A stretch of DNA of 64,000 bases from Aureimonas sp. ME7 (lineage in GTDB: Bacteria > Pseudomonadota > Alphaproteobacteria > Rhizobiales > Rhizobiaceae): the NCBI RefSeq assembly GCF_903970965.1, contig NZ_CAJCKW010000009.1, positions 124,001 through 188,000 of the forward strand, in the 5' to 3' direction. Within the stretch, counting starts at the first letter, position 1; every line of letters starts with the position of its first letter. The notes under the pieces were generated by a model, which saw only the letters and a program-made list of their open reading frames with translations, had not been told where the DNA came from and did no database searches. Shown piece after piece: positions 1 to 64,000 of this stretch. The position numbers and the translations under genes were made by a program.

Positions 1-1077
1 TTCTACCATATCCAGAAATACATGGTCGCCCCGCCGCACATGCCCGAGGACCTCACCTGGTTCAAATGGGAGAGCTACTTCACCTGGCTCTCCGGCTTCG
101 CGCTTCTGTTCCTCGTTTATTATATCGGCGCCGACCTCTACCTCGTCGATCCGGCGAAGGCCGACCTGCCGGCCTGGGGCGCGAGCGCGATCGGCATCGC
201 GGGCCTCGGCCTCGGCTGGGTGGTCTACGACGCGATCTGCAAGTCGCCGCTGCGGGGAAACGACTCGGCGCTGCTCGGCGTCCTCTTCGTCTATGTCGTG
301 GCGGCGAGCTTCGTGTTCAGCCAGCTGTTCTCCGGGCGCGGCGCGATGCTCCATACCGGCGCGATGATCGCGACGATCATGACCGCGAACGTCGCGATGC
401 TGATCATCCCCAACCAGAAGATCGTGGTGGCGGACCTCAAGGCCGGTCGCACGCCCGACCCGCGGCTCGGCGCGGCGGCCAAGCAGCGCTCGCTCCACAA
501 CAACTACCTGACGCTGCCCGTCGTCTTCCTGATGCTGTCGAACCACTATCCGCTCGCCTTCGCGACGGAGTGGAACTGGGTGATCGCGGGCCTCGTGCTC
601 CTGATCGGCGCCGTGGTGCGCCATTTCTTCAACACGATGCATCGGACGGGGCGGCAGCTCTGGTGGTGCTGGGCGGTGGCGGGGCTCCTGTTTGCCGCCG
701 TGATCACCCTGTCCGGAGCGCCCGGCTGGCGCGCTGCACCCGGAACGGTGGCGGCCGCCGACACGAGCCTCGACTTTCCCGCCGACCCGCAGGTCGCGCT
801 GGCGCGCTCGCCCCTGTTCGGGGAGGCGGAGGGTATCGTCCAGTCGCGCTGTTCCATGTGCCACGCGCGCGCGCCGCTCTGGCCGGGCATCGCTCATGCG
901 CCCAAAGCCGTGCTTCTGGAAACGGGCCGAGACATCGTCCTCAACGCCGCCCTGATCGAGCGGCAGGCCGTGCGCTCCCACGCCATGCCGCCCGGCAACA
1001 TCACCGGGCTCGAGCCGGAAGAGCGGCTGGCGCTGGCGCGCTGGATCCGCTCAGGCGACGGCACCTATCGGCCGTGA
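1..1077 (+). CDS. puuD: Urate hydroxylase/oxidase PuuD, C-terminal part (5' end outside window)
   Basis: Membrane-bound cytochrome-type urate oxidase that converts urate to 5-hydroxyisourate and passes electrons to the respiratory chain. The frame is open from base 1, so the N-terminus lies upstream; the first ATG inside the window (22) is internal. Several hydrophobic segments fill the first ~240 residues (DUF989 membrane domain). A periplasmic cytochrome c-like tail follows, with a CSMCH heme-binding motif about 70 residues before the end and a MPPGN segment as a likely distal heme ligand region. Guanine deaminase lies 117 bases downstream on the same strand, which supports a purine-degradation role. 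Confidence 0.88.
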   Translation, partial: FYHIQKYMVAPPHMPEDLTWFKWESYFTWLSGFALLFLVYYIGADLYLVDPAKADLPAWGASAIGIAGLGLGWVVYDAICKSPLRGNDSALLGVLFVYVVAASFVFSQLFSGRGAMLHTGAMIATIMTANVAMLIIPNQKIVVADLKAGRTPDPRLGAAAKQRSLHNNYLTLPVVFLMLSNHYPLAFATEWNWVIAGLVLLIGAVVRHFFNTMHRTGRQLWWCWAVAGLLFAAVITLSGAPGWRAAPGTVAAADTSLDFPADPQVALARSPLFGEAEGIVQSRCSMCHARAPLWPGIAHAPKAVLLETGRDIVLNAALIERQAVRSHAMPPGNITGLEPEERLALARWIRSGDGTYRP

Positions 1078-1098
1078 CGAACGCGTTCCGGTGATCCC

Positions 1099-1115
1099 CC
1101 GATCGTTTCGATCGG
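1099..1115 (+). terminator. Weak hairpin after puuD
   Basis: A 7-bp perfect inverted repeat (CCGATCG/CGATCGG) with a 3-base loop lies 22 bases after the puuD stop. The T-rich stretch that follows is loose and not adjacent to the stem, so termination is only possible, not clear. Confidence 0.3.
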
Positions 1116-1194
1116 CTTCGTTTCCCCTTTTTCTCGCACGTCACGAACGTGAAAGCCGATTCGGCTTTCGCCTGAAATGCTTTAGGCTGACTCC

Positions 1195-2613
1195 ATGACC
1201 GAACCGACCTTGCACGACGGCGGCACGCTGGCGATCCGCGCGCGCGTCCTTACCTATCACGCCCATCCGCTGCTCGCGGGCGAGACGGCCTCGCATCGCT
1301 ATTGGGACGACGGGCTCGTCGTCGTGCGCGGCGGGATCGTCGAGACCGTCGGCAACGCGTCCGAACTTCTTCCCGATCTCGATCCCGCGATGACCGTGTC
1401 GGACTACCGCCCGCACCTTCTGATGGCGGGTTTCATCGATCCCCATCTCCACCTGCCGCAGACGCAGGTGATCGGCTCCTACGGCACCGAATTGATGGAG
1501 TGGCTGTCGAAATACACCTTCCCCGAGGAGGTGCGCTACGGCGACCCGGCGGTGTCGGACGCGGCGTCCCGTTTCCTGCTGCACGAGCTCCTGCGCAACG
1601 GCACCACGACGGCCGTCGCCTTCTGCACCTCGCATCCCCAGTCGGCGACGAGCTTCTTCGCCGAGAGCGACCGGCTCGGCCTGCGCATGGTCGGCGGCAA
1701 GGTGATGATGGATCGCAACGCACCGGCAGCGCTTCTCGACACGCCGGAGCGCGGCTACGACGAGTCGAAGGCCCTGATCGGGCGCTGGCATGGCAATGGA
1801 CGCCTGTCCTACGCCATCTCGCCCCGCTTCGCGCCGACCTCGACCGAGGCGCAGCTGGAAGCAACGGGCGCGCTCGCGGCAGAGCATCCCGATCTGCACA
1901 TCCAGACGCACCTTTCGGAAAATCATGGCGAGATCGCCTTCGTGGCAGAGCTGTTCCCTTGGGCGGAGGACTATACGGCGGTCTACGAGCGCTACGGCCT
2001 CGTTCGCCCAAAGGCGCTCTATGGTCACTGCATCCACTTGAGCCCCCGCGAGCGCGCCGCCCTGGCGGAAGCGGGCGCCACTGCCGTCTTCTGCCCGACC
2101 TCCAATCTGTTTCTCGGCTCCGGCTTGTTCGACCGCGACGCAGCGCTTGCGGCGGGCCTCAGGACCGGCATCGCGACCGATATCGGCGGCGGCACGTCCT
2201 ATTCGATGCTGACGACGGCGGCGGAGGGCTACAAGGTCCTGGCGCTTCGCTCCCAGAAGCTGCGCGGGCATGCCGCCTTCTACATGCTGACCGCCGGAAA
2301 TGCCGAGGCGATCGGTTTCGAGGCGCGCATCGGGCAGGTCGCGCCCGGCTTCGAGGCCGACTTCGTCATCCTCGACACGCAGGCGACGCCGGCGATGCGC
2401 CGGCGGCACGAGCGGATCGAGACGCTGGAGGAAGAGCTCTTCGTCCTGATGACGATGGGCGACGACCGCTCTGTGGTCGCGACCTATGCGGGCGGGCGTA
2501 AGGTCCATGCGCGCGGCGGAAGCGCAGGAGACCTTCCTTCGCCGCTCGACCAGCCGATCTCGCGCGAGGCGCTCGGCAACGACATGCCGAGCGAAAGCGC
2601 CGAAGGGCGCTGA
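1195..2613 (+). CDS. guaD: Guanine deaminase
   Basis: Amidohydrolase that deaminates guanine to xanthine in purine catabolism. 472 residues, normal for the family. Zinc-site motifs are present in order: DPHLHLPQTQ (~residue 82), QTHLSEN (~237), YGHCIHLS (~277) and ATDIGGGTS (~326, metal Asp). It lies between the urate oxidase and a FAH-family hydrolase on the same strand. Start chosen at ATG 1195; the protein aligns from there with the usual short N-terminal beta-domain of amidohydrolases. Confidence 0.93.
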   Translation: MTEPTLHDGGTLAIRARVLTYHAHPLLAGETASHRYWDDGLVVVRGGIVETVGNASELLPDLDPAMTVSDYRPHLLMAGFIDPHLHLPQTQVIGSYGTELMEWLSKYTFPEEVRYGDPAVSDAASRFLLHELLRNGTTTAVAFCTSHPQSATSFFAESDRLGLRMVGGKVMMDRNAPAALLDTPERGYDESKALIGRWHGNGRLSYAISPRFAPTSTEAQLEATGALAAEHPDLHIQTHLSENHGEIAFVAELFPWAEDYTAVYERYGLVRPKALYGHCIHLSPRERAALAEAGATAVFCPTSNLFLGSGLFDRDAALAAGLRTGIATDIGGGTSYSMLTTAAEGYKVLALRSQKLRGHAAFYMLTAGNAEAIGFEARIGQVAPGFEADFVILDTQATPAMRRRHERIETLEEELFVLMTMGDDRSVVATYAGGRKVHARGGSAGDLPSPLDQPISREALGNDMPSESAEGR

Positions 2614-2694
2614 AGCGAAGCGGAACGGCCTCGGCCGCCTCGGCTTATGGTTGGGACGATGGCCGCTGGCCGCGGCATAAAACGGAGACACGAC

Positions 2695-3540
2695 ATGCGA
2701 CTGGTGAGATTTGGCGAACCCGGCTCGGAAAAGCCCGGACTGATCGACGACGAGAACCACCTGCGCGATCTGTCGGGCGAGATCGACGACATCGCCGGCG
2801 AGGTCCTGTCGCGCCACGGGCTGGAGAAGCTGCGCCAGATCGATGTGAAGAGTCTGCCGAAGACCGACCCGTCCTATCGGCTGGGTCCTCCGGTCGGCGG
2901 CACGCGCAACTTCGTCGCCGTCGGGCGCAACTACGCCGAGCACGCCGCCGAAACCGGCTCGGACGTGCCGACCGAGCCGCTTCTTTTCAATAAAGCGGTG
3001 TCCTCGATCGCCGGTCCGCGCGACGGGGTGACGATCCCCAAGGGGGCCTCGCAGGTGGACTGGGAGGTCGAGGTCGCCGTCGTCATCGGCGAGCGCTGCT
3101 ATCAGGTCGAGAAGGGGGAGGCGCTCGACTATGTCGCCGGCTTCTGCCTGTGCAACGACGTGTCGGAGCGCGTTTGGCAGAAGGAGCGCGGCGGGCAGTG
3201 GCTGAAGGGCAAGAGCGCGCCCGGATTCGGCCCGCTCGGCCCCTGGCTGGTGACGCGTGACGCGATCGAGGATCCCGCGAGCCTCGAACTCTGGCTCGAC
3301 GTCAACGGCCAGCGCATGCAGACCGGCTCGACCGCGGACATGATCTTCGACTTCGCCACGATCGTCTCATACGCCTCGCAGTTCTTCGCCCTGGAGCCGG
3401 GCGACATCGTCACCACGGGCACACCCCACGGTGTGGGCGCGGGTCAGAAGCCGCCGGTGTTCCTGAAGGGCGGCGACATCGTCACGCTCGGCAACGCGGT
3501 GCTCGGCGAGCAGCGGCAGGTCTTCGCCGCGCAGGGCTGA
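2695..3540 (+). CDS. Fumarylacetoacetate hydrolase family protein (possible ureidoglycolate lyase)
   Basis: FAH-superfamily enzyme, 281 residues. These enzymes cleave or hydrate C-C or C-N bonds next to a metal-bound oxo-acid. The core is typical: a VGRNYAEHA segment, metal-binding acidic residues in DWEVEVAVVIGE, then GQWLKGKSAPGFGPLGP and GDIVTTGTPHGVG. ATG 2695 is preferred over an upstream in-frame ATG at 2647 because an AACGGAGA ribosome site precedes it and MRLVRFG is the usual family N-terminus. The substrate cannot be read from sequence. Its position after puuD and guaD fits ureidoglycolate breakdown, but many FAH proteins act on sugar acids or catechol products. Confidence 0.8.
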   Translation: MRLVRFGEPGSEKPGLIDDENHLRDLSGEIDDIAGEVLSRHGLEKLRQIDVKSLPKTDPSYRLGPPVGGTRNFVAVGRNYAEHAAETGSDVPTEPLLFNKAVSSIAGPRDGVTIPKGASQVDWEVEVAVVIGERCYQVEKGEALDYVAGFCLCNDVSERVWQKERGGQWLKGKSAPGFGPLGPWLVTRDAIEDPASLELWLDVNGQRMQTGSTADMIFDFATIVSYASQFFALEPGDIVTTGTPHGVGAGQKPPVFLKGGDIVTLGNAVLGEQRQVFAAQG

Positions 3541-3575
3541 CGCCTCGGCTCACCTTAGCCTTCCCGCGAAGAAAC

Positions 3576-3610
3576 GGGGGCGGCGCTCTGGAACCGGAGC
3601 GCCCGCCCCC
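3576..3610 (+). terminator. GC-rich hairpin after the FAH gene
   Basis: A ~13-bp stem (GGGGGCG.. pairing with ..CGCCCCC, one bulged G, loop about 7 bases) starts 36 bases after the stop and is followed by a short T-containing stretch. It probably separates the purine genes from glgE. Confidence 0.55.
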
Positions 3611-3686
3611 TATTCCTTCTGCGAGCGCGAACAAGCCGGCCCATCGGCTCGCTCGCGCATTCGCGAGGCAGGAAGAAGGTTCGCTC

Positions 3687-5735
3687 ATGTCCGAGGCCGT
3701 GATCAACGAAAAGCCGAAGAAGCGCGACGCGGGAGCCCGGAAGGCGGCGGAAGCATCGCTGGAGCGCCTGAACCGTCTAGCCGCCGACCGCGTGGCGATC
3801 GAGGGCGTTTCGCCCGAGATCGACGGCGGGCGCTTCGCGGTGAAGCGGTTCGAGGGCGAGCCGCTGACCGTTTCGGCCGACATCTTTTCCGATGGCCACG
3901 AGATCATCGCCGCCGCGCTCTTGACGAGGGGCGTGGGGGAGGACGGGTGGCGCGAAACGCCTTTCGTGTTCCTGTCGAACGACCGTTGGGGCGTGACCGT
4001 TTCCTTCGACCGCCCCGGCCCCTATCGCTACACGATCATCGCTTGGCGCGACGTGTTCGCCACCTGGGCGAGCGACACGAAGAAGAAGAAGGATGCGGGC
4101 GTCGACATCAAGCTCGAGCTGATCGAGGGCGCGATCCTTCTGGACAAGGCGGCATCCTCGGGGCGCGGCACCCGCGACCAGCAGAAGGAACTCAAGGCGC
4201 TTCGCCAGCGCGTGGAGAAGCTCGCCAAGAAGGGCGACGGCGAGGCGCTCTACGCCGCCTTCGTGGAACCGGAGACCACCGCGCTCCTTCGCGATGTCGG
4301 GGTGCGCGAGGACTTGTCGCGCTACGGCACCGAAGTTCCGGTCTGGGTGGACCGCGAGCGCGCGGCCTTTTCCTCTTGGTACGAGCTGATGCCGCGCTCT
4401 CAATCGGGCGACGTGAAGCGACACGGTACGTTCGACGACGTGATCGCGCGCCTGCCCGACATCCGCGAAATGGGCTTCGACGTCCTGTATTTTCCCCCGA
4501 TCCACCCGATCGGCAAGAGCAATCGCAAGGGGAAGAACAACAGCGTCACCGCGCAGGACGGCGAGCCGGGCAGCCCCTATGCGATCGGATCGCACAAGGG
4601 CGGCCACAAGGATCTTCATCCCGAACTCGGCTCCTTTGCCGACTTCCAGCGCCTCCTGACGCGCGCCGCCGATCATGGGCTGGAGCTCGCGCTCGACTTC
4701 GCGATCCAGTGCTCGCCCGACCACCCCTGGATCAAGCAGCACCCGGACTGGTTCGACTGGCGGCCGGACGGGTCGATCAAATACGCGGAGAATCCGCCGA
4801 AGAAGTATCAGGACATCGTCAATGTCGACTTCTACCGCGAGGGCTCGATCCCGTCGCTGTGGCAGGAACTGCTCGGCACCGTCCTCTTCTGGGTGGACAA
4901 GGGCATCCGCATCTTCCGCGTCGACAACCCGCACACCAAGCCTTTCCCCTTTTGGGAGTGGTTGATCGCCGAGGTCCGGCGGGTGGACGCAGGGGTCGTG
5001 TTCCTGGCCGAAGCGTTCACGCGGCCGAAGCTCATGAAGCGCCTCGCCAAGGTCGGCTACAACCAGAGCTATTCCTACTTCACATGGCGAAACCAGAAGT
5101 GGGAGCTGCGCGAGTACCTGACCGAGTTGACGCAGGAGGAGTGCGCCGAGTTCATGCGGCCGAACTTCTTCGTCAACACGCCCGACATCAACCCGCTCTT
5201 TCTCCACACGAGCGGGCGGCCAGGCTTTCGCATCCGCCTGGCGCTGGCAGCGACCTTGGCGGGCAACTACGGCGTCTATTCCGGCTTCGAGCTTTGCGAG
5301 CACGAGCCGGTTCTCGCCGGCAAGGAAGAGTACAAGGACTCGGAAAAGTACGAGATCCGCGCCTTCGACTGGAAGCGCGAAGGCAATATCCGTGAGGACA
5401 TCGCCTTCTTCAACGAGATCCGTCGTTCGGAGCCCGCCTTTCGCGACTTCCGCAACCTCGAGTTCCTGAACTTCTGGAACGACAACGTCCTCTACTACGC
5501 CAAGCGCACGCCGGACCTGTCGTCGTTCCTCCTGATCATGGTGAGCCTTGATCCGCACAACGCGCAAGGCGGGCATTTCGAGGTGCCGCTCTGGGAGTTC
5601 GACCTGCCCGACGACGCGTCGGTGAAGGTCGAGGATCTCGTCAGCGGGCAGCGGTTCACCTGGGCCGGCAAGATCCAGCATTGGTGGTTCCGCCCGGACG
5701 AGAACCCCTATGCGGTGTTCCGCATTTCCATCTGA
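3687..5735 (+). CDS. glgE: Alpha-1,4-glucan:maltose-1-phosphate maltosyltransferase GlgE
   Basis: GH13_3 enzyme that transfers maltosyl units from alpha-maltose-1-phosphate to the non-reducing end of alpha-1,4-glucan. 682 residues, typical length. An N-terminal Ig-like/DUF3416 region (~20-215) precedes the catalytic barrel. The nucleophile is Asp413 in FRVDNPHTKP, the acid/base is Glu442 in FLAEAFTRP, and the third acid is Asp500 in NTPDINPLF, with spacing like characterised GlgE proteins. An AGGAAG ribosome site precedes ATG 3687. It is followed by maltokinase and branching enzyme, the standard GlgE pathway order. Confidence 0.95.
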   Translation: MSEAVINEKPKKRDAGARKAAEASLERLNRLAADRVAIEGVSPEIDGGRFAVKRFEGEPLTVSADIFSDGHEIIAAALLTRGVGEDGWRETPFVFLSNDRWGVTVSFDRPGPYRYTIIAWRDVFATWASDTKKKKDAGVDIKLELIEGAILLDKAASSGRGTRDQQKELKALRQRVEKLAKKGDGEALYAAFVEPETTALLRDVGVREDLSRYGTEVPVWVDRERAAFSSWYELMPRSQSGDVKRHGTFDDVIARLPDIREMGFDVLYFPPIHPIGKSNRKGKNNSVTAQDGEPGSPYAIGSHKGGHKDLHPELGSFADFQRLLTRAADHGLELALDFAIQCSPDHPWIKQHPDWFDWRPDGSIKYAENPPKKYQDIVNVDFYREGSIPSLWQELLGTVLFWVDKGIRIFRVDNPHTKPFPFWEWLIAEVRRVDAGVVFLAEAFTRPKLMKRLAKVGYNQSYSYFTWRNQKWELREYLTELTQEECAEFMRPNFFVNTPDINPLFLHTSGRPGFRIRLALAATLAGNYGVYSGFELCEHEPVLAGKEEYKDSEKYEIRAFDWKREGNIREDIAFFNEIRRSEPAFRDFRNLEFLNFWNDNVLYYAKRTPDLSSFLLIMVSLDPHNAQGGHFEVPLWEFDLPDDASVKVEDLVSGQRFTWAGKIQHWWFRPDENPYAVFRISI

Positions 5736-5803
5736 CGCATGAGGCGCCCCCGAGGCGGATCCTTCGATGCCGGCGACCCCGGCCGGAAAGCGAGAGTGCC
5801 AGC

Positions 5804-7276
5804 ATGACCGCATCCCATCCCTCCGGCACCGGTGAGGCCGAAGGCGACCTTCCCTCGGCGGCGCTCGTCGAGTTCGCCAACCGGCAACGCTGGTTTGCCG
5901 GGCGTACGGAACGGATCGAGCGGGCGGAGTTCGCCCCGATCGTCTCGCCCTTCGCTGGCGGACCGGAAATCGGCGAACTTGTGGTCCACATCGAGGGGGG
6001 CGACGAGCAGCGCTACTTCCTGCCGCTGGGAGCGGCGGGCGAGGGCGATGCCGCCTTCGGCTTCGACGCTGGCCCGGCGCGCGGCACGTTGGCGGACGGC
6101 GCGCGCGACGCCGCCTTCGCGGCGCAGGTCATCGGCTGGATCGCTGGCGGCGATGCGACGCGCGGCGCTCTGACGGCCCATCGCAGCCAGGCCGCCGCCG
6201 ACCGTCTGGTGGAGGTCGCCAAGGTGCCGCCATCGGAGATCAAGGTCCTGTCCGGCGAGCAGTCCAACACGTCCGTCGGCATCGGGTCGCTCGGGATCCT
6301 GAAATTCTATCGGCGGCTGCGCGACGGGGAGCAGCCCGAGCTGGAACTTACCGAGTTCCTGACGGAGCGCACCGGTTTCACCGGCGCGCCCGCGCTCTAC
6401 GGCTCGGTGGAACTCCGGCGCGCCGATGGCGCCAGCGCCGCGGTGGCGGCCCTTTTCGAGCGCGTCGCCAACCGGGGCGACGCCTGGAGCGTCGTGACAA
6501 CGGATCTCGTGGCGGTCTTGAGCGGCGGGAGTGCGTCGCCGGAGCGTTTCGACGCCGGTGAAACGCTGGGACGTCGGACGGGCGAGATGCATGCCGCGCT
6601 CGCCACCCGGACCGGCGATCCGGCCTTCGACCCGGAACCGCTCGACGCACCTTCGCTGAAGCGCATCGTGTCGGAAGCGCGAGAGGAGGCGATCGAAGCG
6701 CTCGACATCCTCTCCACCGAGCGCGAGCGCAGCCCCGAACTGCATGGCGAGATCGATGCGCTTCTGGCCGCGCGCATCGCGATCGACGACTGGTTCTCAG
6801 GGTTCGACGGGCTTGCCGGCGGCGGGCACCGGACGCGGATCCACGGCGACTATCATCTCGGCCAGGTTCTCGTGTCCGGCGAGGATGCCGTGATCCTCGA
6901 CTTCGAGGGCGAGCCCGGGCGTCCGCTGGAGGAGCGGCGGGCCAAGACCTCGCCGCTTCGCGACGTCGCGGGGATGCTGCGCTCCTTCGACTACGCCGCC
7001 TTCGCCGCGCGCGACAAGCTGGGGGAGGGCGGCGATGCCGTGCGGGACGCCGCCGACCGGTGGCGCGACGAAGCCAGCGCGACCTTCCTCGCGGCCTGGA
7101 GCCGAGCCAGCGGCGTCGATCTGACGAGCGACGGGAACTCGCGCCTCCTCGATCTCTTCCTGATCCAGAAAGCCTTCTACGAGCTGCGCTACGAGGCGGC
7201 CATGCGGCCCGCCTGGCTGTCCATCCCGCTCCGCGGCATCGTCTCCCTCCTTCGAAAGCGTCAGGTCCTCCGATGA
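5804..7276 (+). CDS. mak: Maltokinase (Mak/Pep2), stand-alone, not fused to TreS
   Basis: ATP-dependent kinase that phosphorylates maltose to maltose-1-phosphate, the GlgE donor. 490 residues from ATG 5804. Family marks are NRQRWFAGR near the N-terminus, a nucleotide-loop region with [10 protein letters not shown], the catalytic [10 protein letters not shown] (~residue 347) and metal-binding ILDFEGEP, then [21 protein letters not shown]. In many bacteria this domain is fused to, or next to, trehalose synthase TreS. Here no TreS sequence lies between glgE and this gene. Its stop overlaps the glgB start (ATGA), so the two are translationally coupled. Confidence 0.9.
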
Positions 7277-9504
7277 GCCAGACTGAAACCACGCCAAGCC
7301 GGACCCTTTCCACGTTCGACCATGCGCTTCACGGCGACGAGGCGCGCGCGCTGAGCGTCGGGCGGCACGAGAACCCGTTCTCGGTTCTTGGACGGCACCG
7401 GGCGGAGGGTGGCTCGGTGATCCGTACCGTGCGTCCCGGCGCCGAGCGGGCCGAGGTGATCGATGCGAAGGGCCAGGTGCTCGGCGAGCTGGAGCCGGGC
7501 GAGGTCGACGGACTGTTCTCCGGCTTCATCGCGGGCGAGCTTCCCGCCTACCGCTTCCGCTTCACCCACGGCTCGGTCACCTGGGAGGAGGAGGACACCT
7601 ACCGCTTCGGCACGATCCTGACCGACTTCGACGCCTATCTCCTGGCCGAAGGCCGGCACTACAAGCTCTACGAGAAGCTCGGCGCGCACCCGGCCGAGAT
7701 CGACGGGGTGAAGGGCGTGACCTTCGCCGTCTGGGCGCCGGACGCGCGCCGCGTGTCGGTGGTCGGCGACTTCAACTCCTGGGACGGCCGACGCCACGTG
7801 ATGCGCAAGCGGCTCGACACCGGCGTCTTCGAGATTTTCGTGCCCTCGCTCGGGCGCGGCGAGGTCTACAAGTACGAGATCATCGGCAAGCACGGCGAGA
7901 TCCTGCCGCTGAAGGCCGACCCCGTCGGCTTCCTTCAGGAACTCGCACCCTCCACCGCTTCGATCGTCGACGGGCTGGTGGAGCACGAGTGGCGGGACGA
8001 CGCCTTTCGCGCCAAGGGGCAGGACTGGCAGGACGCATCGAAACCCGTCTCGATCTACGAGGTGCACCTGGGCTCTTGGAAGCGGGGCGACGGCGACACG
8101 TTCCTCGACTACGACGCGCTGGCAGTAGAACTCACGGCCTATGTGAAGGAGATGGGCTTCACCCATGTCGAGTTCATGCCCGTTTCCGAGCACCCGTTCT
8201 ACGGCTCCTGGGGCTACCAGCCGATCGGCCTCTACGCGCCGACCGCGCGCTACGGCGATCCGGCCGGCTTCGCGCGCCTCGTGGACGCTCTCCATCAGGC
8301 CGATATCGGCGTCCTCCTCGATTGGGTGCCCGGCCATTTCCCGACCGACGTCCACGGTCTCGGCCGCTTCGACGGAACCGCGCTCTACGAGCATGCCGAC
8401 CCGCGCCGGGGCTTCCATAAGGACTGGAACACGCTGATCTACGACTATGGGCGCACCGAGGTGAAGAATTACCTCGTCGCCAACGGCCTCTACTGGCTCG
8501 ACCGCTTCCACATCGACGGGCTGCGCGTCGATGCCGTCGCCTCGATGTTGTATCTCGACTATTCGCGCAATCACGGCGAATGGGAGCCCAACATCTACGG
8601 CGGGCGCGAGAACCTCGAGGCCATGGCCTTCCTGCGCGAGACCAACGAACAGGCGGGCGGCCAGTATCCGAACGCCTCGACCCATGCGGAGGAATCGACC
8701 TCCTTCCCCGACGTGTCGCGCCCGACCTACGCCGGCGGCCTCGGCTTCCACTTCAAGTGGAACATGGGCTGGATGCACGACACGCTGCACTTCATGGCTG
8801 AGGATCCGATCAATCGGAAATACCACCTGCACCATATGACGTTCGGCATGGTCTACGCCTATTCCGAGAACTTCGTCCTGCCGCTGAGCCACGACGAGGT
8901 GGTCTACGGAAAGGGGTCGATCCTCGGCAAGATGCCGGGCGACTGGTGGCAGAAGTTCGCCAACCTGCGCGCCTATTACGGATTCATGTGGACCCACCCG
9001 GGCAAGAAGCTGCTCTTCATGGGCGGGGAGTTCGGGCAGGTCGCGGAATGGAACCACGACCAGTCGCTGGACTGGCACCTCACCGACCAGTCCGAGCACA
9101 AGGGGGTGCAGCGCCTCGTTCGCGATCTCAACACGCTGTATCGCGGCGTTCCCGCGCTCTACGAGAACGACTGCGACCCGCAGGGCTTCGAATGGGTCGA
9201 CACGTCCGACGCCGACCAGTCGATCCTGTCCTTCCTTCGCAAGGACAGGCACGGCGGCGCGGCGCTCGTCGTGTGCAACTTCACGCCCAACGTCCACCAT
9301 GGATACCGGGTCGGCGTGCCGCATGGCGGCTTCTGGGCGGAGGCGCTCAACACGGACGCCGAGATCTACGGCGGCTCCAACGTCGGCAACATGGGCGGCG
9401 TGGAGGCCGAGGAGGTCCATGCCAACGGCCGGCCGTTCTCGCTCTCCCTCAGCCTGCCGCCGCTCGCCACGATCGTTCTCGTGCCGGGCGACCGGCCTGC
9501 CTGA
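7273..9504 (+). CDS. glgB: 1,4-alpha-glucan branching enzyme GlgB
   Basis: Introduces alpha-1,6 branches into glycogen or alpha-glucan. 743 residues. N-terminal CBM48-type modules (~30-220) precede the GH13 barrel. Catalytic residues line up as Asp420 ([10 protein letters not shown]), Glu473 (HAEESTSF) and Asp541 (LSHDEVVYG), with the spacing of E. coli GlgB. The start at 7273 overlaps the mak stop by 4 bases; an open extension further upstream lies inside mak in another frame and was rejected. It ends only 3 bases before the stop of the convergent diguanylate cyclase gene. Confidence 0.95.
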
Positions 9505-9507
9505 GGC

Positions 9508-10692
9508 TCAGGCCGCCAGCGGGGCTGGGTCGTCGCGTTCGATCCGGTTCCGTCCGAGCCGTTTGGCGCGGTAGAGCGCGCGATCGGCCGAGGCGACGAG
9601 TTCGTCGAGTGAAGACCCCTCGGTGATCGCAAGGCCGGTGCTCACGGTCAGGTTCAGGCGGGGGAGCCCGGATCCGGCGGCGGCAGCCTCGGAGAAGCGC
9701 CGCGCGATGCGCAGAGCGACCGTTTCGCCCTCGCGAGCGTCCTGCCCCGGCAGAAAGGCGGCGAACTCCTCGCCCCCCAAGCGCGCTGCGATGTCCTGCG
9801 GGCGAAGTTCGGCTTCGACGACGCGGCTGAAGAGCTGCAGCACCTCGTCGCCCGTCTGGTGGCCATAGGTGTCGTTGACGCGCTTGAAATGGTCGAGATC
9901 GAAAAGCAGAAGAATGCCGCTCGGGCGCGCCGAGGCCAGAAGCTTGCCCACGCGGCGGCTGAAGGCGCGCCGGTTGAGGAGGTCGGTGAGAAAGTCGGTC
10001 TGGGACGCGGCCAGAAGGTGGTTCTCGCTCTCCTCGCGCGCCATGGCGAGAAGGATGGCCGGCGCCGCGACGGAATAAAGGACCGACTCGAACATGGTGG
10101 TCTTGGACGCGAAAGCCAGGAGAGCGCCGTCGAGCGAGCTGTCGAGAAACGGCAACATCAACGCTCTCGAAAGATAGACAACGCCGTGGGTGGCGAAGAT
10201 CGCAACCGCGACGGGCCGTGAGCGCAGGTTTTTCAGCCCCGTCGCCTGCAGAAGTGCCACGCCGACGAACTGCGTTGCGGCGATGGCGAGCGACCCGAAG
10301 GCATCCCAGTAGAGGAACGGAAGCCGGGGACCGATCGCGAGCCAGAGACAGGCCAAGGCGACGGCGGCCGGGAGAAGCGCGCGCGGCACGACGCGACCGC
10401 CCATGCGCCCGATGCCGGCCACCATCATGGCATAGCCGGATACGATGAGGATGTTGGAGATCCCGCCAGCCAGTAGCGCAGGGATCTCGGCGCGCGCATA
10501 AAGAAGGATGCAGCCTGCGAACAGAAGGGCATAGGCCGTGGCCCAGGAGCGCAGGACGGTGCGGCGCTGGACGTTGAAGAGGCTGTCCCACATCGCCATG
10601 CCCCCGGCGACGGCGAGCGTCCCGAAACACAGGATGTAGAGCGTATGGAGATCGACTTGCATCAGGACTACCGGTTGTTCGGTGCCCAACAT
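9508..10692 (-). CDS. Membrane diguanylate cyclase (GGDEF domain)
   Basis: Predicted c-di-GMP synthase. 394 residues if it starts at 10692; an alternative start at the ATG of MQVDLHTLY (about 10662) is possible. The first ~190 residues contain about six hydrophobic segments forming a membrane sensor module with no recognised ligand pocket. The C-terminal GGDEF domain has an intact GGEEF active site and an RPQD allosteric I-site five residues upstream, so it should be active and product-inhibited. It lies 105 bases downstream of the transglutaminase gene on the same strand and could be a distal member of that operon. Confidence 0.88.
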   Translation of the reverse strand: MLGTEQPVVLMQVDLHTLYILCFGTLAVAGGMAMWDSLFNVQRRTVLRSWATAYALLFAGCILLYARAEIPALLAGGISNILIVSGYAMMVAGIGRMGGRVVPRALLPAAVALACLWLAIGPRLPFLYWDAFGSLAIAATQFVGVALLQATGLKNLRSRPVAVAIFATHGVVYLSRALMLPFLDSSLDGALLAFASKTTMFESVLYSVAAPAILLAMAREESENHLLAASQTDFLTDLLNRRAFSRRVGKLLASARPSGILLLFDLDHFKRVNDTYGHQTGDEVLQLFSRVVEAELRPQDIAARLGGEEFAAFLPGQDAREGETVALRIARRFSEAAAAGSGLPRLNLTVSTGLAITEGSSLDELVASADRALYRAKRLGRNRIERDDPAPLAA

Positions 10693-10797
10693 GAACCCGC
10701 TACAACGAACGAATCCTTTCCACGTTCCCTCCTGTCATTCGCAGGGTAAACGCGTCGTTGACGCTTGTGGCGTCGCGCACGGCGCCTCGGCGCGAGG

Positions 10798-11676
10798 TCA
10801 CTCCGTGACCGGCACCATGTCCACCGCGTGATGGTGCTTCTGCGGGCCGGAGGTGATCAAGACACCGTCGATCGGCGCGACGTCGGCATAGTCTCGCCCG
10901 CGTGCGACGACGACGTGATCCTCGCCCGCAAGGCACCCGTTGGTCGGATCGAAGCCGACCCAGCCGGCGCTCTCCCCCAGCCAGACCTCAACCCAGGCGT
11001 GCATCGCATCGGCGCCTTCGAGGCGCGGGCGCCCGGGCGGAGGTTCGGTACGCAGGAAGCCGCTGGCATAGGCCGCAGGGATGCCGATGGCGCGCAATCC
11101 CGCGATCATCATGTGCGAGAAGTCCTGGCAGACGCCGCGCCGGTTGGCGAAGGTTTCCATGACCCCGGTGGATACGGTGGACACGCCGGCCTGGAAGCGG
11201 AACTCCTCGCGGATGCGCCGTGTCAGGGCCAGGAGGCAGACGCCGATCGGCGTTCCGGCATCGATCGTCTCGGCCGCATAGGCGCCGATCGCGGGTGAGG
11301 GAGCGACGATGTGTCCGGCGCCGCCGAAATGGATCGGGCTTTCCCCCTCAGCATCGCGCGTCGCCTCGACCATGCCGTGCAACTCGGCGGGAAGGGGCGT
11401 GCGATCGAGCGCGGGAGCCGAGCGTTCGACGCGAACGCGCGTTCGAAGCTCGATGCGCAGCGCCTCGTGCGGGCGTTCCAGGAGAAGGTGTTCGGTGCGG
11501 TTGCCGAAGAAGTCCGGTTCGGCATCGAGCTCGGTCGGCTCCGGCTCGATCTTGAGCGTCCGGGCGAGAACGCTTTGCCCGCGATCGCGCCGCGGGTCGA
11601 TGCGCAGGATGTGGCGCGCGTCGCGCACGAAGCCGGGATAGTGGTAGGCGATTAGGAGGCGGATGTCGTAGAGCAT
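10798..11676 (-). CDS. Transglutaminase-like family protein (short form)
   Basis: 292 residues. The N-terminal beta-domain (MLYDIRLLIAYHY...) is the bacterial transglutaminase N-terminal region. The papain-like core has a plausible triad: Cys in GVCQDFSH, His in DAMHAWVEV and Asp in GWVGFDPTNG. Proteins of this class are predicted peptidases or amide-forming enzymes and consistently occur with CP-ATP-grasp/alpha-E genes. It starts 7 bases after the stop of that fusion gene, so it is cotranscribed. The substrate is unknown. Confidence 0.85.
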   Translation of the reverse strand: MLYDIRLLIAYHYPGFVRDARHILRIDPRRDRGQSVLARTLKIEPEPTELDAEPDFFGNRTEHLLLERPHEALRIELRTRVRVERSAPALDRTPLPAELHGMVEATRDAEGESPIHFGGAGHIVAPSPAIGAYAAETIDAGTPIGVCLLALTRRIREEFRFQAGVSTVSTGVMETFANRRGVCQDFSHMMIAGLRAIGIPAAYASGFLRTEPPPGRPRLEGADAMHAWVEVWLGESAGWVGFDPTNGCLAGEDHVVVARGRDYADVAPIDGVLITSGPQKHHHAVDMVPVTE

Positions 11677-11683
11677 CGCGCCT

Positions 11684-14065
11684 TTACTCCCCGCCGAAGC
11701 GCTCGATCGACCCTTGCGGGGCGACCGTGAAGTAGCGCGTCGAGATGTGGTCGGAGATATCGCGGATGTCCCCCGCCGCCCGCCACAGGAATGCGCAATC
11801 GACCTCGCCGGGGTTCGCCGTCTGGAGGCGGACCAGAAGCCGGGCGGCGCGGCGCGAGGCCTCGTCGAGGCTTTCGCCGCTGAGGTTGCCCGGCAGGGCG
11901 GCGATGACGCCGCGCATCGACGATGCCTGGAAGGCGACGGAGCGCGGGTTGAGCGGGTCGAGCACGCACAGGTCGAGTACCGTCTCGGCCTGGAGTTCGA
12001 CCGAGAAGCGCCGGCGATAGGTCATCCGACTGTCGGTGAATTCCAAGAGCGCTTCCAGCACCCCTTCGCCACCGGCGGCCAGGAAGTCGCCAAGCGCGCC
12101 CGCCGTCGCCGCGCCGCGCTCGATGCGCCGACCGAGTTCGAGGAAGCGCCAGCCGGCGAACTGGTACATGTTCTCCTGCACGAGGCCCGCAAAGCCCGAC
12201 AGGCGCGTCAGGACGCGCGGCGCCACCGTGGCATGGTCGCTGGCAGTGGGCTCGGCGGCGGCTTCCTGCAGGAGTTCCACGATCTCGCCGAGCACCCGCC
12301 ATGCGTCGGGCGAGAAGCGGTCGCGGATGCGCGAGGCGATGTCGAAGGCGCTCCGTGCCAGATCGAGAAGGCCCTTCACCGGAGCATCGGCCTTGACGCC
12401 GGCGCGCGACAGGAGGGCACGGCGCGCCTCGTCCACCGCGCGGCGATCGGCATCCCCCTCGCGCTCCAGATCGGCCCGCCAAAGGCGCGCGGCGACTTCG
12501 AGGCGTTCGGCGTAGCGGCCGAGCCAGAACAGGTTGTCGGCCGCGCGGGCCGGCAGCGAACCCGGTAGGCGGCGACGGAAGGCGCCGGGGACGCCGAGAA
12601 GCGTCAGCGGTGTCTCCACCCGCTCCCCCGGGATCCAGACGTCCAGCGAGCGTCCGCCTCCGGAGATCGCGGGCAGGCCGTCACCCGCGCCGTGGGAGGC
12701 GCGCGCGAAGCCGCCGGGCATGACCTCCCACCCATCCCGACCGCGCGCCAGAAAGACGCGCAGTGTGACGGGGCGCGCTTCCATGCGCTCGCCGTTCTGC
12801 ACGGGCACCGTGGACAACGGGAAGGCGCGACGCAGGACGAGGTCCTGCGCTTCGCCGGAGCCGCGCGGCGGGCGCAGCGGCCCCGGCGGCGTGGCCGTTC
12901 GCGGGGGGTAGGCGTGCGCGAGTGTCCAGCCTTCGACCCCGCAGCGCGCGAGATCGAACGCCTTCGGCTCGCCGCACCAGAGCGTTTCCACCGAACGAAG
13001 CTCCAGCGCCTCGCCGGTCAGGGCGCGCGAAATGGCGTCCTCGAAGGCGGCGAGCGCCGGTGTTTCCAAAATGCCGGAGCCGAGCGCGTTGACGAGTTCG
13101 AGCTTGCCGGCGCGCACGGCCCGAAGAAGGCCGGGCGTGCCGATGCGCGAGCGGGAGAAAAGCTCCAGCGGGTCGGCATAGTCGGCGTCGAGGCGCCGCC
13201 ACAGGACGCTGACAGGCCGAAGCCCGTCCACCGTGCGAAGCTTGGCTTCGTTGCCCTGCACGACGAGATCGCCGCCTTCCAGAAGGTGGAAGCCGAGATA
13301 GCGGGCGAGATAGGCATGCTCGAAATAGGTCTCGTTGAACGGGCCGGGGGTGAGGAGGCCGACGCGCGCGCCCTCCGCCCCGTTCAGCTCGTCCAGCGTG
13401 TCGCGAAAGCGCGAGAAGAAGCCGGCCAGCCGGCGCACGTGGAGATCCCCCGACAGGTCGGGAAAGGCGCGCGAGGTCGCGACGCGGTTTTCCAGGGCGA
13501 AGCCGGCGCCCGACGGCGCCTGCGTTCGGTCGCCGAGAACCCGCCAGGAGCCGTCCGGCGCGCGGGCGAGATCGACCGCGATGAAGCGGATCAGCGGACG
13601 GCCGGAAAGCCCTTGCGCGGCGAGCGGGCGCAGGAACTCGGGATTGTGGCCGAGGATGCGTCCGGGCAGGGTGCCGTCGCGCAGGAGCCGCCGCTCGCCG
13701 TAGAGATCGGTGAGTAGCCGTTCGAGATAGGCGGCGCGCTGCACGAGGCCGCGCTCCAGCCGTGCCCATTCGCTCCCGTCGATCACGAAGGGCGGAAAGG
13801 CGAGGGGCCAGAGGCGCTCGCCCCCGTCCTGACCCGCGCGATAGAAGACACCGGCTTCGCGGAGATACTGCTCGGCCGCGCGGAAGCGCTCGTCGCGCTT
13901 TCCCCGATCGAGCGCCCGCAGCGCCTCTACCACCGGCCGATACGCGGGGCGGACTTCGCCCCGCGCGGTCATCATCTCGTCGAAGCCGCCGGGCCGGTAT
14001 CCGGCCAGGATGTCCTCGGCGAACAGGGCGCCCTGCGACTGGGCCTGAGCTTGGTCAGAGCGCAA
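11684..14065 (-). CDS. Circularly permuted ATP-grasp / alpha-E domain fusion protein
   Basis: 793 residues. Residues ~60-440 match the circularly permuted ATP-grasp family (DUF404/DUF407 type), with [11 protein letters not shown] near the N-terminus and [18 protein letters not shown] in the core. Residues ~490-785 are the alpha-E (DUF403) helical domain, beginning [18 protein letters not shown]. In many genomes these are two adjacent genes; here they form one polypeptide. ATP-grasp enzymes activate carboxylates for amide or thioester bonds, so a peptide or amide ligase role is predicted. The start overlaps the DUF2126 gene by 11 bases. Confidence 0.87.
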
Positions 14066-17000
14066 GGGTGGCGGGCCGGCGGAGATCGAGGGTCATCGGA
14101 AAGTTCGGGTCCGCCCGTTCGGGCGTGGGCTTAAACGCGCCCGGCGTGTGGCCGATATCCTCGAAGCGGGCCAGCCGGCGCGCTTCCGCCTCGTAGGCGT
14201 TGACGGGGAACGTGTCGTAGTTGCGCCCGCCGGGATGGGCGACGTGGTAGGTGCAGCCGCCGAGCGAGCGACCCGACCAGCGATCGAAGAGATCGAAGGT
14301 GAGCGGCGCGTGGACGGGGATCGTCGGATGGAGGCCGGACGCCGGCTGCCATGCCTTGAAGCGCACGCCGCCGACCGCCGTGCCGACGCTGTTCCCCGCG
14401 CTCAAGGGGACGGTGCGCCCGTTGCAGGTGACGAGATGGCGGGACGGGTCGAAGCCTTCCAGCTTGACCTGCAGCCGCTCGACGGAGGAATCCACGAAGC
14501 GCACGGTGCCGCCGATCGCCCCGGTTTCGCCCATCACGTGCCAGGGTTCGAGAGCCTGCCGCAGTTCGAGCGAGACGCCCCCCCGTTCGATCCGCCCGCA
14601 GAAGGGGAAGCGGAACTCCCACTGCGCCTCGAACCATTCCGGTCGCACCGGGTATCCGGCTTGGCCCAACTCGGCGAGGACGGCGAGGAAGTCCGCCCAG
14701 ACGAATTCGGGCAGCATGAAACGGTCGTGGAGCTGCGTGCCCCAGCGCGCGAAGCGGCCCGACAGGGGGCGCTGCCAGAAGGTGGCGATCAGGGCGCGGA
14801 TCAGGAGCTGCTGGGCGAGGCTCATGCGCGCGTCCGGCGGCATCTCGAAGCCGCGAAACTCGACGAGGCCGAGCCGCCCCGTCGGTCCGTCCGGCGAGTA
14901 GAGCTTGTCGATGCAGATCTCGGACCGGTGCGTGTTGCCGGTGACGTCGACGAGAAGGTTTCGGAACAGGCGGTCCACCAGCCAGGGCGGGGGCGCGGCG
15001 CCCTCGCTCGCGGCGGGCACCTGCGCCATCGCGATCTCCAGCTCGTAGAGCTGGTCATGCCGCGCCTCGTCGATGCGCGGCGCCTGGCTGGTCGGGCCGA
15101 TGAAGAGGCCGGAAAACAGGTAGGACAGCGACGGATGGCGCTGCCAGTGGAGAAGGAGCGACTTCAGAAGGTCGGGCCGGCGTAGGAAGGGCGAGTCGGC
15201 GGGTGTCGCGCCGCCGACGACGACATGATTGCCCCCGCCGGTGCCGGCATGGCGCCCGTCCACCATGAACTTGTCGGTGCCGAGCCGCGACTGGCGGGCT
15301 TCCTCGTAGACCGCCGTCGTGATCCCGACCGCCTCGCGCCAGGAGCGGGCGGGATGAACGTTGACCTCGATGACGCCGGGATCGGGCGCGACGCGCACGA
15401 CGTCGAGGCGCGGGTCGAAGGGCGGCGCATAGCCCTCGATCCGCACGGGAAGATCCAAGGCCTCCGCGCTCCGCTCCACCGCGGCCAGAAGGTCGAGATA
15501 GGCGTCGGCCGTTTCCAGCGGCGGCATGAAGACGTGGAGGATGCCGCCGCGCGGCTCGACGGCGAGCGCGGTGCGCACCGCGCCCCCGATCTCCTCGTCC
15601 GGTCCCGCTTCCGGCGGACTCCAGGAGGGGGGATCGGCTTGGTCGATCCGCCCCTGCACCTGGCCGAGCGCTTCGGGCGGGGCGAGCGGCCCGAAGTCCT
15701 GCATGGGATCGGCGGAGTGCGTGTAGGGATAGCGCTGAGGGGGCAGATGATGGAGCGAGGCGAGCGGGAGGCGATAGCCGAGCGCGCTGTCGCCGGGGGT
15801 CAGGAACAGATGCCCACGCCGCGTCGTCCATCGCTCCGACGTCCAGCGAGGGGCACGCGCCTGCCAGGCCTGGACGGGCAGCACGGCGCCGACCGGCCGG
15901 CCGAGACCCCGATCGAACACGGCGGCGAGGCGCGAGCGTTCTTCGGCGTCGTCGAGCTCCGAATTCTCCGGCGTCACGTTCTCGGGAAGCCGGGCCTCGC
16001 GGACGAGCCAGTAGGACGGGTCCTCGAAGGCGGGCAGGGCGTTCTCCGGATCGACCCCGAGCCGCTCGGCGACGTCCCGGATCAGGGCATCGGCCCCTTC
16101 GACATCCGCGCGGGCATTGTCGCCGCGCGCGACCAGCGCCGGATTGCGCCAGATCGGCTGCCCGTCGCGCCGCCAGTAGATCGAATAGGTCCATCGCGGC
16201 AGGGTTTCGCCGGGATACCACTTGCCCTGCCCGTGATGCAGGAAGCCGCCGGGGGCGAAGCGCACCTGGAGCCGGCGCAGGAGATCGTCGGCAAGGCCCG
16301 CCTTGGCGGGGCCGGTGGCGTCGGCGTTCCATTCGCCCGCCTCGAAATCGTCGATCGACACGAAGGTCGGCTCGCCGCCCATGGTCAGGCGAACGTCCAT
16401 AGCCTCAAGGTCGGCGTCCACCGCTTGGCCCAAAACGTCGAGCGCCTGCCAGCTTTCCTCCGAAAACGGCTTGGACACGCGCGGCGCCTCGGAAATGCGC
16501 GTCACCTCCATCGCGAAGTCGAACTCGACCTCGGCGGGATCGACGCCGCCCGCAATCGGCGCGGCGGAGCGGAAATGCGGGGTGGCGGCGAGCGGCACGT
16601 GGCTTTCGCCGGTCATCAGTCCCGAGGTCGGGTCGAAGCCGATCCAGCCGGCGCCCGGAACGTAGATTTCGACCCAGGCGTGAAGGTCGCAGAAATCCAC
16701 CGCCGTGCCGGTCGGGCCGTCGAGCGCGACGAGGTCGGGCTTGAGCTGAATGAGGTAGCCGGACACGAAGCGCGCGGCGAGGCCGAGATGGCGCGCCGCC
16801 TGCACCAGAAGCCAGGACGAATCCCGGCACGAGCCGGAGGCCTTTTCCAGCGTCTCCTCCGGCGTCTGGACGCCGGGCTCCATGCGGATCGTGTAGTCCA
16901 CCGCCTCCTGGACGCGCCGGTTCAGGGCGACCAGAAAATCGATCGTGCGCGCGGGCGAGCGATCCACCCCTTCAAGGAAGGACTGGAGGTGCGGGCCGGC

Positions 17001-17366
17001 GGGCTCGGCCTGGAGATAGGGCTTGAGGTCGGCCGACAGGTCTTCGCCGTAGGGGAAGGGAAAGGTCTCGGCCCCGTCCTCCACGAAGAAGTCGAACGGA
17101 TTGTAGACCGTCATGTCGGCGAGGAGATCGACCTCGATGCGGAACTCGCGCGCCTTCTCGGGAAACACGACACGGGCGAGCCAGTTGCCGAACGGGTCCT
17201 GCTGCCAGTTGATGAAGTGCTCGGCGGGCGAGATGTTGAGCGAATAGCTCGGCGTGCGGGTGCGCGAATGCGGGGCGGGGCGCAGGCGGATGGTCTGGGG
17301 CCCCAGCGTCACCGGCCGGTCGTAGCGGTAGTGGGTCAGGTGGCGGAGGGCGGCAAGGATCGGCAT
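14055..17366 (-). CDS. Large transglutaminase/DUF2126 protein
   Basis: 1103 residues. Residues ~1-290 are a transglutaminase-like domain with Cys in [12 protein letters not shown], His in LHAWVEIYV and Asp in [10 protein letters not shown]. The rest is DUF2126 ([15 protein letters not shown], ...[12 protein letters not shown]...), a domain found almost only in this gene cassette. The start is set at [18 protein letters not shown], the conserved family N-terminus; the frame stays open for ~440 codons further upstream, but that stretch is antisense to the peptidase gene. First gene of a four-gene leftward run. Confidence 0.87.
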
Positions 17367-17546
17367 CGGGTCCCGGACGTTGGTTCGAGGATCGCTCGGG
17401 GGCACCTTATCGACGAAGACGGGCATCATAAACCGCTGCATTGCGGGAGAGCGAGAATTCCTCTCCGCGCTGCGGCGGAACCCTTCGTGCGCGACCGAGT
17501 TACGGCGCCAACTCCGCCCCGAGGCGGTCACGCCACGAGGAATCCG
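17367..17546. promoter_or_regulatory. Divergent intergenic region between the DUF2126 operon and the zinc peptidase
   Basis: 180 bases separate the two divergent starts, so promoters for both must lie here. I see no clear -35/-10 pair or strong palindrome. Confidence 0.4.
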
Positions 17547-18665
17547 ATGAAGCTCTTTTCCTGCCCGTCCTGCGACCAGGTCGTGTTCTTCGGCAACGTT
17601 CGCTGCGAGCGCTGCGGACATGCGCTCGGCTACGAGCCGCGCGCCAACCGCATCCTGGCGCTGGAGCAGGCCGAGGACGGTTTCGTCTCGGTCGGGCGCG
17701 GCAGCGACGGCGCGCATTGGCGCTATTGCGACAACTACCAGTACGGCGTCTGCAACTGGCTGGTGCCGGCGGACGGCACCGACATCCTGTGTCTCGCCGA
17801 CCGGCACAACATGATGGTGCCGGACCTGTCGGATCCGAACAATCAGATTCTCTGGGGCAAGATGGAAGCGGCCAAGCATCAGCTGTTCTATACGCTGCTT
17901 CGCCTCCAACTGCCGCTCTACACGCGCGACGAACATCAGGAAGGCCTCGGCTTCAAGTTCCTGGCGGACGATCCCGCGAGCACCGAAAAGGTGATGACGG
18001 GCCACGATCTCGGCGTCATCACCGTGGCGCTGGCGGAGGCCGACGACCTGGAGCGCGAAAAGCGCCGCTCCGCCATGGGCGAGCCCTACCGCACGCTTCT
18101 CGGCCATTTCCGCCACGAGGTCGGCCACTGGTACTGGGATATCCTGGTGCGCGACGGCGGCGCGCTCGAAGCCTGCCGCGCCGTGTTCGGCGACGACAGC
18201 CAGGATTACGGGCAGGCGCTCCAGGCGCACTATGCCAACGGTCCCAAGCCCGACTGGCAGGAGGAATTCGTGTCCGCCTATGCCGGCGCCCACCCTTGGG
18301 AGGACTTCGCCGAAACCTGGGCGCACTATCTCCACATCATCGACACGCTGGAGGTCGGCGGCTCCTACGGGATGACGATCCATCCGCGTCTCGACCGCGA
18401 CGGCATCCTGACCACCGACCTCGACTTCAAGGTCTATGACGACGCGACGACGATCGAGGAGATCGCCGACGGATGGCTCGCGATCAGCCAGGCGCTGAAC
18501 TCGATGAACCGGGCGATGGGCCTGCAGGACCTCTATCCCTTCGTGCTGTCGCCGACCGTGATCGGCAAGCTCGGTTTCATCCACGATCTCGTCCACGGGC
18601 GCGTCGGGACCGCCGCGCGCCCCGCCCCTGCCTCGGCCGAGGTCGTGCAGCAGACTGCCGCCTGA
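17547..18665 (+). CDS. Putative zinc-binding metallopeptidase (Peptidase_Mx family)
   Basis: 372 residues. The N-terminus is a four-Cys zinc ribbon ([18 protein letters not shown]). A central [12 protein letters not shown] carries the HExxH zincin motif, with a downstream acidic segment ([14 protein letters not shown]) likely giving the third ligand. This cytosolic family is regularly next to CP-ATP-grasp, alpha-E and transglutaminase genes, as here (divergent, 180 bases away). It may process the peptide product, but this is inference. ATG 17547 follows CACGAGGAA as ribosome site. Confidence 0.83.
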
Positions 18666-18723
18666 AAAGGGCGGGTGCGGCGCCATGGCACAACCCGCCG
18701 AGGGCGCCGCAGCAAATTAAACC

Positions 18724-18746
18724 GGGGTCCGCTCCTGCCGGACCCC
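18724..18746. other. GC-rich hairpin between peptidase and treZ
   Basis: An 8-bp perfect stem GGGGTCCG/CGGACCCC with a 7-base loop lies 58 bases after the peptidase stop. There is no T-run on the rightward strand. It may be a weak terminator or a structure in the treZ leader. Confidence 0.35.
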
Positions 18747-18867
18747 GCCGGCGCTCCAGTTAAGGGTGCCGGCGAGGATCGGGCCGTCAAGGCTCGCCGT
18801 CTCGGCGGGTCGCAACGGGCATCCCGCTCGAACTCCAAGACCATCGTATGAAAAGGGCGGAATGCGG

Positions 18868-20754
18868 ATGAGCGCCGGCAACACGTTTTCCTTCGATCTC
18901 AGCTGGGGGACGCGTTACGCACCCGACGGCACGAGGTTCCGCCTCTGGGCGCCGAGCGCCCAGAGCGTCGAGCTCGGCATCGCCCACACCGACCGGCACC
19001 AGCCGGACGGGTTCGAGGCGCTTCGGCGCACCGAGGACGGTTGGTGGGAGATCGTCACCCCGGACGTGAAGCCCGGCTACAGCTACGGCTATCGCATCGA
19101 CGGCGGGCGGATCGTCGCCGATCCCGCCTCCCGCGCCCAGTCGGGCGACGTCCACTGGCTGTCGCGCGTGGTGGATCCGAACGAATACAAGTGGCGCTCG
19201 GCCGACTGGAAGGGCCGCCCCTGGCACGAATGCATCTTCTACGAGCTGCATGTCGGCACGTTCACCCCCGAAGGAACGTTCGACGCCGTGATCGGCAAGC
19301 TCGACTACCTGAAGGAAGCCGGCATCACCGCGATCGAGCTCCTGCCGATCGCCCAGTTCGGCGGCCAGCGCGGTTGGGGCTACGACGGCGTGCTCCTGTA
19401 CTGCCCGCACGACGTCTACGGCGGGCCGGAGGGCTTGAAGCGTCTGGTGGATGCCGCGCACGAGCGCGGCCTGATGGTGTTCCTCGACGTCGTCTACAAC
19501 CACTTCGGACCGGACGGGAACTACATCCCCGCCTATATCCCGGAGTTCTTCCACCAGGAGATCATGACCCCCTGGGGCGCCGCCATCGCCTATGACGAGA
19601 AGCCGGTGCGCGACTTCATGATCGAGAACGCGCTCTACTGGCTGACCGAATACCGCATCGACGGGCTTCGGCTCGACGCAATCGATTCCATCAAGGACAC
19701 GACCGACGTGCCGCTCGTGAAGGAGCTGTCGGCGCGCGTTCGCGAGGTGCTCGGCGATCGCCACGTCCACATCACCACGGAGGACGACCGCAACATCACC
19801 TGGCATATCGAGCGCGAGGCGGACGGCTCGATCGGGCATGTGTCGGGCGAGTGGAACGACGACTTCCATCACACAGCCCACGCCATGGCGACCCACGAGC
19901 AGGAAGCCTACTACCGGGACTACGACCCGAAGAGCGCGGAGCAGATGGCCACCGCGCTCGCCACCGGCTTCGTGTTCCAGGGGGACGATTCGCAGCATCG
20001 CGGCAAGAAGGTCGGCACCTCGTCGGCCCATCTGCCGCCGACCGCCTTCGTGAACTTCATTCAGAACCACGATCAGGTCGGCAACCGCGCCTTCGGCGAC
20101 CGGCTGCGCTCGCTCGCCTCGGCCCGCATCTACGACTGCCTCCAGGCGATCCTTCTCCTGTCGCCGCAGATCCCGCTGATGTTCCAGGGCGACGAGTTCG
20201 GCGACTGCAACTCGTTCTGCTTCTTCACCGACTTCGACGGCGAGCTGGCGAGCGCGGTGTCCAAGGGGCGCAAGAAGGAGTTCCGCAAGTTCGCCGCCTT
20301 CGAGGACGAGGAAGCGGCCGAGGTCTTCCCCGACCCGAACCACGAGCGCACCTTCGAGATCTCGCGCCTCGACTGGAACCAGCTCGTGCATCCCGTGCAG
20401 CGTCGGCGCCTGCAGGTGACGACGAAGCTCCTTCAGATCCGGCGCGACATCCTGATGCCGCTTTTGGACGGCGCGCAGGGCGACTGCGGCTCGGCGCTGG
20501 TCGACGAGCGCTCGTTCGTCGTTTCCTGGGAGCTTCAGCCGGGCCAGTTCTACCACCTCTTCGCCAACCTCTCCGACGAGACCTGGGAGATCGAGGACGG
20601 CCTTCTGACGGACGCGGTGGACGCCGCCGACATCGTCTATTCCAACCACAAGTCGGCGCCCGATCGCCTGCGCGAAGGCTCGCTTCCCGCCATGACGACG
20701 ATCTTCGCCTTGTCCGACGCCCCGCTGTTCGTGGAGCCGGCCGATGACGAGTGA
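18868..20754 (+). CDS. treZ: Malto-oligosyltrehalose trehalohydrolase TreZ
   Basis: GH13 enzyme that cuts trehalose from malto-oligosyltrehalose made by TreY. 628 residues. An N-terminal beta-domain (FRLWAPSAQSVELGI) precedes the barrel. Asp270 in GLRLDAIDSI is the nucleophile and Glu305 in HITTEDDRN the acid/base. The start is ATG 18868, 7 bases after AAAGGGCGGA; another ATG six bases upstream sits too close to that site. The 3' end overlaps malQ by 11 bases, the first of four overlaps or near-overlaps in this operon. Confidence 0.93.
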   Translation: MSAGNTFSFDLSWGTRYAPDGTRFRLWAPSAQSVELGIAHTDRHQPDGFEALRRTEDGWWEIVTPDVKPGYSYGYRIDGGRIVADPASRAQSGDVHWLSRVVDPNEYKWRSADWKGRPWHECIFYELHVGTFTPEGTFDAVIGKLDYLKEAGITAIELLPIAQFGGQRGWGYDGVLLYCPHDVYGGPEGLKRLVDAAHERGLMVFLDVVYNHFGPDGNYIPAYIPEFFHQEIMTPWGAAIAYDEKPVRDFMIENALYWLTEYRIDGLRLDAIDSIKDTTDVPLVKELSARVREVLGDRHVHITTEDDRNITWHIEREADGSIGHVSGEWNDDFHHTAHAMATHEQEAYYRDYDPKSAEQMATALATGFVFQGDDSQHRGKKVGTSSAHLPPTAFVNFIQNHDQVGNRAFGDRLRSLASARIYDCLQAILLLSPQIPLMFQGDEFGDCNSFCFFTDFDGELASAVSKGRKKEFRKFAAFEDEEAAEVFPDPNHERTFEISRLDWNQLVHPVQRRRLQVTTKLLQIRRDILMPLLDGAQGDCGSALVDERSFVVSWELQPGQFYHLFANLSDETWEIEDGLLTDAVDAADIVYSNHKSAPDRLREGSLPAMTTIFALSDAPLFVEPADDE

Positions 20755-22603
20755 GCGGCTCGAAACCCTGGCGGAAAGCCACGGAATCCAGACGCGATAC
20801 GTGTCGGAACTCGGCGAGCCGAAGCGGATCGACGACGCGGCGAAGTCCGGCCTCCTCAAGGTGTTGAAGGTCGATCCCGAAGGGGGCGAGCACGGCGAGT
20901 TCGAGCATGCCGAGCATCGCCCGAGCCTGGCCTGCGCGGTGCCCGAGCACCTTCGCGGGCGCCGCGCGTGGGGTGTGACCTGCCAGCTTTATTCGCTGCG
21001 CTCGCACCGCAATCTCGGCATCGGCGACTTCGAGGATCTGGCGCGGCTGGCCGAGATCGCGTCGGTGGAAGGCGCGAGCTTCGTCGGCGTCAATCCGCTG
21101 CACGCGCTGTTTCTGGCCGATCCCGGCCGCTACAGCCCGTATTCGCCCTCGACGCGTCGCTTCCTCAACCCGTTCTATCTGGCGATCGACGCGCTACCGG
21201 GCGGGCTTGAGGTCGTCGATGCGGCACGAGGGGAGGCGGATGTCTTCGAGGGGCTGGACGGCGAACTCGTGGATTACGGCGCGGTCGGTGCGCTGAAGGG
21301 GCGTCTCCTGCGCGCCGTCTTCGATACGTTGCGCGCGACGCTGGACGGCGACGGCGATTTCCGAGCCTTTCTGGAAAAGGGCGGCGACGCGCTGCGCGAC
21401 TTCGCGCTGTTCGAGGCGATCTCGCACCGCATGCGCGCCGAAGGCGGCAGCGCCGGCTGGCACAACTGGCCGGACGCGTTCCACGCGCGCGGCGGCGAAA
21501 CGGTGCGCGCTTTCGAGGCGGCCCACGCGGACGACGTTCGCTTTCACGAATGGTTGCAGTTCGAATGCGACCGGCAGCTGGGCGCCGCGCAAGCTCGCGC
21601 CAAGGCGGCCGGCATGGCGATCGGCCTCTACCTCGATTTCGCCGTCGGCGTTTCGCCGGACGGCGCGGAAACCTGGGCCGACCCCGAACTGACGGTGCGC
21701 GACGCGCGCGTCGGCTCGCCGCCCGACATGTTCAACTCGGCGGGGCAGGACTGGGGTCTGGCGCCCCTGTCGCCGCGCGCGCTGGCCGAGCGGCACTATG
21801 CCCCGCTTTCGGCCGCCTATGACGGGCTGATGGAGCATGCGGGCGCGATCCGCATCGATCACGCGATGGGGCTCGCCCGCCTGTGGTGGATCCCGGAGGG
21901 CGTCTCGTCGAAGGACGGCGGCTATGTCCGCTATCCGCTGGGCGAGATGGTGGACGCGGTCGCCCGGGTGTCGCAGGACACGTCCTGTCTCGTGATCGGC
22001 GAGGATCTGGGCACCGTGCCCGAGGGATTCCGCGATACGATGCTGGATTCCAACATCCTGTCCTACAAGGTGCTCTACTTCGAGCGTTGGAAGGACGGGC
22101 TGTTCAAGGCGACGGGCGAGTATCCCGAGCGTTCTCTCGCCTGCATCTCGACCCACGATCTGGCGACGCTCGCCGGCTGGTGGCAGGGCGCCGACATCCG
22201 CCTTCGCGCCGAGACCGGGCGCCAGGACGAGGCGGCGACGGAGCGCGACCTCAAGGAGCGCGAGCGCGACCGGCAGACGCTTCTGGCCGCCCTGCGCCAC
22301 GAGAACCTGTTGCCACCCGAACTCGTTTCGGCAGCCGAGGGCAAGGCCGACCTCCCATCCGCGCTCGACGAGGAGCTGGCGCTCGCCGTCCACCGCTTCG
22401 GCGCGCGCACGCGCTCCATGCTCTTCGCCGTTCAGATGGAGGACATGATCCTCTCCCAAAAGCAGCCGAACCTGCCCGGCACGATGGACGAATATCCCAA
22501 TTGGCGCATCCGCTCCGACATCCTCCTCGAGGATCTCGGAGCCGACGAGCGCTTCCAGACGATGGCGCGCGCCATGCGCCTTGAGAGACCGGAGATCGCA
22601 TGA
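20744..22603 (+). CDS. malQ: 4-alpha-glucanotransferase MalQ
   Basis: GH77 amylomaltase/disproportionating enzyme, 619 residues. It transfers glucan segments between maltodextrins and can recycle short leftovers from TreY/TreZ or release glucose and maltose. The nucleophile is Asp372 in IRIDHAMGL and the acid/base Glu420 in VIGEDLGTVP. It overlaps treZ by 11 bases and treY by 4. Placement between treZ and treY indicates coordinated expression of the glucan-to-trehalose route. Confidence 0.93.
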   Translation: MTSERLETLAESHGIQTRYVSELGEPKRIDDAAKSGLLKVLKVDPEGGEHGEFEHAEHRPSLACAVPEHLRGRRAWGVTCQLYSLRSHRNLGIGDFEDLARLAEIASVEGASFVGVNPLHALFLADPGRYSPYSPSTRRFLNPFYLAIDALPGGLEVVDAARGEADVFEGLDGELVDYGAVGALKGRLLRAVFDTLRATLDGDGDFRAFLEKGGDALRDFALFEAISHRMRAEGGSAGWHNWPDAFHARGGETVRAFEAAHADDVRFHEWLQFECDRQLGAAQARAKAAGMAIGLYLDFAVGVSPDGAETWADPELTVRDARVGSPPDMFNSAGQDWGLAPLSPRALAERHYAPLSAAYDGLMEHAGAIRIDHAMGLARLWWIPEGVSSKDGGYVRYPLGEMVDAVARVSQDTSCLVIGEDLGTVPEGFRDTMLDSNILSYKVLYFERWKDGLFKATGEYPERSLACISTHDLATLAGWWQGADIRLRAETGRQDEAATERDLKERERDRQTLLAALRHENLLPPELVSAAEGKADLPSALDEELALAVHRFGARTRSMLFAVQMEDMILSQKQPNLPGTMDEYPNWRIRSDILLEDLGADERFQTMARAMRLERPEIA

Positions 22604-25308
22604 GCCGTCCGCTCGTCGCCACCTATCGCCTTCAGTTCCGGGAGGGCACCGGGTTCGGGGAGGCCCGGGACCTGATCCCCTATATGAAGACGCTGGGGGT
22701 CAGCCATCTCTACGCCTCGCCGATCTTCTCGGCCTCGCCGGGCTCCACCCACGGCTACGACGTCGTGGACTACAACCATTTCGAGGAGGACCTCGGCGGC
22801 GACAAAGGCTTCAACGGCTTGAGCGACGCGCTGATGGCGGCCGATCTCGGGCTGATGCTCGACTTCGTGCCCAACCACATGGGCGTGTCACCCGAGAATG
22901 CCTGGTGGGAGGATGTCCTGCGCTGGGGGCGCGACAGCCACTTCGCCCAGACCTTCGATATTTCCTGGGAAGCCGAGAAGATCCTCGTGCCGACGCTCGG
23001 CAAGCCCTACGGTGAGGCGCTGAAAGAGGGCGATCTCACCGTCGTCTACAACGAGGCGCGCCGCGAGCTGCGCTTTTCGGCGGGCGGTTACGAACTGCCG
23101 ATCGATCCGCGAACGCTCAGCCACGTCTTCGCCTTCGTGGAGCATGGCGAGCGCGAGCGCATGGTGCGTCGCTTTTCCGCCGCCGTTCCGGCGGACGGCG
23201 AGGAGCTGAACGAGCGCTTCGCAGAGCATGTCGCGGACGCGAGCTTCCTCGCCGCGCTCAAGGCCGGCGTCGAGGCGATCAACGCCGATAGGCAAGCGCT
23301 GCACGCCCTGCACGAGGCGCAGACCTGGCGCCTCGCCTGGTGGCGTCTGGCGCGAGAGAAGCTGTCCTATCGCCGTTTCTTCGAGATCGCCGACCTCATC
23401 GGCGTGCGCCAGGAAATGCGCCGCGTCTTCCGCGAGTCGCACCGCACCATCCTGCGCCTCGCCCGCGAGCGCCGGCTCGACGGCATCCGCATCGACCATG
23501 TGGACGGCGTCGCCGACCCGAAGAACTACCTCGCCGACCTCCATCAGGCCTTCGAGGCGATCGGGCGCGACGTCACGATCCATGTCGAGAAGATCCTGAC
23601 CGGGCCGGAGCGGCTCCGCCGATCCTGGAACATCGAGGGCACCACGGGTTACGAGTTCATCTCGGCGGTGGCCGGCCTTTATGTCGACGCGTCGAAGGAA
23701 GATGCGATGACGGACGCCTACGAGGCGTTCCTCGGCGAGGCGGAGGACCTTCGCCAGATGATCGTCGAGCAGAAGCGGCTGATCTTCACCCACAATCTCG
23801 CGGGCGAACTCGCCTTCCTCACCGACGAGGCGCTGAGCGTCGCCGCGCGCGATCTCGACACGCGCGACTTCGGGCGCGATGCGATGACGCGCTCGATCGT
23901 CGAGGTCGCGGCGGCGCTTCCGGTCTACCGTACCTATGCGAGCGTCGACGGCGTTCCGGACGACGATGTGAAGGTGATCGACGATGCGGTGACCTTGGCG
24001 CAGTCGCGCCGCGAGGTCGAGGCCGACCGCCCCGTCGCCTTCGTCGGCCGCCTCCTGAAGCTCGACTTCGAGGACGGGCGCGACGTGACGGGCGCGCTCA
24101 ACTTCACCCGTCGCTTCCAGCAGACGACGGGCGCGGTGATGGCGAAGGCCGTCGAGGACACGACCTTCTATCGCTACAACCGCCTGATCGCGCTGAACGA
24201 GGTCGGCGGCGAGCCGGATCACTACGGTGCCGACGTCGCCGCCTTCCACGAGGCGATGGCGATCCGCTCGGAGGACCAGCCCGAAGGCCTGATGGCCTCG
24301 TCCACCCACGACACCAAGCGCGGCGAGGACGCGCGCGCGCGCATCTACGCCCTCTCGGAAGCGCCTGAGACCTGGAACGAGATCGTCGCCAAGGCCTCCG
24401 CCACGCTCCAACCTTGGCGCCAGCCGGTCGGCGAGGATCTCGTGTCCCCCGATCCCGCGTCCGAATGGGGCTTCTACCAGGCGCTCCTCGGCGTGCTTCC
24501 GGCCGATCTCGACCCGTCGGACTCGGAGGTGCGCGAGAACGTGTCGAAGCGCCTCGTCGCCTTCGTGGAAAAGGCCGCGCGCGAGGCCAAGCGCTACACG
24601 ACCTGGACCGCGCCCGCCGAGGACTACGAGAGCGCGCTGAAGGGCTTCGTCGAGGCGGCGCTGTCGAAGGCGGAAAGCGGCGAGTTCCTGGAAGGGTTCT
24701 GGCGCGAGGTTCAGCCCTTCGTCGTTGCCGGCGCGCTGACTTCGCTTTCGCAGACGCTGATCAAGCTGACGGCGCCGGGTGTGCCCGACATCTACCAGGG
24801 CACCGAGTTCTACGATCTCAGCCTCGTCGACCCGGACAACCGGCGCGCCATCGACTTCAAGGCGCGCGCGGACGCGATGACGGACGGGCACGGCGTCGCC
24901 GAAGCCTTGCCGCACTGGCGCGACGGGCGGGTGAAGGCGAAGCTCACGGCGGCCGCGCTCAAGGCCCGCATCCAGGCGCCGGCGCTCTTCACCACCGGGC
25001 GCTACGTTCCGTTGGAGGTGACGGGCGAGAAGAGCGATCATGTGGTCGCCTTCGCGCGCGCCGACGACGAGGGGCGCTTTGCCGTCGTCGTCGCACCGCG
25101 CCTGTCGCTGGCTCTCCTCGGCCGTGAGGCGAGCGTTCCGATGCCCGAGGCGTCCGCATGGGGCGATACGGCGATCAAGCTGCCCTCGCAGATGTCGGGT
25201 GCCCGGTTCGAGGACATCCTGAACCTCAAGCCGGTGGCGGGCGCGGGCTCGCTGAGGCTTGCCGATATCCTCGCGGACCTGCCGGTCGCGCTACTGGTTG
25301 CGGAATAG
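22600..25308 (+). CDS. treY: Malto-oligosyltrehalose synthase TreY
   Basis: Isomerises the reducing-end alpha-1,4 bond of maltodextrins to the alpha,alpha-1,1 bond, giving malto-oligosyltrehalose. 902 residues, in the usual range. The N-terminus ATYRLQF and [16 protein letters not shown] are TreY signatures. The nucleophile is Asp299 in [12 protein letters not shown] and the acid/base Glu330 in [10 protein letters not shown]. The start overlaps the malQ stop (ATGA). Confidence 0.94.
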
Positions 25309-25327
25309 AAGCCGAAGGGGACTGCCC

Positions 25328-26113
25328 GTGCCGATCCGAACCGTGGTCTGGAACGAGTTTCTGCATGAACACGAGAACGAGGCCGTTCGGGGGATCTACC
25401 CCGACGGCATCCACCGCACGATCGCGGGCGCGCTGAATGCTGGGGAGGGGATCGAGGCGACGACCGCGACGCTGGAAGAGCCCGAGCATGGGCTTGCCCA
25501 GGCGCGGTTGGACGAGACCGACGTCCTCGTCTGGTGGGGACACAAGGCGCACGGTCGCGTGTCCGACGAGGTGGTGGAGCGCGTCGCGCAGCGCGTTCAC
25601 GAAGGAATGGGGCTTCTGGTTCTCCATTCCGGCCATTTCTCGAAGATCTTCAAGCGCCTGATGGGCACGCCTTGCTCGCTTCGCTGGCGCGAGGCGGGCG
25701 AGCGCGAGCGGCTCTGGGTGATCAATCCGTCCCATCCGATCGCGCACGGGATCGATCGCGCGATCGAACTGCCGAACTCGGAGATGTACGGTGAGCCCTT
25801 CCTCGTCCCGGAGCCGCTGGAGACGGTGTTCGTGTCCTGGTTCGAAGGGGGCGAGGTGTTCCGCTCCGGCCTGACGTATCGGCGCGGGGCGGGCAACGTG
25901 TTCTATTTCGAGCCGGGGCACGAGACCTATCCGATCTACCACGACCGGCAGATCCAGACCGTCCTGCGCAATGCGGTGCGCTGGGCCTACAACCCCGCCA
26001 GACCTTGGAAGGACGTCGCGAACGCGCCCAACGTTCCGGTCGAGGCCGCGCGCGAGCCGATCGAGCGGAAGGGCCTGTCGCTGCACCAAGCCGGCGAGGC
26101 CGGCTATCGATGA
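25328..26113 (+). CDS. thuA: ThuA domain protein (trehalose utilisation)
   Basis: 261 residues from GTG 25328, which follows GAAGGGGA. Class I glutamine-amidotransferase-like ThuA fold, with [11 protein letters not shown], a [12 protein letters not shown] segment and [13 protein letters not shown] near the end. In rhizobia ThuA and ThuB act with a transporter to oxidise trehalose towards 3-keto-trehalose. Here the pair sits directly behind the trehalose-forming genes and no thuEFGK transporter is visible. Its stop overlaps the thuB start. Confidence 0.85.
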
Positions 26114-27168
26114 GCGCCGACCGGCGGATCCTGATCCTCGGGACCGGCTCCATCGCCCATCGCCATGCCGAGCACTTCGCCGCCATACCGGGCTGCCGGC
26201 TGGCGGCGGCCGTCGATACGAATGAGGCACGGGCGAAAGCCTTCGCCGAGCGGCACGCGATCCCCCAAGCTTTCGGCTCGCTGGAAGCGGCGATCGCCTG
26301 GGGGGCGTTCGACGCGGCGGTGAACTCGACGCCGGACGGCGCGCACAGGGCGACGACGCTGCAACTGATCGCAGCGGGAAAGCCGGTGTTCTGCGAGAAG
26401 CCGCTGGCGCTGAGCCACGCCGACGCTTTGGAGATGACGGAGGCGGCGGAGCGCGCCGGGCTCGTCAACATGGTCAACCTCACCTATCGCAACGCGCATG
26501 CCGTCCAGATGGCGCGGCGCATGGTGGAAGAAGGGCGGATCGGCGAAATCCGGCACTTCGAGGCGAGCTATCTGCAAAGCTGGCTCACCGCCCGCCACTG
26601 GGGCGACTGGCGCACCGACGAGCGCTGGCTCTGGCGCCTGTCGTCAGGCCACGGCTCCAAGGGTGTTCTCGGCGACATCGGCATCCACATCCTCGATTTC
26701 GTCTGTTTCGGAATGGGACTGGACGTCGCTGCCCTCCAGGCGCGGATGAAGACCTTTCCCAAAGTCGAGGGCGACGTGATCGGGCCCTATGTTCTCGACG
26801 TCAACGACAGCGTGGTGATCACAGTCGAGATGGGCAACGGCGCCCTCGGCACGATCGGCATGAGTCGCTACGCCACCGGCAAGCTCAACGACCTGAACCT
26901 CGCGATCTACGGCGAAACGGGCGCCCTGCGCATCTGGGCGAACCATGCGGACTCGCGCCTCGAAGCATGTCTCGGGCGGGACATCGAAACGCAGACCTGG
27001 GTCAAAGTGGAATGCCCGGCGACCCCGCGCAACGAGCATCGCTTTGCCGCTGCCCTGGCGACCGGCCGGAACGGACAGCCGGACTTCCGGCATGCCGCCG
27101 CGCTCCAGAAGCTTCTCGATTTTTGCTTCGTGTCGGACCGCGAGAGACGGATGCTGCCGGTCGAATGA
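26110..27168 (+). CDS. thuB: Gfo/Idh/MocA family dehydrogenase, ThuB-like
   Basis: 352 residues. Rossmann nucleotide motif GTGSIAHRH at the N-terminus, [11 protein letters not shown] (family EKP motif) at ~residue 99, and a C-terminal alpha/beta substrate domain with [10 protein letters not shown]. Probably an NAD(P)-linked oxidoreductase acting on trehalose or its derivatives together with ThuA. It is the last gene of the treZ-malQ-treY-thuA-thuB run; its start overlaps the thuA stop by 4 bases. Confidence 0.83.
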
Positions 27169-27463
27169 GTGTTCGGCCACGGTGCCGGTTTCTTTTCGAG
27201 AACACGCCGTTTCCATCGTTTTGCCGCAATGAATCACGGCAGAGAAAGGCGATCACGCGCCGTGCCGCGTGGTAAGAGAAGATGATCGGAATCAGCGGTT
27301 TGGCGCCGTTGCGAAGGGTGGCTTAAAGGTTTTATCAACCCCCTTGCGCGATGTTGCGCGTGCCGACCGCCCTCCTTCCGAATACGCGCCCTTATCGGGC
27401 AAACGATCGCCAGATCGCGCACCGGCTCGTTCCCATATCTCGAGATTTCGAAGCCGCTCCGCG
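27169..27463. other. Intergenic region between thuB and the EamA transporter
   Basis: 295 bases, lower in GC than the flanking genes. No convincing gene was seen. It should hold the transporter promoter, but I cannot name one with confidence. Confidence 0.5.
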
Positions 27464-28354
27464 ATGCAAACCGGTATCCTGTTCGCCTTCCTGGCGTACT
27501 TCGCCTATTCCTGCTCCGACGCCGCCGGCAAGGCGTTGGGCCTGACCCTGCCGATCTTCGAGATCGGCTTCTTCGTTTCCCTGTTCGCGCTGGTTCCCGC
27601 GCTCCTGTCCAAGCGGCCGGAAGATAGCTGGCGCCAGATCGTGCGTCCGAAGCGTCCGTGGCTGGTGCTGGCGCGCATGGGCACGGGCACGGTCGGCGGC
27701 ATTACCGCCACCTATGCCTTCATCCACCTGCCGCTGGCGGAGGCCTACTCGCTCATCTTCCTCCTGCCGCTCTTCGTCGCGGTGCTTTCGGCCCTGTTCC
27801 TGAAGGAAGTGGTGGGACTGGGACGCTGGGCCTCTCTGCTGGGAGGGCTGGCCGGCGTTCTTCTCGTGGTGCGCCCGGGCTTCAACGCCCTGACGCTTGG
27901 CCATCTGGCGGCTCTCGTCTGCGCCATGGTCGGTGCCCTGACGGTGATCCTTCTGCGCACGCTCGGGCCGACCGAGAAGCGTCTGACGCTGGTCGGCGCC
28001 GTCCTGACGGCCGGTGTGGTGGTGAACGGCGTCCTGATGGTTCCCAGCTTCAAAGTGCCGACGCTCGCCGATCTTCCGCTTCTCGTCTTCGGCGGCGCGT
28101 GCCTCGGCGTCGGCCATATCGCCATCGTCATGGCGGCGCGCATCACCCCGGCGAGCCGTATCGCGCCCACCCAGTACAGCCAGATCGTGTGGGCGGCCGT
28201 GATCGGTGCCCTGTTCTTCGGCGAGTTCCCCGATCCGGTCGCGGTCGGCGGCATGGCGCTCGTCGGCTTCTGCGGTCTGGCGACGCTCGGCGGCAACAGC
28301 CAGGCGACGCGCCCCGCCAGCCGCACTTGGCGCACGCGCCTCCTGCGGGCCTGA
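27464..28354 (+). CDS. EamA/DMT-family membrane transporter
   Basis: 296 residues with about ten hydrophobic segments arranged as two EamA repeats. The first begins FAFLAYFAYSCSDAAGKAL and the second LAALVCAMVGALTVILLRT. Members export metabolites or amino acids; the substrate is not inferable. ATG 27464 is the first start giving the usual N-terminal helix; an in-frame upstream extension (from 27269) is not hydrophobic and was rejected. A terminator follows. Confidence 0.83.
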   Translation: MQTGILFAFLAYFAYSCSDAAGKALGLTLPIFEIGFFVSLFALVPALLSKRPEDSWRQIVRPKRPWLVLARMGTGTVGGITATYAFIHLPLAEAYSLIFLLPLFVAVLSALFLKEVVGLGRWASLLGGLAGVLLVVRPGFNALTLGHLAALVCAMVGALTVILLRTLGPTEKRLTLVGAVLTAGVVVNGVLMVPSFKVPTLADLPLLVFGGACLGVGHIAIVMAARITPASRIAPTQYSQIVWAAVIGALFFGEFPDPVAVGGMALVGFCGLATLGGNSQATRPASRTWRTRLLRA

Positions 28355-28380
28355 TCCTCGTCCCCATATTCGCCATACCC

Positions 28381-28415
28381 GAAGGCCCGCCGAGCGTATC
28401 GCCCGGCGGGCCTTC
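28381..28415 (+). terminator. Intrinsic terminator after the EamA transporter
   Basis: A 12-bp perfect stem GAAGGCCCGCCG/CGGCGGGCCTTC with an 11-base loop, ending in TTC-TTCG, 26 bases after the stop. Confidence 0.7.
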
Positions 28416-28477
28416 TTCGTGGGAACGAAATGCCATAATCGGGCCCTTCGGCTTTCCGAAGGAGACATCCGATACCC

Positions 28478-28873
28478 ATGGCCAAGCTTATCCATTCGAT
28501 GATCCGCGTCCTCGACGAGTCGCGTTCGCTCGCCTTCTACCGGACGGCGTTCGACCTCGAGGTCGCGGACCGGCTCGACTTCGACGGGTTCACATTGCTC
28601 TACCTGTCGAACGGCGAAACCGGCTTCGAACTCGAACTGACGGTCAACAAGGAACGCACCGCGCCTTACGACCTTGGCGACGGCTACGGTCATCTCGCCG
28701 TCGGCGTCGTCGATCTCGAAGCCGAGCATCGGCGCTTCGAGGCTGCCGGCCTCGGGCCGCAGCCGATCCGCGAACTGTCGGCATCTGGCGGCGGCAAGGC
28801 TCGCTTCTTCTTCGTGTCCGATCCCGATGGATATCGGATCGAAGTCCTGGAACGGAGCTGGCGCTTCCGCTGA
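28478..28873 (+). CDS. gloA: Lactoylglutathione lyase (glyoxalase I)
   Basis: 131 residues, VOC fold. Converts the methylglyoxal-glutathione hemithioacetal to S-lactoylglutathione. Expected metal ligands are His in LIHSMIRV, Glu in FELELTVN, His in GYGHLAVGV and Glu in YRIEVLER. SRSLAFYRTAF matches the family N-terminus. An AAGGAGA ribosome site precedes ATG 28478. Confidence 0.92.
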   Translation: MAKLIHSMIRVLDESRSLAFYRTAFDLEVADRLDFDGFTLLYLSNGETGFELELTVNKERTAPYDLGDGYGHLAVGVVDLEAEHRRFEAAGLGPQPIRELSASGGGKARFFFVSDPDGYRIEVLERSWRFR

Positions 28874-28999
28874 CGATCCGGTCGGGCCGCCACCTGTCGA
28901 GAACCTGTCACACCGGTCGCTTGCTGCATTGCACTCGAACCGTCATTGGCATTACCTCTTCCCCCGCGCGTTCGGCGTGTGACTCGGGGGAGTGCAAAG

Positions 29000-32464
<3,465 letters not shown>

Positions 32465-32490
32465 GCGCCCCTCCCAATCGCCTATTTGAC

Positions 32491-32510
32491 GAAACGTGCA
32501 GAAACGTGCA
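32491..32510 (+). promoter_or_regulatory. Perfect tandem 10-bp repeat, candidate DeoR operator
   Basis: Two exact head-to-tail copies of GAAACGTGCA lie 30 bases before the DeoR-family gene. DeoR-type regulators often bind direct repeats containing TTTCG-like cores; the complement of this unit contains CGTTTC. Autoregulation is the likely role. Confidence 0.55.
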
Positions 32511-32540
32511 GATGGGGGCTCCTTTCTTGAGGAGCATCCC

Positions 32541-33389
32541 ATGGGCGAGGCGACGCCGCATCTTTTGGCCCGGCAACGACAGGCCGTGATCCGCGAATGG
32601 CTGCAGCGGGACGGGCGCGTTGTGGCGGCAGAGCTTTCCGCGAACTTCGGCGTGTCCGACGATACGGTGCGCCGGGACCTGCGCGAACTTGCGGCCTCGG
32701 GCGAATGCCGGCGTGTCTATGGCGGCGCCCTGCCGTTCGCACCCGATGGCGGATCGTTCAAGAACCGGCAGGACCAGGACAAAAGCCGCAAGCTCCTACT
32801 CGGACGCGCCATCGCCTCCACCTTCGAGCCCGGGTCGACGATCTTCATCGACGCTGGCTCGACCAACCTCGCCGTGGCGGAGGCTCTGCCGTCCGGCCTC
32901 GGCCTGACCATCGTCACCAACACGCCGGCGATCGCCTGCACGCTGGCGGAGCGTTCGGGCACCACCGTCGTGATGCTGGGCGGGCGCTTCGACGGGCGAA
33001 GCGGCGCCTGCCTCGGCGCGCAGACGCTGCGCGAGGCGGAGCGGATCCGCCCATCGGTACTGGTTCTGGGCGCCTGCGGCATCGATGCCGAGGCCGGCAT
33101 CACCACGCACGACCTCGAGGAAGCCGACCTGAAGGCCTCGCTCGCGTCCCGCGCGGAGACGATCGCGGTGGCCGCCACCAACGACAAGATCGGCACGGCC
33201 GCCTCCTTCGTCGTCGCCGCGCTGGATCGTCGGCTGCGCCTGTTCGTCGAGCCGGACTGTGACGCGGCCGCCCTGACGCCCTTCGAGGCGCAGGGCTTGC
33301 GGGTGCTGCGCGCCGAGGAGGCGGCGTCCGAGACATCCATCGCCCGTCGCCGCACGGGAGCCCCCGTTTCGCAAGGAGCTTTGCGATGA
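32541..33389 (+). CDS. DeoR/GlpR-family transcriptional regulator
   Basis: 282 residues. The N-terminal helix-turn-helix is RQAVIREWLQRDGRVVAAEL...SDDTVRRDLREL (~10-60). The C-terminal DeoRC sugar-phosphate sensor has DAGSTNLAVAEAL and VTNTPAIACTLAE and ends with TNDKIG. ATG 32541 follows TTGAGGAG. The stop overlaps the MFS start (ATGA), so the regulator and transporter form a two-gene operon; the effector is unknown. Confidence 0.87.
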   Translation: MGEATPHLLARQRQAVIREWLQRDGRVVAAELSANFGVSDDTVRRDLRELAASGECRRVYGGALPFAPDGGSFKNRQDQDKSRKLLLGRAIASTFEPGSTIFIDAGSTNLAVAEALPSGLGLTIVTNTPAIACTLAERSGTTVVMLGGRFDGRSGACLGAQTLREAERIRPSVLVLGACGIDAEAGITTHDLEEADLKASLASRAETIAVAATNDKIGTAASFVVAALDRRLRLFVEPDCDAAALTPFEAQGLRVLRAEEAASETSIARRRTGAPVSQGALR

Positions 33390-34600
33390 GTACCGACGTC
33401 GCTCGAATGCCCGCCGCGATCACGGGCGTCTGGCCGCGGCAAAGGCTGGCCGTGGCGGGAGCATTTCTGGCCAACGGTTTCGTCATGGGAAGCTGGGCGC
33501 CGCAGATCCCGGTTCTAGCCGGACGGCTCGGCTTGTCGGAAACCCATCTCGGGTTTCTGATCCTCGCCTTCGGCATCGGTGCGGTGCTGGCCATGCCGGT
33601 TCTGGGAGCGGCGACCGCCCGGTTCGGCTCGCGAACCTCGACTCTCGTCCTGCACGCGCTGCTGGCGCTTTCGCTGCTTCCGCTGGTATGGGCCCCAACG
33701 CCGCTGGCGGCCGGGGCGGCGATCCTTTTCTTCGGCGCGTCGATGGGCGGGATGGACGTCGCGATGAACGCCAACGCGGTGAGCGTCGAACGGCGCATGC
33801 CGCGCGCCATCATGTCGTCCTGCCACGGTTTCTGGTCGATCGGTGGGTTCCTGGGGGCGGCGTCGGGCGGCGTCCTGATCGAGGCGCTCGGGGCGATCGG
33901 GCATCTCGCCCTGGTTTCCGTTCTGCTTCTCGTTCTTCTCGTGCCGATCGCTCGAAACATGCTGGAGGACGTCGCCGCGACCCATTCGGATGCTCGCCAC
34001 GACGCGTCGCTTACACCAAGCGGGACGGGAGCCGGCGGCGCGAAGCTTGCCGTGGTCGGCATCGGGCTCTGCGCGCTGTTCGGCATGGTGCCGGAAGGAG
34101 CGACCATCGACTGGAGCGCGATTCACCTCCGGCAGGATCTGGGCGTCGACATCGCGCTGTCGGGTCTTGCCTTCGCCGCCTTTTCCGCGGTGATGGCCCT
34201 GTTCCGGTTCTTGGGGGACGGCATTCGCGACCGTCTCGGCGCGACGCGCACATTGCGCTATTCCTGCGGCGCTGGCATCGCGGCGCTTCTCGTGATCGGA
34301 CTGGCGCCGAACCTCGCCGTCTCGATCCTCGGTTTCGCGCTGCTCGGGGTCGGACTGTCCAACATCGCGCCGATCGCCTTTTCGGCCGCCGGCAACGTGC
34401 CCGGTCTGAAGCCTGGCGTCGGCATCTCGATCGCCACCACGATCGGCTATTCCGGAATTCTGATCGCCCCGTCCGCGATCGGCTTCTTCGCCGAGCGCTT
34501 CGGCTTTTCGGCGGTGTTCCTCGGTCTCAGCGGATGCCTCGTGGCGATCCTGTTCCTGTCCGGCCTCATGCGCGGCGCCGACCGCCAGCCCGGAAGCTGA
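33386..34600 (+). CDS. MFS transporter
   Basis: 404 residues with about twelve hydrophobic segments. The N-half has GSWAPQIPVLAGRLGLSETHLG, resembling the YbjJ-like MFS group. Coupled to the upstream DeoR regulator by a 4-base overlap, which suggests uptake or export of the compound sensed by it. Substrate not recognisable. Confidence 0.83.
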   Translation: MSTDVARMPAAITGVWPRQRLAVAGAFLANGFVMGSWAPQIPVLAGRLGLSETHLGFLILAFGIGAVLAMPVLGAATARFGSRTSTLVLHALLALSLLPLVWAPTPLAAGAAILFFGASMGGMDVAMNANAVSVERRMPRAIMSSCHGFWSIGGFLGAASGGVLIEALGAIGHLALVSVLLLVLLVPIARNMLEDVAATHSDARHDASLTPSGTGAGGAKLAVVGIGLCALFGMVPEGATIDWSAIHLRQDLGVDIALSGLAFAAFSAVMALFRFLGDGIRDRLGATRTLRYSCGAGIAALLVIGLAPNLAVSILGFALLGVGLSNIAPIAFSAAGNVPGLKPGVGISIATTIGYSGILIAPSAIGFFAERFGFSAVFLGLSGCLVAILFLSGLMRGADRQPGS

Positions 34601-34630
34601 CGATCGGCGCTGTCGCGGGAGGAGGAACGG

Positions 34631-34789
34631 TCAGATTCGTCCGAGGAGAACCAGGATCAGGACGACGACGAGGAGGAAGCCCAGGATGCCGCTCGGGCCG
34701 TAGCCCCAGGAGCGGGAATAGCCCCAGCCCGGGAAGGCGCCGATCAGAAGCAGGATCAGGACGATGAGAAGAATGGTGCCGATGGGCAT
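34631..34789 (-). CDS. DUF3309-type mini membrane protein
   Basis: 52 residues. Two hydrophobic helices (IGTILLIVLILLLIG and ILGFLLVVVLILVLLG) flank an aromatic glycine-rich turn WGYSRSWGYGPSG, the DUF3309 pattern common in Hyphomicrobiales. A CGGAG ribosome site lies before ATG 34789. No function is established. A related small gene lies 95 bases upstream on the same strand. Confidence 0.75.
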   Translation of the reverse strand: MPIGTILLIVLILLLIGAFPGWGYSRSWGYGPSGILGFLLVVVLILVLLGRI

Positions 34790-34884
34790 GGGAAACTCCG
34801 GCTGAACAAGTGCGTCTACGCCGCTTCAACTTCCCAAACCCGTGATCGGTTCCACGATTTCGGCCCGAATTCGCCTCTTTTCGG

Positions 34885-35043
34885 TCAGATTAGGACGGTC
34901 ACCCACACCACGACGAGAAATGTGAAGAAAACGGCGAAGGCGATCGCCGGCCGATAGCTCCAGCCGCGGGACCAGGGCCAGATCGGAACGAGAGCGACGA
35001 GCATCACGAAGGCGAAGAGGGCGAGGGCGGCAGCGGGCGACAT
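34885..35043 (-). CDS. Small membrane protein, diverged relative of DUF3309
   Basis: 52 residues, same length and plan as the neighbouring DUF3309 protein: two hydrophobic helices around [19 protein letters not shown] lies 6 bases before ATG 35043. The shared PWSRxW-like turn suggests duplication and divergence, though it may escape the family model. Confidence 0.65.
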
Positions 35044-35248
35044 CGGGTCTCCTGAGGACGATGGGTCGCCGGAGGGTTTGCGAGGCTTCGGGCAGGAGAT
35101 CAAGGCCTGCCCGCCGTCACCCTCGCGACATGATGATGCTCTTTTCTTGGACGCTGCGAACGGCGATATAGGCAGCGACGGTTTCAGGCGGCTTCGGCAC
35201 CAACGGGTGCGGGGCGGCCGGAACGCGCTTTTGACGAGACGGATAGCG

Positions 35249-36517
35249 ATGACGTTGCAGGCCCCGATCGAACCGGTACTGGCTGATCCCCTTCCGCGCC
35301 GGCCGACCGTGTCGGTGAATGTCGGCGGGGTGGCGGTCGGCGGGCCAGCGCCGGTCGTCGTCCAGTCGATGACCAACACCGACACGGCGGATGTCGATGC
35401 CACCGTGGCGCAGGTCGCACAGCTCGCCAAGGCCGGGTCCGAGATCGTGCGCATCACGGTGGATCGCAACGAATCGGCCGCCGCCGTGCCGCGGATTCGC
35501 GAGCGGCTCCTGCGGCTGGGAGTGGATGTGCCGCTCGTCGGCGACTTCCACTATATCGGCCACAAGCTTCTGGCCGACTATCCCGACTGCGCGGCCGCAC
35601 TCGCCAAGTATCGCATCAACCCCGGCAATGTCGGCTTCAAGGACAAGAAGGACCGGCAGTTCGTCGACATCATCGAGATGGCGATCCGCCACGACAAGCC
35701 GGTGCGCATCGGGGTCAACTGGGGCTCGCTCGACCAGGAACTCCTGACCCGGCTGATGGACGAGAATTCGGCGCTCGCCCAGCCGCTTCCCGCCCGGGCC
35801 GTGATGCGCGAATCGATCATCCAGTCGGCGCTCCATTCGGCAGCGCTGGCCGAGGAAACCGGCCTGCCGCGCGAGAAGATCATCCTGTCGGCCAAGGTTT
35901 CCAACGTGCAGGACCTGATCGCGGTCTACCGCGACCTGTCGCGCCGCACGCCCCATGCGCTGCATCTTGGGCTGACGGAAGCGGGCATGGGCTCCAAGGG
36001 CATCGTCGCCTCGTCGGCGGCGCTCGGCATTCTCCTGCAGGAGGGTATCGGCGACACGATCCGCGTGTCTCTGACGCCCGAGCCCGGCGGTGATCGCACC
36101 AAGGAGGTGCAGGTCGCGCAGGAAATTCTGCAGACCATGGGCTTTCGCCAGTTCATCCCGATCGTCGCGGCGTGTCCCGGCTGCGGGCGTACGACCTCGA
36201 CGCTGTTTCAGGAACTCGCCGAGACGATCCAGAACGACATCCGCACCAACATGCCGGTGTGGCGCGAGAAGTATCCGGGCGTCGAGGCGCTGTCGGTGGC
36301 GGTGATGGGCTGCATCGTCAACGGGCCGGGCGAATCCAAGCATGCCGATATCGGCATCTCGCTGCCCGGAACCGCCGAAGTGCCGTCCGCCCCCGTCTAT
36401 CTCGACGGGCAGAAGGTCGCGACGCTGCGTGGGGCCCGCATCGCCGAGGAGTTCCACGAGATGGTCCTCGCCTATATCGACCGCCGCTTCGGGCGGCCCG
36501 CCGCCGCCGCCGAATGA
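35249..36517 (+). CDS. ispG: (E)-4-hydroxy-3-methylbut-2-enyl-diphosphate synthase IspG
   Basis: MEP-pathway iron-sulfur enzyme that converts MEcPP to HMBPP for isoprenoid synthesis. 422 residues. [17 protein letters not shown] at the N-terminus and INPGNVG in the TIM barrel are signatures. [4Fe-4S] ligands lie in CPGCGRT and [13 protein letters not shown] 35249 is chosen because the family N-terminal sequence begins soon after. A lytic transglycosylase overlaps its stop by 4 bases. Confidence 0.94.
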
Positions 36518-37371
36518 GGCGAGGAGGGCGTCTGGCTCTGACCGTAGCCGTGCTTCTGGCCGGCCTTGCGGGGGGACAGGCGCGTGCGCAGGAGAAGGCG
36601 GAAGACCCGCGCGTCGGGCAGATCTGCGACCTGATCGCGGAGAATGCTGGGGCCGTCGGCATGGCGCCGGACTTTTTCGCGCGTCTGATCTGGAAGGAGT
36701 CGCGCTTCGACGAAAGCGCCCGCTCGCCGGTCGGCGCGCAAGGCATCGCCCAGTTCATGCCCTATACCGCGAGGGAACGCGGGCTCGGCAACCCCTACGA
36801 CAAGGCCGAGGCGCTGAAGCATTCGGCGCTCTACCTTCGGGACCTGCGGGCCGAGCTCGGCTCCTGGGGCTTGGCGGCGGCCGCCTACAACGGCGGCATC
36901 AACCGGGTGAAGCGCTGGATGAAGGCGGGCGGGCGCTTGCCTTACGAGACGGAGGACTACGTCCTTTCGATCACGGCGCAGCCCGCCGCCTGGTTCCGCG
37001 ACGAGGAGCGCGAAGCGGAGGTGCGTCCGCTGGTGAAGGATCTCGATTTTGCCGCCGCCTGCCGCCGCCTGCCGATCCTGCCGACGCGCGCGGTCTTTGC
37101 CGTCGCCGAAAGCGCGCCGATGCGCCCCTGGGGCGCGCAGATCGCGGGTCATCCGAACGAGGCGATCGCGGTTCGCATCTTCCACAAGTTGCAGGACCAG
37201 TATCCTGGCGTTCTAGGCGGCGTCGAGCCGATCGTCATGCGCGCGCGCCCGATCTCCGGGCCGCGCCGCATCACCGCCATCCGCATCGGCGCCGATTCGC
37301 GGGGCGAGGCCAACACGTTCTGCACGCGCTACCGCGCGGCGGGCGGCGCGTGCGTCGTGATGCGCAATTAG
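36514..37371 (+). CDS. Secreted lytic transglycosylase
   Basis: 285 residues. A signal peptide of about 26 residues ends near ARAQ. The SLT catalytic domain (~35-150) has the catalytic Glu in [13 protein letters not shown], then [13 protein letters not shown] and [10 protein letters not shown]. The C-terminal ~120 residues look like a divergent cell-wall-binding or SPOR-like region with two Cys near the end ([14 protein letters not shown]). The start overlaps the ispG stop (ATGA). Confidence 0.87.
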
Positions 37372-37382
37372 CCGGGGCGACG

Positions 37383-37841
37383 ATGGCCGACGTTCTTTTG
37401 CGCCCTTTTCGGCAAAGCGATGCGGATGCGATCATCGACATCTGGCACCGGGGCGCCAGCCTGCCGGGCGTTGGTCCCGAAGCGCTTCCCTCGATCGCCG
37501 AGTTTCGAGACGAGCTGATACCGGCGCTCGTGTCGGCTTGCAGGATCGTCGTGGCCGAAGGCGCGGACATGGTTCTCGGATTCGTCGCGCTGAAACCCGA
37601 CGAAAGGGTGCTGGATCAGCTTTTCGTGCGGCCGGATGCGGTGGGAACGGGCATCGGGCGGCAGTTGATCGACGAGGCGAAGCGCCGGATGCCGGACGGC
37701 TTCACCCTGTTCACCCGTCCCGGCAATGTTCGCGCCCGCCGCTTCTACGAGGCGTCCGGCCTTCGTGCGCTGCGCACCGAGCGCCACCCACGCTTCGGCG
37801 ATGAGATCCTGTTCTACGGATGGACCCCGGACGAGCTCTAG
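37383..37841 (+). CDS. GNAT-family N-acetyltransferase
   Basis: 152 residues. GNAT fold with the acetyl-CoA loop LFVRPDAVGTGIGRQL and C-terminal GNVRARRFYEASGL. ATG 37383 follows GGGGCGACG. Substrate unknown. The stop overlaps the convergent azlD stop. Confidence 0.85.
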   Translation: MADVLLRPFRQSDADAIIDIWHRGASLPGVGPEALPSIAEFRDELIPALVSACRIVVAEGADMVLGFVALKPDERVLDQLFVRPDAVGTGIGRQLIDEAKRRMPDGFTLFTRPGNVRARRFYEASGLRALRTERHPRFGDEILFYGWTPDEL

Positions 37842-38134
37842 AAACCGGCGAGGCGCAGGAGCGCCGCGCTCGCTACGCCGATCGCGACCGTCGTGAGCAC
37901 GGACAGGCGCAGGGCGAGAAAGCCGCAGGCCACGATCAGGAGCCGCTCGGTCCAGTCCCCGTCCACGAAGACGGGGGTGACGATGGTGACGAGCATGGCG
38001 GGGGGTACCGCGTCGAGCGCGGCTTCGAGGCGCGGCGGGATGGTGTCGAAGCGCGACAGGACGAGGTGGCCGGCGACCCGTGTTCCGTAGGTGAGGACGG
38101 CCGCAGCCAAGGCCAGGAGCCAGATGTCGCTCAT
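37838..38134 (-). CDS. azlD: AzlD-type branched-chain amino acid transport subunit
   Basis: 98 residues, three to four hydrophobic helices, with LTYGTRVAGHLV and VPPAMLVTIVTPV typical of the AzlD family. The small partner of AzlC in a branched-chain amino acid exporter. Its start overlaps the azlC stop by 4 bases. Confidence 0.87.
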   Translation of the reverse strand: MSDIWLLALAAAVLTYGTRVAGHLVLSRFDTIPPRLEAALDAVPPAMLVTIVTPVFVDGDWTERLLIVACGFLALRLSVLTTVAIGVASAALLRLAGF

Positions 38135-38856
38135 GATGGCTCCGCCACGGTCCGGGTCTTCGGGGCGCGCAGCACGGCGACCGCGATGCCGGCAAGGCCC
38201 CCGAGCGTGACGTGCCAGGGCGAGCCGAGCGTCAGGTAGACCAGCACCGAGACGGTCGCGGACGCCAGGAAGACAGGCAGGAACCCGGCTCGCCTGCGAA
38301 AGCCGACCGTCAGTGCCAGGAAATAGATCGGCAGGAGAACGTCGAGCCCGATGGCCCGCTGATCCGAAATGATGCTTCCGAACAGAATGCCGGCCCAGGT
38401 GGCGAGGATCCAGGACCCATAGACCACGGCGCCGTAGGTGAAATAATAGCGCTTGGTGATCGGGCGGCTGGTTGCCCGGTTTTCGGCGGCCGCAAAGGTC
38501 GGGTCCACCAGGAGGTAGAAGGCGAGCGCCTTCTGGACGGTGCCGAAGCGCGTCAGCTTGCGCCCGATCGATGCCGAATACAGGACATGGCGGAAGTTGA
38601 GGGCGACGACCGCGATCAGGATCGACCACATCGGCGTGCCGAGCGCGACGAGCTGGAGGATCACGAGCTGCGAGGCGCCCGCGTAGATCGCGGCGGAAAA
38701 GCCCATCGCCTGCGCGACCGTCAGCCCGGCGTCGGTGGCGAGCGCGCCGAACACGGCGCCGAACGGCGCGATGGCGATCACCACCGGAAGCGATTCGCGC
38801 AGTGCGTCCCCGATTTCCGAACCTCTTGTCGGCACGGTGGCTTCGAGCGTTGCCAT
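38131..38856 (-). CDS. azlC: AzlC-type branched-chain amino acid permease
   Basis: 241 residues. AzlC features: ALRESLPVVIAIAPFGAVFG at the N-terminus, AIYAGASQLVILQL, and LNFRHVLYSASIGR. Large subunit of an AzlCD exporter. It starts 7 bases after the prenyl synthase stop, so the three leftward genes are likely one transcript. Confidence 0.9.
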   Translation of the reverse strand: MATLEATVPTRGSEIGDALRESLPVVIAIAPFGAVFGALATDAGLTVAQAMGFSAAIYAGASQLVILQLVALGTPMWSILIAVVALNFRHVLYSASIGRKLTRFGTVQKALAFYLLVDPTFAAAENRATSRPITKRYYFTYGAVVYGSWILATWAGILFGSIISDQRAIGLDVLLPIYFLALTVGFRRRAGFLPVFLASATVSVLVYLTLGSPWHVTLGGLAGIAVAVLRAPKTRTVAEPS

Positions 38857-38863
38857 GGCGTGA

Positions 38864-39778
38864 TCAGCGATCCCGGAAGGCGACGAAGCGCGCGGCCTCG
38901 CGCAGCGTGGCGGCCGACGCGCCGAAGGGCGCCAGCACGGCCTCGGCCTCGCCGACGAGGCGGTCGAGCTCGTTCCTGGTCCAGGCGATGCCGTTCAGGG
39001 CCGGAAGCGTCTTCTTCCCGCGGGCAGCATCCTTGCCGGCCGCTTTGCCGAGGGTCGCCGCGTCCGCCGTCTCGTCCAGAAGATCGTCCGCCAGCTGGAA
39101 GGCGAGGCCGAGGATCTCGCCGTAGCGCCGCAGCGCTCGGCGCGCCTCGGGGGCGGCGCCCGCCAGGATCGCGCCCGCTTCCGCCGCGAAGGCGATCAAG
39201 GCGCCTGTCTTCATCGCCTGCATGCGCGCGATCTCGGCGGCATCGAGCACCATGGTCTCGGCAGCCAGATCCAGCGCCTGTCCGCCCACCATGCCCGCCG
39301 CGCCCGCTTCGCGCGACAGAAGCCGGATCAGCGCGAGGCGGTTGCCCGGCTCGATCGCGCCGTCCGCTTCGGCGACGAGGCCGAAGGCGAGCGTCAGGAG
39401 CGCGTCACCCGCCAGAATCGCCGTCGCCTCGTCGAACGCCTTATGAACCGTCGGCCGTCCGCGGCGCAGGTCGTCGTCGTCCATCGCCGGCAGGTCGTCG
39501 TGGATCAGCGAATAGCAATGGATGCATTCGAGGGCGATCGCGACCGGGGCGGCCGCGGCCGGGTCGGCGCCGAACAGGCGCGCCGATTCTTCCACAAGAA
39601 ACGGGCGAAGCCGCTTGCCTCCGTCCAGCGAGCCGTGCCGCATGGCCGAAAGCAGCACGTCCGGCGCGCCAGCCACAAGGAACGAGGTTCCCGAAAGGGC
39701 TGCGGCAAGCGCGGTTTCCGTCCGGCTCGCCGCTTCGCGCAGGCGCGTCTCGAAGGGGTCGTCGCTCAACCTGTCCAT
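38864..39778 (-). CDS. Short-chain polyprenyl (farnesyl/geranylgeranyl) diphosphate synthase
   Basis: 304 residues. First aspartate-rich motif DDLPAMDDDD and second DDLLDETAD are intact, with GGKRLRPFLVEES upstream. Makes FPP or GGPP from IPP and DMAPP; product length cannot be fixed here. The two residues between the first Asp pair and the rest are the bacterial type. ATG 39778 follows a GAGCGGG site; an ATG at 39817 is also possible. Confidence 0.88.
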   Translation of the reverse strand: MDRLSDDPFETRLREAASRTETALAAALSGTSFLVAGAPDVLLSAMRHGSLDGGKRLRPFLVEESARLFGADPAAAAPVAIALECIHCYSLIHDDLPAMDDDDLRRGRPTVHKAFDEATAILAGDALLTLAFGLVAEADGAIEPGNRLALIRLLSREAGAAGMVGGQALDLAAETMVLDAAEIARMQAMKTGALIAFAAEAGAILAGAAPEARRALRRYGEILGLAFQLADDLLDETADAATLGKAAGKDAARGKKTLPALNGIAWTRNELDRLVGEAEAVLAPFGASAATLREAARFVAFRDR

Positions 39779-39945
39779 CACCCGCTCGTATTTCCCGGCC
39801 GGCGCGTCTCGCGCCAACGTGTGTGCCTATCGCACGAGGAAGGCCCGGGGGGGAAGCGCTCCCGTTGCCGGGCTTTCCCGCGCTTTGCTATGACGGAGCG
39901 GCAAGGCCTTTTTTTTCCGAACGCGCAACTGGAAGACACGACGCG

Positions 39946-40629
39946 ATGATCCGACGCATGATCTATGCCGCCGCGTTCGTGTTGGTGCTTCTGGTTGCAG
40001 TGCCGTTGGTGCTGGTGCCCGTCTATGCCATTCCTGGGGTTCGGCCGATCTCCACCCTGATGCTGGCTGAGCATTTCTCCTTCCAGCCCTTCGAGCGCGA
40101 ATGGACGCCGCTGGAGGACATTTCACCGGTTCTGGTGCGTTCGGTGATGATGTCCGAGGACGGGCAGTACTGCTTCCATGGGGGCGTGGACTGGAACGCC
40201 ATGCGCACCGTCGTGGATCAGGCGATCGGCGACGGCGAGCCGAGCCGGGGCGCATCGACGATCCCCATGCAGACGGTGAAGAACCTGTTCCTGTGGAACG
40301 GCCGGTCCTACCTCAGAAAGGGGCTGGAACTGCCGATCGCGCTTTATGCCGATCTCGTGTGGTCGAAGAGCCGGACGATGGAAATCTATCTCAACGTCGC
40401 CGAATGGGGAAACGGCATCTACGGGATCGGTGCGGCCTCGCGCTACTACTTCAACCGGCCGGCCTCGCAACTGACGGCGCGCCAGGCGGCGCTTCTGGCC
40501 GTCGCGCTTCCTTCGCCGCTGACGCGCGATCCGACCAACCCGTCCGCCGGGCTTCGTCGGCTGGCGGGAACGGTGGAAGCGCGCGCCCGAGCCTCGGGCG
40601 GCTATGTCGGGTGCATCGACGGCGTTTGA
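39946..40629 (+). CDS. mtgA: Monofunctional peptidoglycan glycosyltransferase MtgA
   Basis: 227 residues. One N-terminal membrane helix (AAAFVLVLLVAVPLVL) precedes the GT51 domain: VMMSEDGQYCFHGGVDW (catalytic Glu in SED), GASTIPMQTVKNLFLW, and ELPIALYADLVWSKSRTMEIYLN. Polymerises lipid II without a transpeptidase domain. Divergent from the prenyl synthase gene, which lies 167 bases away. Confidence 0.92.
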   Translation: MIRRMIYAAAFVLVLLVAVPLVLVPVYAIPGVRPISTLMLAEHFSFQPFEREWTPLEDISPVLVRSVMMSEDGQYCFHGGVDWNAMRTVVDQAIGDGEPSRGASTIPMQTVKNLFLWNGRSYLRKGLELPIALYADLVWSKSRTMEIYLNVAEWGNGIYGIGAASRYYFNRPASQLTARQAALLAVALPSPLTRDPTNPSAGLRRLAGTVEARARASGGYVGCIDGV

Positions 40630-40860
40630 CTTTCCGTGAACGGCGCCCCTTCCCAAACGGGGCATGGTTTGCTATGGCCACACCCGATTTCCCGTCGATG
40701 CGAAGGGCAGGGACGATCCTCAGATACAAGGATCGGACGCTCTTCTTCGGTTCGGGAAGGGCCGGATGCTTCCCCGCCGGGGCCGGCTCGTCAGATTTGA
40801 GACCTGCAACGGCACGGCTCCCTCATGGGCCGCTCGCCGTCGACCTGAACGGAGAGACCG

Positions 40861-41046
40861 ATGGCCGTCCCTAAGCGAAAGACTTCCCCCTCCAAGCGCG
40901 GCATGCGCCGCTCGGCCGACGCGCTGGCCGCGCCGACCTATATCGAGGACAAGAACTCGGGCGAACTGCGCCGTCCGCACCACATCGACCTGAAGACGGG
41001 CATGTATCGCGGCAAGCAGATCCTCACCGTCAAGGAAAACGCCTGA
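40861..41046 (+). CDS. rpmF: 50S ribosomal protein L32
   Basis: 61 residues, begins [17 protein letters not shown] and contains the conserved [12 protein letters not shown]. This is the zinc-free form without the CxxC pairs. A GGAGAGACCG site precedes ATG 40861. Confidence 0.96.
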
Positions 41047-41095
41047 ATCCTTGCCTCGAACGGCGCTCCATCCGGGGCACCGTTCGAACCCTATG

Positions 41096-41129
41096 AAAAG
41101 GGCCGTGCGCACCTGGCGCCGGCCCTTTT
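41096..41129. terminator. Bidirectional terminator between rpmF and phaR
   Basis: AAAAGGGCCG pairs with CGGCCCTTTT; inner GCGC/GCGC extends the stem around a bulged T and a 5-base loop. T-runs on both strands serve the convergent rpmF and phaR genes. Confidence 0.8.
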
Positions 41130-41148
41130 TCGTTGGGGGCCATGTTTC

Positions 41149-41733
41149 TCAGGGCTTCTTGGCGTCCAAGGCCTCCAGCCGCTTCTGCATCTCCGCGAGC
41201 TGGTCGCGCATCGCGGCGAAGTCGTCCTGGCTCGGGCCGGCCGAGGCGGGCGAGGGCGCCTTCGAGGCCGCCGCATCGCTCCCCCCGAGCGCGCCCGCCA
41301 TGAACGGGTTGAACACGGCCATCGCCTCGCGGAACATCTCCGTGTTGCGGCGCACCTGCGTTTCCATCATCTGTAGCGGATTGGCGGATGAGCCGCGAAA
41401 CGTCTCCTGCTCCTTGGAGAAGGCGGTCATGGACTGCTCGAGATAGGCGGGGATGACCATCTGCATCTGGTCGCCGTAGAAGCGGATCAGCTGGCGCAGG
41501 AAGGTGATCGGCATCAGGTTCTGGCCGCCCTTGTTTTCCTGCTCGAAGATGATCTGCGTCAGCACCGAATGGGTGATGTCCTCGCCCGTCTTGGCGTCCT
41601 GGACCACGAATTCCTCGTTGCCCTTCACCATGGCGGCGAGGTTCTCGAGCGTCACGTACATGGAGGTGCCGGTGTTGTAGAGGCGCCGGTTGGCGTATTT
41701 CTTGATCACCGTCGGTTCGTTGCTGCGCGCCAT
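41149..41733 (-). CDS. phaR: Polyhydroxyalkanoate synthesis repressor PhaR
   Basis: 194 residues. The N-terminal DNA-binding domain (TVIKKYANRRLYNTGTSMYV) and PHB accumulation regulatory domain (~10-130) are followed by an Ala/Pro-rich linker and a short C-terminal helix. It senses PHB and represses phasin and other PHA genes. ATG 41733 follows GGGAGAGAA. Divergent from phaA. The frame is open far upstream, but that part is antisense to phaA. Confidence 0.92.
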   Translation of the reverse strand: MARSNEPTVIKKYANRRLYNTGTSMYVTLENLAAMVKGNEEFVVQDAKTGEDITHSVLTQIIFEQENKGGQNLMPITFLRQLIRFYGDQMQMVIPAYLEQSMTAFSKEQETFRGSSANPLQMMETQVRRNTEMFREAMAVFNPFMAGALGGSDAAASKAPSPASAGPSQDDFAAMRDQLAEMQKRLEALDAKKP

Positions 41734-42012
41734 CCGCTTCTCTCCCATTCCCATGACCGGCAGCGTTTCCTCGCCGCTCTGCTGCCATTGCGAAGAGATA
41801 GGCACAATTCGGCCGCGTTTCCAAACCCTTCGGCTCATTTCGGCCGGTTTGTGACTATGTGTTTGCTCCGAAAGGGGCGGTGAGCCGAAAAACATGCTGC
41901 ATCGCGTCCTGGTTTGGGAAATGCGCGGCGTTTGACACCTGTCGAGCACGTCTGCGAAATAACGCGACGGGTGCGATGGGGCGCCGCGCCGTCGGGAGGA
42001 AAGGTGCTGTCC
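41734..42012. promoter_or_regulatory. Divergent phaR/phaA intergenic region
   Basis: 279 bases hold both promoters. PhaR-type regulators bind TGC-rich repeats, and the region has several TGC triplets (for example near 41785-41795 and 41895-41902). I could not define a convincing palindrome. Confidence 0.4.
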
Positions 42013-43200
42013 ATGCGGTCTTCGGAACAATCCATCGTCATCGTGGGAGCGGCGCGCACGCCGGTCGGCTCCTTCAACGGTGCCTTTGCCAGCGTGCCGG
42101 CGCACGACCTGGGTGCTAGCGCGATCCAGGCCGCGCTCGCCCGAGCCGGCATCGAGGCTGGCGAGGTGGACGAGGTGATTCTCGGCCAGGTGCTGACGGC
42201 GGGCGAGGGACAGAACCCGGCGCGGCAGGCTGCCATGAAGGCCGGCGTCCCCAAGGAGGCGACGGCCTGGAACCTCAACCAGCTCTGCGGCTCGGGGCTG
42301 CGCGCCGTGGCGCTCGGGATGCAGCAGATCGCGGGCGGCGACGCGCGCATCGTCGTGGCGGGCGGGCAGGAATCCATGTCCATGGCCCCGCATGCCGCGC
42401 ACCTGCGCGCGGGCACCAAGATGGGCGACCTTAAGATGGTCGACACCATGCTGAAGGATGGGCTGATCGACGCCTTCCAGGGCTATCACATGGGCAACAC
42501 GGCCGAGAACGTCGCGCGCCAGTGGCAGATCACGCGCGACGAGCAGGACGCCTTCGCCGTCCGTTCCCAGAACAAGGCCGAGGACGCGCAGAAGGCCGGC
42601 CGCTTCCGCGACGAGATCGCGCCCTTCACCGTCTCGAGCCGCAAGGGCGACGTGGTGGTGTCGGACGACGAGTACATCAAGGCCGGAACCACGCTCGACA
42701 AGATTGCCAAGCTGAGGCCGGCCTTCGACAAGGACGGAACGGTGACGGCCGGCAACGCCTCCGGAATCAACGACGGGGCGGCGGCGGCCGTTCTCATGAG
42801 CGAGGCGGAAGCCGAGCGGCGCGGGCTTGCGCCTTTGGCGCGCATCGTGTCCTGGGCGAGCGTCGGCGTCGATCCGGCGGTGATGGGCTCGGGCCCGATC
42901 CCCGCCACGCGCCGCGCTTTGGAAAAGGCCGGCTGGCGGATCGAGGACCTCGATCTCGTGGAGGCCAACGAGGCTTTTGCGGCGCAGGCCTGCGCCGTCA
43001 ACAAGGACCTCGGCTGGAACCCGGACATCGTCAACGTCAACGGCGGGGCGATCGCCATCGGCCATCCGATCGGCGCGAGCGGAGCGCGCGTTCTCAACAC
43101 GCTCCTGTTCGAGATGGCGCGGCGCGACGCGAAGAAGGGACTGGCCACCCTTTGCATCGGCGGCGGCATGGGTGTCGCCATGTGCTTCGAGCGCCCCTAA
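42013..43200 (+). CDS. phaA: Acetyl-CoA acetyltransferase (beta-ketothiolase) PhaA
   Basis: Condenses two acetyl-CoA to acetoacetyl-CoA, the first step of PHB synthesis. 395 residues. Catalytic Cys in NQLCGSGLR, His in [10 protein letters not shown] and the second Cys in [14 protein letters not shown] 42013 lies 13 bases from GGAGG; a GTG at 42004, 4 bases from it, is a possible alternative start. phaB follows after a terminator-like hairpin. Confidence 0.94.
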
Positions 43201-43211
43201 GGGCCGATATC

Positions 43212-43234
43212 GGCCGGTCGCGGGTCGACCGGCC
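43212..43234 (+). terminator. Terminator after phaA
   Basis: A 9-bp stem GGCCGGTCG/CGACCGGCC with a 5-base loop, followed by AACGCTTTTT. A second, longer imperfect hairpin lies between about 43257 and 43312. phaB therefore probably also has its own promoter. Confidence 0.65.
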
Positions 43235-43379
43235 AACGCTTTTTCGACAATCGCATACGAAGGCGTCGACCGCTTCCGCTTCCCTCGGGTTGCGAAGCGG
43301 GAGGCGCCTTCGTGCATCCCGGGTTCGGCACATGGTCGGCCCTGGGTGGCTTCCGGACACGTCAAATGGGAGGAAGGGC

Positions 43380-44105
43380 ATGGGCAGGGTTGCGATCGTC
43401 ACGGGAGGCTCGCGCGGCATCGGCGCGGCGGTCTCGAAGGCTTTGCAGGAGGCGGGCCACTCGGTGGCCGCCAACTACGCCGGCAACGAGGAGGCCGCAA
43501 AGGCCTTCGAGGCCGAAACCGGCATTCCCGTCTTCCGATGGGACGTATCCGATTTCCGATCTTGCGGGGAGGGCATCCAGGCCGTGGAGGCGGCCCTTGG
43601 TCCGGTCGAAATCCTCGTCAACAATGCCGGCATCACGCGCGACGCGATGTTCCATAAGATGACGCCGGAGCAATGGGGCGAGGTCGTCGGTACCAACCTC
43701 ACCGGTCTCTTCAACATGACACGGCAGGTGTGGGAGGGCATGCGCGCGCGCCGCTTCGGGCGCGTCGTCAACATCTCCTCCATCAACGGGCAGAAGGGGC
43801 AGGCGGGCCAAGCCAACTATTCCGCCGCCAAGGCCGGCGATATCGGCTTTACCAAGGCGCTGGCGCAGGAGGGCGCGCGGGTCGGCATCACCGTCAACGC
43901 CGTCTGCCCCGGCTATATCGGTACCGAGATGGTGCGCGCGATCGACGAGAAGGTACTGGCCGAGCGCATCCTGCCACAGATTCCGGTCGGCCGTCTCGGC
44001 GAGCCGGAAGAGGTGGCGCGGTGCGTCCTGTTCCTGGTGTCGGAAGAGGCGGGCTTCGTCACCGGATCGACGATGACCGTCAACGGAGGACAGTACTTCC
44101 ACTGA
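43380..44105 (+). CDS. phaB: Acetoacetyl-CoA reductase PhaB
   Basis: Short-chain dehydrogenase that reduces acetoacetyl-CoA to (R)-3-hydroxybutyryl-CoA. 241 residues. TGGSRGIGAA cofactor motif, NNAGITRDAMFHKM (PhaB signature), YSAAK catalytic pair and CPGYIGTEMV. GGGAGGAAGGGC precedes ATG 43380. No PHA synthase (phaC) is in the window. Confidence 0.94.
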   Translation: MGRVAIVTGGSRGIGAAVSKALQEAGHSVAANYAGNEEAAKAFEAETGIPVFRWDVSDFRSCGEGIQAVEAALGPVEILVNNAGITRDAMFHKMTPEQWGEVVGTNLTGLFNMTRQVWEGMRARRFGRVVNISSINGQKGQAGQANYSAAKAGDIGFTKALAQEGARVGITVNAVCPGYIGTEMVRAIDEKVLAERILPQIPVGRLGEPEEVARCVLFLVSEEAGFVTGSTMTVNGGQYFH

Positions 44106-44229
44106 CCGAGTGATGGTGAGGAAGGGAGGTTGCAAGGAACCGAACGGCACTTTCGGTGTTCTAGACCGCGATATGGGGCGCCTGATGTGTCCGAACCCGA
44201 GCGCCCAGGTTCATCGTGGAGGATTCGTC

Positions 44230-44565
44230 ATGATCCGCAAGCAACTGACCATCGCCATTCTGGCCGCTGCTTCCATCGCCTCGGCCGCCCCCGCCTTCGC
44301 GCAAGGCATCGAGATCGGGCGTGACGGCGTTCGTCTCGTCGATCCCAACAGTAACCGCGACGGCCCGCGTCGCGACGATCGGCGTCCGGGACGCGAGATC
44401 GGCGAGCGGGACGCCGTTCGCATCGCACGCGCCGAAGGGGTGCGCGAGGTGGACGACGTTCGCCGCACGCGCAACGCCTACCGGGTGATCGGCGTCGATC
44501 GCCGAGGCGACGACATCCAGGTGGACGTGGATCGCCGCAGCGGGGATGTCCTGGGCGTTCGCTAA
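44230..44565 (+). CDS. Secreted PepSY-like protein, copy 1
   Basis: 111 residues. A signal peptide ends at APAFAQ. The mature protein has a charged, Arg/Asp-rich linker and then a PepSY-like module (ERDAVRIARAEGVREVDDV ... DIQVDVDRRSGDVLGVR). Probably periplasmic; function unknown, with possible protease-inhibitor or regulatory roles by family analogy. A related gene follows at 44708. TGGAGGATTC precedes ATG 44230. Confidence 0.75.
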   Translation: MIRKQLTIAILAAASIASAAPAFAQGIEIGRDGVRLVDPNSNRDGPRRDDRRPGREIGERDAVRIARAEGVREVDDVRRTRNAYRVIGVDRRGDDIQVDVDRRSGDVLGVR

Positions 44566-44590
44566 GCGTTCCGGAGCGCAACGGTTTCGA

Positions 44591-44620
44591 AGGCGGGTCG
44601 CTCGGTGGCCCGCCTTTTTT
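44591..44620 (+). terminator. Intrinsic terminator between the two PepSY-like genes
   Basis: A 7-bp stem AGGCGGG/CCCGCCT with an 11-base loop runs directly into six T residues. The second PepSY gene must have its own promoter. Confidence 0.8.
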
Positions 44621-44707
44621 GTAGGCCGAACGACTTCGTCCGCCTTGAATCGGACACGAGCACCGGCACATTCCTCGTCTCGTGGGACGATGTTTTTCGA
44701 GATCGAA

Positions 44708-45094
44708 ATGATTCAGCCGTCACGTCTGACCCTGGCGCTCGCCGCCTGCCTCGCCGTTGCGGGTGCGGTTCCCGCCTTCTCCCAATCGCTGGAAATCGGA
44801 CCCGGCGGTTTGCGCGTCCTGCCCGATGACGATCGGCGCGGGCCTCCGGATCGCTACGACCGTCCGTTCCCGCCGCCGCGCGGCCCCTACGACGGCCCAC
44901 CGCCGCGTCGCGGGCCGCCTCCCGGCATCAGCGAGCGGGAGGCCGCCCGCATCGCGCGTTACGAAGGCATGCGCGAGATCGACGACGTCTTTCGGCAGCG
45001 CCGGGTGATCCGGGTCGAAGGTGCCGATCGTCGCGGGCGCGACATGACCGTCATTATCGATGCGCGGTCGGGCGACGTGATCGACGTTCGCTAG
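44708..45094 (+). CDS. Secreted PepSY-like protein, copy 2
   Basis: 128 residues from ATG 44708, chosen for a clean signal peptide (LALAACLAVAGAVPAFSQ); an in-frame ATG at 44690 is possible. A Pro/Arg-rich low-complexity segment (PPRGPYDGPPPRRGPPP) replaces the charged linker of copy 1. The C-terminal module (EREAARIARYEGMREIDDVF ... DARSGDVIDVR) is clearly homologous to copy 1. Confidence 0.75.
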   Translation: MIQPSRLTLALAACLAVAGAVPAFSQSLEIGPGGLRVLPDDDRRGPPDRYDRPFPPPRGPYDGPPPRRGPPPGISEREAARIARYEGMREIDDVFRQRRVIRVEGADRRGRDMTVIIDARSGDVIDVR

Positions 45095-45153
45095 AAACGG
45101 ATCGGGGCGTCGGGTTTGCGTTTCGTCCACCGGACACCAACTATGGTGCGACC

Positions 45154-48100
45154 ATGATGGACAGCCGCTTCCCGCCCCAGCCCCTTCAGCGTGCAGAGCC
45201 TCGGCAGAGCGGGCGCGGCGTCACCGCCGTTCTCGGGCCGACCAACACCGGCAAGACCTTTCTGGCGATCGAGCGCATGGTCGCCCATTCGTCCGGGGTG
45301 ATCGGCCTGCCGCTGCGCCTCTTGGCGCGTGAGGTGTATCAGCGGGTGGTGGACCGGGTCGGGGTGGGGGCGGTCGCTCTCATCACCGGCGAGGAGAAGA
45401 TCAAGCCGCCCAACGCGCGCTATCAGGTCTGCACCGTGGAGGCGATGCCGCGCGACGCCCATGCGTCCTTCGTCGCCATCGACGAAGTGCAGCTGGCGGG
45501 CGATCTGGAGCGGGGCCACGTCTTCACCGACCGCATCCTCCATACGCGTGGACGCGAGGAAACGCTGCTGCTCGGCTCTGGGACCATGCGCGGCGTCCTG
45601 GAGCGGCTCCTGCCCGGCATCCAGTGCATCACGCGCCCGCGCATGTCGCAGCTTCTCTACGCCGGGTCCAAGAAGATCACGCGGCTGCCGCGCCGCTCGG
45701 CCATCGTCGCCTTCTCGGCCGAAGAGGTCTACGCGATCGCCGAGCTGATCCGCCGCCAGCGCGGCGGGGCGGCGGTCGTGCTCGGCGCGCTCTCCCCGCG
45801 CACGCGCAACGCGCAGGTCGATCTCTACCAGAACGGCGAGGTCGAATTTCTCGTCGCGACCGACGCGATCGGCATGGGGCTCAATCTCGACGTCGATCAC
45901 GTCGCCTTCGCGCAGGACTGGAAATACGATGGTTTCCAGTACCGCCAGCTGACGCCGGCCGAGTTCGGCCAGATCGCGGGCCGCGCCGGGCGGCACGTGC
46001 GCGACGGGACGTTCGGGGTGACGGGGCGCGTCGACCCGCTGCCGCAGGAACTTGCCGAATCGATCGAGGCGCACGACTTCGCCTCGGTGAAGGTCGTCCA
46101 GTGGCGCTCGCGCGAACTCGACTTTGCCTCCGTCGACGCGCTCAAAGCCAGTCTGGACCGCCCGGCCTCCACGCCCGAACTCGCCCGCTCGCTGCCCTCG
46201 GTGGACCAGCGGGCGCTGGAGTTCCTGTCGCGCGACGAGGCGGTGATGGCGGCCGCCAAGGGCGCGCGCCAGGTCGAGCTTCTTTGGGAAGCCTGCAAGT
46301 TGCCGGACTACCGGCGCATCGCGCCCGCCCAGCACGCCGAGATCATCGCCTCCATCTATGCCGACCTCGTGCGCCGCGGCCACGTGGCGGAAGACTACAT
46401 GGCTTCGCAGGTCCGGCGCGCCGATGTGCTCGAAGGCGACATCGACACCCTGTCGCAGCGGATCGCCGAGATTCGGACCTGGACCTACATCTCGCACCGG
46501 CCCGGCTGGCTGGCCGATCCGACACACTGGCAGGAAAACACCAAGGCAATCGAGGACCGCTTGTCCGACGCGCTGCACGAGCGGTTGACGAAACGCTTCG
46601 TAGATCGCAGGACAAGCGTCTTGATGAGGCGGCTGAGAGAGAGCGCATTCATGGAAGCTGAGATCGGCAGCGACGGCACCGTGCTCGTTGAGGGCCACGA
46701 GGTGGGGGAGCTGCAGGGATTCAGGTTCACGCCGGACACGAAGTCCGACGGTCCGGATGCCAAGGCCGTGCGCGCCGCCGCCCAGAAGGCGCTGGCGGGC
46801 GAGTACGACAAGCGCGCCGAGCGCTTCTTCAACGCGCCGAACGGTGATCTGGCGCTGGGCTCGGACGCGCTCCTACGCTGGCTCGGCGCCCCCATCGCCA
46901 TGATGACGGCCGGCGAGGACCCGCTGAAGCCACGCCTCGTTCTTCTGGCCGACGAGCAGCTGGCGGGCCCCGCGCGCGACAAGGTCGTTCAGCGCGCCGA
47001 GCGCTTCGTCACCTTCCAGATCTCCACGATCCTCAAGCCGCTGGTCGATCTGCGCGACGCGGAAGGGCTCGAGGGCACGGCGCGGGGCATCGCCTACCGG
47101 CTCTATGAGAATTTTGGCCTCCTGCAGCGGCGCGACGTGTCGGAGGAGATCCGGTCCCTCGATCAGGACGCGCGCGCCGCGCTGCGCCGGCTCGGTGTGC
47201 GCTTCGGCGCCTACCACATCTTCGTGCCCGCCCTCGTGAAGCCGGCGCCGGCCGCGCTGATGACCCTGTTCTGGGCGATCCACAACGACGGGCGCGACAA
47301 GGCGGGCTTCGGCGAGGTGACGCAGCTTCTGGCGACGGGGCGCACCTCCGTGAAGCCGGAAGCCGGGTTCGAGCCGATCTTCTACGCGCTGTCGGGCTAC
47401 CGCCTGCTCGGCCAGCGCGCGGTGCGCATCGATATTCTGGAGCGTCTGGCCGACCTGATCCGCCCGGCTCTCGCATGGACGCCGGGCGCGGCCAAGCGCC
47501 CCGACGGCGCCTATAACGGCCGCGAATTCATCGTCACCCCCGCCATGATGTCGATCCTCGGCGCCACCGCCGGCGACATGGACGAGATCCTGAAAGGCCT
47601 CGGCTACCGCGCGCAGTCCGTGGCGCAGAGCGTCGTCGAGGAGGAGCTGACGCGTCAGGACGCGGCAACTGCTGCCAAGGCGGAAGCAGACGCTGCACCG
47701 ACGCCTTCGGACGTTGCACCCGAGGCGCTCGGCGAGGATGCTTCGGTCGAGCCCCCTGAGGAAGATGCGGCGCCTGCCGATGTCCCGGTCGGTGTCGAGG
47801 ACGTCGTTTCGGCCGAAGAGGTTTCCGAGCCGGAGCCCCAGGCCGAACTCGAGGTCGAGACGCACTCGGGCGAGCCGGACGCTGCGGCATCGGGCGACGT
47901 TTCCGAAGGCGAGACGACGGCTGAGATTGCGGATCCGGCGAAGGACAAGCCCGCTGGCGAGACGGCAGAAGGCGCCGAAGCCGAGCCTCCGAAGATGGTT
48001 CAGCTTTGGAAGCCGTTCCGAGGCGAAGGCCGCGGTCGGCAGCCTGGGCGCGGCGGACGGCCGGGGCAGGGGCGTGGACGTAGCGGCTCCGAGCGGACGG

Positions 48101-48426
48101 GCGAGGCGGGTGCCAACGGCGGCGAACGCCAAGAGCCTGGGTTCCGACGCGGGGGCTCGGGCGGTGGGCGCCGCGACGAAGGCGAGCGTCGCTTCCATCG
48201 GCCGAACAACGACAAGAACGGCCAGAACCGGCGCGAAGCCCGCGGCAACGGGCCCGGCGGCGAAGAGCGCAGCGGACCGAACCGGGGACCGAAGCCGGCG
48301 CAGGGCAAGGAGCGGGACGCGTTCAGAGGTGCGGATGCGCGACGTCCCGAGCGCGCGGCCAAGCCGATCGATCCCGATTCGCCCTTCGCCAAGCTCGCGG
48401 CCTTGAAGGACAAGCTGGGCAAGTAG
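45154..48426 (+). CDS. Suv3-like DExx RNA helicase with acidic and RGG-rich tail
   Basis: 1090 residues. Walker A is GPTNTGKT, the DExx box is IDEVQLAGD, motif III is GSGTMR and motif VI QIAGRAGR, as in Suv3/mitochondrial-type RNA helicases common in Alphaproteobacteria. Residues ~460-830 form the C-terminal helicase-associated region. Residues ~840-950 are very acidic (Glu/Ala/Asp). Residues ~960-1065 are Gly/Arg-rich, ending with a conserved-looking DPDSPFAKLAALKDKLGK helix. The tail probably binds RNA or protein partners. Followed after 9 bases by an S4 RNA-binding gene. Confidence 0.88.
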   Translation: MMDSRFPPQPLQRAEPRQSGRGVTAVLGPTNTGKTFLAIERMVAHSSGVIGLPLRLLAREVYQRVVDRVGVGAVALITGEEKIKPPNARYQVCTVEAMPRDAHASFVAIDEVQLAGDLERGHVFTDRILHTRGREETLLLGSGTMRGVLERLLPGIQCITRPRMSQLLYAGSKKITRLPRRSAIVAFSAEEVYAIAELIRRQRGGAAVVLGALSPRTRNAQVDLYQNGEVEFLVATDAIGMGLNLDVDHVAFAQDWKYDGFQYRQLTPAEFGQIAGRAGRHVRDGTFGVTGRVDPLPQELAESIEAHDFASVKVVQWRSRELDFASVDALKASLDRPASTPELARSLPSVDQRALEFLSRDEAVMAAAKGARQVELLWEACKLPDYRRIAPAQHAEIIASIYADLVRRGHVAEDYMASQVRRADVLEGDIDTLSQRIAEIRTWTYISHRPGWLADPTHWQENTKAIEDRLSDALHERLTKRFVDRRTSVLMRRLRESAFMEAEIGSDGTVLVEGHEVGELQGFRFTPDTKSDGPDAKAVRAAAQKALAGEYDKRAERFFNAPNGDLALGSDALLRWLGAPIAMMTAGEDPLKPRLVLLADEQLAGPARDKVVQRAERFVTFQISTILKPLVDLRDAEGLEGTARGIAYRLYENFGLLQRRDVSEEIRSLDQDARAALRRLGVRFGAYHIFVPALVKPAPAALMTLFWAIHNDGRDKAGFGEVTQLLATGRTSVKPEAGFEPIFYALSGYRLLGQRAVRIDILERLADLIRPALAWTPGAAKRPDGAYNGREFIVTPAMMSILGATAGDMDEILKGLGYRAQSVAQSVVEEELTRQDAATAAKAEADAAPTPSDVAPEALGEDASVEPPEEDAAPADVPVGVEDVVSAEEVSEPEPQAELEVETHSGEPDAAASGDVSEGETTAEIADPAKDKPAGETAEGAEAEPPKMVQLWKPFRGEGRGRQPGRGGRPGQGRGRSGSERTGEAGANGGERQEPGFRRGGSGGGRRDEGERRFHRPNNDKNGQNRREARGNGPGGEERSGPNRGPKPAQGKERDAFRGADARRPERAAKPIDPDSPFAKLAALKDKLGK

Positions 48427-48435
48427 GATGGCGGC

Positions 48436-48753
48436 ATGACGGGGGGCGGAGAGCAGCGCATCGACAAGTGGCTGTTCTTCGCGCGCGTCGTGAAGTCGCG
48501 GAGCCTCGCTCAGAAGCTTGCCCTTTCGGGCGCTGTCCGGGTCAACCGCGAGAAGGTGTCCCATGCCGCGCGCATCGTGCGTCCCGGCGACGTCCTGACG
48601 ATCTCGATCAACGACCGCGTCCGGGTCCTGAAGGTTCTCGATCCCGGCGAACGGCGCGGGCCGGCCCCGGAGGCGGCGACCCTGTTCGAGGATCTCACCC
48701 CGCCGCGCGTCGGCCAGGGGCCGGACGAGCCGGCCTTCTCCCTCGACCCATAG
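48436..48753 (+). CDS. S4-domain RNA-binding protein (HslR-like)
   Basis: 105 residues. An N-terminal S4 fold: [22 protein letters not shown] and [22 protein letters not shown]. Similar to heat-shock protein Hsp15/HslR, which binds stalled 50S subunits. It lies 9 bases after the helicase gene, so cotranscription and a joint RNA or ribosome role are likely. Confidence 0.87.
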
Positions 48754-48925
48754 AAAGACATTCCGCAAACACCCCGCGTCGTGGCGTTTCGCGCTCTTGC
48801 AAGGCGGGCCGCGAGGCGATAGGTCCGGGCTTCGAGGGCGCGTTGGCGAATGGGCACGCGCGGCCTTTGCTCCGCAACCCCCGTCGAAGTCGTGCGTTGC
48901 GGACCAATCGTTCCAGGAATTCGCC

Positions 48926-49264
48926 ATGACCTATGTCGTCACCGACAACTGCATTCGCTGCAAGTACACGGACTGCGTGGAAGTGTGTCCGGTGGACTGC
49001 TTCTATGAGGGCGACAACATGCTCGTCATCAATCCGGACGAATGCATCGACTGTGGCGTGTGCGAGCCCGAATGCCCGGCGGAGGCGATCAAGCCCGACA
49101 CCGAGCCCAATCTCGACGTCTGGCTGAAACTCAACGCCGAGTATGCCGAGAAGTGGCCCAACATCACGATCAAGCGGGATGCCCCGGCCGACGCCAAGGA
49201 AATGGACGGCGTCGAGGGCAAGCTCGAGAAGTACTTCTCCGCCGAGGCCGGCACGGGGGACTGA
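48926..49264 (+). CDS. fdxA: Seven-iron ferredoxin FdxA
   Basis: 112 residues. Cys pattern [17 protein letters not shown] and [12 protein letters not shown] fits one [3Fe-4S] and one [4Fe-4S] cluster. Small soluble electron carrier; the partner is unknown. A CCAGGAA site precedes ATG 48926. Confidence 0.94.
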
Positions 49265-49399
49265 TGTCTCCCGTCTCTAGCTGGGCTGCCCACGCTTAAT
49301 TCCCCGCTCTTCCCGCGAACCGTCGCGGCTGCAAGCGCCATAGCGGTGTGCGCGTAGCGCATTTCCGCGCCGCGCTTGTGCAGTGCATGCGCAATTCGG

Positions 49400-49428
49400 T
49401 TGAAATTTCCAGCGGGATAGGGTATTAT
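49400..49428 (+). promoter_or_regulatory. Sigma-70-type promoter for carD
   Basis: TTGAAA (49400-49405), 17 bases, TATTAT (49423-49428), in an unusually AT-rich patch between fdxA and carD. Transcription should start near 49435, leaving a 5' leader of about 240 bases. Confidence 0.65.
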
Positions 49429-49674
49429 TTCTGCAACAGTCGAACGTCGGATACAGGCGCTGAAGCCTGGACCGATGCTCAAGGTGCTTCCAAAGGTCTT
49501 TCCTCTTCCACCCGATTGTCCGCGCGCCGCTTCGGAGGCGCGCTGTGGGTTTGCCGAGGTTCTGCCCGCGTGGGTTCCAGGCTGCGACCGGCCATCGAAC
49601 CGGCATGCTCAATCCACGACCTTCGGGTCGGTCCGTGCATAGCGATGTTCCCGGCTCTGCACAACAGGGAGTTT
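49429..49674 (+). other. Long structured 5' leader of carD
   Basis: About 245 bases between the promoter and carD contain no convincing gene. Two clear hairpins are visible: GCGCGCC/GGCGCGC with an 8-base loop (49522-49543), and CGACC-TTCG-GGTCG, a UUCG-tetraloop hairpin (49617-49630), 44 bases before the start codon. This suggests post-transcriptional control. The fdxA-promoter gap (49265-49399) shows nothing else recognisable. Confidence 0.45.
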
Positions 49675-50286
49675 ATGAAGCGTATGAGCAGTCAGAAGAA
49701 GACCTCCCAGCGTCAGGGTTTCAAGACCGGCGAGAGCATCGTCTATCCCGCGCACGGCGTCGGACAGATCGTTGCGATCGAGGAGCAGGTGGTCGCGGGC
49801 ATGAAGCTCGAACTCTTCGTCATCGACTTCGAGAAGGACAAGATGCGCCTCAAGGTGCCGGTCGCCAAGGCGGAGTCCGTGGGCATGCGCAAGCTGTCCG
49901 AGACGGATTTCGTGGAGCGTGCCTTGAAGGTGGTGCAGGGCCGCGCTCGCGTGAAGCGCACGATGTGGAGCCGCCGCGCGCAGGAATACGACGCGAAGAT
50001 CAATTCGGGCGATCTGATCTCGATCGCCGAGGTGGTGCGCGATCTCTACCGCGCCGAGTCCCAGCCCGAGCAGTCCTATTCCGAGCGCCAGCTTTATGAA
50101 GCGGCGCTCGGCCGGATGGCGCGTGAACTCGCCGCCGTCAACGAGGTCAGCGAAACCGAGGCCGTGCGCCTGATCGAGGTCAACCTCAACAAGGGCCCCA
50201 AGCGCGGCGCCAAGCCGCTCGACGAGGACGAGGACGACGCGGAAGCCGAGGTCGACGGCGAGGCTGAGGCCGATCAGGCCGCCTGA
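49675..50286 (+). CDS. carD: CarD-family transcription regulator
   Basis: 203 residues. The RNA-polymerase-interacting CarD_CdnL/TRCF domain covers ~12-75 (GESIVYPAHGVGQIVAIE), followed by a helical DNA-binding region (TMWSRRAQEYDAKINSGDL) and a very acidic C-terminal tail (~180-203). It stabilises open complexes, especially at rRNA promoters. ATG 49675 follows CAGGGAG. A terminator follows the gene. Confidence 0.92.
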   Translation: MKRMSSQKKTSQRQGFKTGESIVYPAHGVGQIVAIEEQVVAGMKLELFVIDFEKDKMRLKVPVAKAESVGMRKLSETDFVERALKVVQGRARVKRTMWSRRAQEYDAKINSGDLISIAEVVRDLYRAESQPEQSYSERQLYEAALGRMARELAAVNEVSETEAVRLIEVNLNKGPKRGAKPLDEDEDDAEAEVDGEAEADQAA

Positions 50287-50317
50287 CCTCGCTGCCTCTC
50301 CGAGCGATGCGCTTTTC

Positions 50318-50347
50318 AGCCGGCTGCCTCCCAGCAGCCGGCTTTTC
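50318..50347 (+). terminator. Terminator after carD
   Basis: A 10-bp perfect stem AGCCGGCTGC/GCAGCCGGCT with a 6-base loop and four T residues, 31 bases after the stop. Confidence 0.85.
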
Positions 50348-50477
50348 TTTGCCTCGCGCGGGTGCTAATCCTGATTCCGCAGCGGTCGAGCCTCGACTCC
50401 CGCTTTTCCGCTTTTTTCTTCGCTCCCCTTCCCAATTCGCATCATTGCCTATGTTGCGAAAAAACTTTGTCCGACCG

Positions 50478-50502
50478 GGAACCTTTGCCCTTTCGCGGTG
50501 TT
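50478..50502 (+). promoter_or_regulatory. Candidate EcfG (general stress) promoter for rpoH
   Basis: GGAAC (50478-50482), 16 bases, TGTT (50499-50502). The alphaproteobacterial EcfG/RpoE2 consensus is GGAAC-N16/17-CGTT, so only one base of the -10 differs. It lies 84 bases before the rpoH start. Confidence 0.5.
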
Positions 50503-50585
50503 TTCGGAACATAGGCGCCCTGAATATTCCATTCGTCCGGCGTCGCGTTCCTCGGGTTCCCCGCGTGACATGGAAGGTTCGGGCC

Positions 50586-51452
50586 ATGAAGTCTCAGTCG
50601 ACGCGCCGTCATCTCATCCAGGCCGCCATGGCCGCTCCCTATCTTCAGCGTGAGGAAGAGTACGAACTGGCCGTGCGTTGGAAGGAGAATCAGGATCAGG
50701 CGGCGCTGCACAAGATCACCTCGGCGCATATGCGCCTCGTGATCTCGATGGCTTCGAAGTTCCGTCACTTCGGCCTCGCGATGAACGATCTGATTCAGGA
50801 AGGCCATGTCGGCCTTCTGGAAGCGGCCGCCCGTTTCGAACCCGAGCGAGAGGTTCGCTTTTCCACCTACGCCACGTGGTGGATCCGCGCTTCGATTCAG
50901 GACTATATTCTGCGCAACTGGTCGATCGTTCGCGGCGGCACGTCCTCCGCCCAGAAGGCGCTGTTCTTCAACCTCCGCCGCCTGCGCGCGCGCCTCAACC
51001 AGGGCAGCGAGAAGATTTCCAGCGTCGAGATGTATCGCGAGATCGCGACCGCGCTGAAGGTTTCCGAGGGGGACGTCGCCCTGATGGATTCGCGTCTGTC
51101 GGGCCCCGATTCCTCGCTCAACGCCCCCCTGATGGAAGACGAGTCGGGATCGGCCGACCGGCAGGATTTCCTGGTCTCCAACGAGCCGCTGCCGGACGAG
51201 ATGGTGTCCGCTTCGATCGACGACGAGCGCCGCGTCGTCTGGCTTCGCTCGGCGCTGGACGTTCTCAGCGAGCGCGAGCTCAAGATCATCCGCGAGCGTC
51301 GCCTGCAGGACGACGGCGCGACCCTGGAGGCGCTCGGCTCCAAGCTCGGCATCTCGAAGGAGCGCGTGCGCCAGATCGAGACGCGCGCCATGGAGAAGCT
51401 CCGGGTCGCCCTGCTCCAGGCCAACCCGGACGAGGCGGCGTTCATCGCCTGA
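50586..51452 (+). CDS. rpoH: RNA polymerase sigma-32 factor (RpoH, probably the RpoH2 type)
   Basis: 288 residues. Region 2 (LVISMASKFRHFGLAMNDLIQEGHVGLLEAAARFEP... FSTYATWWIRASIQDYIL) and region 4 (ALGSKLGISKERVRQIETRAMEKL) are complete. An RpoH-box-like segment (QKALFFNLRRLRARL) identifies the heat-shock sigma group. A weak EcfG-like promoter upstream fits the RpoH2 class of rhizobia. ATG 50586 is preceded by GGAAGGTTCGGGCC. Confidence 0.88.
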   Translation: MKSQSTRRHLIQAAMAAPYLQREEEYELAVRWKENQDQAALHKITSAHMRLVISMASKFRHFGLAMNDLIQEGHVGLLEAAARFEPEREVRFSTYATWWIRASIQDYILRNWSIVRGGTSSAQKALFFNLRRLRARLNQGSEKISSVEMYREIATALKVSEGDVALMDSRLSGPDSSLNAPLMEDESGSADRQDFLVSNEPLPDEMVSASIDDERRVVWLRSALDVLSERELKIIRERRLQDDGATLEALGSKLGISKERVRQIETRAMEKLRVALLQANPDEAAFIA

Positions 51453-51473
51453 CCGTCGCCACATCAAGCTTCC

Positions 51474-51509
51474 AACGAAAAGGCCGCCCTTCGAGGCGGC
51501 CTTTTCGTT
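51474..51509. terminator. Bidirectional terminator between rpoH and the M48 gene
   Basis: A 15-bp perfect stem (AACGAAAAGGCCGCC and its complement) with a 6-base loop; T-rich on both strands, between two convergent stops. Confidence 0.88.
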
Positions 51510-51527
51510 GAGCGGATGGTCGCCGCG

Positions 51528-53075
51528 CTATTCGGCGATGATCTTGTACCGGACGCCGGTCTTGATCCCCGATCCGTCCTCCAGATCGTTCAGGAGGCGG
51601 AACATCTCGAGCTTGCGATCGACGCCCTGGATGCGCGAGGCGATCGAGCTTTCGGTGTCGCCGGCCCGTGCCGTCACCACCCGCACGCGAAGCGGCTTCA
51701 GGCTTTCGCGCTCGGCCGGCTGGAGAACGCGGAAGGAGTTGGCGATGCTGTCGGCAATGCCGGGCAGCCGTCCGGCGGCGTCGGCGGGCAGGGCAGTGAG
51801 AAAGCGGTAGACTTGGCCCCCGACGCGGATCACCGTGACGTTGAAGACGTAGGACCCGCCGACCGCGCGCGCCGAGACCGCTTCGAGGTTTCCGATGCGG
51901 ATCGGGCGGATCGAGGCCGCGTCGAGACCACCGACCCAGCCGCTCTGGATATAGTCGGCGAGCGTCGTTCCCGGGGGGACCGCGACGCCGTCGAAGCGGA
52001 TTGCCGTATCGCCGGGGCCTGTCGCCAGGACGGCGTCGGCCGTGTTGTCGATGACGAATCCTTCCGGCACCGTGAAGGTGATGCCGAGGCCGGCGTGGAA
52101 GAAGGAGCGCCCCCGGACGTATCCTTCCGATGCCGTGTCGCCGAACAGCATGCCGTCGATGCCGGCGAGATAGCGATCCCGGTCGTCGTTGCCGGTGCCC
52201 GGCGGGCCGAACACGGCGGCATGGCGCTTGGCCAGTTCGACGCGCTGGGGCGCGGCCGGATGGGAGGCGAGGAAGTCGAGGTTCGGATTGGTGGCCTGGA
52301 ACGCGTTTCGGAACGCGGAAAAGGAATCCATCGTCTGCAGGAAGCGCGCGGCGGCATAGGGGTCGTAGCCCGCGTCCCCCGTCTGCTTGATGCCCATGGC
52401 ATCGGCCTGGAGTTCCTGGTTGCGCGAGAAGCTCGCCAGATTCAGCCGGCCACGCGCCAGCGCGGCGCGCGCGGCGGTGTTGTCGGTCGCCAGAACCTCG
52501 GTGACGACGCGGCCCGCGAGCTCGGCTTCCGCCTCGCGCTGCTGACGCTCGATGCCGTGATTGGCCTTCACGTGTCCCATCTCGTGCGCGAGCACGGCCG
52601 CGACTTCGGCCGAATCGTTGGCGAGTGCCAGAAGGCCGCGCGTCACGTAGAGATAGCCGCCGGGAAGGGCGAAGGCGTTGATGTTGGGCGAGTTGAGGAC
52701 GGTGATGGAGTAGGCGCGGCCGGGATCGTCCGACACGGCGTTCAGCTTGCCGACGATGCCGGCCAGCATACGCTCCAGCTTCGGGTCGGAATAGGCGCCG
52801 CCATAGGCCGCCAGAATGCGCGGATGTTGCGACTTGCCGATGGTCGATTGCGGATCGTTGGATTGCACGGCTTCGAACGACACCGGCTCGCGACTCGGCG
52901 AGGACAGGAGGTTGCTTTGCGAGCCGGCACCCGTCGCGACCTCTTCCAGCCCGCCACCGAGCGTCGTGCAGCCGGCCAGGAAAAGGGCGAGCGGAAGGGC
53001 CAGCGCCGCTGGGGCGCCGTGCCGTTTCGTCTTCCAGGACTGCGCCGCCCCTTGCGGTCGGACGTCGTGCCTCAT
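51528..53075 (-). CDS. M48-family metalloprotease lipoprotein with C-terminal LysM-like domain
   Basis: 515 residues. The signal region ends in lipobox LAGC (Cys ~36), so an outer-membrane or periplasmic lipoprotein is expected. The peptidase M48 zinc motif is HEMGHVKANHG, with a downstream acidic ligand region (QELQADAMGIKQ). The C-terminal ~60 residues (VTARAGDTESSIASRI ... GVRYKII) resemble LysM. A BepA-like role in outer-membrane protein quality control is plausible. Confidence 0.88.
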   Translation of the reverse strand: MRHDVRPQGAAQSWKTKRHGAPAALALPLALFLAGCTTLGGGLEEVATGAGSQSNLLSSPSREPVSFEAVQSNDPQSTIGKSQHPRILAAYGGAYSDPKLERMLAGIVGKLNAVSDDPGRAYSITVLNSPNINAFALPGGYLYVTRGLLALANDSAEVAAVLAHEMGHVKANHGIERQQREAEAELAGRVVTEVLATDNTAARAALARGRLNLASFSRNQELQADAMGIKQTGDAGYDPYAAARFLQTMDSFSAFRNAFQATNPNLDFLASHPAAPQRVELAKRHAAVFGPPGTGNDDRDRYLAGIDGMLFGDTASEGYVRGRSFFHAGLGITFTVPEGFVIDNTADAVLATGPGDTAIRFDGVAVPPGTTLADYIQSGWVGGLDAASIRPIRIGNLEAVSARAVGGSYVFNVTVIRVGGQVYRFLTALPADAAGRLPGIADSIANSFRVLQPAERESLKPLRVRVVTARAGDTESSIASRIQGVDRKLEMFRLLNDLEDGSGIKTGVRYKIIAE

Positions 53076-53121
53076 TCCCGATGATCCCCAACGATGCCTG
53101 CGGGCCAGGACCCAATTCGAT

Positions 53122-53232
53122 CTAGAGCATGTTCGATGAGGGCGGTCTCACCGAAAATGCCTCAGGCCCACGGATCGGGCCGCATTCTCCGATGGTGGAA
53201 CGCTTCCGTTCCCCCTTGCCGGAATGCTCTAG
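53122..53232. repeat. Intergenic element bounded by 9-bp inverted repeats
   Basis: CTAGAGCAT (53122-53130) and its exact complement ATGCTCTAG (53224-53232) bound a 111-base unit between the M48 gene and thiQ. No open frame in it is convincing. It could be a small palindromic repeat or MITE-like element. The rest of the 53076-53340 gap shows nothing else recognisable. Confidence 0.4.
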
Positions 53233-53340
53233 CCGACAACTGCGACCCGTCGAAAGGGTCAACGCGTCACAGCGCCAGCGGAATCGTAGCGGAGTGCGAA
53301 CCCGCCTCCGAAGTCCGAGTGCGTTGCGAAAGGGACGAAA

Positions 53341-54063
53341 TTAGGTTCGGCTCGTGGTGTTCCCGAGATAGGCCGCAAGGCGCGGGTCGGCGCCGGAAAG
53401 GACGGCGGCGGGCGTATCCACGAGCGCGATCCGCCCACCATCGAGAAACGCCATCCGATCGGCGTGTTCCCGCGCATCTTCGGGATGGTGGGTCACCATG
53501 ACGATCGTGGGAGGGGTCGCGGCTTCCCGGCGCAGTTCCGCGACGAGCGCCAGCATGTCGCCGCGCAGCGCGGGGCCGAGGGCGGCAAACGGCTCGTCGA
53601 GGAGCAGGATCGGCCGATCGCGCAGCACCGCGCGCGCCAGCGCGACGCGCTGCCGCTCGCCGCCCGACAACTCCCCCGGCCGCCTGTTTTCGAGACCAGC
53701 CAGGCCGACCCTGGCGAGCGCCTGCCGCGCCTTGTCGCGAACCTTGGGGGCCAGGCGCCAGGTCGGGCTGAGGCCGAGCGCGACGTTTCGCTCCGCCGTC
53801 AGATGGGGAAACAGGTTGTCGTCCTGAAACACGACGCTCAAGGGGCGTTCGGCGGGCGCGGTTCGCGTCGCGTCGCGCCCCAGAAGGCGGATCGTGCCGC
53901 TGTCCGGGGGGAGGAACCCGGCGACGAGATCGAGAAGCGTCGACTTGCCGGCACCCGAAGGGCCGATCACCGCCAGCCATTCGCCGGGCTCCACGCGAAG
54001 GTCGAAGCGCATCGGCGAGCCGGGATAGGCATGGGTGACGCCGTGGAGTTCGATCGCGCTCAT
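53341..54063 (-). CDS. thiQ: Thiamine ABC transporter ATPase ThiQ
   Basis: 240 residues. Walker A GPSGAGKST, Q-loop VVFQDDNLFPH, signature LSGGERQR, Walker B ILLLDEPFAALG and switch His in MVTHHPED. Overlaps thiP by 4 bases; third gene of the thiBPQ operon under the TPP riboswitch. Confidence 0.92.
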   Translation of the reverse strand: MSAIELHGVTHAYPGSPMRFDLRVEPGEWLAVIGPSGAGKSTLLDLVAGFLPPDSGTIRLLGRDATRTAPAERPLSVVFQDDNLFPHLTAERNVALGLSPTWRLAPKVRDKARQALARVGLAGLENRRPGELSGGERQRVALARAVLRDRPILLLDEPFAALGPALRGDMLALVAELRREAATPPTIVMVTHHPEDAREHADRMAFLDGGRIALVDTPAAVLSGADPRLAAYLGNTTSRT

Positions 54064-55724
54064 CGGCGTTTCTCTCCAAGACCGCGTTCGGCGACGAGGA
54101 TCAGCGCGACGCACAGGACCCCCAGGATCAGTGCGATGCCGGCCGCATCCGTCGAGCGGTAGGCACCCATGCGCTGGAGGAGCAGATAGGGAAGGGTGAC
54201 GAGATCGGCATTGCCGAACAGGGCGACGGCGCCGAGATCGCCGAGCGAGATGGCCATCGCGAACGCGCCTGCGAGCGCCAGCGGTCGGCGCAGCGCGGGC
54301 CATTCCACATGGACGATGCGCGCCCAGCCTTCCAGCCCGAGGCTCCGCGCGAGGCGTCCGTGACGCCGACCGACGGCTGCGATCTCGGGGCCGAGAATGC
54401 GGGTGGCGAAGGGTATGATCATCACCGCGTTGGTCGCCACGACGACGAAGGGGGCGAAGCGCGCCACATCCCCGAACGCGCGCAGGGCCAGGAACCATCC
54501 CGCGCCGACGACGATCGGCGGAACCACGAGAACGAGGCTGGCCGGCAGCGCGAACAGGAGGCGGCTGCGCGCAAGGCCCGACCCGTCGGCCGCCAATGCG
54601 AGGCAGACGGACGCGGCGATGCCGAGGACCGAGGCGCCGAGCGCGATCGAAAGGCTCTTGAGGAGGGCATCGAGAAAGGCGGGATCCATGAGGATGTGGG
54701 GAAGGTCCGATCGAAGGCCGGACACCGCGATGGCGGTGAGGGGGGCGAGGAGAAACGCCAGGGCCACGACCACGACCGCGCCGTCGAAGAGCCGCGACGG
54801 GATGCTGCCGCGATGGAAGCGTCGGTTGGCGCGCGCCTGCCCGAAGCCGGTATCGACGGAGTTCGAACGCCCGAGCGTCGGCAGGAGCAGGAGAGCGACG
54901 AGAAGGATCTGGAGAACCGCCAGGGTGAAGGCGCGGCCGGGGTCGAAATCGTATCGCAGCGACTGGTAGATGGCGACCTCGAGCGTCGAGGCGCGCGGAC
55001 CTCCGCCCAGCACCAGAACGAGCGTGAAGCTCGTGACGCAGAGCATGAACACGAGGCCCGCGGCGGGCCCGAGCGTTCGGCGAAGCACGGGAAGCTCGAG
55101 GATGCGAAACGTCGCCCAGCGCGACAGGGACAGTTGCCCCGCCAGCTTCCAGCTCTCCGCAGGCACGCCGGACAGCCCGCCGACCACCATGCGTGCGACG
55201 AGGGGCATGTTGAAGAACACATGGGCGAGAAGGACGCCGGTCAGCCCGTAGATCGACGGGCGGGGCAGGCCTGCCCAGGCGAAGGCATCGGCGACGACCC
55301 CGTTGCGGCCGAACACGGTGACGAGCCCCAGCGCGCCGACGAGAACGGGAAGCGCCTGCGGCAGGAAGAACAGGCGAAGCACGAGATCGCGCCCGGGAAA
55401 GCGCAGGCGATCGAGCGCCAGCGCCAGCGGCACCCCGAAGAGAACCGACAGCGCCGTGGAAAGAAGCGCCTGCGTCAGCGTGAAGCCGACGACCGAGCGA
55501 AGGTAGGGATCGCTCGCGAGCGCCCAAGGCGAGGCCGGCGCCAGCCCCGCCAGAAGGGGCAGGAGAAGGATCGGCAGGAAGCAGAAGCCGACGATCGCGG
55601 CGACCACGAGCCCGCCCGCCGCGCGGCGGCGTATGGCATCGCTCGAGGTCGTCGTCGCGCCGGCCTCCGATGTGTCGGCTCCCGCGTTCAGCGGCCCAGC
55701 GCCCGCAGCCATTCCGCCGTCCAT
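54060..55724 (-). CDS. thiP: Thiamine ABC transporter permease ThiP
   Basis: 554 residues with about twelve hydrophobic segments. Two BPD permease domains in tandem, each with an EAA-like loop (FRILELPVLRRTLGPAAG; ARIVHVEWPALRRPLALAG). The first ~35 residues are a soluble Ala/Gly-rich segment; a later start would shorten them. From 55724 it overlaps the thiB 3' end by 37 bases. Confidence 0.9.
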   Translation of the reverse strand: MDGGMAAGAGPLNAGADTSEAGATTTSSDAIRRRAAGGLVVAAIVGFCFLPILLLPLLAGLAPASPWALASDPYLRSVVGFTLTQALLSTALSVLFGVPLALALDRLRFPGRDLVLRLFFLPQALPVLVGALGLVTVFGRNGVVADAFAWAGLPRPSIYGLTGVLLAHVFFNMPLVARMVVGGLSGVPAESWKLAGQLSLSRWATFRILELPVLRRTLGPAAGLVFMLCVTSFTLVLVLGGGPRASTLEVAIYQSLRYDFDPGRAFTLAVLQILLVALLLLPTLGRSNSVDTGFGQARANRRFHRGSIPSRLFDGAVVVVALAFLLAPLTAIAVSGLRSDLPHILMDPAFLDALLKSLSIALGASVLGIAASVCLALAADGSGLARSRLLFALPASLVLVVPPIVVGAGWFLALRAFGDVARFAPFVVVATNAVMIIPFATRILGPEIAAVGRRHGRLARSLGLEGWARIVHVEWPALRRPLALAGAFAMAISLGDLGAVALFGNADLVTLPYLLLQRMGAYRSTDAAGIALILGVLCVALILVAERGLGEKRR

Positions 55725-56698
55725 TCCGCCCGGTGCGCGGCCACTTCATCCGCGGGGATTTCCAAGGGCTTCACCGGCTGCACGAGCTTCTCGAACGCTT
55801 CGGGCAGCGGCGCGCCGGTGGAGGCGGCGGGCAGCGACCAGTTGGCAGTTGGGATGATCGACTGGAACTCCGGCGTCAGAATGAAGCGCAGGAAGCGCTC
55901 GGCGAGTTCGGGATGGCGCGAGGTCCGCAGGCGTCCGGCAAGCTCCACCTGCAGGTAATGCCCTTCGGAGAAGGCGGCGGCCTGATAGCGATCCGTTCCC
56001 TCCTCGATCATGTGATAGGCGGGCGAGGTCGTGTAGGACAGGACGATCGGCACTTCGCCCTTGGTGAAGAGCCCGTAGGATTCGCTCCAGCCGGGCGTCA
56101 CGGTCAGGATGCGCTTGGACAGCTCGGCCCACTTGGCCTCCGCCTCGTCGCCAAACACCGATTTCATCCACAGGAGGAGGCCGAGCCCCGGCGTCGAGGT
56201 GCGCGCGTCCTGGATGGCGATCTTCTGCTCCGGGTCGCCCGACACGAGTTCGGCAAGGCTTTTGGGCGGGTTCTCGATGCTTTGCGTATCGTAGACGAAG
56301 GCGAGATAGGAATAGTCGAAGGGCACGAACACGTCGTCCCGGAAGCCGCCAGGAATGGTAAGGGGCGCCAGATCGACGTCGGAGGGAGCGAAGAGGTTCG
56401 TCGCCTTCAGTTCGGGGATGAGTTCGGCCGTCATGCCGAGCGCGACGTCGGCCGGCGTCGTATCCCTCTCGAGTTTCAGCCGGTTGAGGATCGCGACGCC
56501 GTCGTCCAGTCCGACGAAGCGCAGATCGCATTCGCACACGGCCTCGAACGCCTTCTCGATGCGCGGACCCGGACCCCATTCGGGCGTGAAGCTCTCGTAG
56601 GTGTAGACGGTCAGGACCGGGCGCTCCGTTTCCTGCGCTTGCGCCGCGATGGGCGCGAAAGCCAGGAGACCTGCGGGCAGGAAAAGAAGCGGGCGCAT
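55688..56698 (-). CDS. thiB: Thiamine-binding periplasmic protein ThiB
   Basis: 336 residues. A signal peptide ends AAQAQ. The mature protein has LTVYTYESFTPEWGPGPRI, the ThiB N-terminal signature, and SWSESYG-like GWSESYGLFTKGEVPIV. Binds thiamine/TMP/TPP. ATG 56698 lies 8 bases after GGAG; a GTG at 56707 would overlap that ribosome site. The mRNA leader carries a TPP riboswitch. Confidence 0.92.
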   Translation of the reverse strand: MRPLLFLPAGLLAFAPIAAQAQETERPVLTVYTYESFTPEWGPGPRIEKAFEAVCECDLRFVGLDDGVAILNRLKLERDTTPADVALGMTAELIPELKATNLFAPSDVDLAPLTIPGGFRDDVFVPFDYSYLAFVYDTQSIENPPKSLAELVSGDPEQKIAIQDARTSTPGLGLLLWMKSVFGDEAEAKWAELSKRILTVTPGWSESYGLFTKGEVPIVLSYTTSPAYHMIEEGTDRYQAAAFSEGHYLQVELAGRLRTSRHPELAERFLRFILTPEFQSIIPTANWSLPAASTGAPLPEAFEKLVQPVKPLEIPADEVAAHRAEWTAEWLRALGR

Positions 56699-56767
56699 CG
56701 TCGACACTCCAAGCGTTGTGTTCGGAGCGTTGGAGGGCGATCGGCGGAATGGGGGCCCGCGAAAGCT

Positions 56768-56851
56768 CTCAATCCCTCCGCCGGTACGAGCCGGATCAGG
56801 TTCTGCGGGTTGGCCGAACGCCTCTCAGCCCGAAATGGGCACCCCGTGTGA
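56768..56851 (-). ncRNA. TPP (THI-box) riboswitch
   Basis: On the minus strand the aptamer reads CGGGGTGCCC, GGCTGAGAGG, AACCCG, AGAACCTGATCCGG, TACCGGCGGAGGGA. CTGAGA and ACCTGATC with the closing GCG-AGGGA are the universally conserved TPP-binding parts. It lies 70 bases upstream of thiB and should switch off thiBPQ when TPP is plentiful. Confidence 0.95.
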
Positions 56852-56964
56852 GCAGGCGCATAGTTGCGGCATTCGGCGGCGCTCGGCAAGGGGGAAGGTC
56901 GCCCTCCGCCTTTCCGCCACGGCCTCTTTCCCCGAACGGGGCGGATCGTCTAAGCCCCTTGGCC

Positions 56965-57597
56965 ATGAGCCGCTTCACCATTCTCCTGGCCGGGCCGATC
57001 GAGGCGACGTCCGAACTCCTCGCCGAAGTCGCGGGCACGCGCGTCATCGCGGCCGATGCTGGCATCCGGCATGCGGGCGCGCTGAAGGTCGTTCCCGAAC
57101 TTTGGGTCGGCGATTTCGATTCGCATGTCGGGGAACCGGATCTCGTGGCCGTTCCCCGGCGGACCTGGCCGCGCGACAAGGACCGGACGGACGGGGAGAT
57201 TGCGATCGCCGAGGCTTGGGCGCGCGGCGCCAGTTCGCTTCTGGTCGTCGGCGCCTTCGGCGGGCGGAGCGACCATGCCTTCTCCCATCTCGTGATCGCC
57301 TTGCGCGAAAGCGAGGCGGGACGGGACGTCGTGCTGTTCGACGGACGGGAATGGGGCTATCCCCTGCCTCTCGCTCCCCGGCGGTTTGCCGCGCGGCGGG
57401 GCGCCCAGTTCTCGATCCTGAAGTTCTCCGACTTGGGCGGCCTGACGATCGAGGGGGCGCGCTTTCCACTCGACCGGGCCGACATTCCGTTCGCCTCGAT
57501 CCTGACCCAGAGCAACGAAGCTCTCGGCGACGTGACGGTCGATCTTCGAAAGGGAAGGGCGCTTCTTCTCCTGCAGGCGGATCCGCTGGTGCGTTGA
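56965..57597 (+). CDS. thiN: Thiamine pyrophosphokinase (thiamine diphosphokinase)
   Basis: 210 residues. Converts thiamine plus ATP to TPP. Family motifs: ADAGIRHAG, PELWVGDFDSH, DKDRTDGEIAI and VGAFGGRSDH. Divergent from thiBPQ and starting 114 bases from the riboswitch edge, so it is outside riboswitch control. Together the genes import and activate thiamine. Confidence 0.92.
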   Translation: MSRFTILLAGPIEATSELLAEVAGTRVIAADAGIRHAGALKVVPELWVGDFDSHVGEPDLVAVPRRTWPRDKDRTDGEIAIAEAWARGASSLLVVGAFGGRSDHAFSHLVIALRESEAGRDVVLFDGREWGYPLPLAPRRFAARRGAQFSILKFSDLGGLTIEGARFPLDRADIPFASILTQSNEALGDVTVDLRKGRALLLLQADPLVR

Positions 57598-57672
57598 TGC
57601 CGGGGGGCGGCAAGCGCATCGAACGGCAGGGCTGGCCGACACGCGTCCGATCAGCTATCGTTCCACCCGGTC

Positions 57673-57749
57673 GGTCCCATAGCTCAGCAGGATAGAGCAC
57701 CAGATTCCTAATCTGGGGGTCATAGGTTCAAATCCTATTGGGATCACCA
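57673..57749 (+). tRNA. tRNA-Arg (anticodon CCT)
   Basis: 77 bases with encoded CCA. Acceptor GGTCCCA pairs with TGGGATC (one G-T). The D arm has AGCTCAGC..GGATAGAGC. The anticodon stem CCAGA/TCTGG encloses TTCCTAA, anticodon CCT. The T arm is ATAGG-TTCAAAT-CCTAT. It directly borders a tyrosine integrase gene, so its 3' end is the likely attachment site. Confidence 0.95.
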
Positions 57750-57758
57750 ACACTTAGC

Positions 57759-58820
57759 TTACTCCTTCGCGTCTTGTTTTGCACCTTGTTTTGCAAAGTC
57801 GGCGTCTAAAACAGCCTCGAATTTCGCGATGGCGTTGTCGGCCATCGTGCTTGTGCGGGCGAGGTAGCGGTCCAAGATCTCCTGCGCTCGGCGCAGAGAG
57901 TGTCCCGTCACGGCAACAATCTCACCGAGATTGCAGCCGGCCTGAAAAAGCATGGTGACTGTCGTTCCACGAATGTCGTGGAAATGCAGATCCGCGATCT
58001 TGGCCGCCGTGCAGGTCTCTTCCCATTTCTCCGCGAAATAGCGCTTTTTGAACTGCCGGCCCGTCTTAGTCGTCAGGATCAAGGTCGAGCTGCGCGGCAG
58101 GTCGTCGAGCGTGGCCTTGAGAGCCGCCGTTGCCTTCACCGTCACGAACCGTCGCGTCTTGCCTTGTCGCAAACGAATATGCGTCCCATCGTATGCGTCC
58201 CACTTCAACGCCAGAAGATCTCCCTGCCGCTGGCCGGTGTGGAGCGCCAGCACGAGCCCGAGCTTCATTTCTGGCGTTGCCTTCTCCATGAACGCATCAA
58301 CGTGCTCGGGCAGCCAGATCATCTCCGAGCGATCGGACGAATAGGCGCGGTCAAAGCTGTCAAGCACATTCGCCTTCAGGTCGCCGTCCTTCGTGGCCCA
58401 TGACAAGACGCGGGCGAGGATCGTGACGCGGTTGTCGGCCTCGCGCGGCTTCTCCTCCGAGAACTCGTCGTGCCACTTCAGCACCTCGCGGCGGAACGCC
58501 TTGTCCTCCAGCGCAGGAAAAGGCACCTTGCCGTAGTCGTTTTCCCAGAACTTCAGGACGCGCTTATATTCGCTCTTCGTGCTGGCGGCGAGCTTTCGCC
58601 ATTTTGCGGTCTTCTCGAAGTCTCGGATGATGCCAGACAGCGTGCCTGCGGTTCGCGTCTCTACCTTGGCCTGGGCCTTCGCCATGGAGGCGAGGAACAG
58701 GGCGGTGCCCGGCTCCCCTTCCAGTCTCGTGCCCGTTGCCCGGTGGTAGTAGTAGGTCACTTGTTCCCCGCTTGCGAGCTTGGCCTTGACCCTATTGATG
58801 CCTTTGAGGCGCGCGTGCAT
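57759..58820 (-). CDS. int: Tyrosine-type phage integrase
   Basis: 353 residues from ATG 58820. An N-terminal arm-binding region and SAM-like core-binding domain (~60-180) precede the catalytic domain. R-H-R-H-Y residues are seen: Arg in HTGQRQGDLLALKW, His-x-x-Arg in FHDIRGTT, His in VTGHSLR and Tyr in ILDRYLAR. Its stop is 10 bases from the tRNA 3' end, as for tRNA-targeting integrases. The start overlaps the AlpA-like gene. Confidence 0.93.
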   Translation of the reverse strand: MHARLKGINRVKAKLASGEQVTYYYHRATGTRLEGEPGTALFLASMAKAQAKVETRTAGTLSGIIRDFEKTAKWRKLAASTKSEYKRVLKFWENDYGKVPFPALEDKAFRREVLKWHDEFSEEKPREADNRVTILARVLSWATKDGDLKANVLDSFDRAYSSDRSEMIWLPEHVDAFMEKATPEMKLGLVLALHTGQRQGDLLALKWDAYDGTHIRLRQGKTRRFVTVKATAALKATLDDLPRSSTLILTTKTGRQFKKRYFAEKWEETCTAAKIADLHFHDIRGTTVTMLFQAGCNLGEIVAVTGHSLRRAQEILDRYLARTSTMADNAIAKFEAVLDADFAKQGAKQDAKE

Positions 58821-59043
58821 TCTGCTTCTTCCATGCCTCGAAGGGCGACAGGGCTTCGTCCTCGTTGGCTGCACTGGGGGCAACGCCGGACATCGCCCGC
58901 TCTAGCGCCGCTCGGCTCCATCGCCGCGTGCCAGAGATCGATGCGGGCGCCACGCCCTTCCGCACCCATTTGTCGAAGGTGGACGTGCTGATACCGAGAA
59001 GGTCAGCGGCTTCCTGACGTGTGAGGATCAGCGGGCTACCCAT
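58792..59043 (-). CDS. AlpA/excisionase-like helix-turn-helix protein
   Basis: 83 residues. An N-terminal MerR-like HTH, LTRQEAADLLGISTSTFDKWVRKGVAPA, typical of AlpA or excisionase proteins. Overlaps the integrase start by 29 bases. Likely directs excision or regulates int. Confidence 0.82.
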   Translation of the reverse strand: MGSPLILTRQEAADLLGISTSTFDKWVRKGVAPASISGTRRWSRAALERAMSGVAPSAANEDEALSPFEAWKKQNARAPQRHQ

Positions 59044-59191
59044 CCTCTCGTTCTCCCGTGCTGGAGGAAAGGGCAGGCGGGGCCGGAAGCGGGCGCCAGT
59101 GGGTGAAGCGATCAGCATTGACGTTGTAGATCACTGAGCCGATGACTGGCAGCGTCCTGCTTCCAAGCACTTCCAGTTTCCCAATCTTCAT
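59036..59191 (-). CDS. Small hypothetical prophage protein
   Basis: 51 residues from ATG 59191 (MKIGKLEVLGSRT...), or 64 from ATG 59230. Overlaps the AlpA-like start by 8 bases, in the leftward int operon. No domain recognised. The longer form stays open upstream into the terminase remnant, so the gene may have lost its original 5' end at the rearrangement point. Confidence 0.4.
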   Translation of the reverse strand: MKIGKLEVLGSRTLPVIGSVIYNVNADRFTHWRPLPAPPALSSSTGEREDG

Positions 59192-59232
59192 GTCGGCGGT
59201 CTCTGCGTCATCGCCAGACCACCAAAACATGA

Positions 59233-59466
59233 TGCGGATGCCGATGGGAACCGATCGCCGCGCTCTACGAGCAACGCAAGGTCAGCCATGTCGGCGACTT
59301 CCCCGACCTCGAGGACCAGATGTGCAACTTTACGCCGTCGGGTTTCATCGGAGAGGGCTCTCCCGACCGTGCCGACGCGCTGGTCTGGGCACTGACTGAG
59401 CTGATGCTCTCGACTGAACCCCAGCCCGGCAAAGCCAAGACAACGACCACGATGGGCGCATACTGA
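59233..59466 (+). pseudogene. Terminase large subunit, C-terminal remnant
   Basis: The frame reads EPIAALYEQRKVSHVGDF, LEDQMCNF and GSPDRADALVWALTELM, the conserved C-terminal end of the large terminase (nuclease domain end), then stops at TGA 59464. An in-frame stop at 59230 and the leftward genes replace the missing ATPase and most of the nuclease domain. The stop overlaps the portal ATG (TGATG), so the original gene junction is preserved. Confidence 0.8.
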
Positions 59467-60521
59467 TGGCCGTTGATACCCGTCACCCCGACTACACCGA
59501 CCGAGCCGAGGAATGGCGGGAGATGCGTGCCACTAGCCGCGGTGCGAAGGCGGTGAAGGAGGATGGCGAAGAGTTCCTGCCGATGCCGTCGGGCTTCCGC
59601 GCACAGACGGACGGCGGCAATCGCATGTATGCCGCCTACCAGAAGCGGGCTCAGTTCCCGGAGATCGTCGGGCCGACCATCCGCGGCATGATCGGCGTCA
59701 TTCATCGCACCGAAGCGCAGATCGACATGCCCGACGCCATGCAGGGGCTTTGGGAGCGAGCGACGGCTGACGGTCTGGCGCTTGAGGCGTTCCACCGACG
59801 CATCACGTCCGAACTGCTTCTGACGGGCCGCTACTCGATCCTGGCCGATGCGAAGTCGGAGGGCTCCGAGCTTCCCTACCTCGCCGGCTACTCGGCTGAG
59901 GCGTTGATCAACTGGTCGCCGGATCGCGACTTCTACGTGCTCGACGAAAGCGGTCTGGTTCGGTTCGACTTCGAATGGCGTCAAGAGAAGCGGTATCGCG
60001 TTCTGCAGCTTGTGGAGGGGCGCTACGAGGTCGAGCGCTACACAGGCACGGAGAAAGACGGCGACACTCTGCAGCCGGCCGCGCAGGGCAACAGGGCGTT
60101 GGTCCAGAAGGACACCTTCATCAGCAAGCTTCTGGTCGACGACGGCCTGACGAAGGCGCTGATCGAAGCCGGCGTCGGCAAGGAGTACCTGAAGGCTGCG
60201 AAGGCTATGCTGAAAGACTCGGTCAAGATCCTTCACGAGGACGGCACCTATCGCGCAGTAGTCGAAACCGACATGGGCGAGGACGACGTTGGAAAGTTCG
60301 TCCAGAACTGGTCGCAGTCCGATGAGGGGAAGGTGTTCATTTCCAAACCCACCGGCGGCGACGCGAAGGGCGGCGACGGCCAGCGCTTCGGCGACAACCC
60401 GTTCGACACGAAGGGCGGCACCGTGAAGCCGAACCTGACCAAAGCCCAGGAACTGATCGCGTCAAACCCCGAGAAGGCCCGCCAGATGGCGAAGGCCGTG
60501 GGGCACGCAGTCACCTGGTAA
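59466..60521 (+). CDS. In-frame fusion: portal (DUF4055-type) N-terminus and capsid scaffold C-terminus
   Basis: 351 residues. Residues 1-~205 resemble portal proteins: HPDYTDRAEEWREMR, EEFLPMPSGF, MYAAYQKRAQFPEIVGPTIRGMIGVIHR, and AEALINW. Residues ~210-351 resemble phage scaffold proteins: LTKALIEAGVGKEYLKAAKAML, FVQNWSQSDEGKVFISKP, a Gly-rich spacer and NLTKAQELIASNPEKARQMAKA. Portals are usually over 400 residues, so the C-terminal half of the portal, any head-morphogenesis gene and the scaffold start are missing. Junction near 60080-60100. Confidence 0.75.
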   Translation: MAVDTRHPDYTDRAEEWREMRATSRGAKAVKEDGEEFLPMPSGFRAQTDGGNRMYAAYQKRAQFPEIVGPTIRGMIGVIHRTEAQIDMPDAMQGLWERATADGLALEAFHRRITSELLLTGRYSILADAKSEGSELPYLAGYSAEALINWSPDRDFYVLDESGLVRFDFEWRQEKRYRVLQLVEGRYEVERYTGTEKDGDTLQPAAQGNRALVQKDTFISKLLVDDGLTKALIEAGVGKEYLKAAKAMLKDSVKILHEDGTYRAVVETDMGEDDVGKFVQNWSQSDEGKVFISKPTGGDAKGGDGQRFGDNPFDTKGGTVKPNLTKAQELIASNPEKARQMAKAVGHAVTW

Positions 60522-60566
60522 TCGCATTCCGGCGTCAGTGACGCTTCCGCCTACGCAGGCCTCGCC

Positions 60567-60604
60567 CAGTGGGGTGGCCGAACCGAAACCCTTTCACCCC
60601 ACTG
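60567..60604 (+). repeat. Inverted repeat before the coat gene
   Basis: CAGTGGGGTG and CACCCCACTG, a perfect 10-bp inverted repeat with an 18-base loop, ends 19 bases before the coat ATG and just upstream of its AGGAG ribosome site. It may act as a mRNA hairpin tuning coat expression or protecting a processed end. Confidence 0.5.
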
Positions 60605-60623
60605 ATCGACAGGAGCCATTCCT

Positions 60624-61472
60624 ATGGCCACCACCCGCCTGCAGGACGTCATCTACGGCCCGCTGTTCCTGCCCACCACGATCCAGCGCATCGCCCAGCT
60701 TTCGCGCCTGCGCAACTCGCCGATCGTCTCCGCTGATCCCGAGATCCAGCGCTTTGCCAACGGTCCGGGCGACATCGTCCAGATGCCGTTCTGGAACGAC
60801 CTGACCGGCGCCTCGAACGTCTCGTCGGACGACCCGGCTCAGGCCGCCGTTCCGAACAAACTGACCCAAGGCCAGGACATGGCCCGCAAGGTCCGCCGGA
60901 ACAACGGCTGGCAGTCTGCCAACCTCGTCGCGGCCGTGCTCGCGGAGGATCCGCTCGACGTCGTCGCCCAGCTCATTGCCGAATACTGGGTGCGGGACGA
61001 AGAGACCGTCCTCGGCCAGGTCATCAACGGCGTGTTCGCGTCGTCCGGCATGGCTGGCAACAAGCTCGACGTCGCGTCGGAAGCGGGCGCGACTACGCCC
61101 GTCAAGCTCGACCCCGAGGTGGCCGCCAACGCCTATGCGCTGTTGGGCGAGTACGGCCATGCCTTCACGCCGATCGCTGGAAGCGTTCGCCTGACAATCC
61201 TCGACGGGGAGGGGCGACAAGCTTCGGTCGGCACTCCTGGCGGCAATGTGGTCCGCTACGCTGGCGTCATCGCCATTCAGGTGTTCACCGAAGGCGGGAA
61301 GGGCACTGCGGCCAGTCGCGAGCTAGAGGACGCTCTGTCCGATCTGTTCCGCAACGCCGAGATCGATTCAATCCGGTGCGGCATTCCCTACGTCTCCGGC
61401 AGTGTCGAGGACCCGCCCTTCCTTATGCAGACGGTCATGGTGCCGTTCACGCGGGACAGCTTTCACGCCTGA
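60624..61472 (+). CDS. In-frame fusion: major capsid N-terminus and tail-terminator C-terminus
   Basis: 282 residues. Residues 1-~182 look like a P22-coat-like major capsid protein (TRLQDVIYGPLFLPTTIQRI, MPFWNDLTGASNVSS, ARKVRRNNGWQSANLVAAV, VLGQVINGVFASSG). Residues ~185-282 look like a DUF4128-type tail terminator (VRLTILDGEGRQASVG, RYAGVIAIQVFTEGGKGT, DALSDLFRNAEID, QTVMVPFTRD). The capsid C-terminal third and head-tail connector genes are absent. Junction near 61165-61190. A GACAGGAG site precedes ATG 60624. Confidence 0.72.
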   Translation: MATTRLQDVIYGPLFLPTTIQRIAQLSRLRNSPIVSADPEIQRFANGPGDIVQMPFWNDLTGASNVSSDDPAQAAVPNKLTQGQDMARKVRRNNGWQSANLVAAVLAEDPLDVVAQLIAEYWVRDEETVLGQVINGVFASSGMAGNKLDVASEAGATTPVKLDPEVAANAYALLGEYGHAFTPIAGSVRLTILDGEGRQASVGTPGGNVVRYAGVIAIQVFTEGGKGTAASRELEDALSDLFRNAEIDSIRCGIPYVSGSVEDPPFLMQTVMVPFTRDSFHA

Positions 61473-61596
61473 CGATGTGTCCCACGTTCCCCGCACGGTT
61501 TTTGGCGAGAGGCGGCAAGGCTCAAAAATGGGATTGTCGGGCCAGCCGCTGACCCCGCCGCCTCTCACCAAAACCCACCCCGACGCAACCCACCCC

Positions 61597-61621
61597 GGCT
61601 CGCCATTCGGCGGGCCTTTTT
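61597..61621 (+). terminator. Terminator-like hairpin before the tail tube gene
   Basis: GGCTCGCC/GGCGGGCC stem (one G-T pair), 4-base loop and five T residues, ending just before the tail-tube ribosome site. It could reduce tail expression relative to head genes. Confidence 0.6.
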
Positions 61622-61634
61622 CATGGAGCAAACC

Positions 61635-62612
61635 ATGCCCACCACTGGCATCCGCGCCGGGGCGAACTCTTCCGACACCCGCCTTGCGATCGTGAAGGAA
61701 ACGGCCTGGGCCGTCGTCCCCGCCAACCCCGCATTCCAAGCGCTGCGTTTCACGTCCGAAAACCTCCAGCCCGCCAAGGAAACAACCCGCTCCGGCGAAA
61801 TCCGCCCCGATCGCAACGTCGTGGACGAGATCCTGACCGGCCGCTCGGTCGCCGGCCCGATCGGGTTCGAGCTTTCCTACGGCGCATTGGATATGCTGCT
61901 GGAAAGCCTCTTCTTCTCCGAGTGGGGCGGTACTGGCTCCAACACGATCAAGAACGGCGCTGGTCTCGGCCAATCGTTCACCGCAGAGCGCACGCTGCGC
62001 CTGCCCGGCGGCACGTCGCACTACACCCGGTTCAACGGCCTCGTCGTAAACTCTCTGTCGCTCGACATCACAGCCGGTGCGCTCGTCACCGGCTCCATGG
62101 ACGTCATGGGCAAGTTCGGCGGCGCAGGGACGACGGCCATCGCCGGTGCGACCTACGCCGACGCTCCGCAGAACCGCGTCATCAACGCGGCCACGCACTT
62201 CGCCGGCCTGACGATTGCAGGCGTCGCCGAGGCACCGATCGTGCGTTCGATCAGTCTCAACATCACCAACAACCTGCGAGCCCAGCGCGCCGTCGGCGAT
62301 CTCGACAACATCGGCATGGGCCTCGGTCAGTTCGAAGTGACGGGCTCCGTCGAAGCCTACTTCAAGAGCGGCTCCCTTCTCGACGCCTTCCTCGCGCACA
62401 CCGATCTCGGCCTGCAGTTCGCGCTCGGGACGGAGGCGGGCAAGAAGTACCAGTTCTCGGTTCCGACCGCCGTTCCGACCGGCTCGCCCGGCGGCAATGC
62501 CAACGGCAACGACGACGACATGATGCAGACGTTCGACTTTACGGGCGTTCTGGATCGCACGTCGGGCACGCCCATCGGCGCCACCATCCAGATCGTTCGC
62601 GGAGTGTCCTGA
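61635..62612 (+). CDS. Phage tail tube protein
   Basis: 325 residues. N-terminus TGIRAGANSSDTRLAIVKETAWAVVPA with LRFTSENLQPAKETTRSGEI, a typical start for siphovirus tail tube proteins (Phage_tube_2 type). GGAG 7 bases before ATG 61635 favours it over ATG 61623. Appears intact, in contrast to the head genes. Confidence 0.83.
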   Translation: MPTTGIRAGANSSDTRLAIVKETAWAVVPANPAFQALRFTSENLQPAKETTRSGEIRPDRNVVDEILTGRSVAGPIGFELSYGALDMLLESLFFSEWGGTGSNTIKNGAGLGQSFTAERTLRLPGGTSHYTRFNGLVVNSLSLDITAGALVTGSMDVMGKFGGAGTTAIAGATYADAPQNRVINAATHFAGLTIAGVAEAPIVRSISLNITNNLRAQRAVGDLDNIGMGLGQFEVTGSVEAYFKSGSLLDAFLAHTDLGLQFALGTEAGKKYQFSVPTAVPTGSPGGNANGNDDDMMQTFDFTGVLDRTSGTPIGATIQIVRGVS

Positions 62613-62614
62613 CC

Positions 62615-62800
62615 ATGCGTGTCGAGATCATCGAAGGCTTCGAGGTCGATACCGCCAGCGGTCCCGTCCGCTACGAGCGCGGCCAGGTCGTCGGCAACGG
62701 TCAGAAGAACTGGGTCGACAAGGGTCTTGCCGTCGAGGCGGCCGACGAAGCGCCCAAGACCAAGCCCGAACCGGAATCGGCCGAGAAGCCGAAGGGCTGA
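62615..62800 (+). CDS. Small acidic phage protein
   Basis: 61 residues, begins 2 bases after the tail-tube stop. VDTASGPVRYERGQVV and NWVDKGLAVEA resemble small phage structural accessory proteins; the C-terminus is Lys/Glu/Pro-rich. No function assigned. Confidence 0.6.
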   Translation: MRVEIIEGFEVDTASGPVRYERGQVVGNGQKNWVDKGLAVEAADEAPKTKPEPESAEKPKG

Positions 62801-62884
62801 CCGGCTGACACGCGCCGGCGGTTCTGTCGGGGGCTGCCGGCGCACCCACCCACCCCGACCCACCCGACATCAAGGAAACCCGAC

Positions 62885-63328
62885 ATGCAGATCGACGGCT
62901 ATGTGAAGCCCGACAAGGAAATCGCCCTCCACCAGGGCGTCAGCTTCGAGTACCCGACTAAGTACGGCGACGTTCATATCACGGCACGGCTGGCCGGCCG
63001 CGACAACGTGAAGTGGCGCCTCGCGATGAAGGTGCACAACGAGTACCTCGAGCGCCGCAAGAACCTCGACAGCCTCGACGACAAGGAATCGGAACGCCGA
63101 TTCCTCGGGATCGTCTACGAGAACCTCGTCATCGACTGGTCCACCACGATCAAGTCCGACGGCGCCGAGATCGAGGCGACGAAGGAGAACTTCGTGGAGC
63201 TCATGTCGAACCCGGCGACGTCGAACGTCCTCTCGGTGTTCCTGCGGGACGCTTCGGACGAGACCCACTTCCGGCCGCTCTCCGACGAGGAAATGGAGGG
63301 AAACTCGCTCAAGCCGTCCGATGGGTGA
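62885..63328 (+). CDS. Tail assembly chaperone, G-like product
   Basis: 147 residues. No enzyme motif; position after the tail tube, acidic C-terminus and a slippery heptamer near the 3' end match lambda gpG. Reading in the zero frame ends at TGA 63326. Slippage at 63298-63304 yields a longer ~252-residue product with the next frame. Confidence 0.7.
   Translation: MQIDGYVKPDKEIALHQGVSFEYPTKYGDVHITARLAGRDNVKWRLAMKVHNEYLERRKNLDSLDDKESERRFLGIVYENLVIDWSTTIKSDGAEIEATKENFVELMSNPATSNVLSVFLRDASDETHFRPLSDEEMEGNSLKPSDG
63298..63304 (+). other. Programmed -1 frameshift site GGGAAAC
   Basis: The heptamer lies exactly in X XXY YYZ register (GAG GGA AAC), seven codons before the stop. After a -1 slip the ribosome reads LAQAVRWVIEWGDK, joining the downstream frame without a stop. 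Lambda G/GT uses GGGAAAG at the same place. Confidence 0.8.
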
Positions 63329-63642
63329 TCGAATGGGGCGATAAGGTCGAGTGGCTTCGGGAGATGGTGCCCGACAGTCCCCACCTTGCTTCCCAACCCG
63401 ACATCGGGCCGCTGGAAGAGTTCATCTGGTCGATGTTCTGGAGCCTCCATGCGGGGCGCCAGATCGGCATGAGCGGCTATCAGGCGATCCCCGTGGTCGA
63501 GGTCATGGCGTACTGCGCCCTGGCCGGCATCACGGATGCTTCGGAGCGAATGCTGCTCCTCCGGCTCATGCAGGTGATGGATCGCGAGATGCTCGCCGTG
63601 CTGGCGAAGAAGGCCGATAAAGACCGGAAGCGGGGGAAGTGA
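63325..63642 (+). CDS. T-domain of the tail assembly chaperone (reached by frameshift)
   Basis: 105 residues if translated alone from GTG 63325 (GTGA overlap with the upstream stop); more likely made mainly as the C-terminal part of the frameshift product. A small helical protein (LEEFIWSMFWSLHAGRQIG, EVMAYCALAGI) with a Lys/Arg-rich end. Lambda gpT-like in position and frame. Confidence 0.7.
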   Translation: MIEWGDKVEWLREMVPDSPHLASQPDIGPLEEFIWSMFWSLHAGRQIGMSGYQAIPVVEVMAYCALAGITDASERMLLLRLMQVMDREMLAVLAKKADKDRKRGK

Positions 63643-63720
63643 TCCGCTTCCGGCAACGCAGGCGATCAATCCGGCGATGTTCGATGCCCTTTTCGGGTAG
63701 GTCAGAAACGACACGCCGAC

Positions 63721-63790
63721 CCAAATTGCATGAATACGCATGAAACACGACGAAACGTACCGAAACGATACGGAATGGACAGAAACAGCG
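63721..63790 (+). repeat. Seven helically phased 10-bp units (NGAAAC-like)
   Basis: From 63721 the sequence divides into seven 10-base units, the last six centred on GAAAC, GAATA or GGAAT at exact 10-base spacing (GAAAC at 63742, 63752, 63762, 63782). The last two units contain the -35 of the next promoter. Likely an activator or repressor array, or intrinsically bent DNA. Confidence 0.6.
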
Positions 63791-63804
63791 TGTAGCCATA
63801 TATC
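63776..63804 (+). promoter_or_regulatory. Internal sigma-70-like promoter in the prophage
   Basis: TGGACA (63776-63781), 17 bases, TATATC (63799-63804). The -35 matches the consensus at 5 of 6 positions and the -10 at 4 of 6. Start of transcription is expected near 63811, about 40 bases before the last gene. Confidence 0.55.
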
Positions 63805-63811
63805 CGCAACG

Positions 63812-63828
63812 GCGGACATGTTGTCCGC
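63812..63828. promoter_or_regulatory. Palindromic operator candidate at the transcription start
   Basis: GCGGACA-TGT-TGTCCGC, a perfect 7-bp inverted repeat with a 3-base centre. It covers the predicted +1 of the 63776-63804 promoter, the classic place for a repressor site. Confidence 0.6.
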
Positions 63829-63849
63829 TCAACGGAACGAGCAAGCACG

Positions 63850-64000
63850 ATGAATAGGATGCTTTCCAGCTTCGTCGCCAGCCTCGGCACCCTTGCGTCG
63901 CTGTGGCCCGCGACGACACCGCATAGATACCCGCACGAGTCCGAAATGGACGCCCTGCGGACCGATGTCGTGAAGGTTGGGGCTGATCTCAGCCGCACCA
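63850..64000 (+). CDS. Small phage protein, 3' end outside window
   Basis: At least 50 residues (MNRMLSSFVASLGTLASLWPA...), open to the window edge. GGAACGAG lies 8 bases before ATG 63850. Short proteins of this kind are common between tail chaperones and the tape measure gene in related prophages. The preceding 63643-63849 gap holds the array, promoter and palindrome. Confidence 0.55.
   Translation, partial: MNRMLSSFVASLGTLASLWPATTPHRYPHESEMDALRTDVVKVGADLSRT

Follow-up and report, generated by a model that had tools for sequence, protein, structure and literature searches.

A phased decamer array precedes a two-gene moron between the tail chaperone and tape measure genes of a decayed Aureimonas prophage

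Why helically phased repeats, a promoter and a palindrome should lie together in the middle of a phage tail operon is the question raised by one 207-bp gap (63643-63849) in the genome of Aureimonas sp. ME7. The DNA analysed, hereafter the window, is a 64-kb stretch corresponding to positions 124001-188000 of contig C9 in the 4.38-Mb host assembly; positions past its end are given as window-equivalent. At its right end, beside a tRNA-Arg gene, lies a prophage that encodes an integrase, a portal, proteins of the capsid and the tail, and a tail chaperone whose gene is extended in the -1 frame. The prophage is decayed, and no immunity region was recognised in it. DNA similarity searches with positions 59400-63999 against phages, and with the gap itself against plasmids, returned no match. 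The features are collected in Table 1. Inspection by eye of the ORFs scanned between integrase and portal, a subset of those present, revealed neither terminase nor immunity genes.

Table 1 Features of the window that bear on the moron control region and its surroundings (window coordinates).
Feature	Position	Strand	Remarks
TPP riboswitch (Rfam RF00059)	56755-56856	-	upstream of a periplasmic-binding-protein-like gene, thiamine type by eye
HTH_17/excisionase-like gene	58792-59043	-	beside integrase
ORF resembling an in-frame deletion fusion	59466-60521		portal N-terminus + scaffold C-terminus
ORF resembling an in-frame deletion fusion	60624-61472		major head protein + tail terminator
Tail assembly chaperone gene	62885-63328	+	-1-frame extension to 63642; left border of moron insert
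Slippery heptamer GGGAAAC	63298-63304		in frame (G GGA AAC)
RAAY-N6 array	63743-63786	+	five consecutive units exactly 10 bp apart: 63743 AAAC, 63753 AAAC, 63763 AAAC, 63773 GAAT, 63783 AAAC
Candidate core promoter	63776-63804	+	TGGACA (63776-63781), 17-bp spacer, TATATC (63799-63804)
7-3-7 palindrome GCGGACA-TGT-TGTCCGC	63812-63828	.	near expected transcript start
First moron gene, 62-aa protein	63850-64000, on to window-equivalent 64038	+	38 bases past the window

The late-gene setting assumed by the original prediction was confirmed, with the tail chaperone gene upstream and the tape measure gene downstream of the gap. Read directly from the sequence, the slippery heptamer joins the chaperone ORF to its -1-frame extension, an arrangement known from lambda gpG/gpGT-type chaperones. 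Between the end of this extension and the start of the tape measure gene (Pfam TMP_3; window-equivalent 65432) lie the 62-aa ORF, an overlapping DUF2335 gene and two minus-strand ORFs, one TM2-domain and one signal-peptide-like by eye. The insert separates genes that are adjacent in relatives, as a moron does, and the gp15 moron of phage HK97 occupies the same gap. After the module, no terminator-like plus-strand site is listed (locus L002, positions 6000-7900), the opposing ORFs come next, and a terminator of its own, another hallmark of morons, was not found there.

The small gene expected after the promoter is present as the 62-aa ORF, whose product carries a D..(V/I)GxD motif and matches phrog_26284 (E 8e-4). 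Its overlapping partner encodes a member of DUF2335, a predicted membrane protein family, and matches phrog_3996, category moron. PADLOC returned no match for the four proteins of the insert. The cassette may serve superinfection exclusion, as suggested by where it lies, by the membrane-protein family of its second product and by the phrog assignment to morons. The suggestion that the promoter might drive the distal tail genes separately was not supported and we reject it, as the promoter faces the two-gene moron and the opposing ORFs intervene before the tape measure gene. A control region before a small gene inside the tail operon is supported; such layered control had been called unusual, which applies to the phased array, whereas a moron in this slot is already known from HK97.

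We show that the phased array is real and beyond what chance produces. Seven GAAAC-like units had been proposed, and their 10-bp register holds, although the count was generous: exact GAAAC recurs in register at 63742, 63752, 63762 and 63782, weaker units stand at 63772 (GGAAT), 63732 (GAATA) and 63722 (CAAAT), and at 63732 the GAAT falls out of the RAAY register by a single base, leaving the first two units weak or out of register. A common 5-mer in at least four of five units, at any period from 6 to 15, was found once in the window, at the array itself, and in none of 3000 dinucleotide shuffles of the gap; when 40 copies of the window were generated by an order-2 Markov model, the same criterion gave no match at periods 9-11. 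Likewise, the array is the sole RAAY run of three or more units (periods 9-11) in the window, and runs of at least four at period 10 were absent from 60 simulations of the window. The simulation named beforehand as a possible refutation thus did not reproduce the periodicity, in shuffles or in simulated windows.

Chance periodicity in AT-richer intergenic DNA, the simplest alternative, draws on the base composition of the gap (54% GC vs 67% for the window) and on promoter and palindrome scores that fall in or near the shuffle range. These simulations, together with an aligned array in a second prophage described below, refute it for the array, and as an account of the region it is scarcely credible, although it still stands for the promoter score taken alone. 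The hexamers match the consensus at 9 of 12 positions; shuffling the 130 nt ahead of the start codon gives that score in 226 of 2000 cases, and the pair does not appear in the output of a stricter promoter scan. Hence, of the "good" -35/-10 pair originally described, the hexamers and their 17-bp spacing are present, but the adjective was too strong. The perfect 7-3-7 palindrome is exactly as predicted and modestly unusual: when the 60 nt preceding the start codon were shuffled 3000 times, 56 of the products had an arm of at least seven.

The closest relative of the module is informative. Relatives were sought with DUF2335 in 394 genomes of the family, and with the 62-aa protein in 397 genomes of the order and in viral contigs. 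DUF2335 was matched in 13 of the 394 genomes, own genome included, with genome G137 closest. For the 62-aa protein, the own genome was the sole match among the 397; a single-sequence search of the viral contigs gave no match, and the single confirmed relative there corresponds in place to the G137 prophage. In the G137 module (locus L030), the small protein is 82% and the DUF2335 protein 68% identical to its counterpart. Upstream lies an array of its own with five RAAY-N6 units (six when read as GAA-N7). Across 60 kb of the G137 contig, no other RAAY run reaches three units at periods 9-11, and 60 simulations of that stretch gave no run of four or more at period 10. Its promoter, TCGACA-17-TATATG, also scores 9/12 (reached by 102 of 2000 shuffles), and the last array unit stops just upstream of the -35 hexamer.

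In a MAFFT alignment of the two upstream regions, five units coincide and the window has one extra unit downstream. The AA steps are identical in 10/10 columns and the R/Y class is the same in 10/10 (identical in 4), while the spacer is identical in only 10/31. The Fisher value (p = 1.6e-4) is post hoc and describes rather than tests this difference, because the RAAY motif was defined after both sequences had been seen. AA pairs kept at 10-bp steps, between spacers of which few bases are kept, form a footprint-like pattern that speaks for a protein binding cooperatively. Unusually clean as it is, this footprint comes from two independent loci. In both prophages the module has tail tube/chaperone-type genes on one side and the tape measure gene on the other; the tape measures differ in Pfam family (TMP_3 in the window, TMP_2 in G137), indicating the same cassette in the same slot of two different tail lineages. 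No 7-3-7 palindrome precedes the G137 gene; the one near the expected start site in the window is probably an additional operator, of a kind that varies among phages. An operator for a phage CI repressor was set aside as the identity of the array, there being no second array near the CI-like gene or elsewhere in the 60 kb of the G137 contig.

The relative also bears on intrinsic bending, by which phased A tracts would aid the promoter without any bound protein. In a wedge model, curvature of the window array is high (reached by 66 of 2000 shuffles), but that of the G137 array is not raised (1660 of 2000), so that bending is not the conserved property. We therefore rejected bending as the function of the array; with A tracts only two or three long, this explanation is very improbable.

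In the host assembly, GAAACN5GAAACN5GAAAC occurs once (reversed control 0), as does (GAA-N7)x4 (reversed control 1). Allowing one mismatch, (GAAA-N6)x3 gave 10 rows, four from this array and six elsewhere, against two for the reversed control; four of the six lie inside ORFs of at least 90 aa. These searches, which bear on the suggestion that the region may respond to a host regulator, revealed no second array of this length, and with once-only matches we reject a common host element; the proposed search of the host genome for the decamers thus yielded only the shorter near-matches. Across the family, (GAA-N7)x5 was matched in 14/394 genomes vs 9/394 for the reversed control, the host genome itself not being among them. 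Several matches are simple repeats or lie inside ORFs, and near-control frequency together with these features led us to discard a family-wide host signal. Shorter runs are less telling: a RAAY run of three at period 10 occurs beyond the window (L002, position 18801) and once each in the genomes of phages BUCT711 and RAH1, so that a run of three alone carries little weight.

Viral contigs were scanned for (GAA-N7)x6, GAA being the single triplet used. Among the matches listed, phased GAA decamers lie near terminase-like ORFs (by eye) in at least two overlapping protein clusters of six loci each (L076, L082, L087, L100, L103, L147, L152 and L160), possible packaging sites with one-turn repeats. 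At least 13 arrays at no fewer than 10 loci of one protein cluster (among the matches listed, L054, L057, L072, L079, L106, L131, L132, L135, L140 and L150) lie in or at replication-like ORFs (by eye), iteron-like and in coding DNA. As a separate observation, at L182 (position 1501) a GAAA-type decamer array directly precedes a DeoR-family regulator gene (by eye). Such occurrences near terminase-like and replication-like ORFs give some footing to the idea that our array is left over from another phage site with phased repeats, for instance one for packaging (pac/cos) or replication, that travelled with the cassette. Yet no recognised terminase or replication gene lies near the array of the window or of G137, and both arrays stand directly before the first gene of the moron, at a promoter, which makes a relic very unlikely.

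We also surveyed DUF2335 modules more widely. Among 57 loci with a DUF2335 match, a small gene could be located before it in 46 (43 distinct upstream sequences); the survey was defined without L204 and L255, counterparts of the G137 prophage, and without the weak matches L036-L042. The array is present only in the window and G137, that is, the proposed search of related prophages for the decamers succeeded in one relative and found none in the other 44 of the 46 modules. The 11 loci with no accepted small upstream ORF have no RAAY run of three (period 10) in the preceding 500 bp. The two module ORFs overlap or abut in 41 of the 43 loci with geometry given, overlaps possibly being overstated as each ORF start is the first possible one. 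Aligning 26 of the small proteins showed four nearly invariant residues, namely the start M, D39, G44 and D46. Two more remote relatives of the 62-aa protein, one encoded by Pseudomonas phage MD8 (31%) and one by a Devosia plasmid (38%; outside the 46-module count), lack the array upstream. The module stands shortly before the tape measure gene, or a long ORF in its place, in RAH1 and in viral contigs L212, L214 and L215. Overall, the array is real, lineage-specific and probably regulatory; it stands before an element of a familiar kind and has been preserved in the single close relative identified.

Further DUF2335 loci deserve mention in their own right. At L239, four GAC decamers at 10-bp spacing precede another DUF2335 module (3 of 300 shuffles, with 46 loci tested), and a RAAY run of three lies on the opposite strand; neither was counted as an array. 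At L240 and L248, DUF2335 modules lie amid genes resembling a gene-transfer-agent tail cluster (by eye).

The Klebsiella phage BUCT711 offers a parallel for the position of the palindrome. Just after the -10 hexamer of its module (by eye), near the start site, stands TTACCN5GGTAA, of which the 38-kb genome holds nine exact copies, two directly before an HTH (repressor-type) regulator gene; an element shared with the immunity region is expected of a repressor operator. The copies (locus L189) lie at 4210, 4272, 6402, 6419, 7124, 7187, 16965, 17377 and 34570, as dispersed operators. With the same palindrome at the module and before the HTH gene, at least one phage appears to place its DUF2335 moron under an operator of its own repressor, roughly where the window has its palindrome.

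Taken together, we consider it reasonably probable that the gap is an independently regulated moron promoter, and the array a platform for a protein that binds once per helix turn. The gap would then be the control region of a two-gene moron inserted between tail chaperone and tape measure in a decayed prophage, with its own sigma70-like promoter allowing the moron to be expressed from an otherwise silent prophage. A small DNA-binding protein could assemble head to tail on the five RAAY-N6 units, one protomer per helix turn, the protomers lying on one face of the DNA and covering the spacer and the -35 region. Of the units in the window, one touches the -35 hexamer and another lies inside the spacer, for which reason occupancy would most likely repress the promoter; activation from upstream is also possible, since the G137 array stops just short of the -35 hexamer. 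As the prophage is decayed, its control region may have fallen out of use.

An activator or UP-element-like platform, whose AA steps would increase expression in the lysogen by recruiting a response regulator or the alpha subunit of the polymerase, is accordingly a tentative alternative that we regard as unlikely. Response regulators of the OmpR type use tandem sites, and here sites on one face reach upstream of the -35 hexamer, with the last G137 unit just short of it, and the units vary while AA is invariant. However, the window units at the -35 hexamer and in the spacer fit a repressor better, and no host regulator is linked to the array, most of the host near-matches being ORF-internal and the reversed control producing matches as well.

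As for what might bind such a moron promoter, the HTH_17/excisionase-like protein, the sole small DNA-binding protein among the scanned proteins of the prophage, is a candidate. That a dedicated new regulator reads RAAY-N6 arrays and makes a defence-type moron answer to a signal from the host or the cassette seems rather improbable; such a regulator could be the small protein of the moron itself, making the module self-regulating. The alphaproteobacterial LexA box, a GAAC or GTTC direct repeat with an 11-bp period, does not fit: the array has period 10, and the window contains no RAAY run of three at period 11.

Switching of morons has, to our knowledge, been little studied, and an array before a two-gene phage module, placed where HK97 carries its gene for superinfection exclusion, is concrete bait for finding its binding protein. 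Searches of the open-access literature found nothing on phased 10-bp direct repeats with prophage promoters, nothing that looked related on DUF2335 and phage, and nothing for DeoR-type, terminase-repeat or two-gene exclusion queries. Judged from these searches, the phased array appears to be new, while a moron in the tape-measure slot is already known.

Among known regulatory systems, the array is closest, by description, to the operators of phage 186 Apl and of Cox/Xis-type recombination directionality factors (RDFs), in which several one-turn direct repeats overlap a promoter. In the accessible part of one report, Apl-type factors recognise direct repeats spaced by one turn of the helix, with binding detected only when three or more operators are present, and Apl represses the promoters it overlaps (PMC7498355). 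The five RAAY units at 10-bp steps contain the three or more one-turn direct repeats that mark RDF operators. Unlike these, the attachment and integrase region here has no matching array: no RAAY run of three was found there, and the only isolated RAAY pairs, two in number, share a strand, against about 0.4 expected per strand. We do not claim membership of the array in this operator class.

Among known morons, that of HK97 (NC_002167) is similar in that gp15 is a small moron between the -1-frameshift tail gene and the tape-measure gene. It is a predicted inner membrane protein according to the available portion of its description (PMC10883804), and it acts as a superinfection exclusion moron; the DUF2335 protein, likewise of a predicted membrane family, is set alongside it by slot rather than by protein comparison. 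In contrast to HK97, the insert here comprises two overlapping genes and two opposing ORFs before the tape measure, and HK97 positions 6300-8700 contain no RAAY run of three at periods 9-11. The Tab moron of Pseudomonas phage JBD26 lies in the late genes, has its own promoter and is expressed from the prophage, as stated in the part of the report available (PMC10884400), but it sits between terminase genes and is a different protein. From the accessible part of its description, the two-gene exclusion system of Fc02 appears to consist of other genes. Finally, the modules of Klebsiella phages RAH1 and BUCT711, Escherichia phage EC.W1-9 and Pseudomonas phage MD8 share the same order of small gene and DUF2335 gene with overlapping ORFs, and differ from the module described here in having no phased array upstream.
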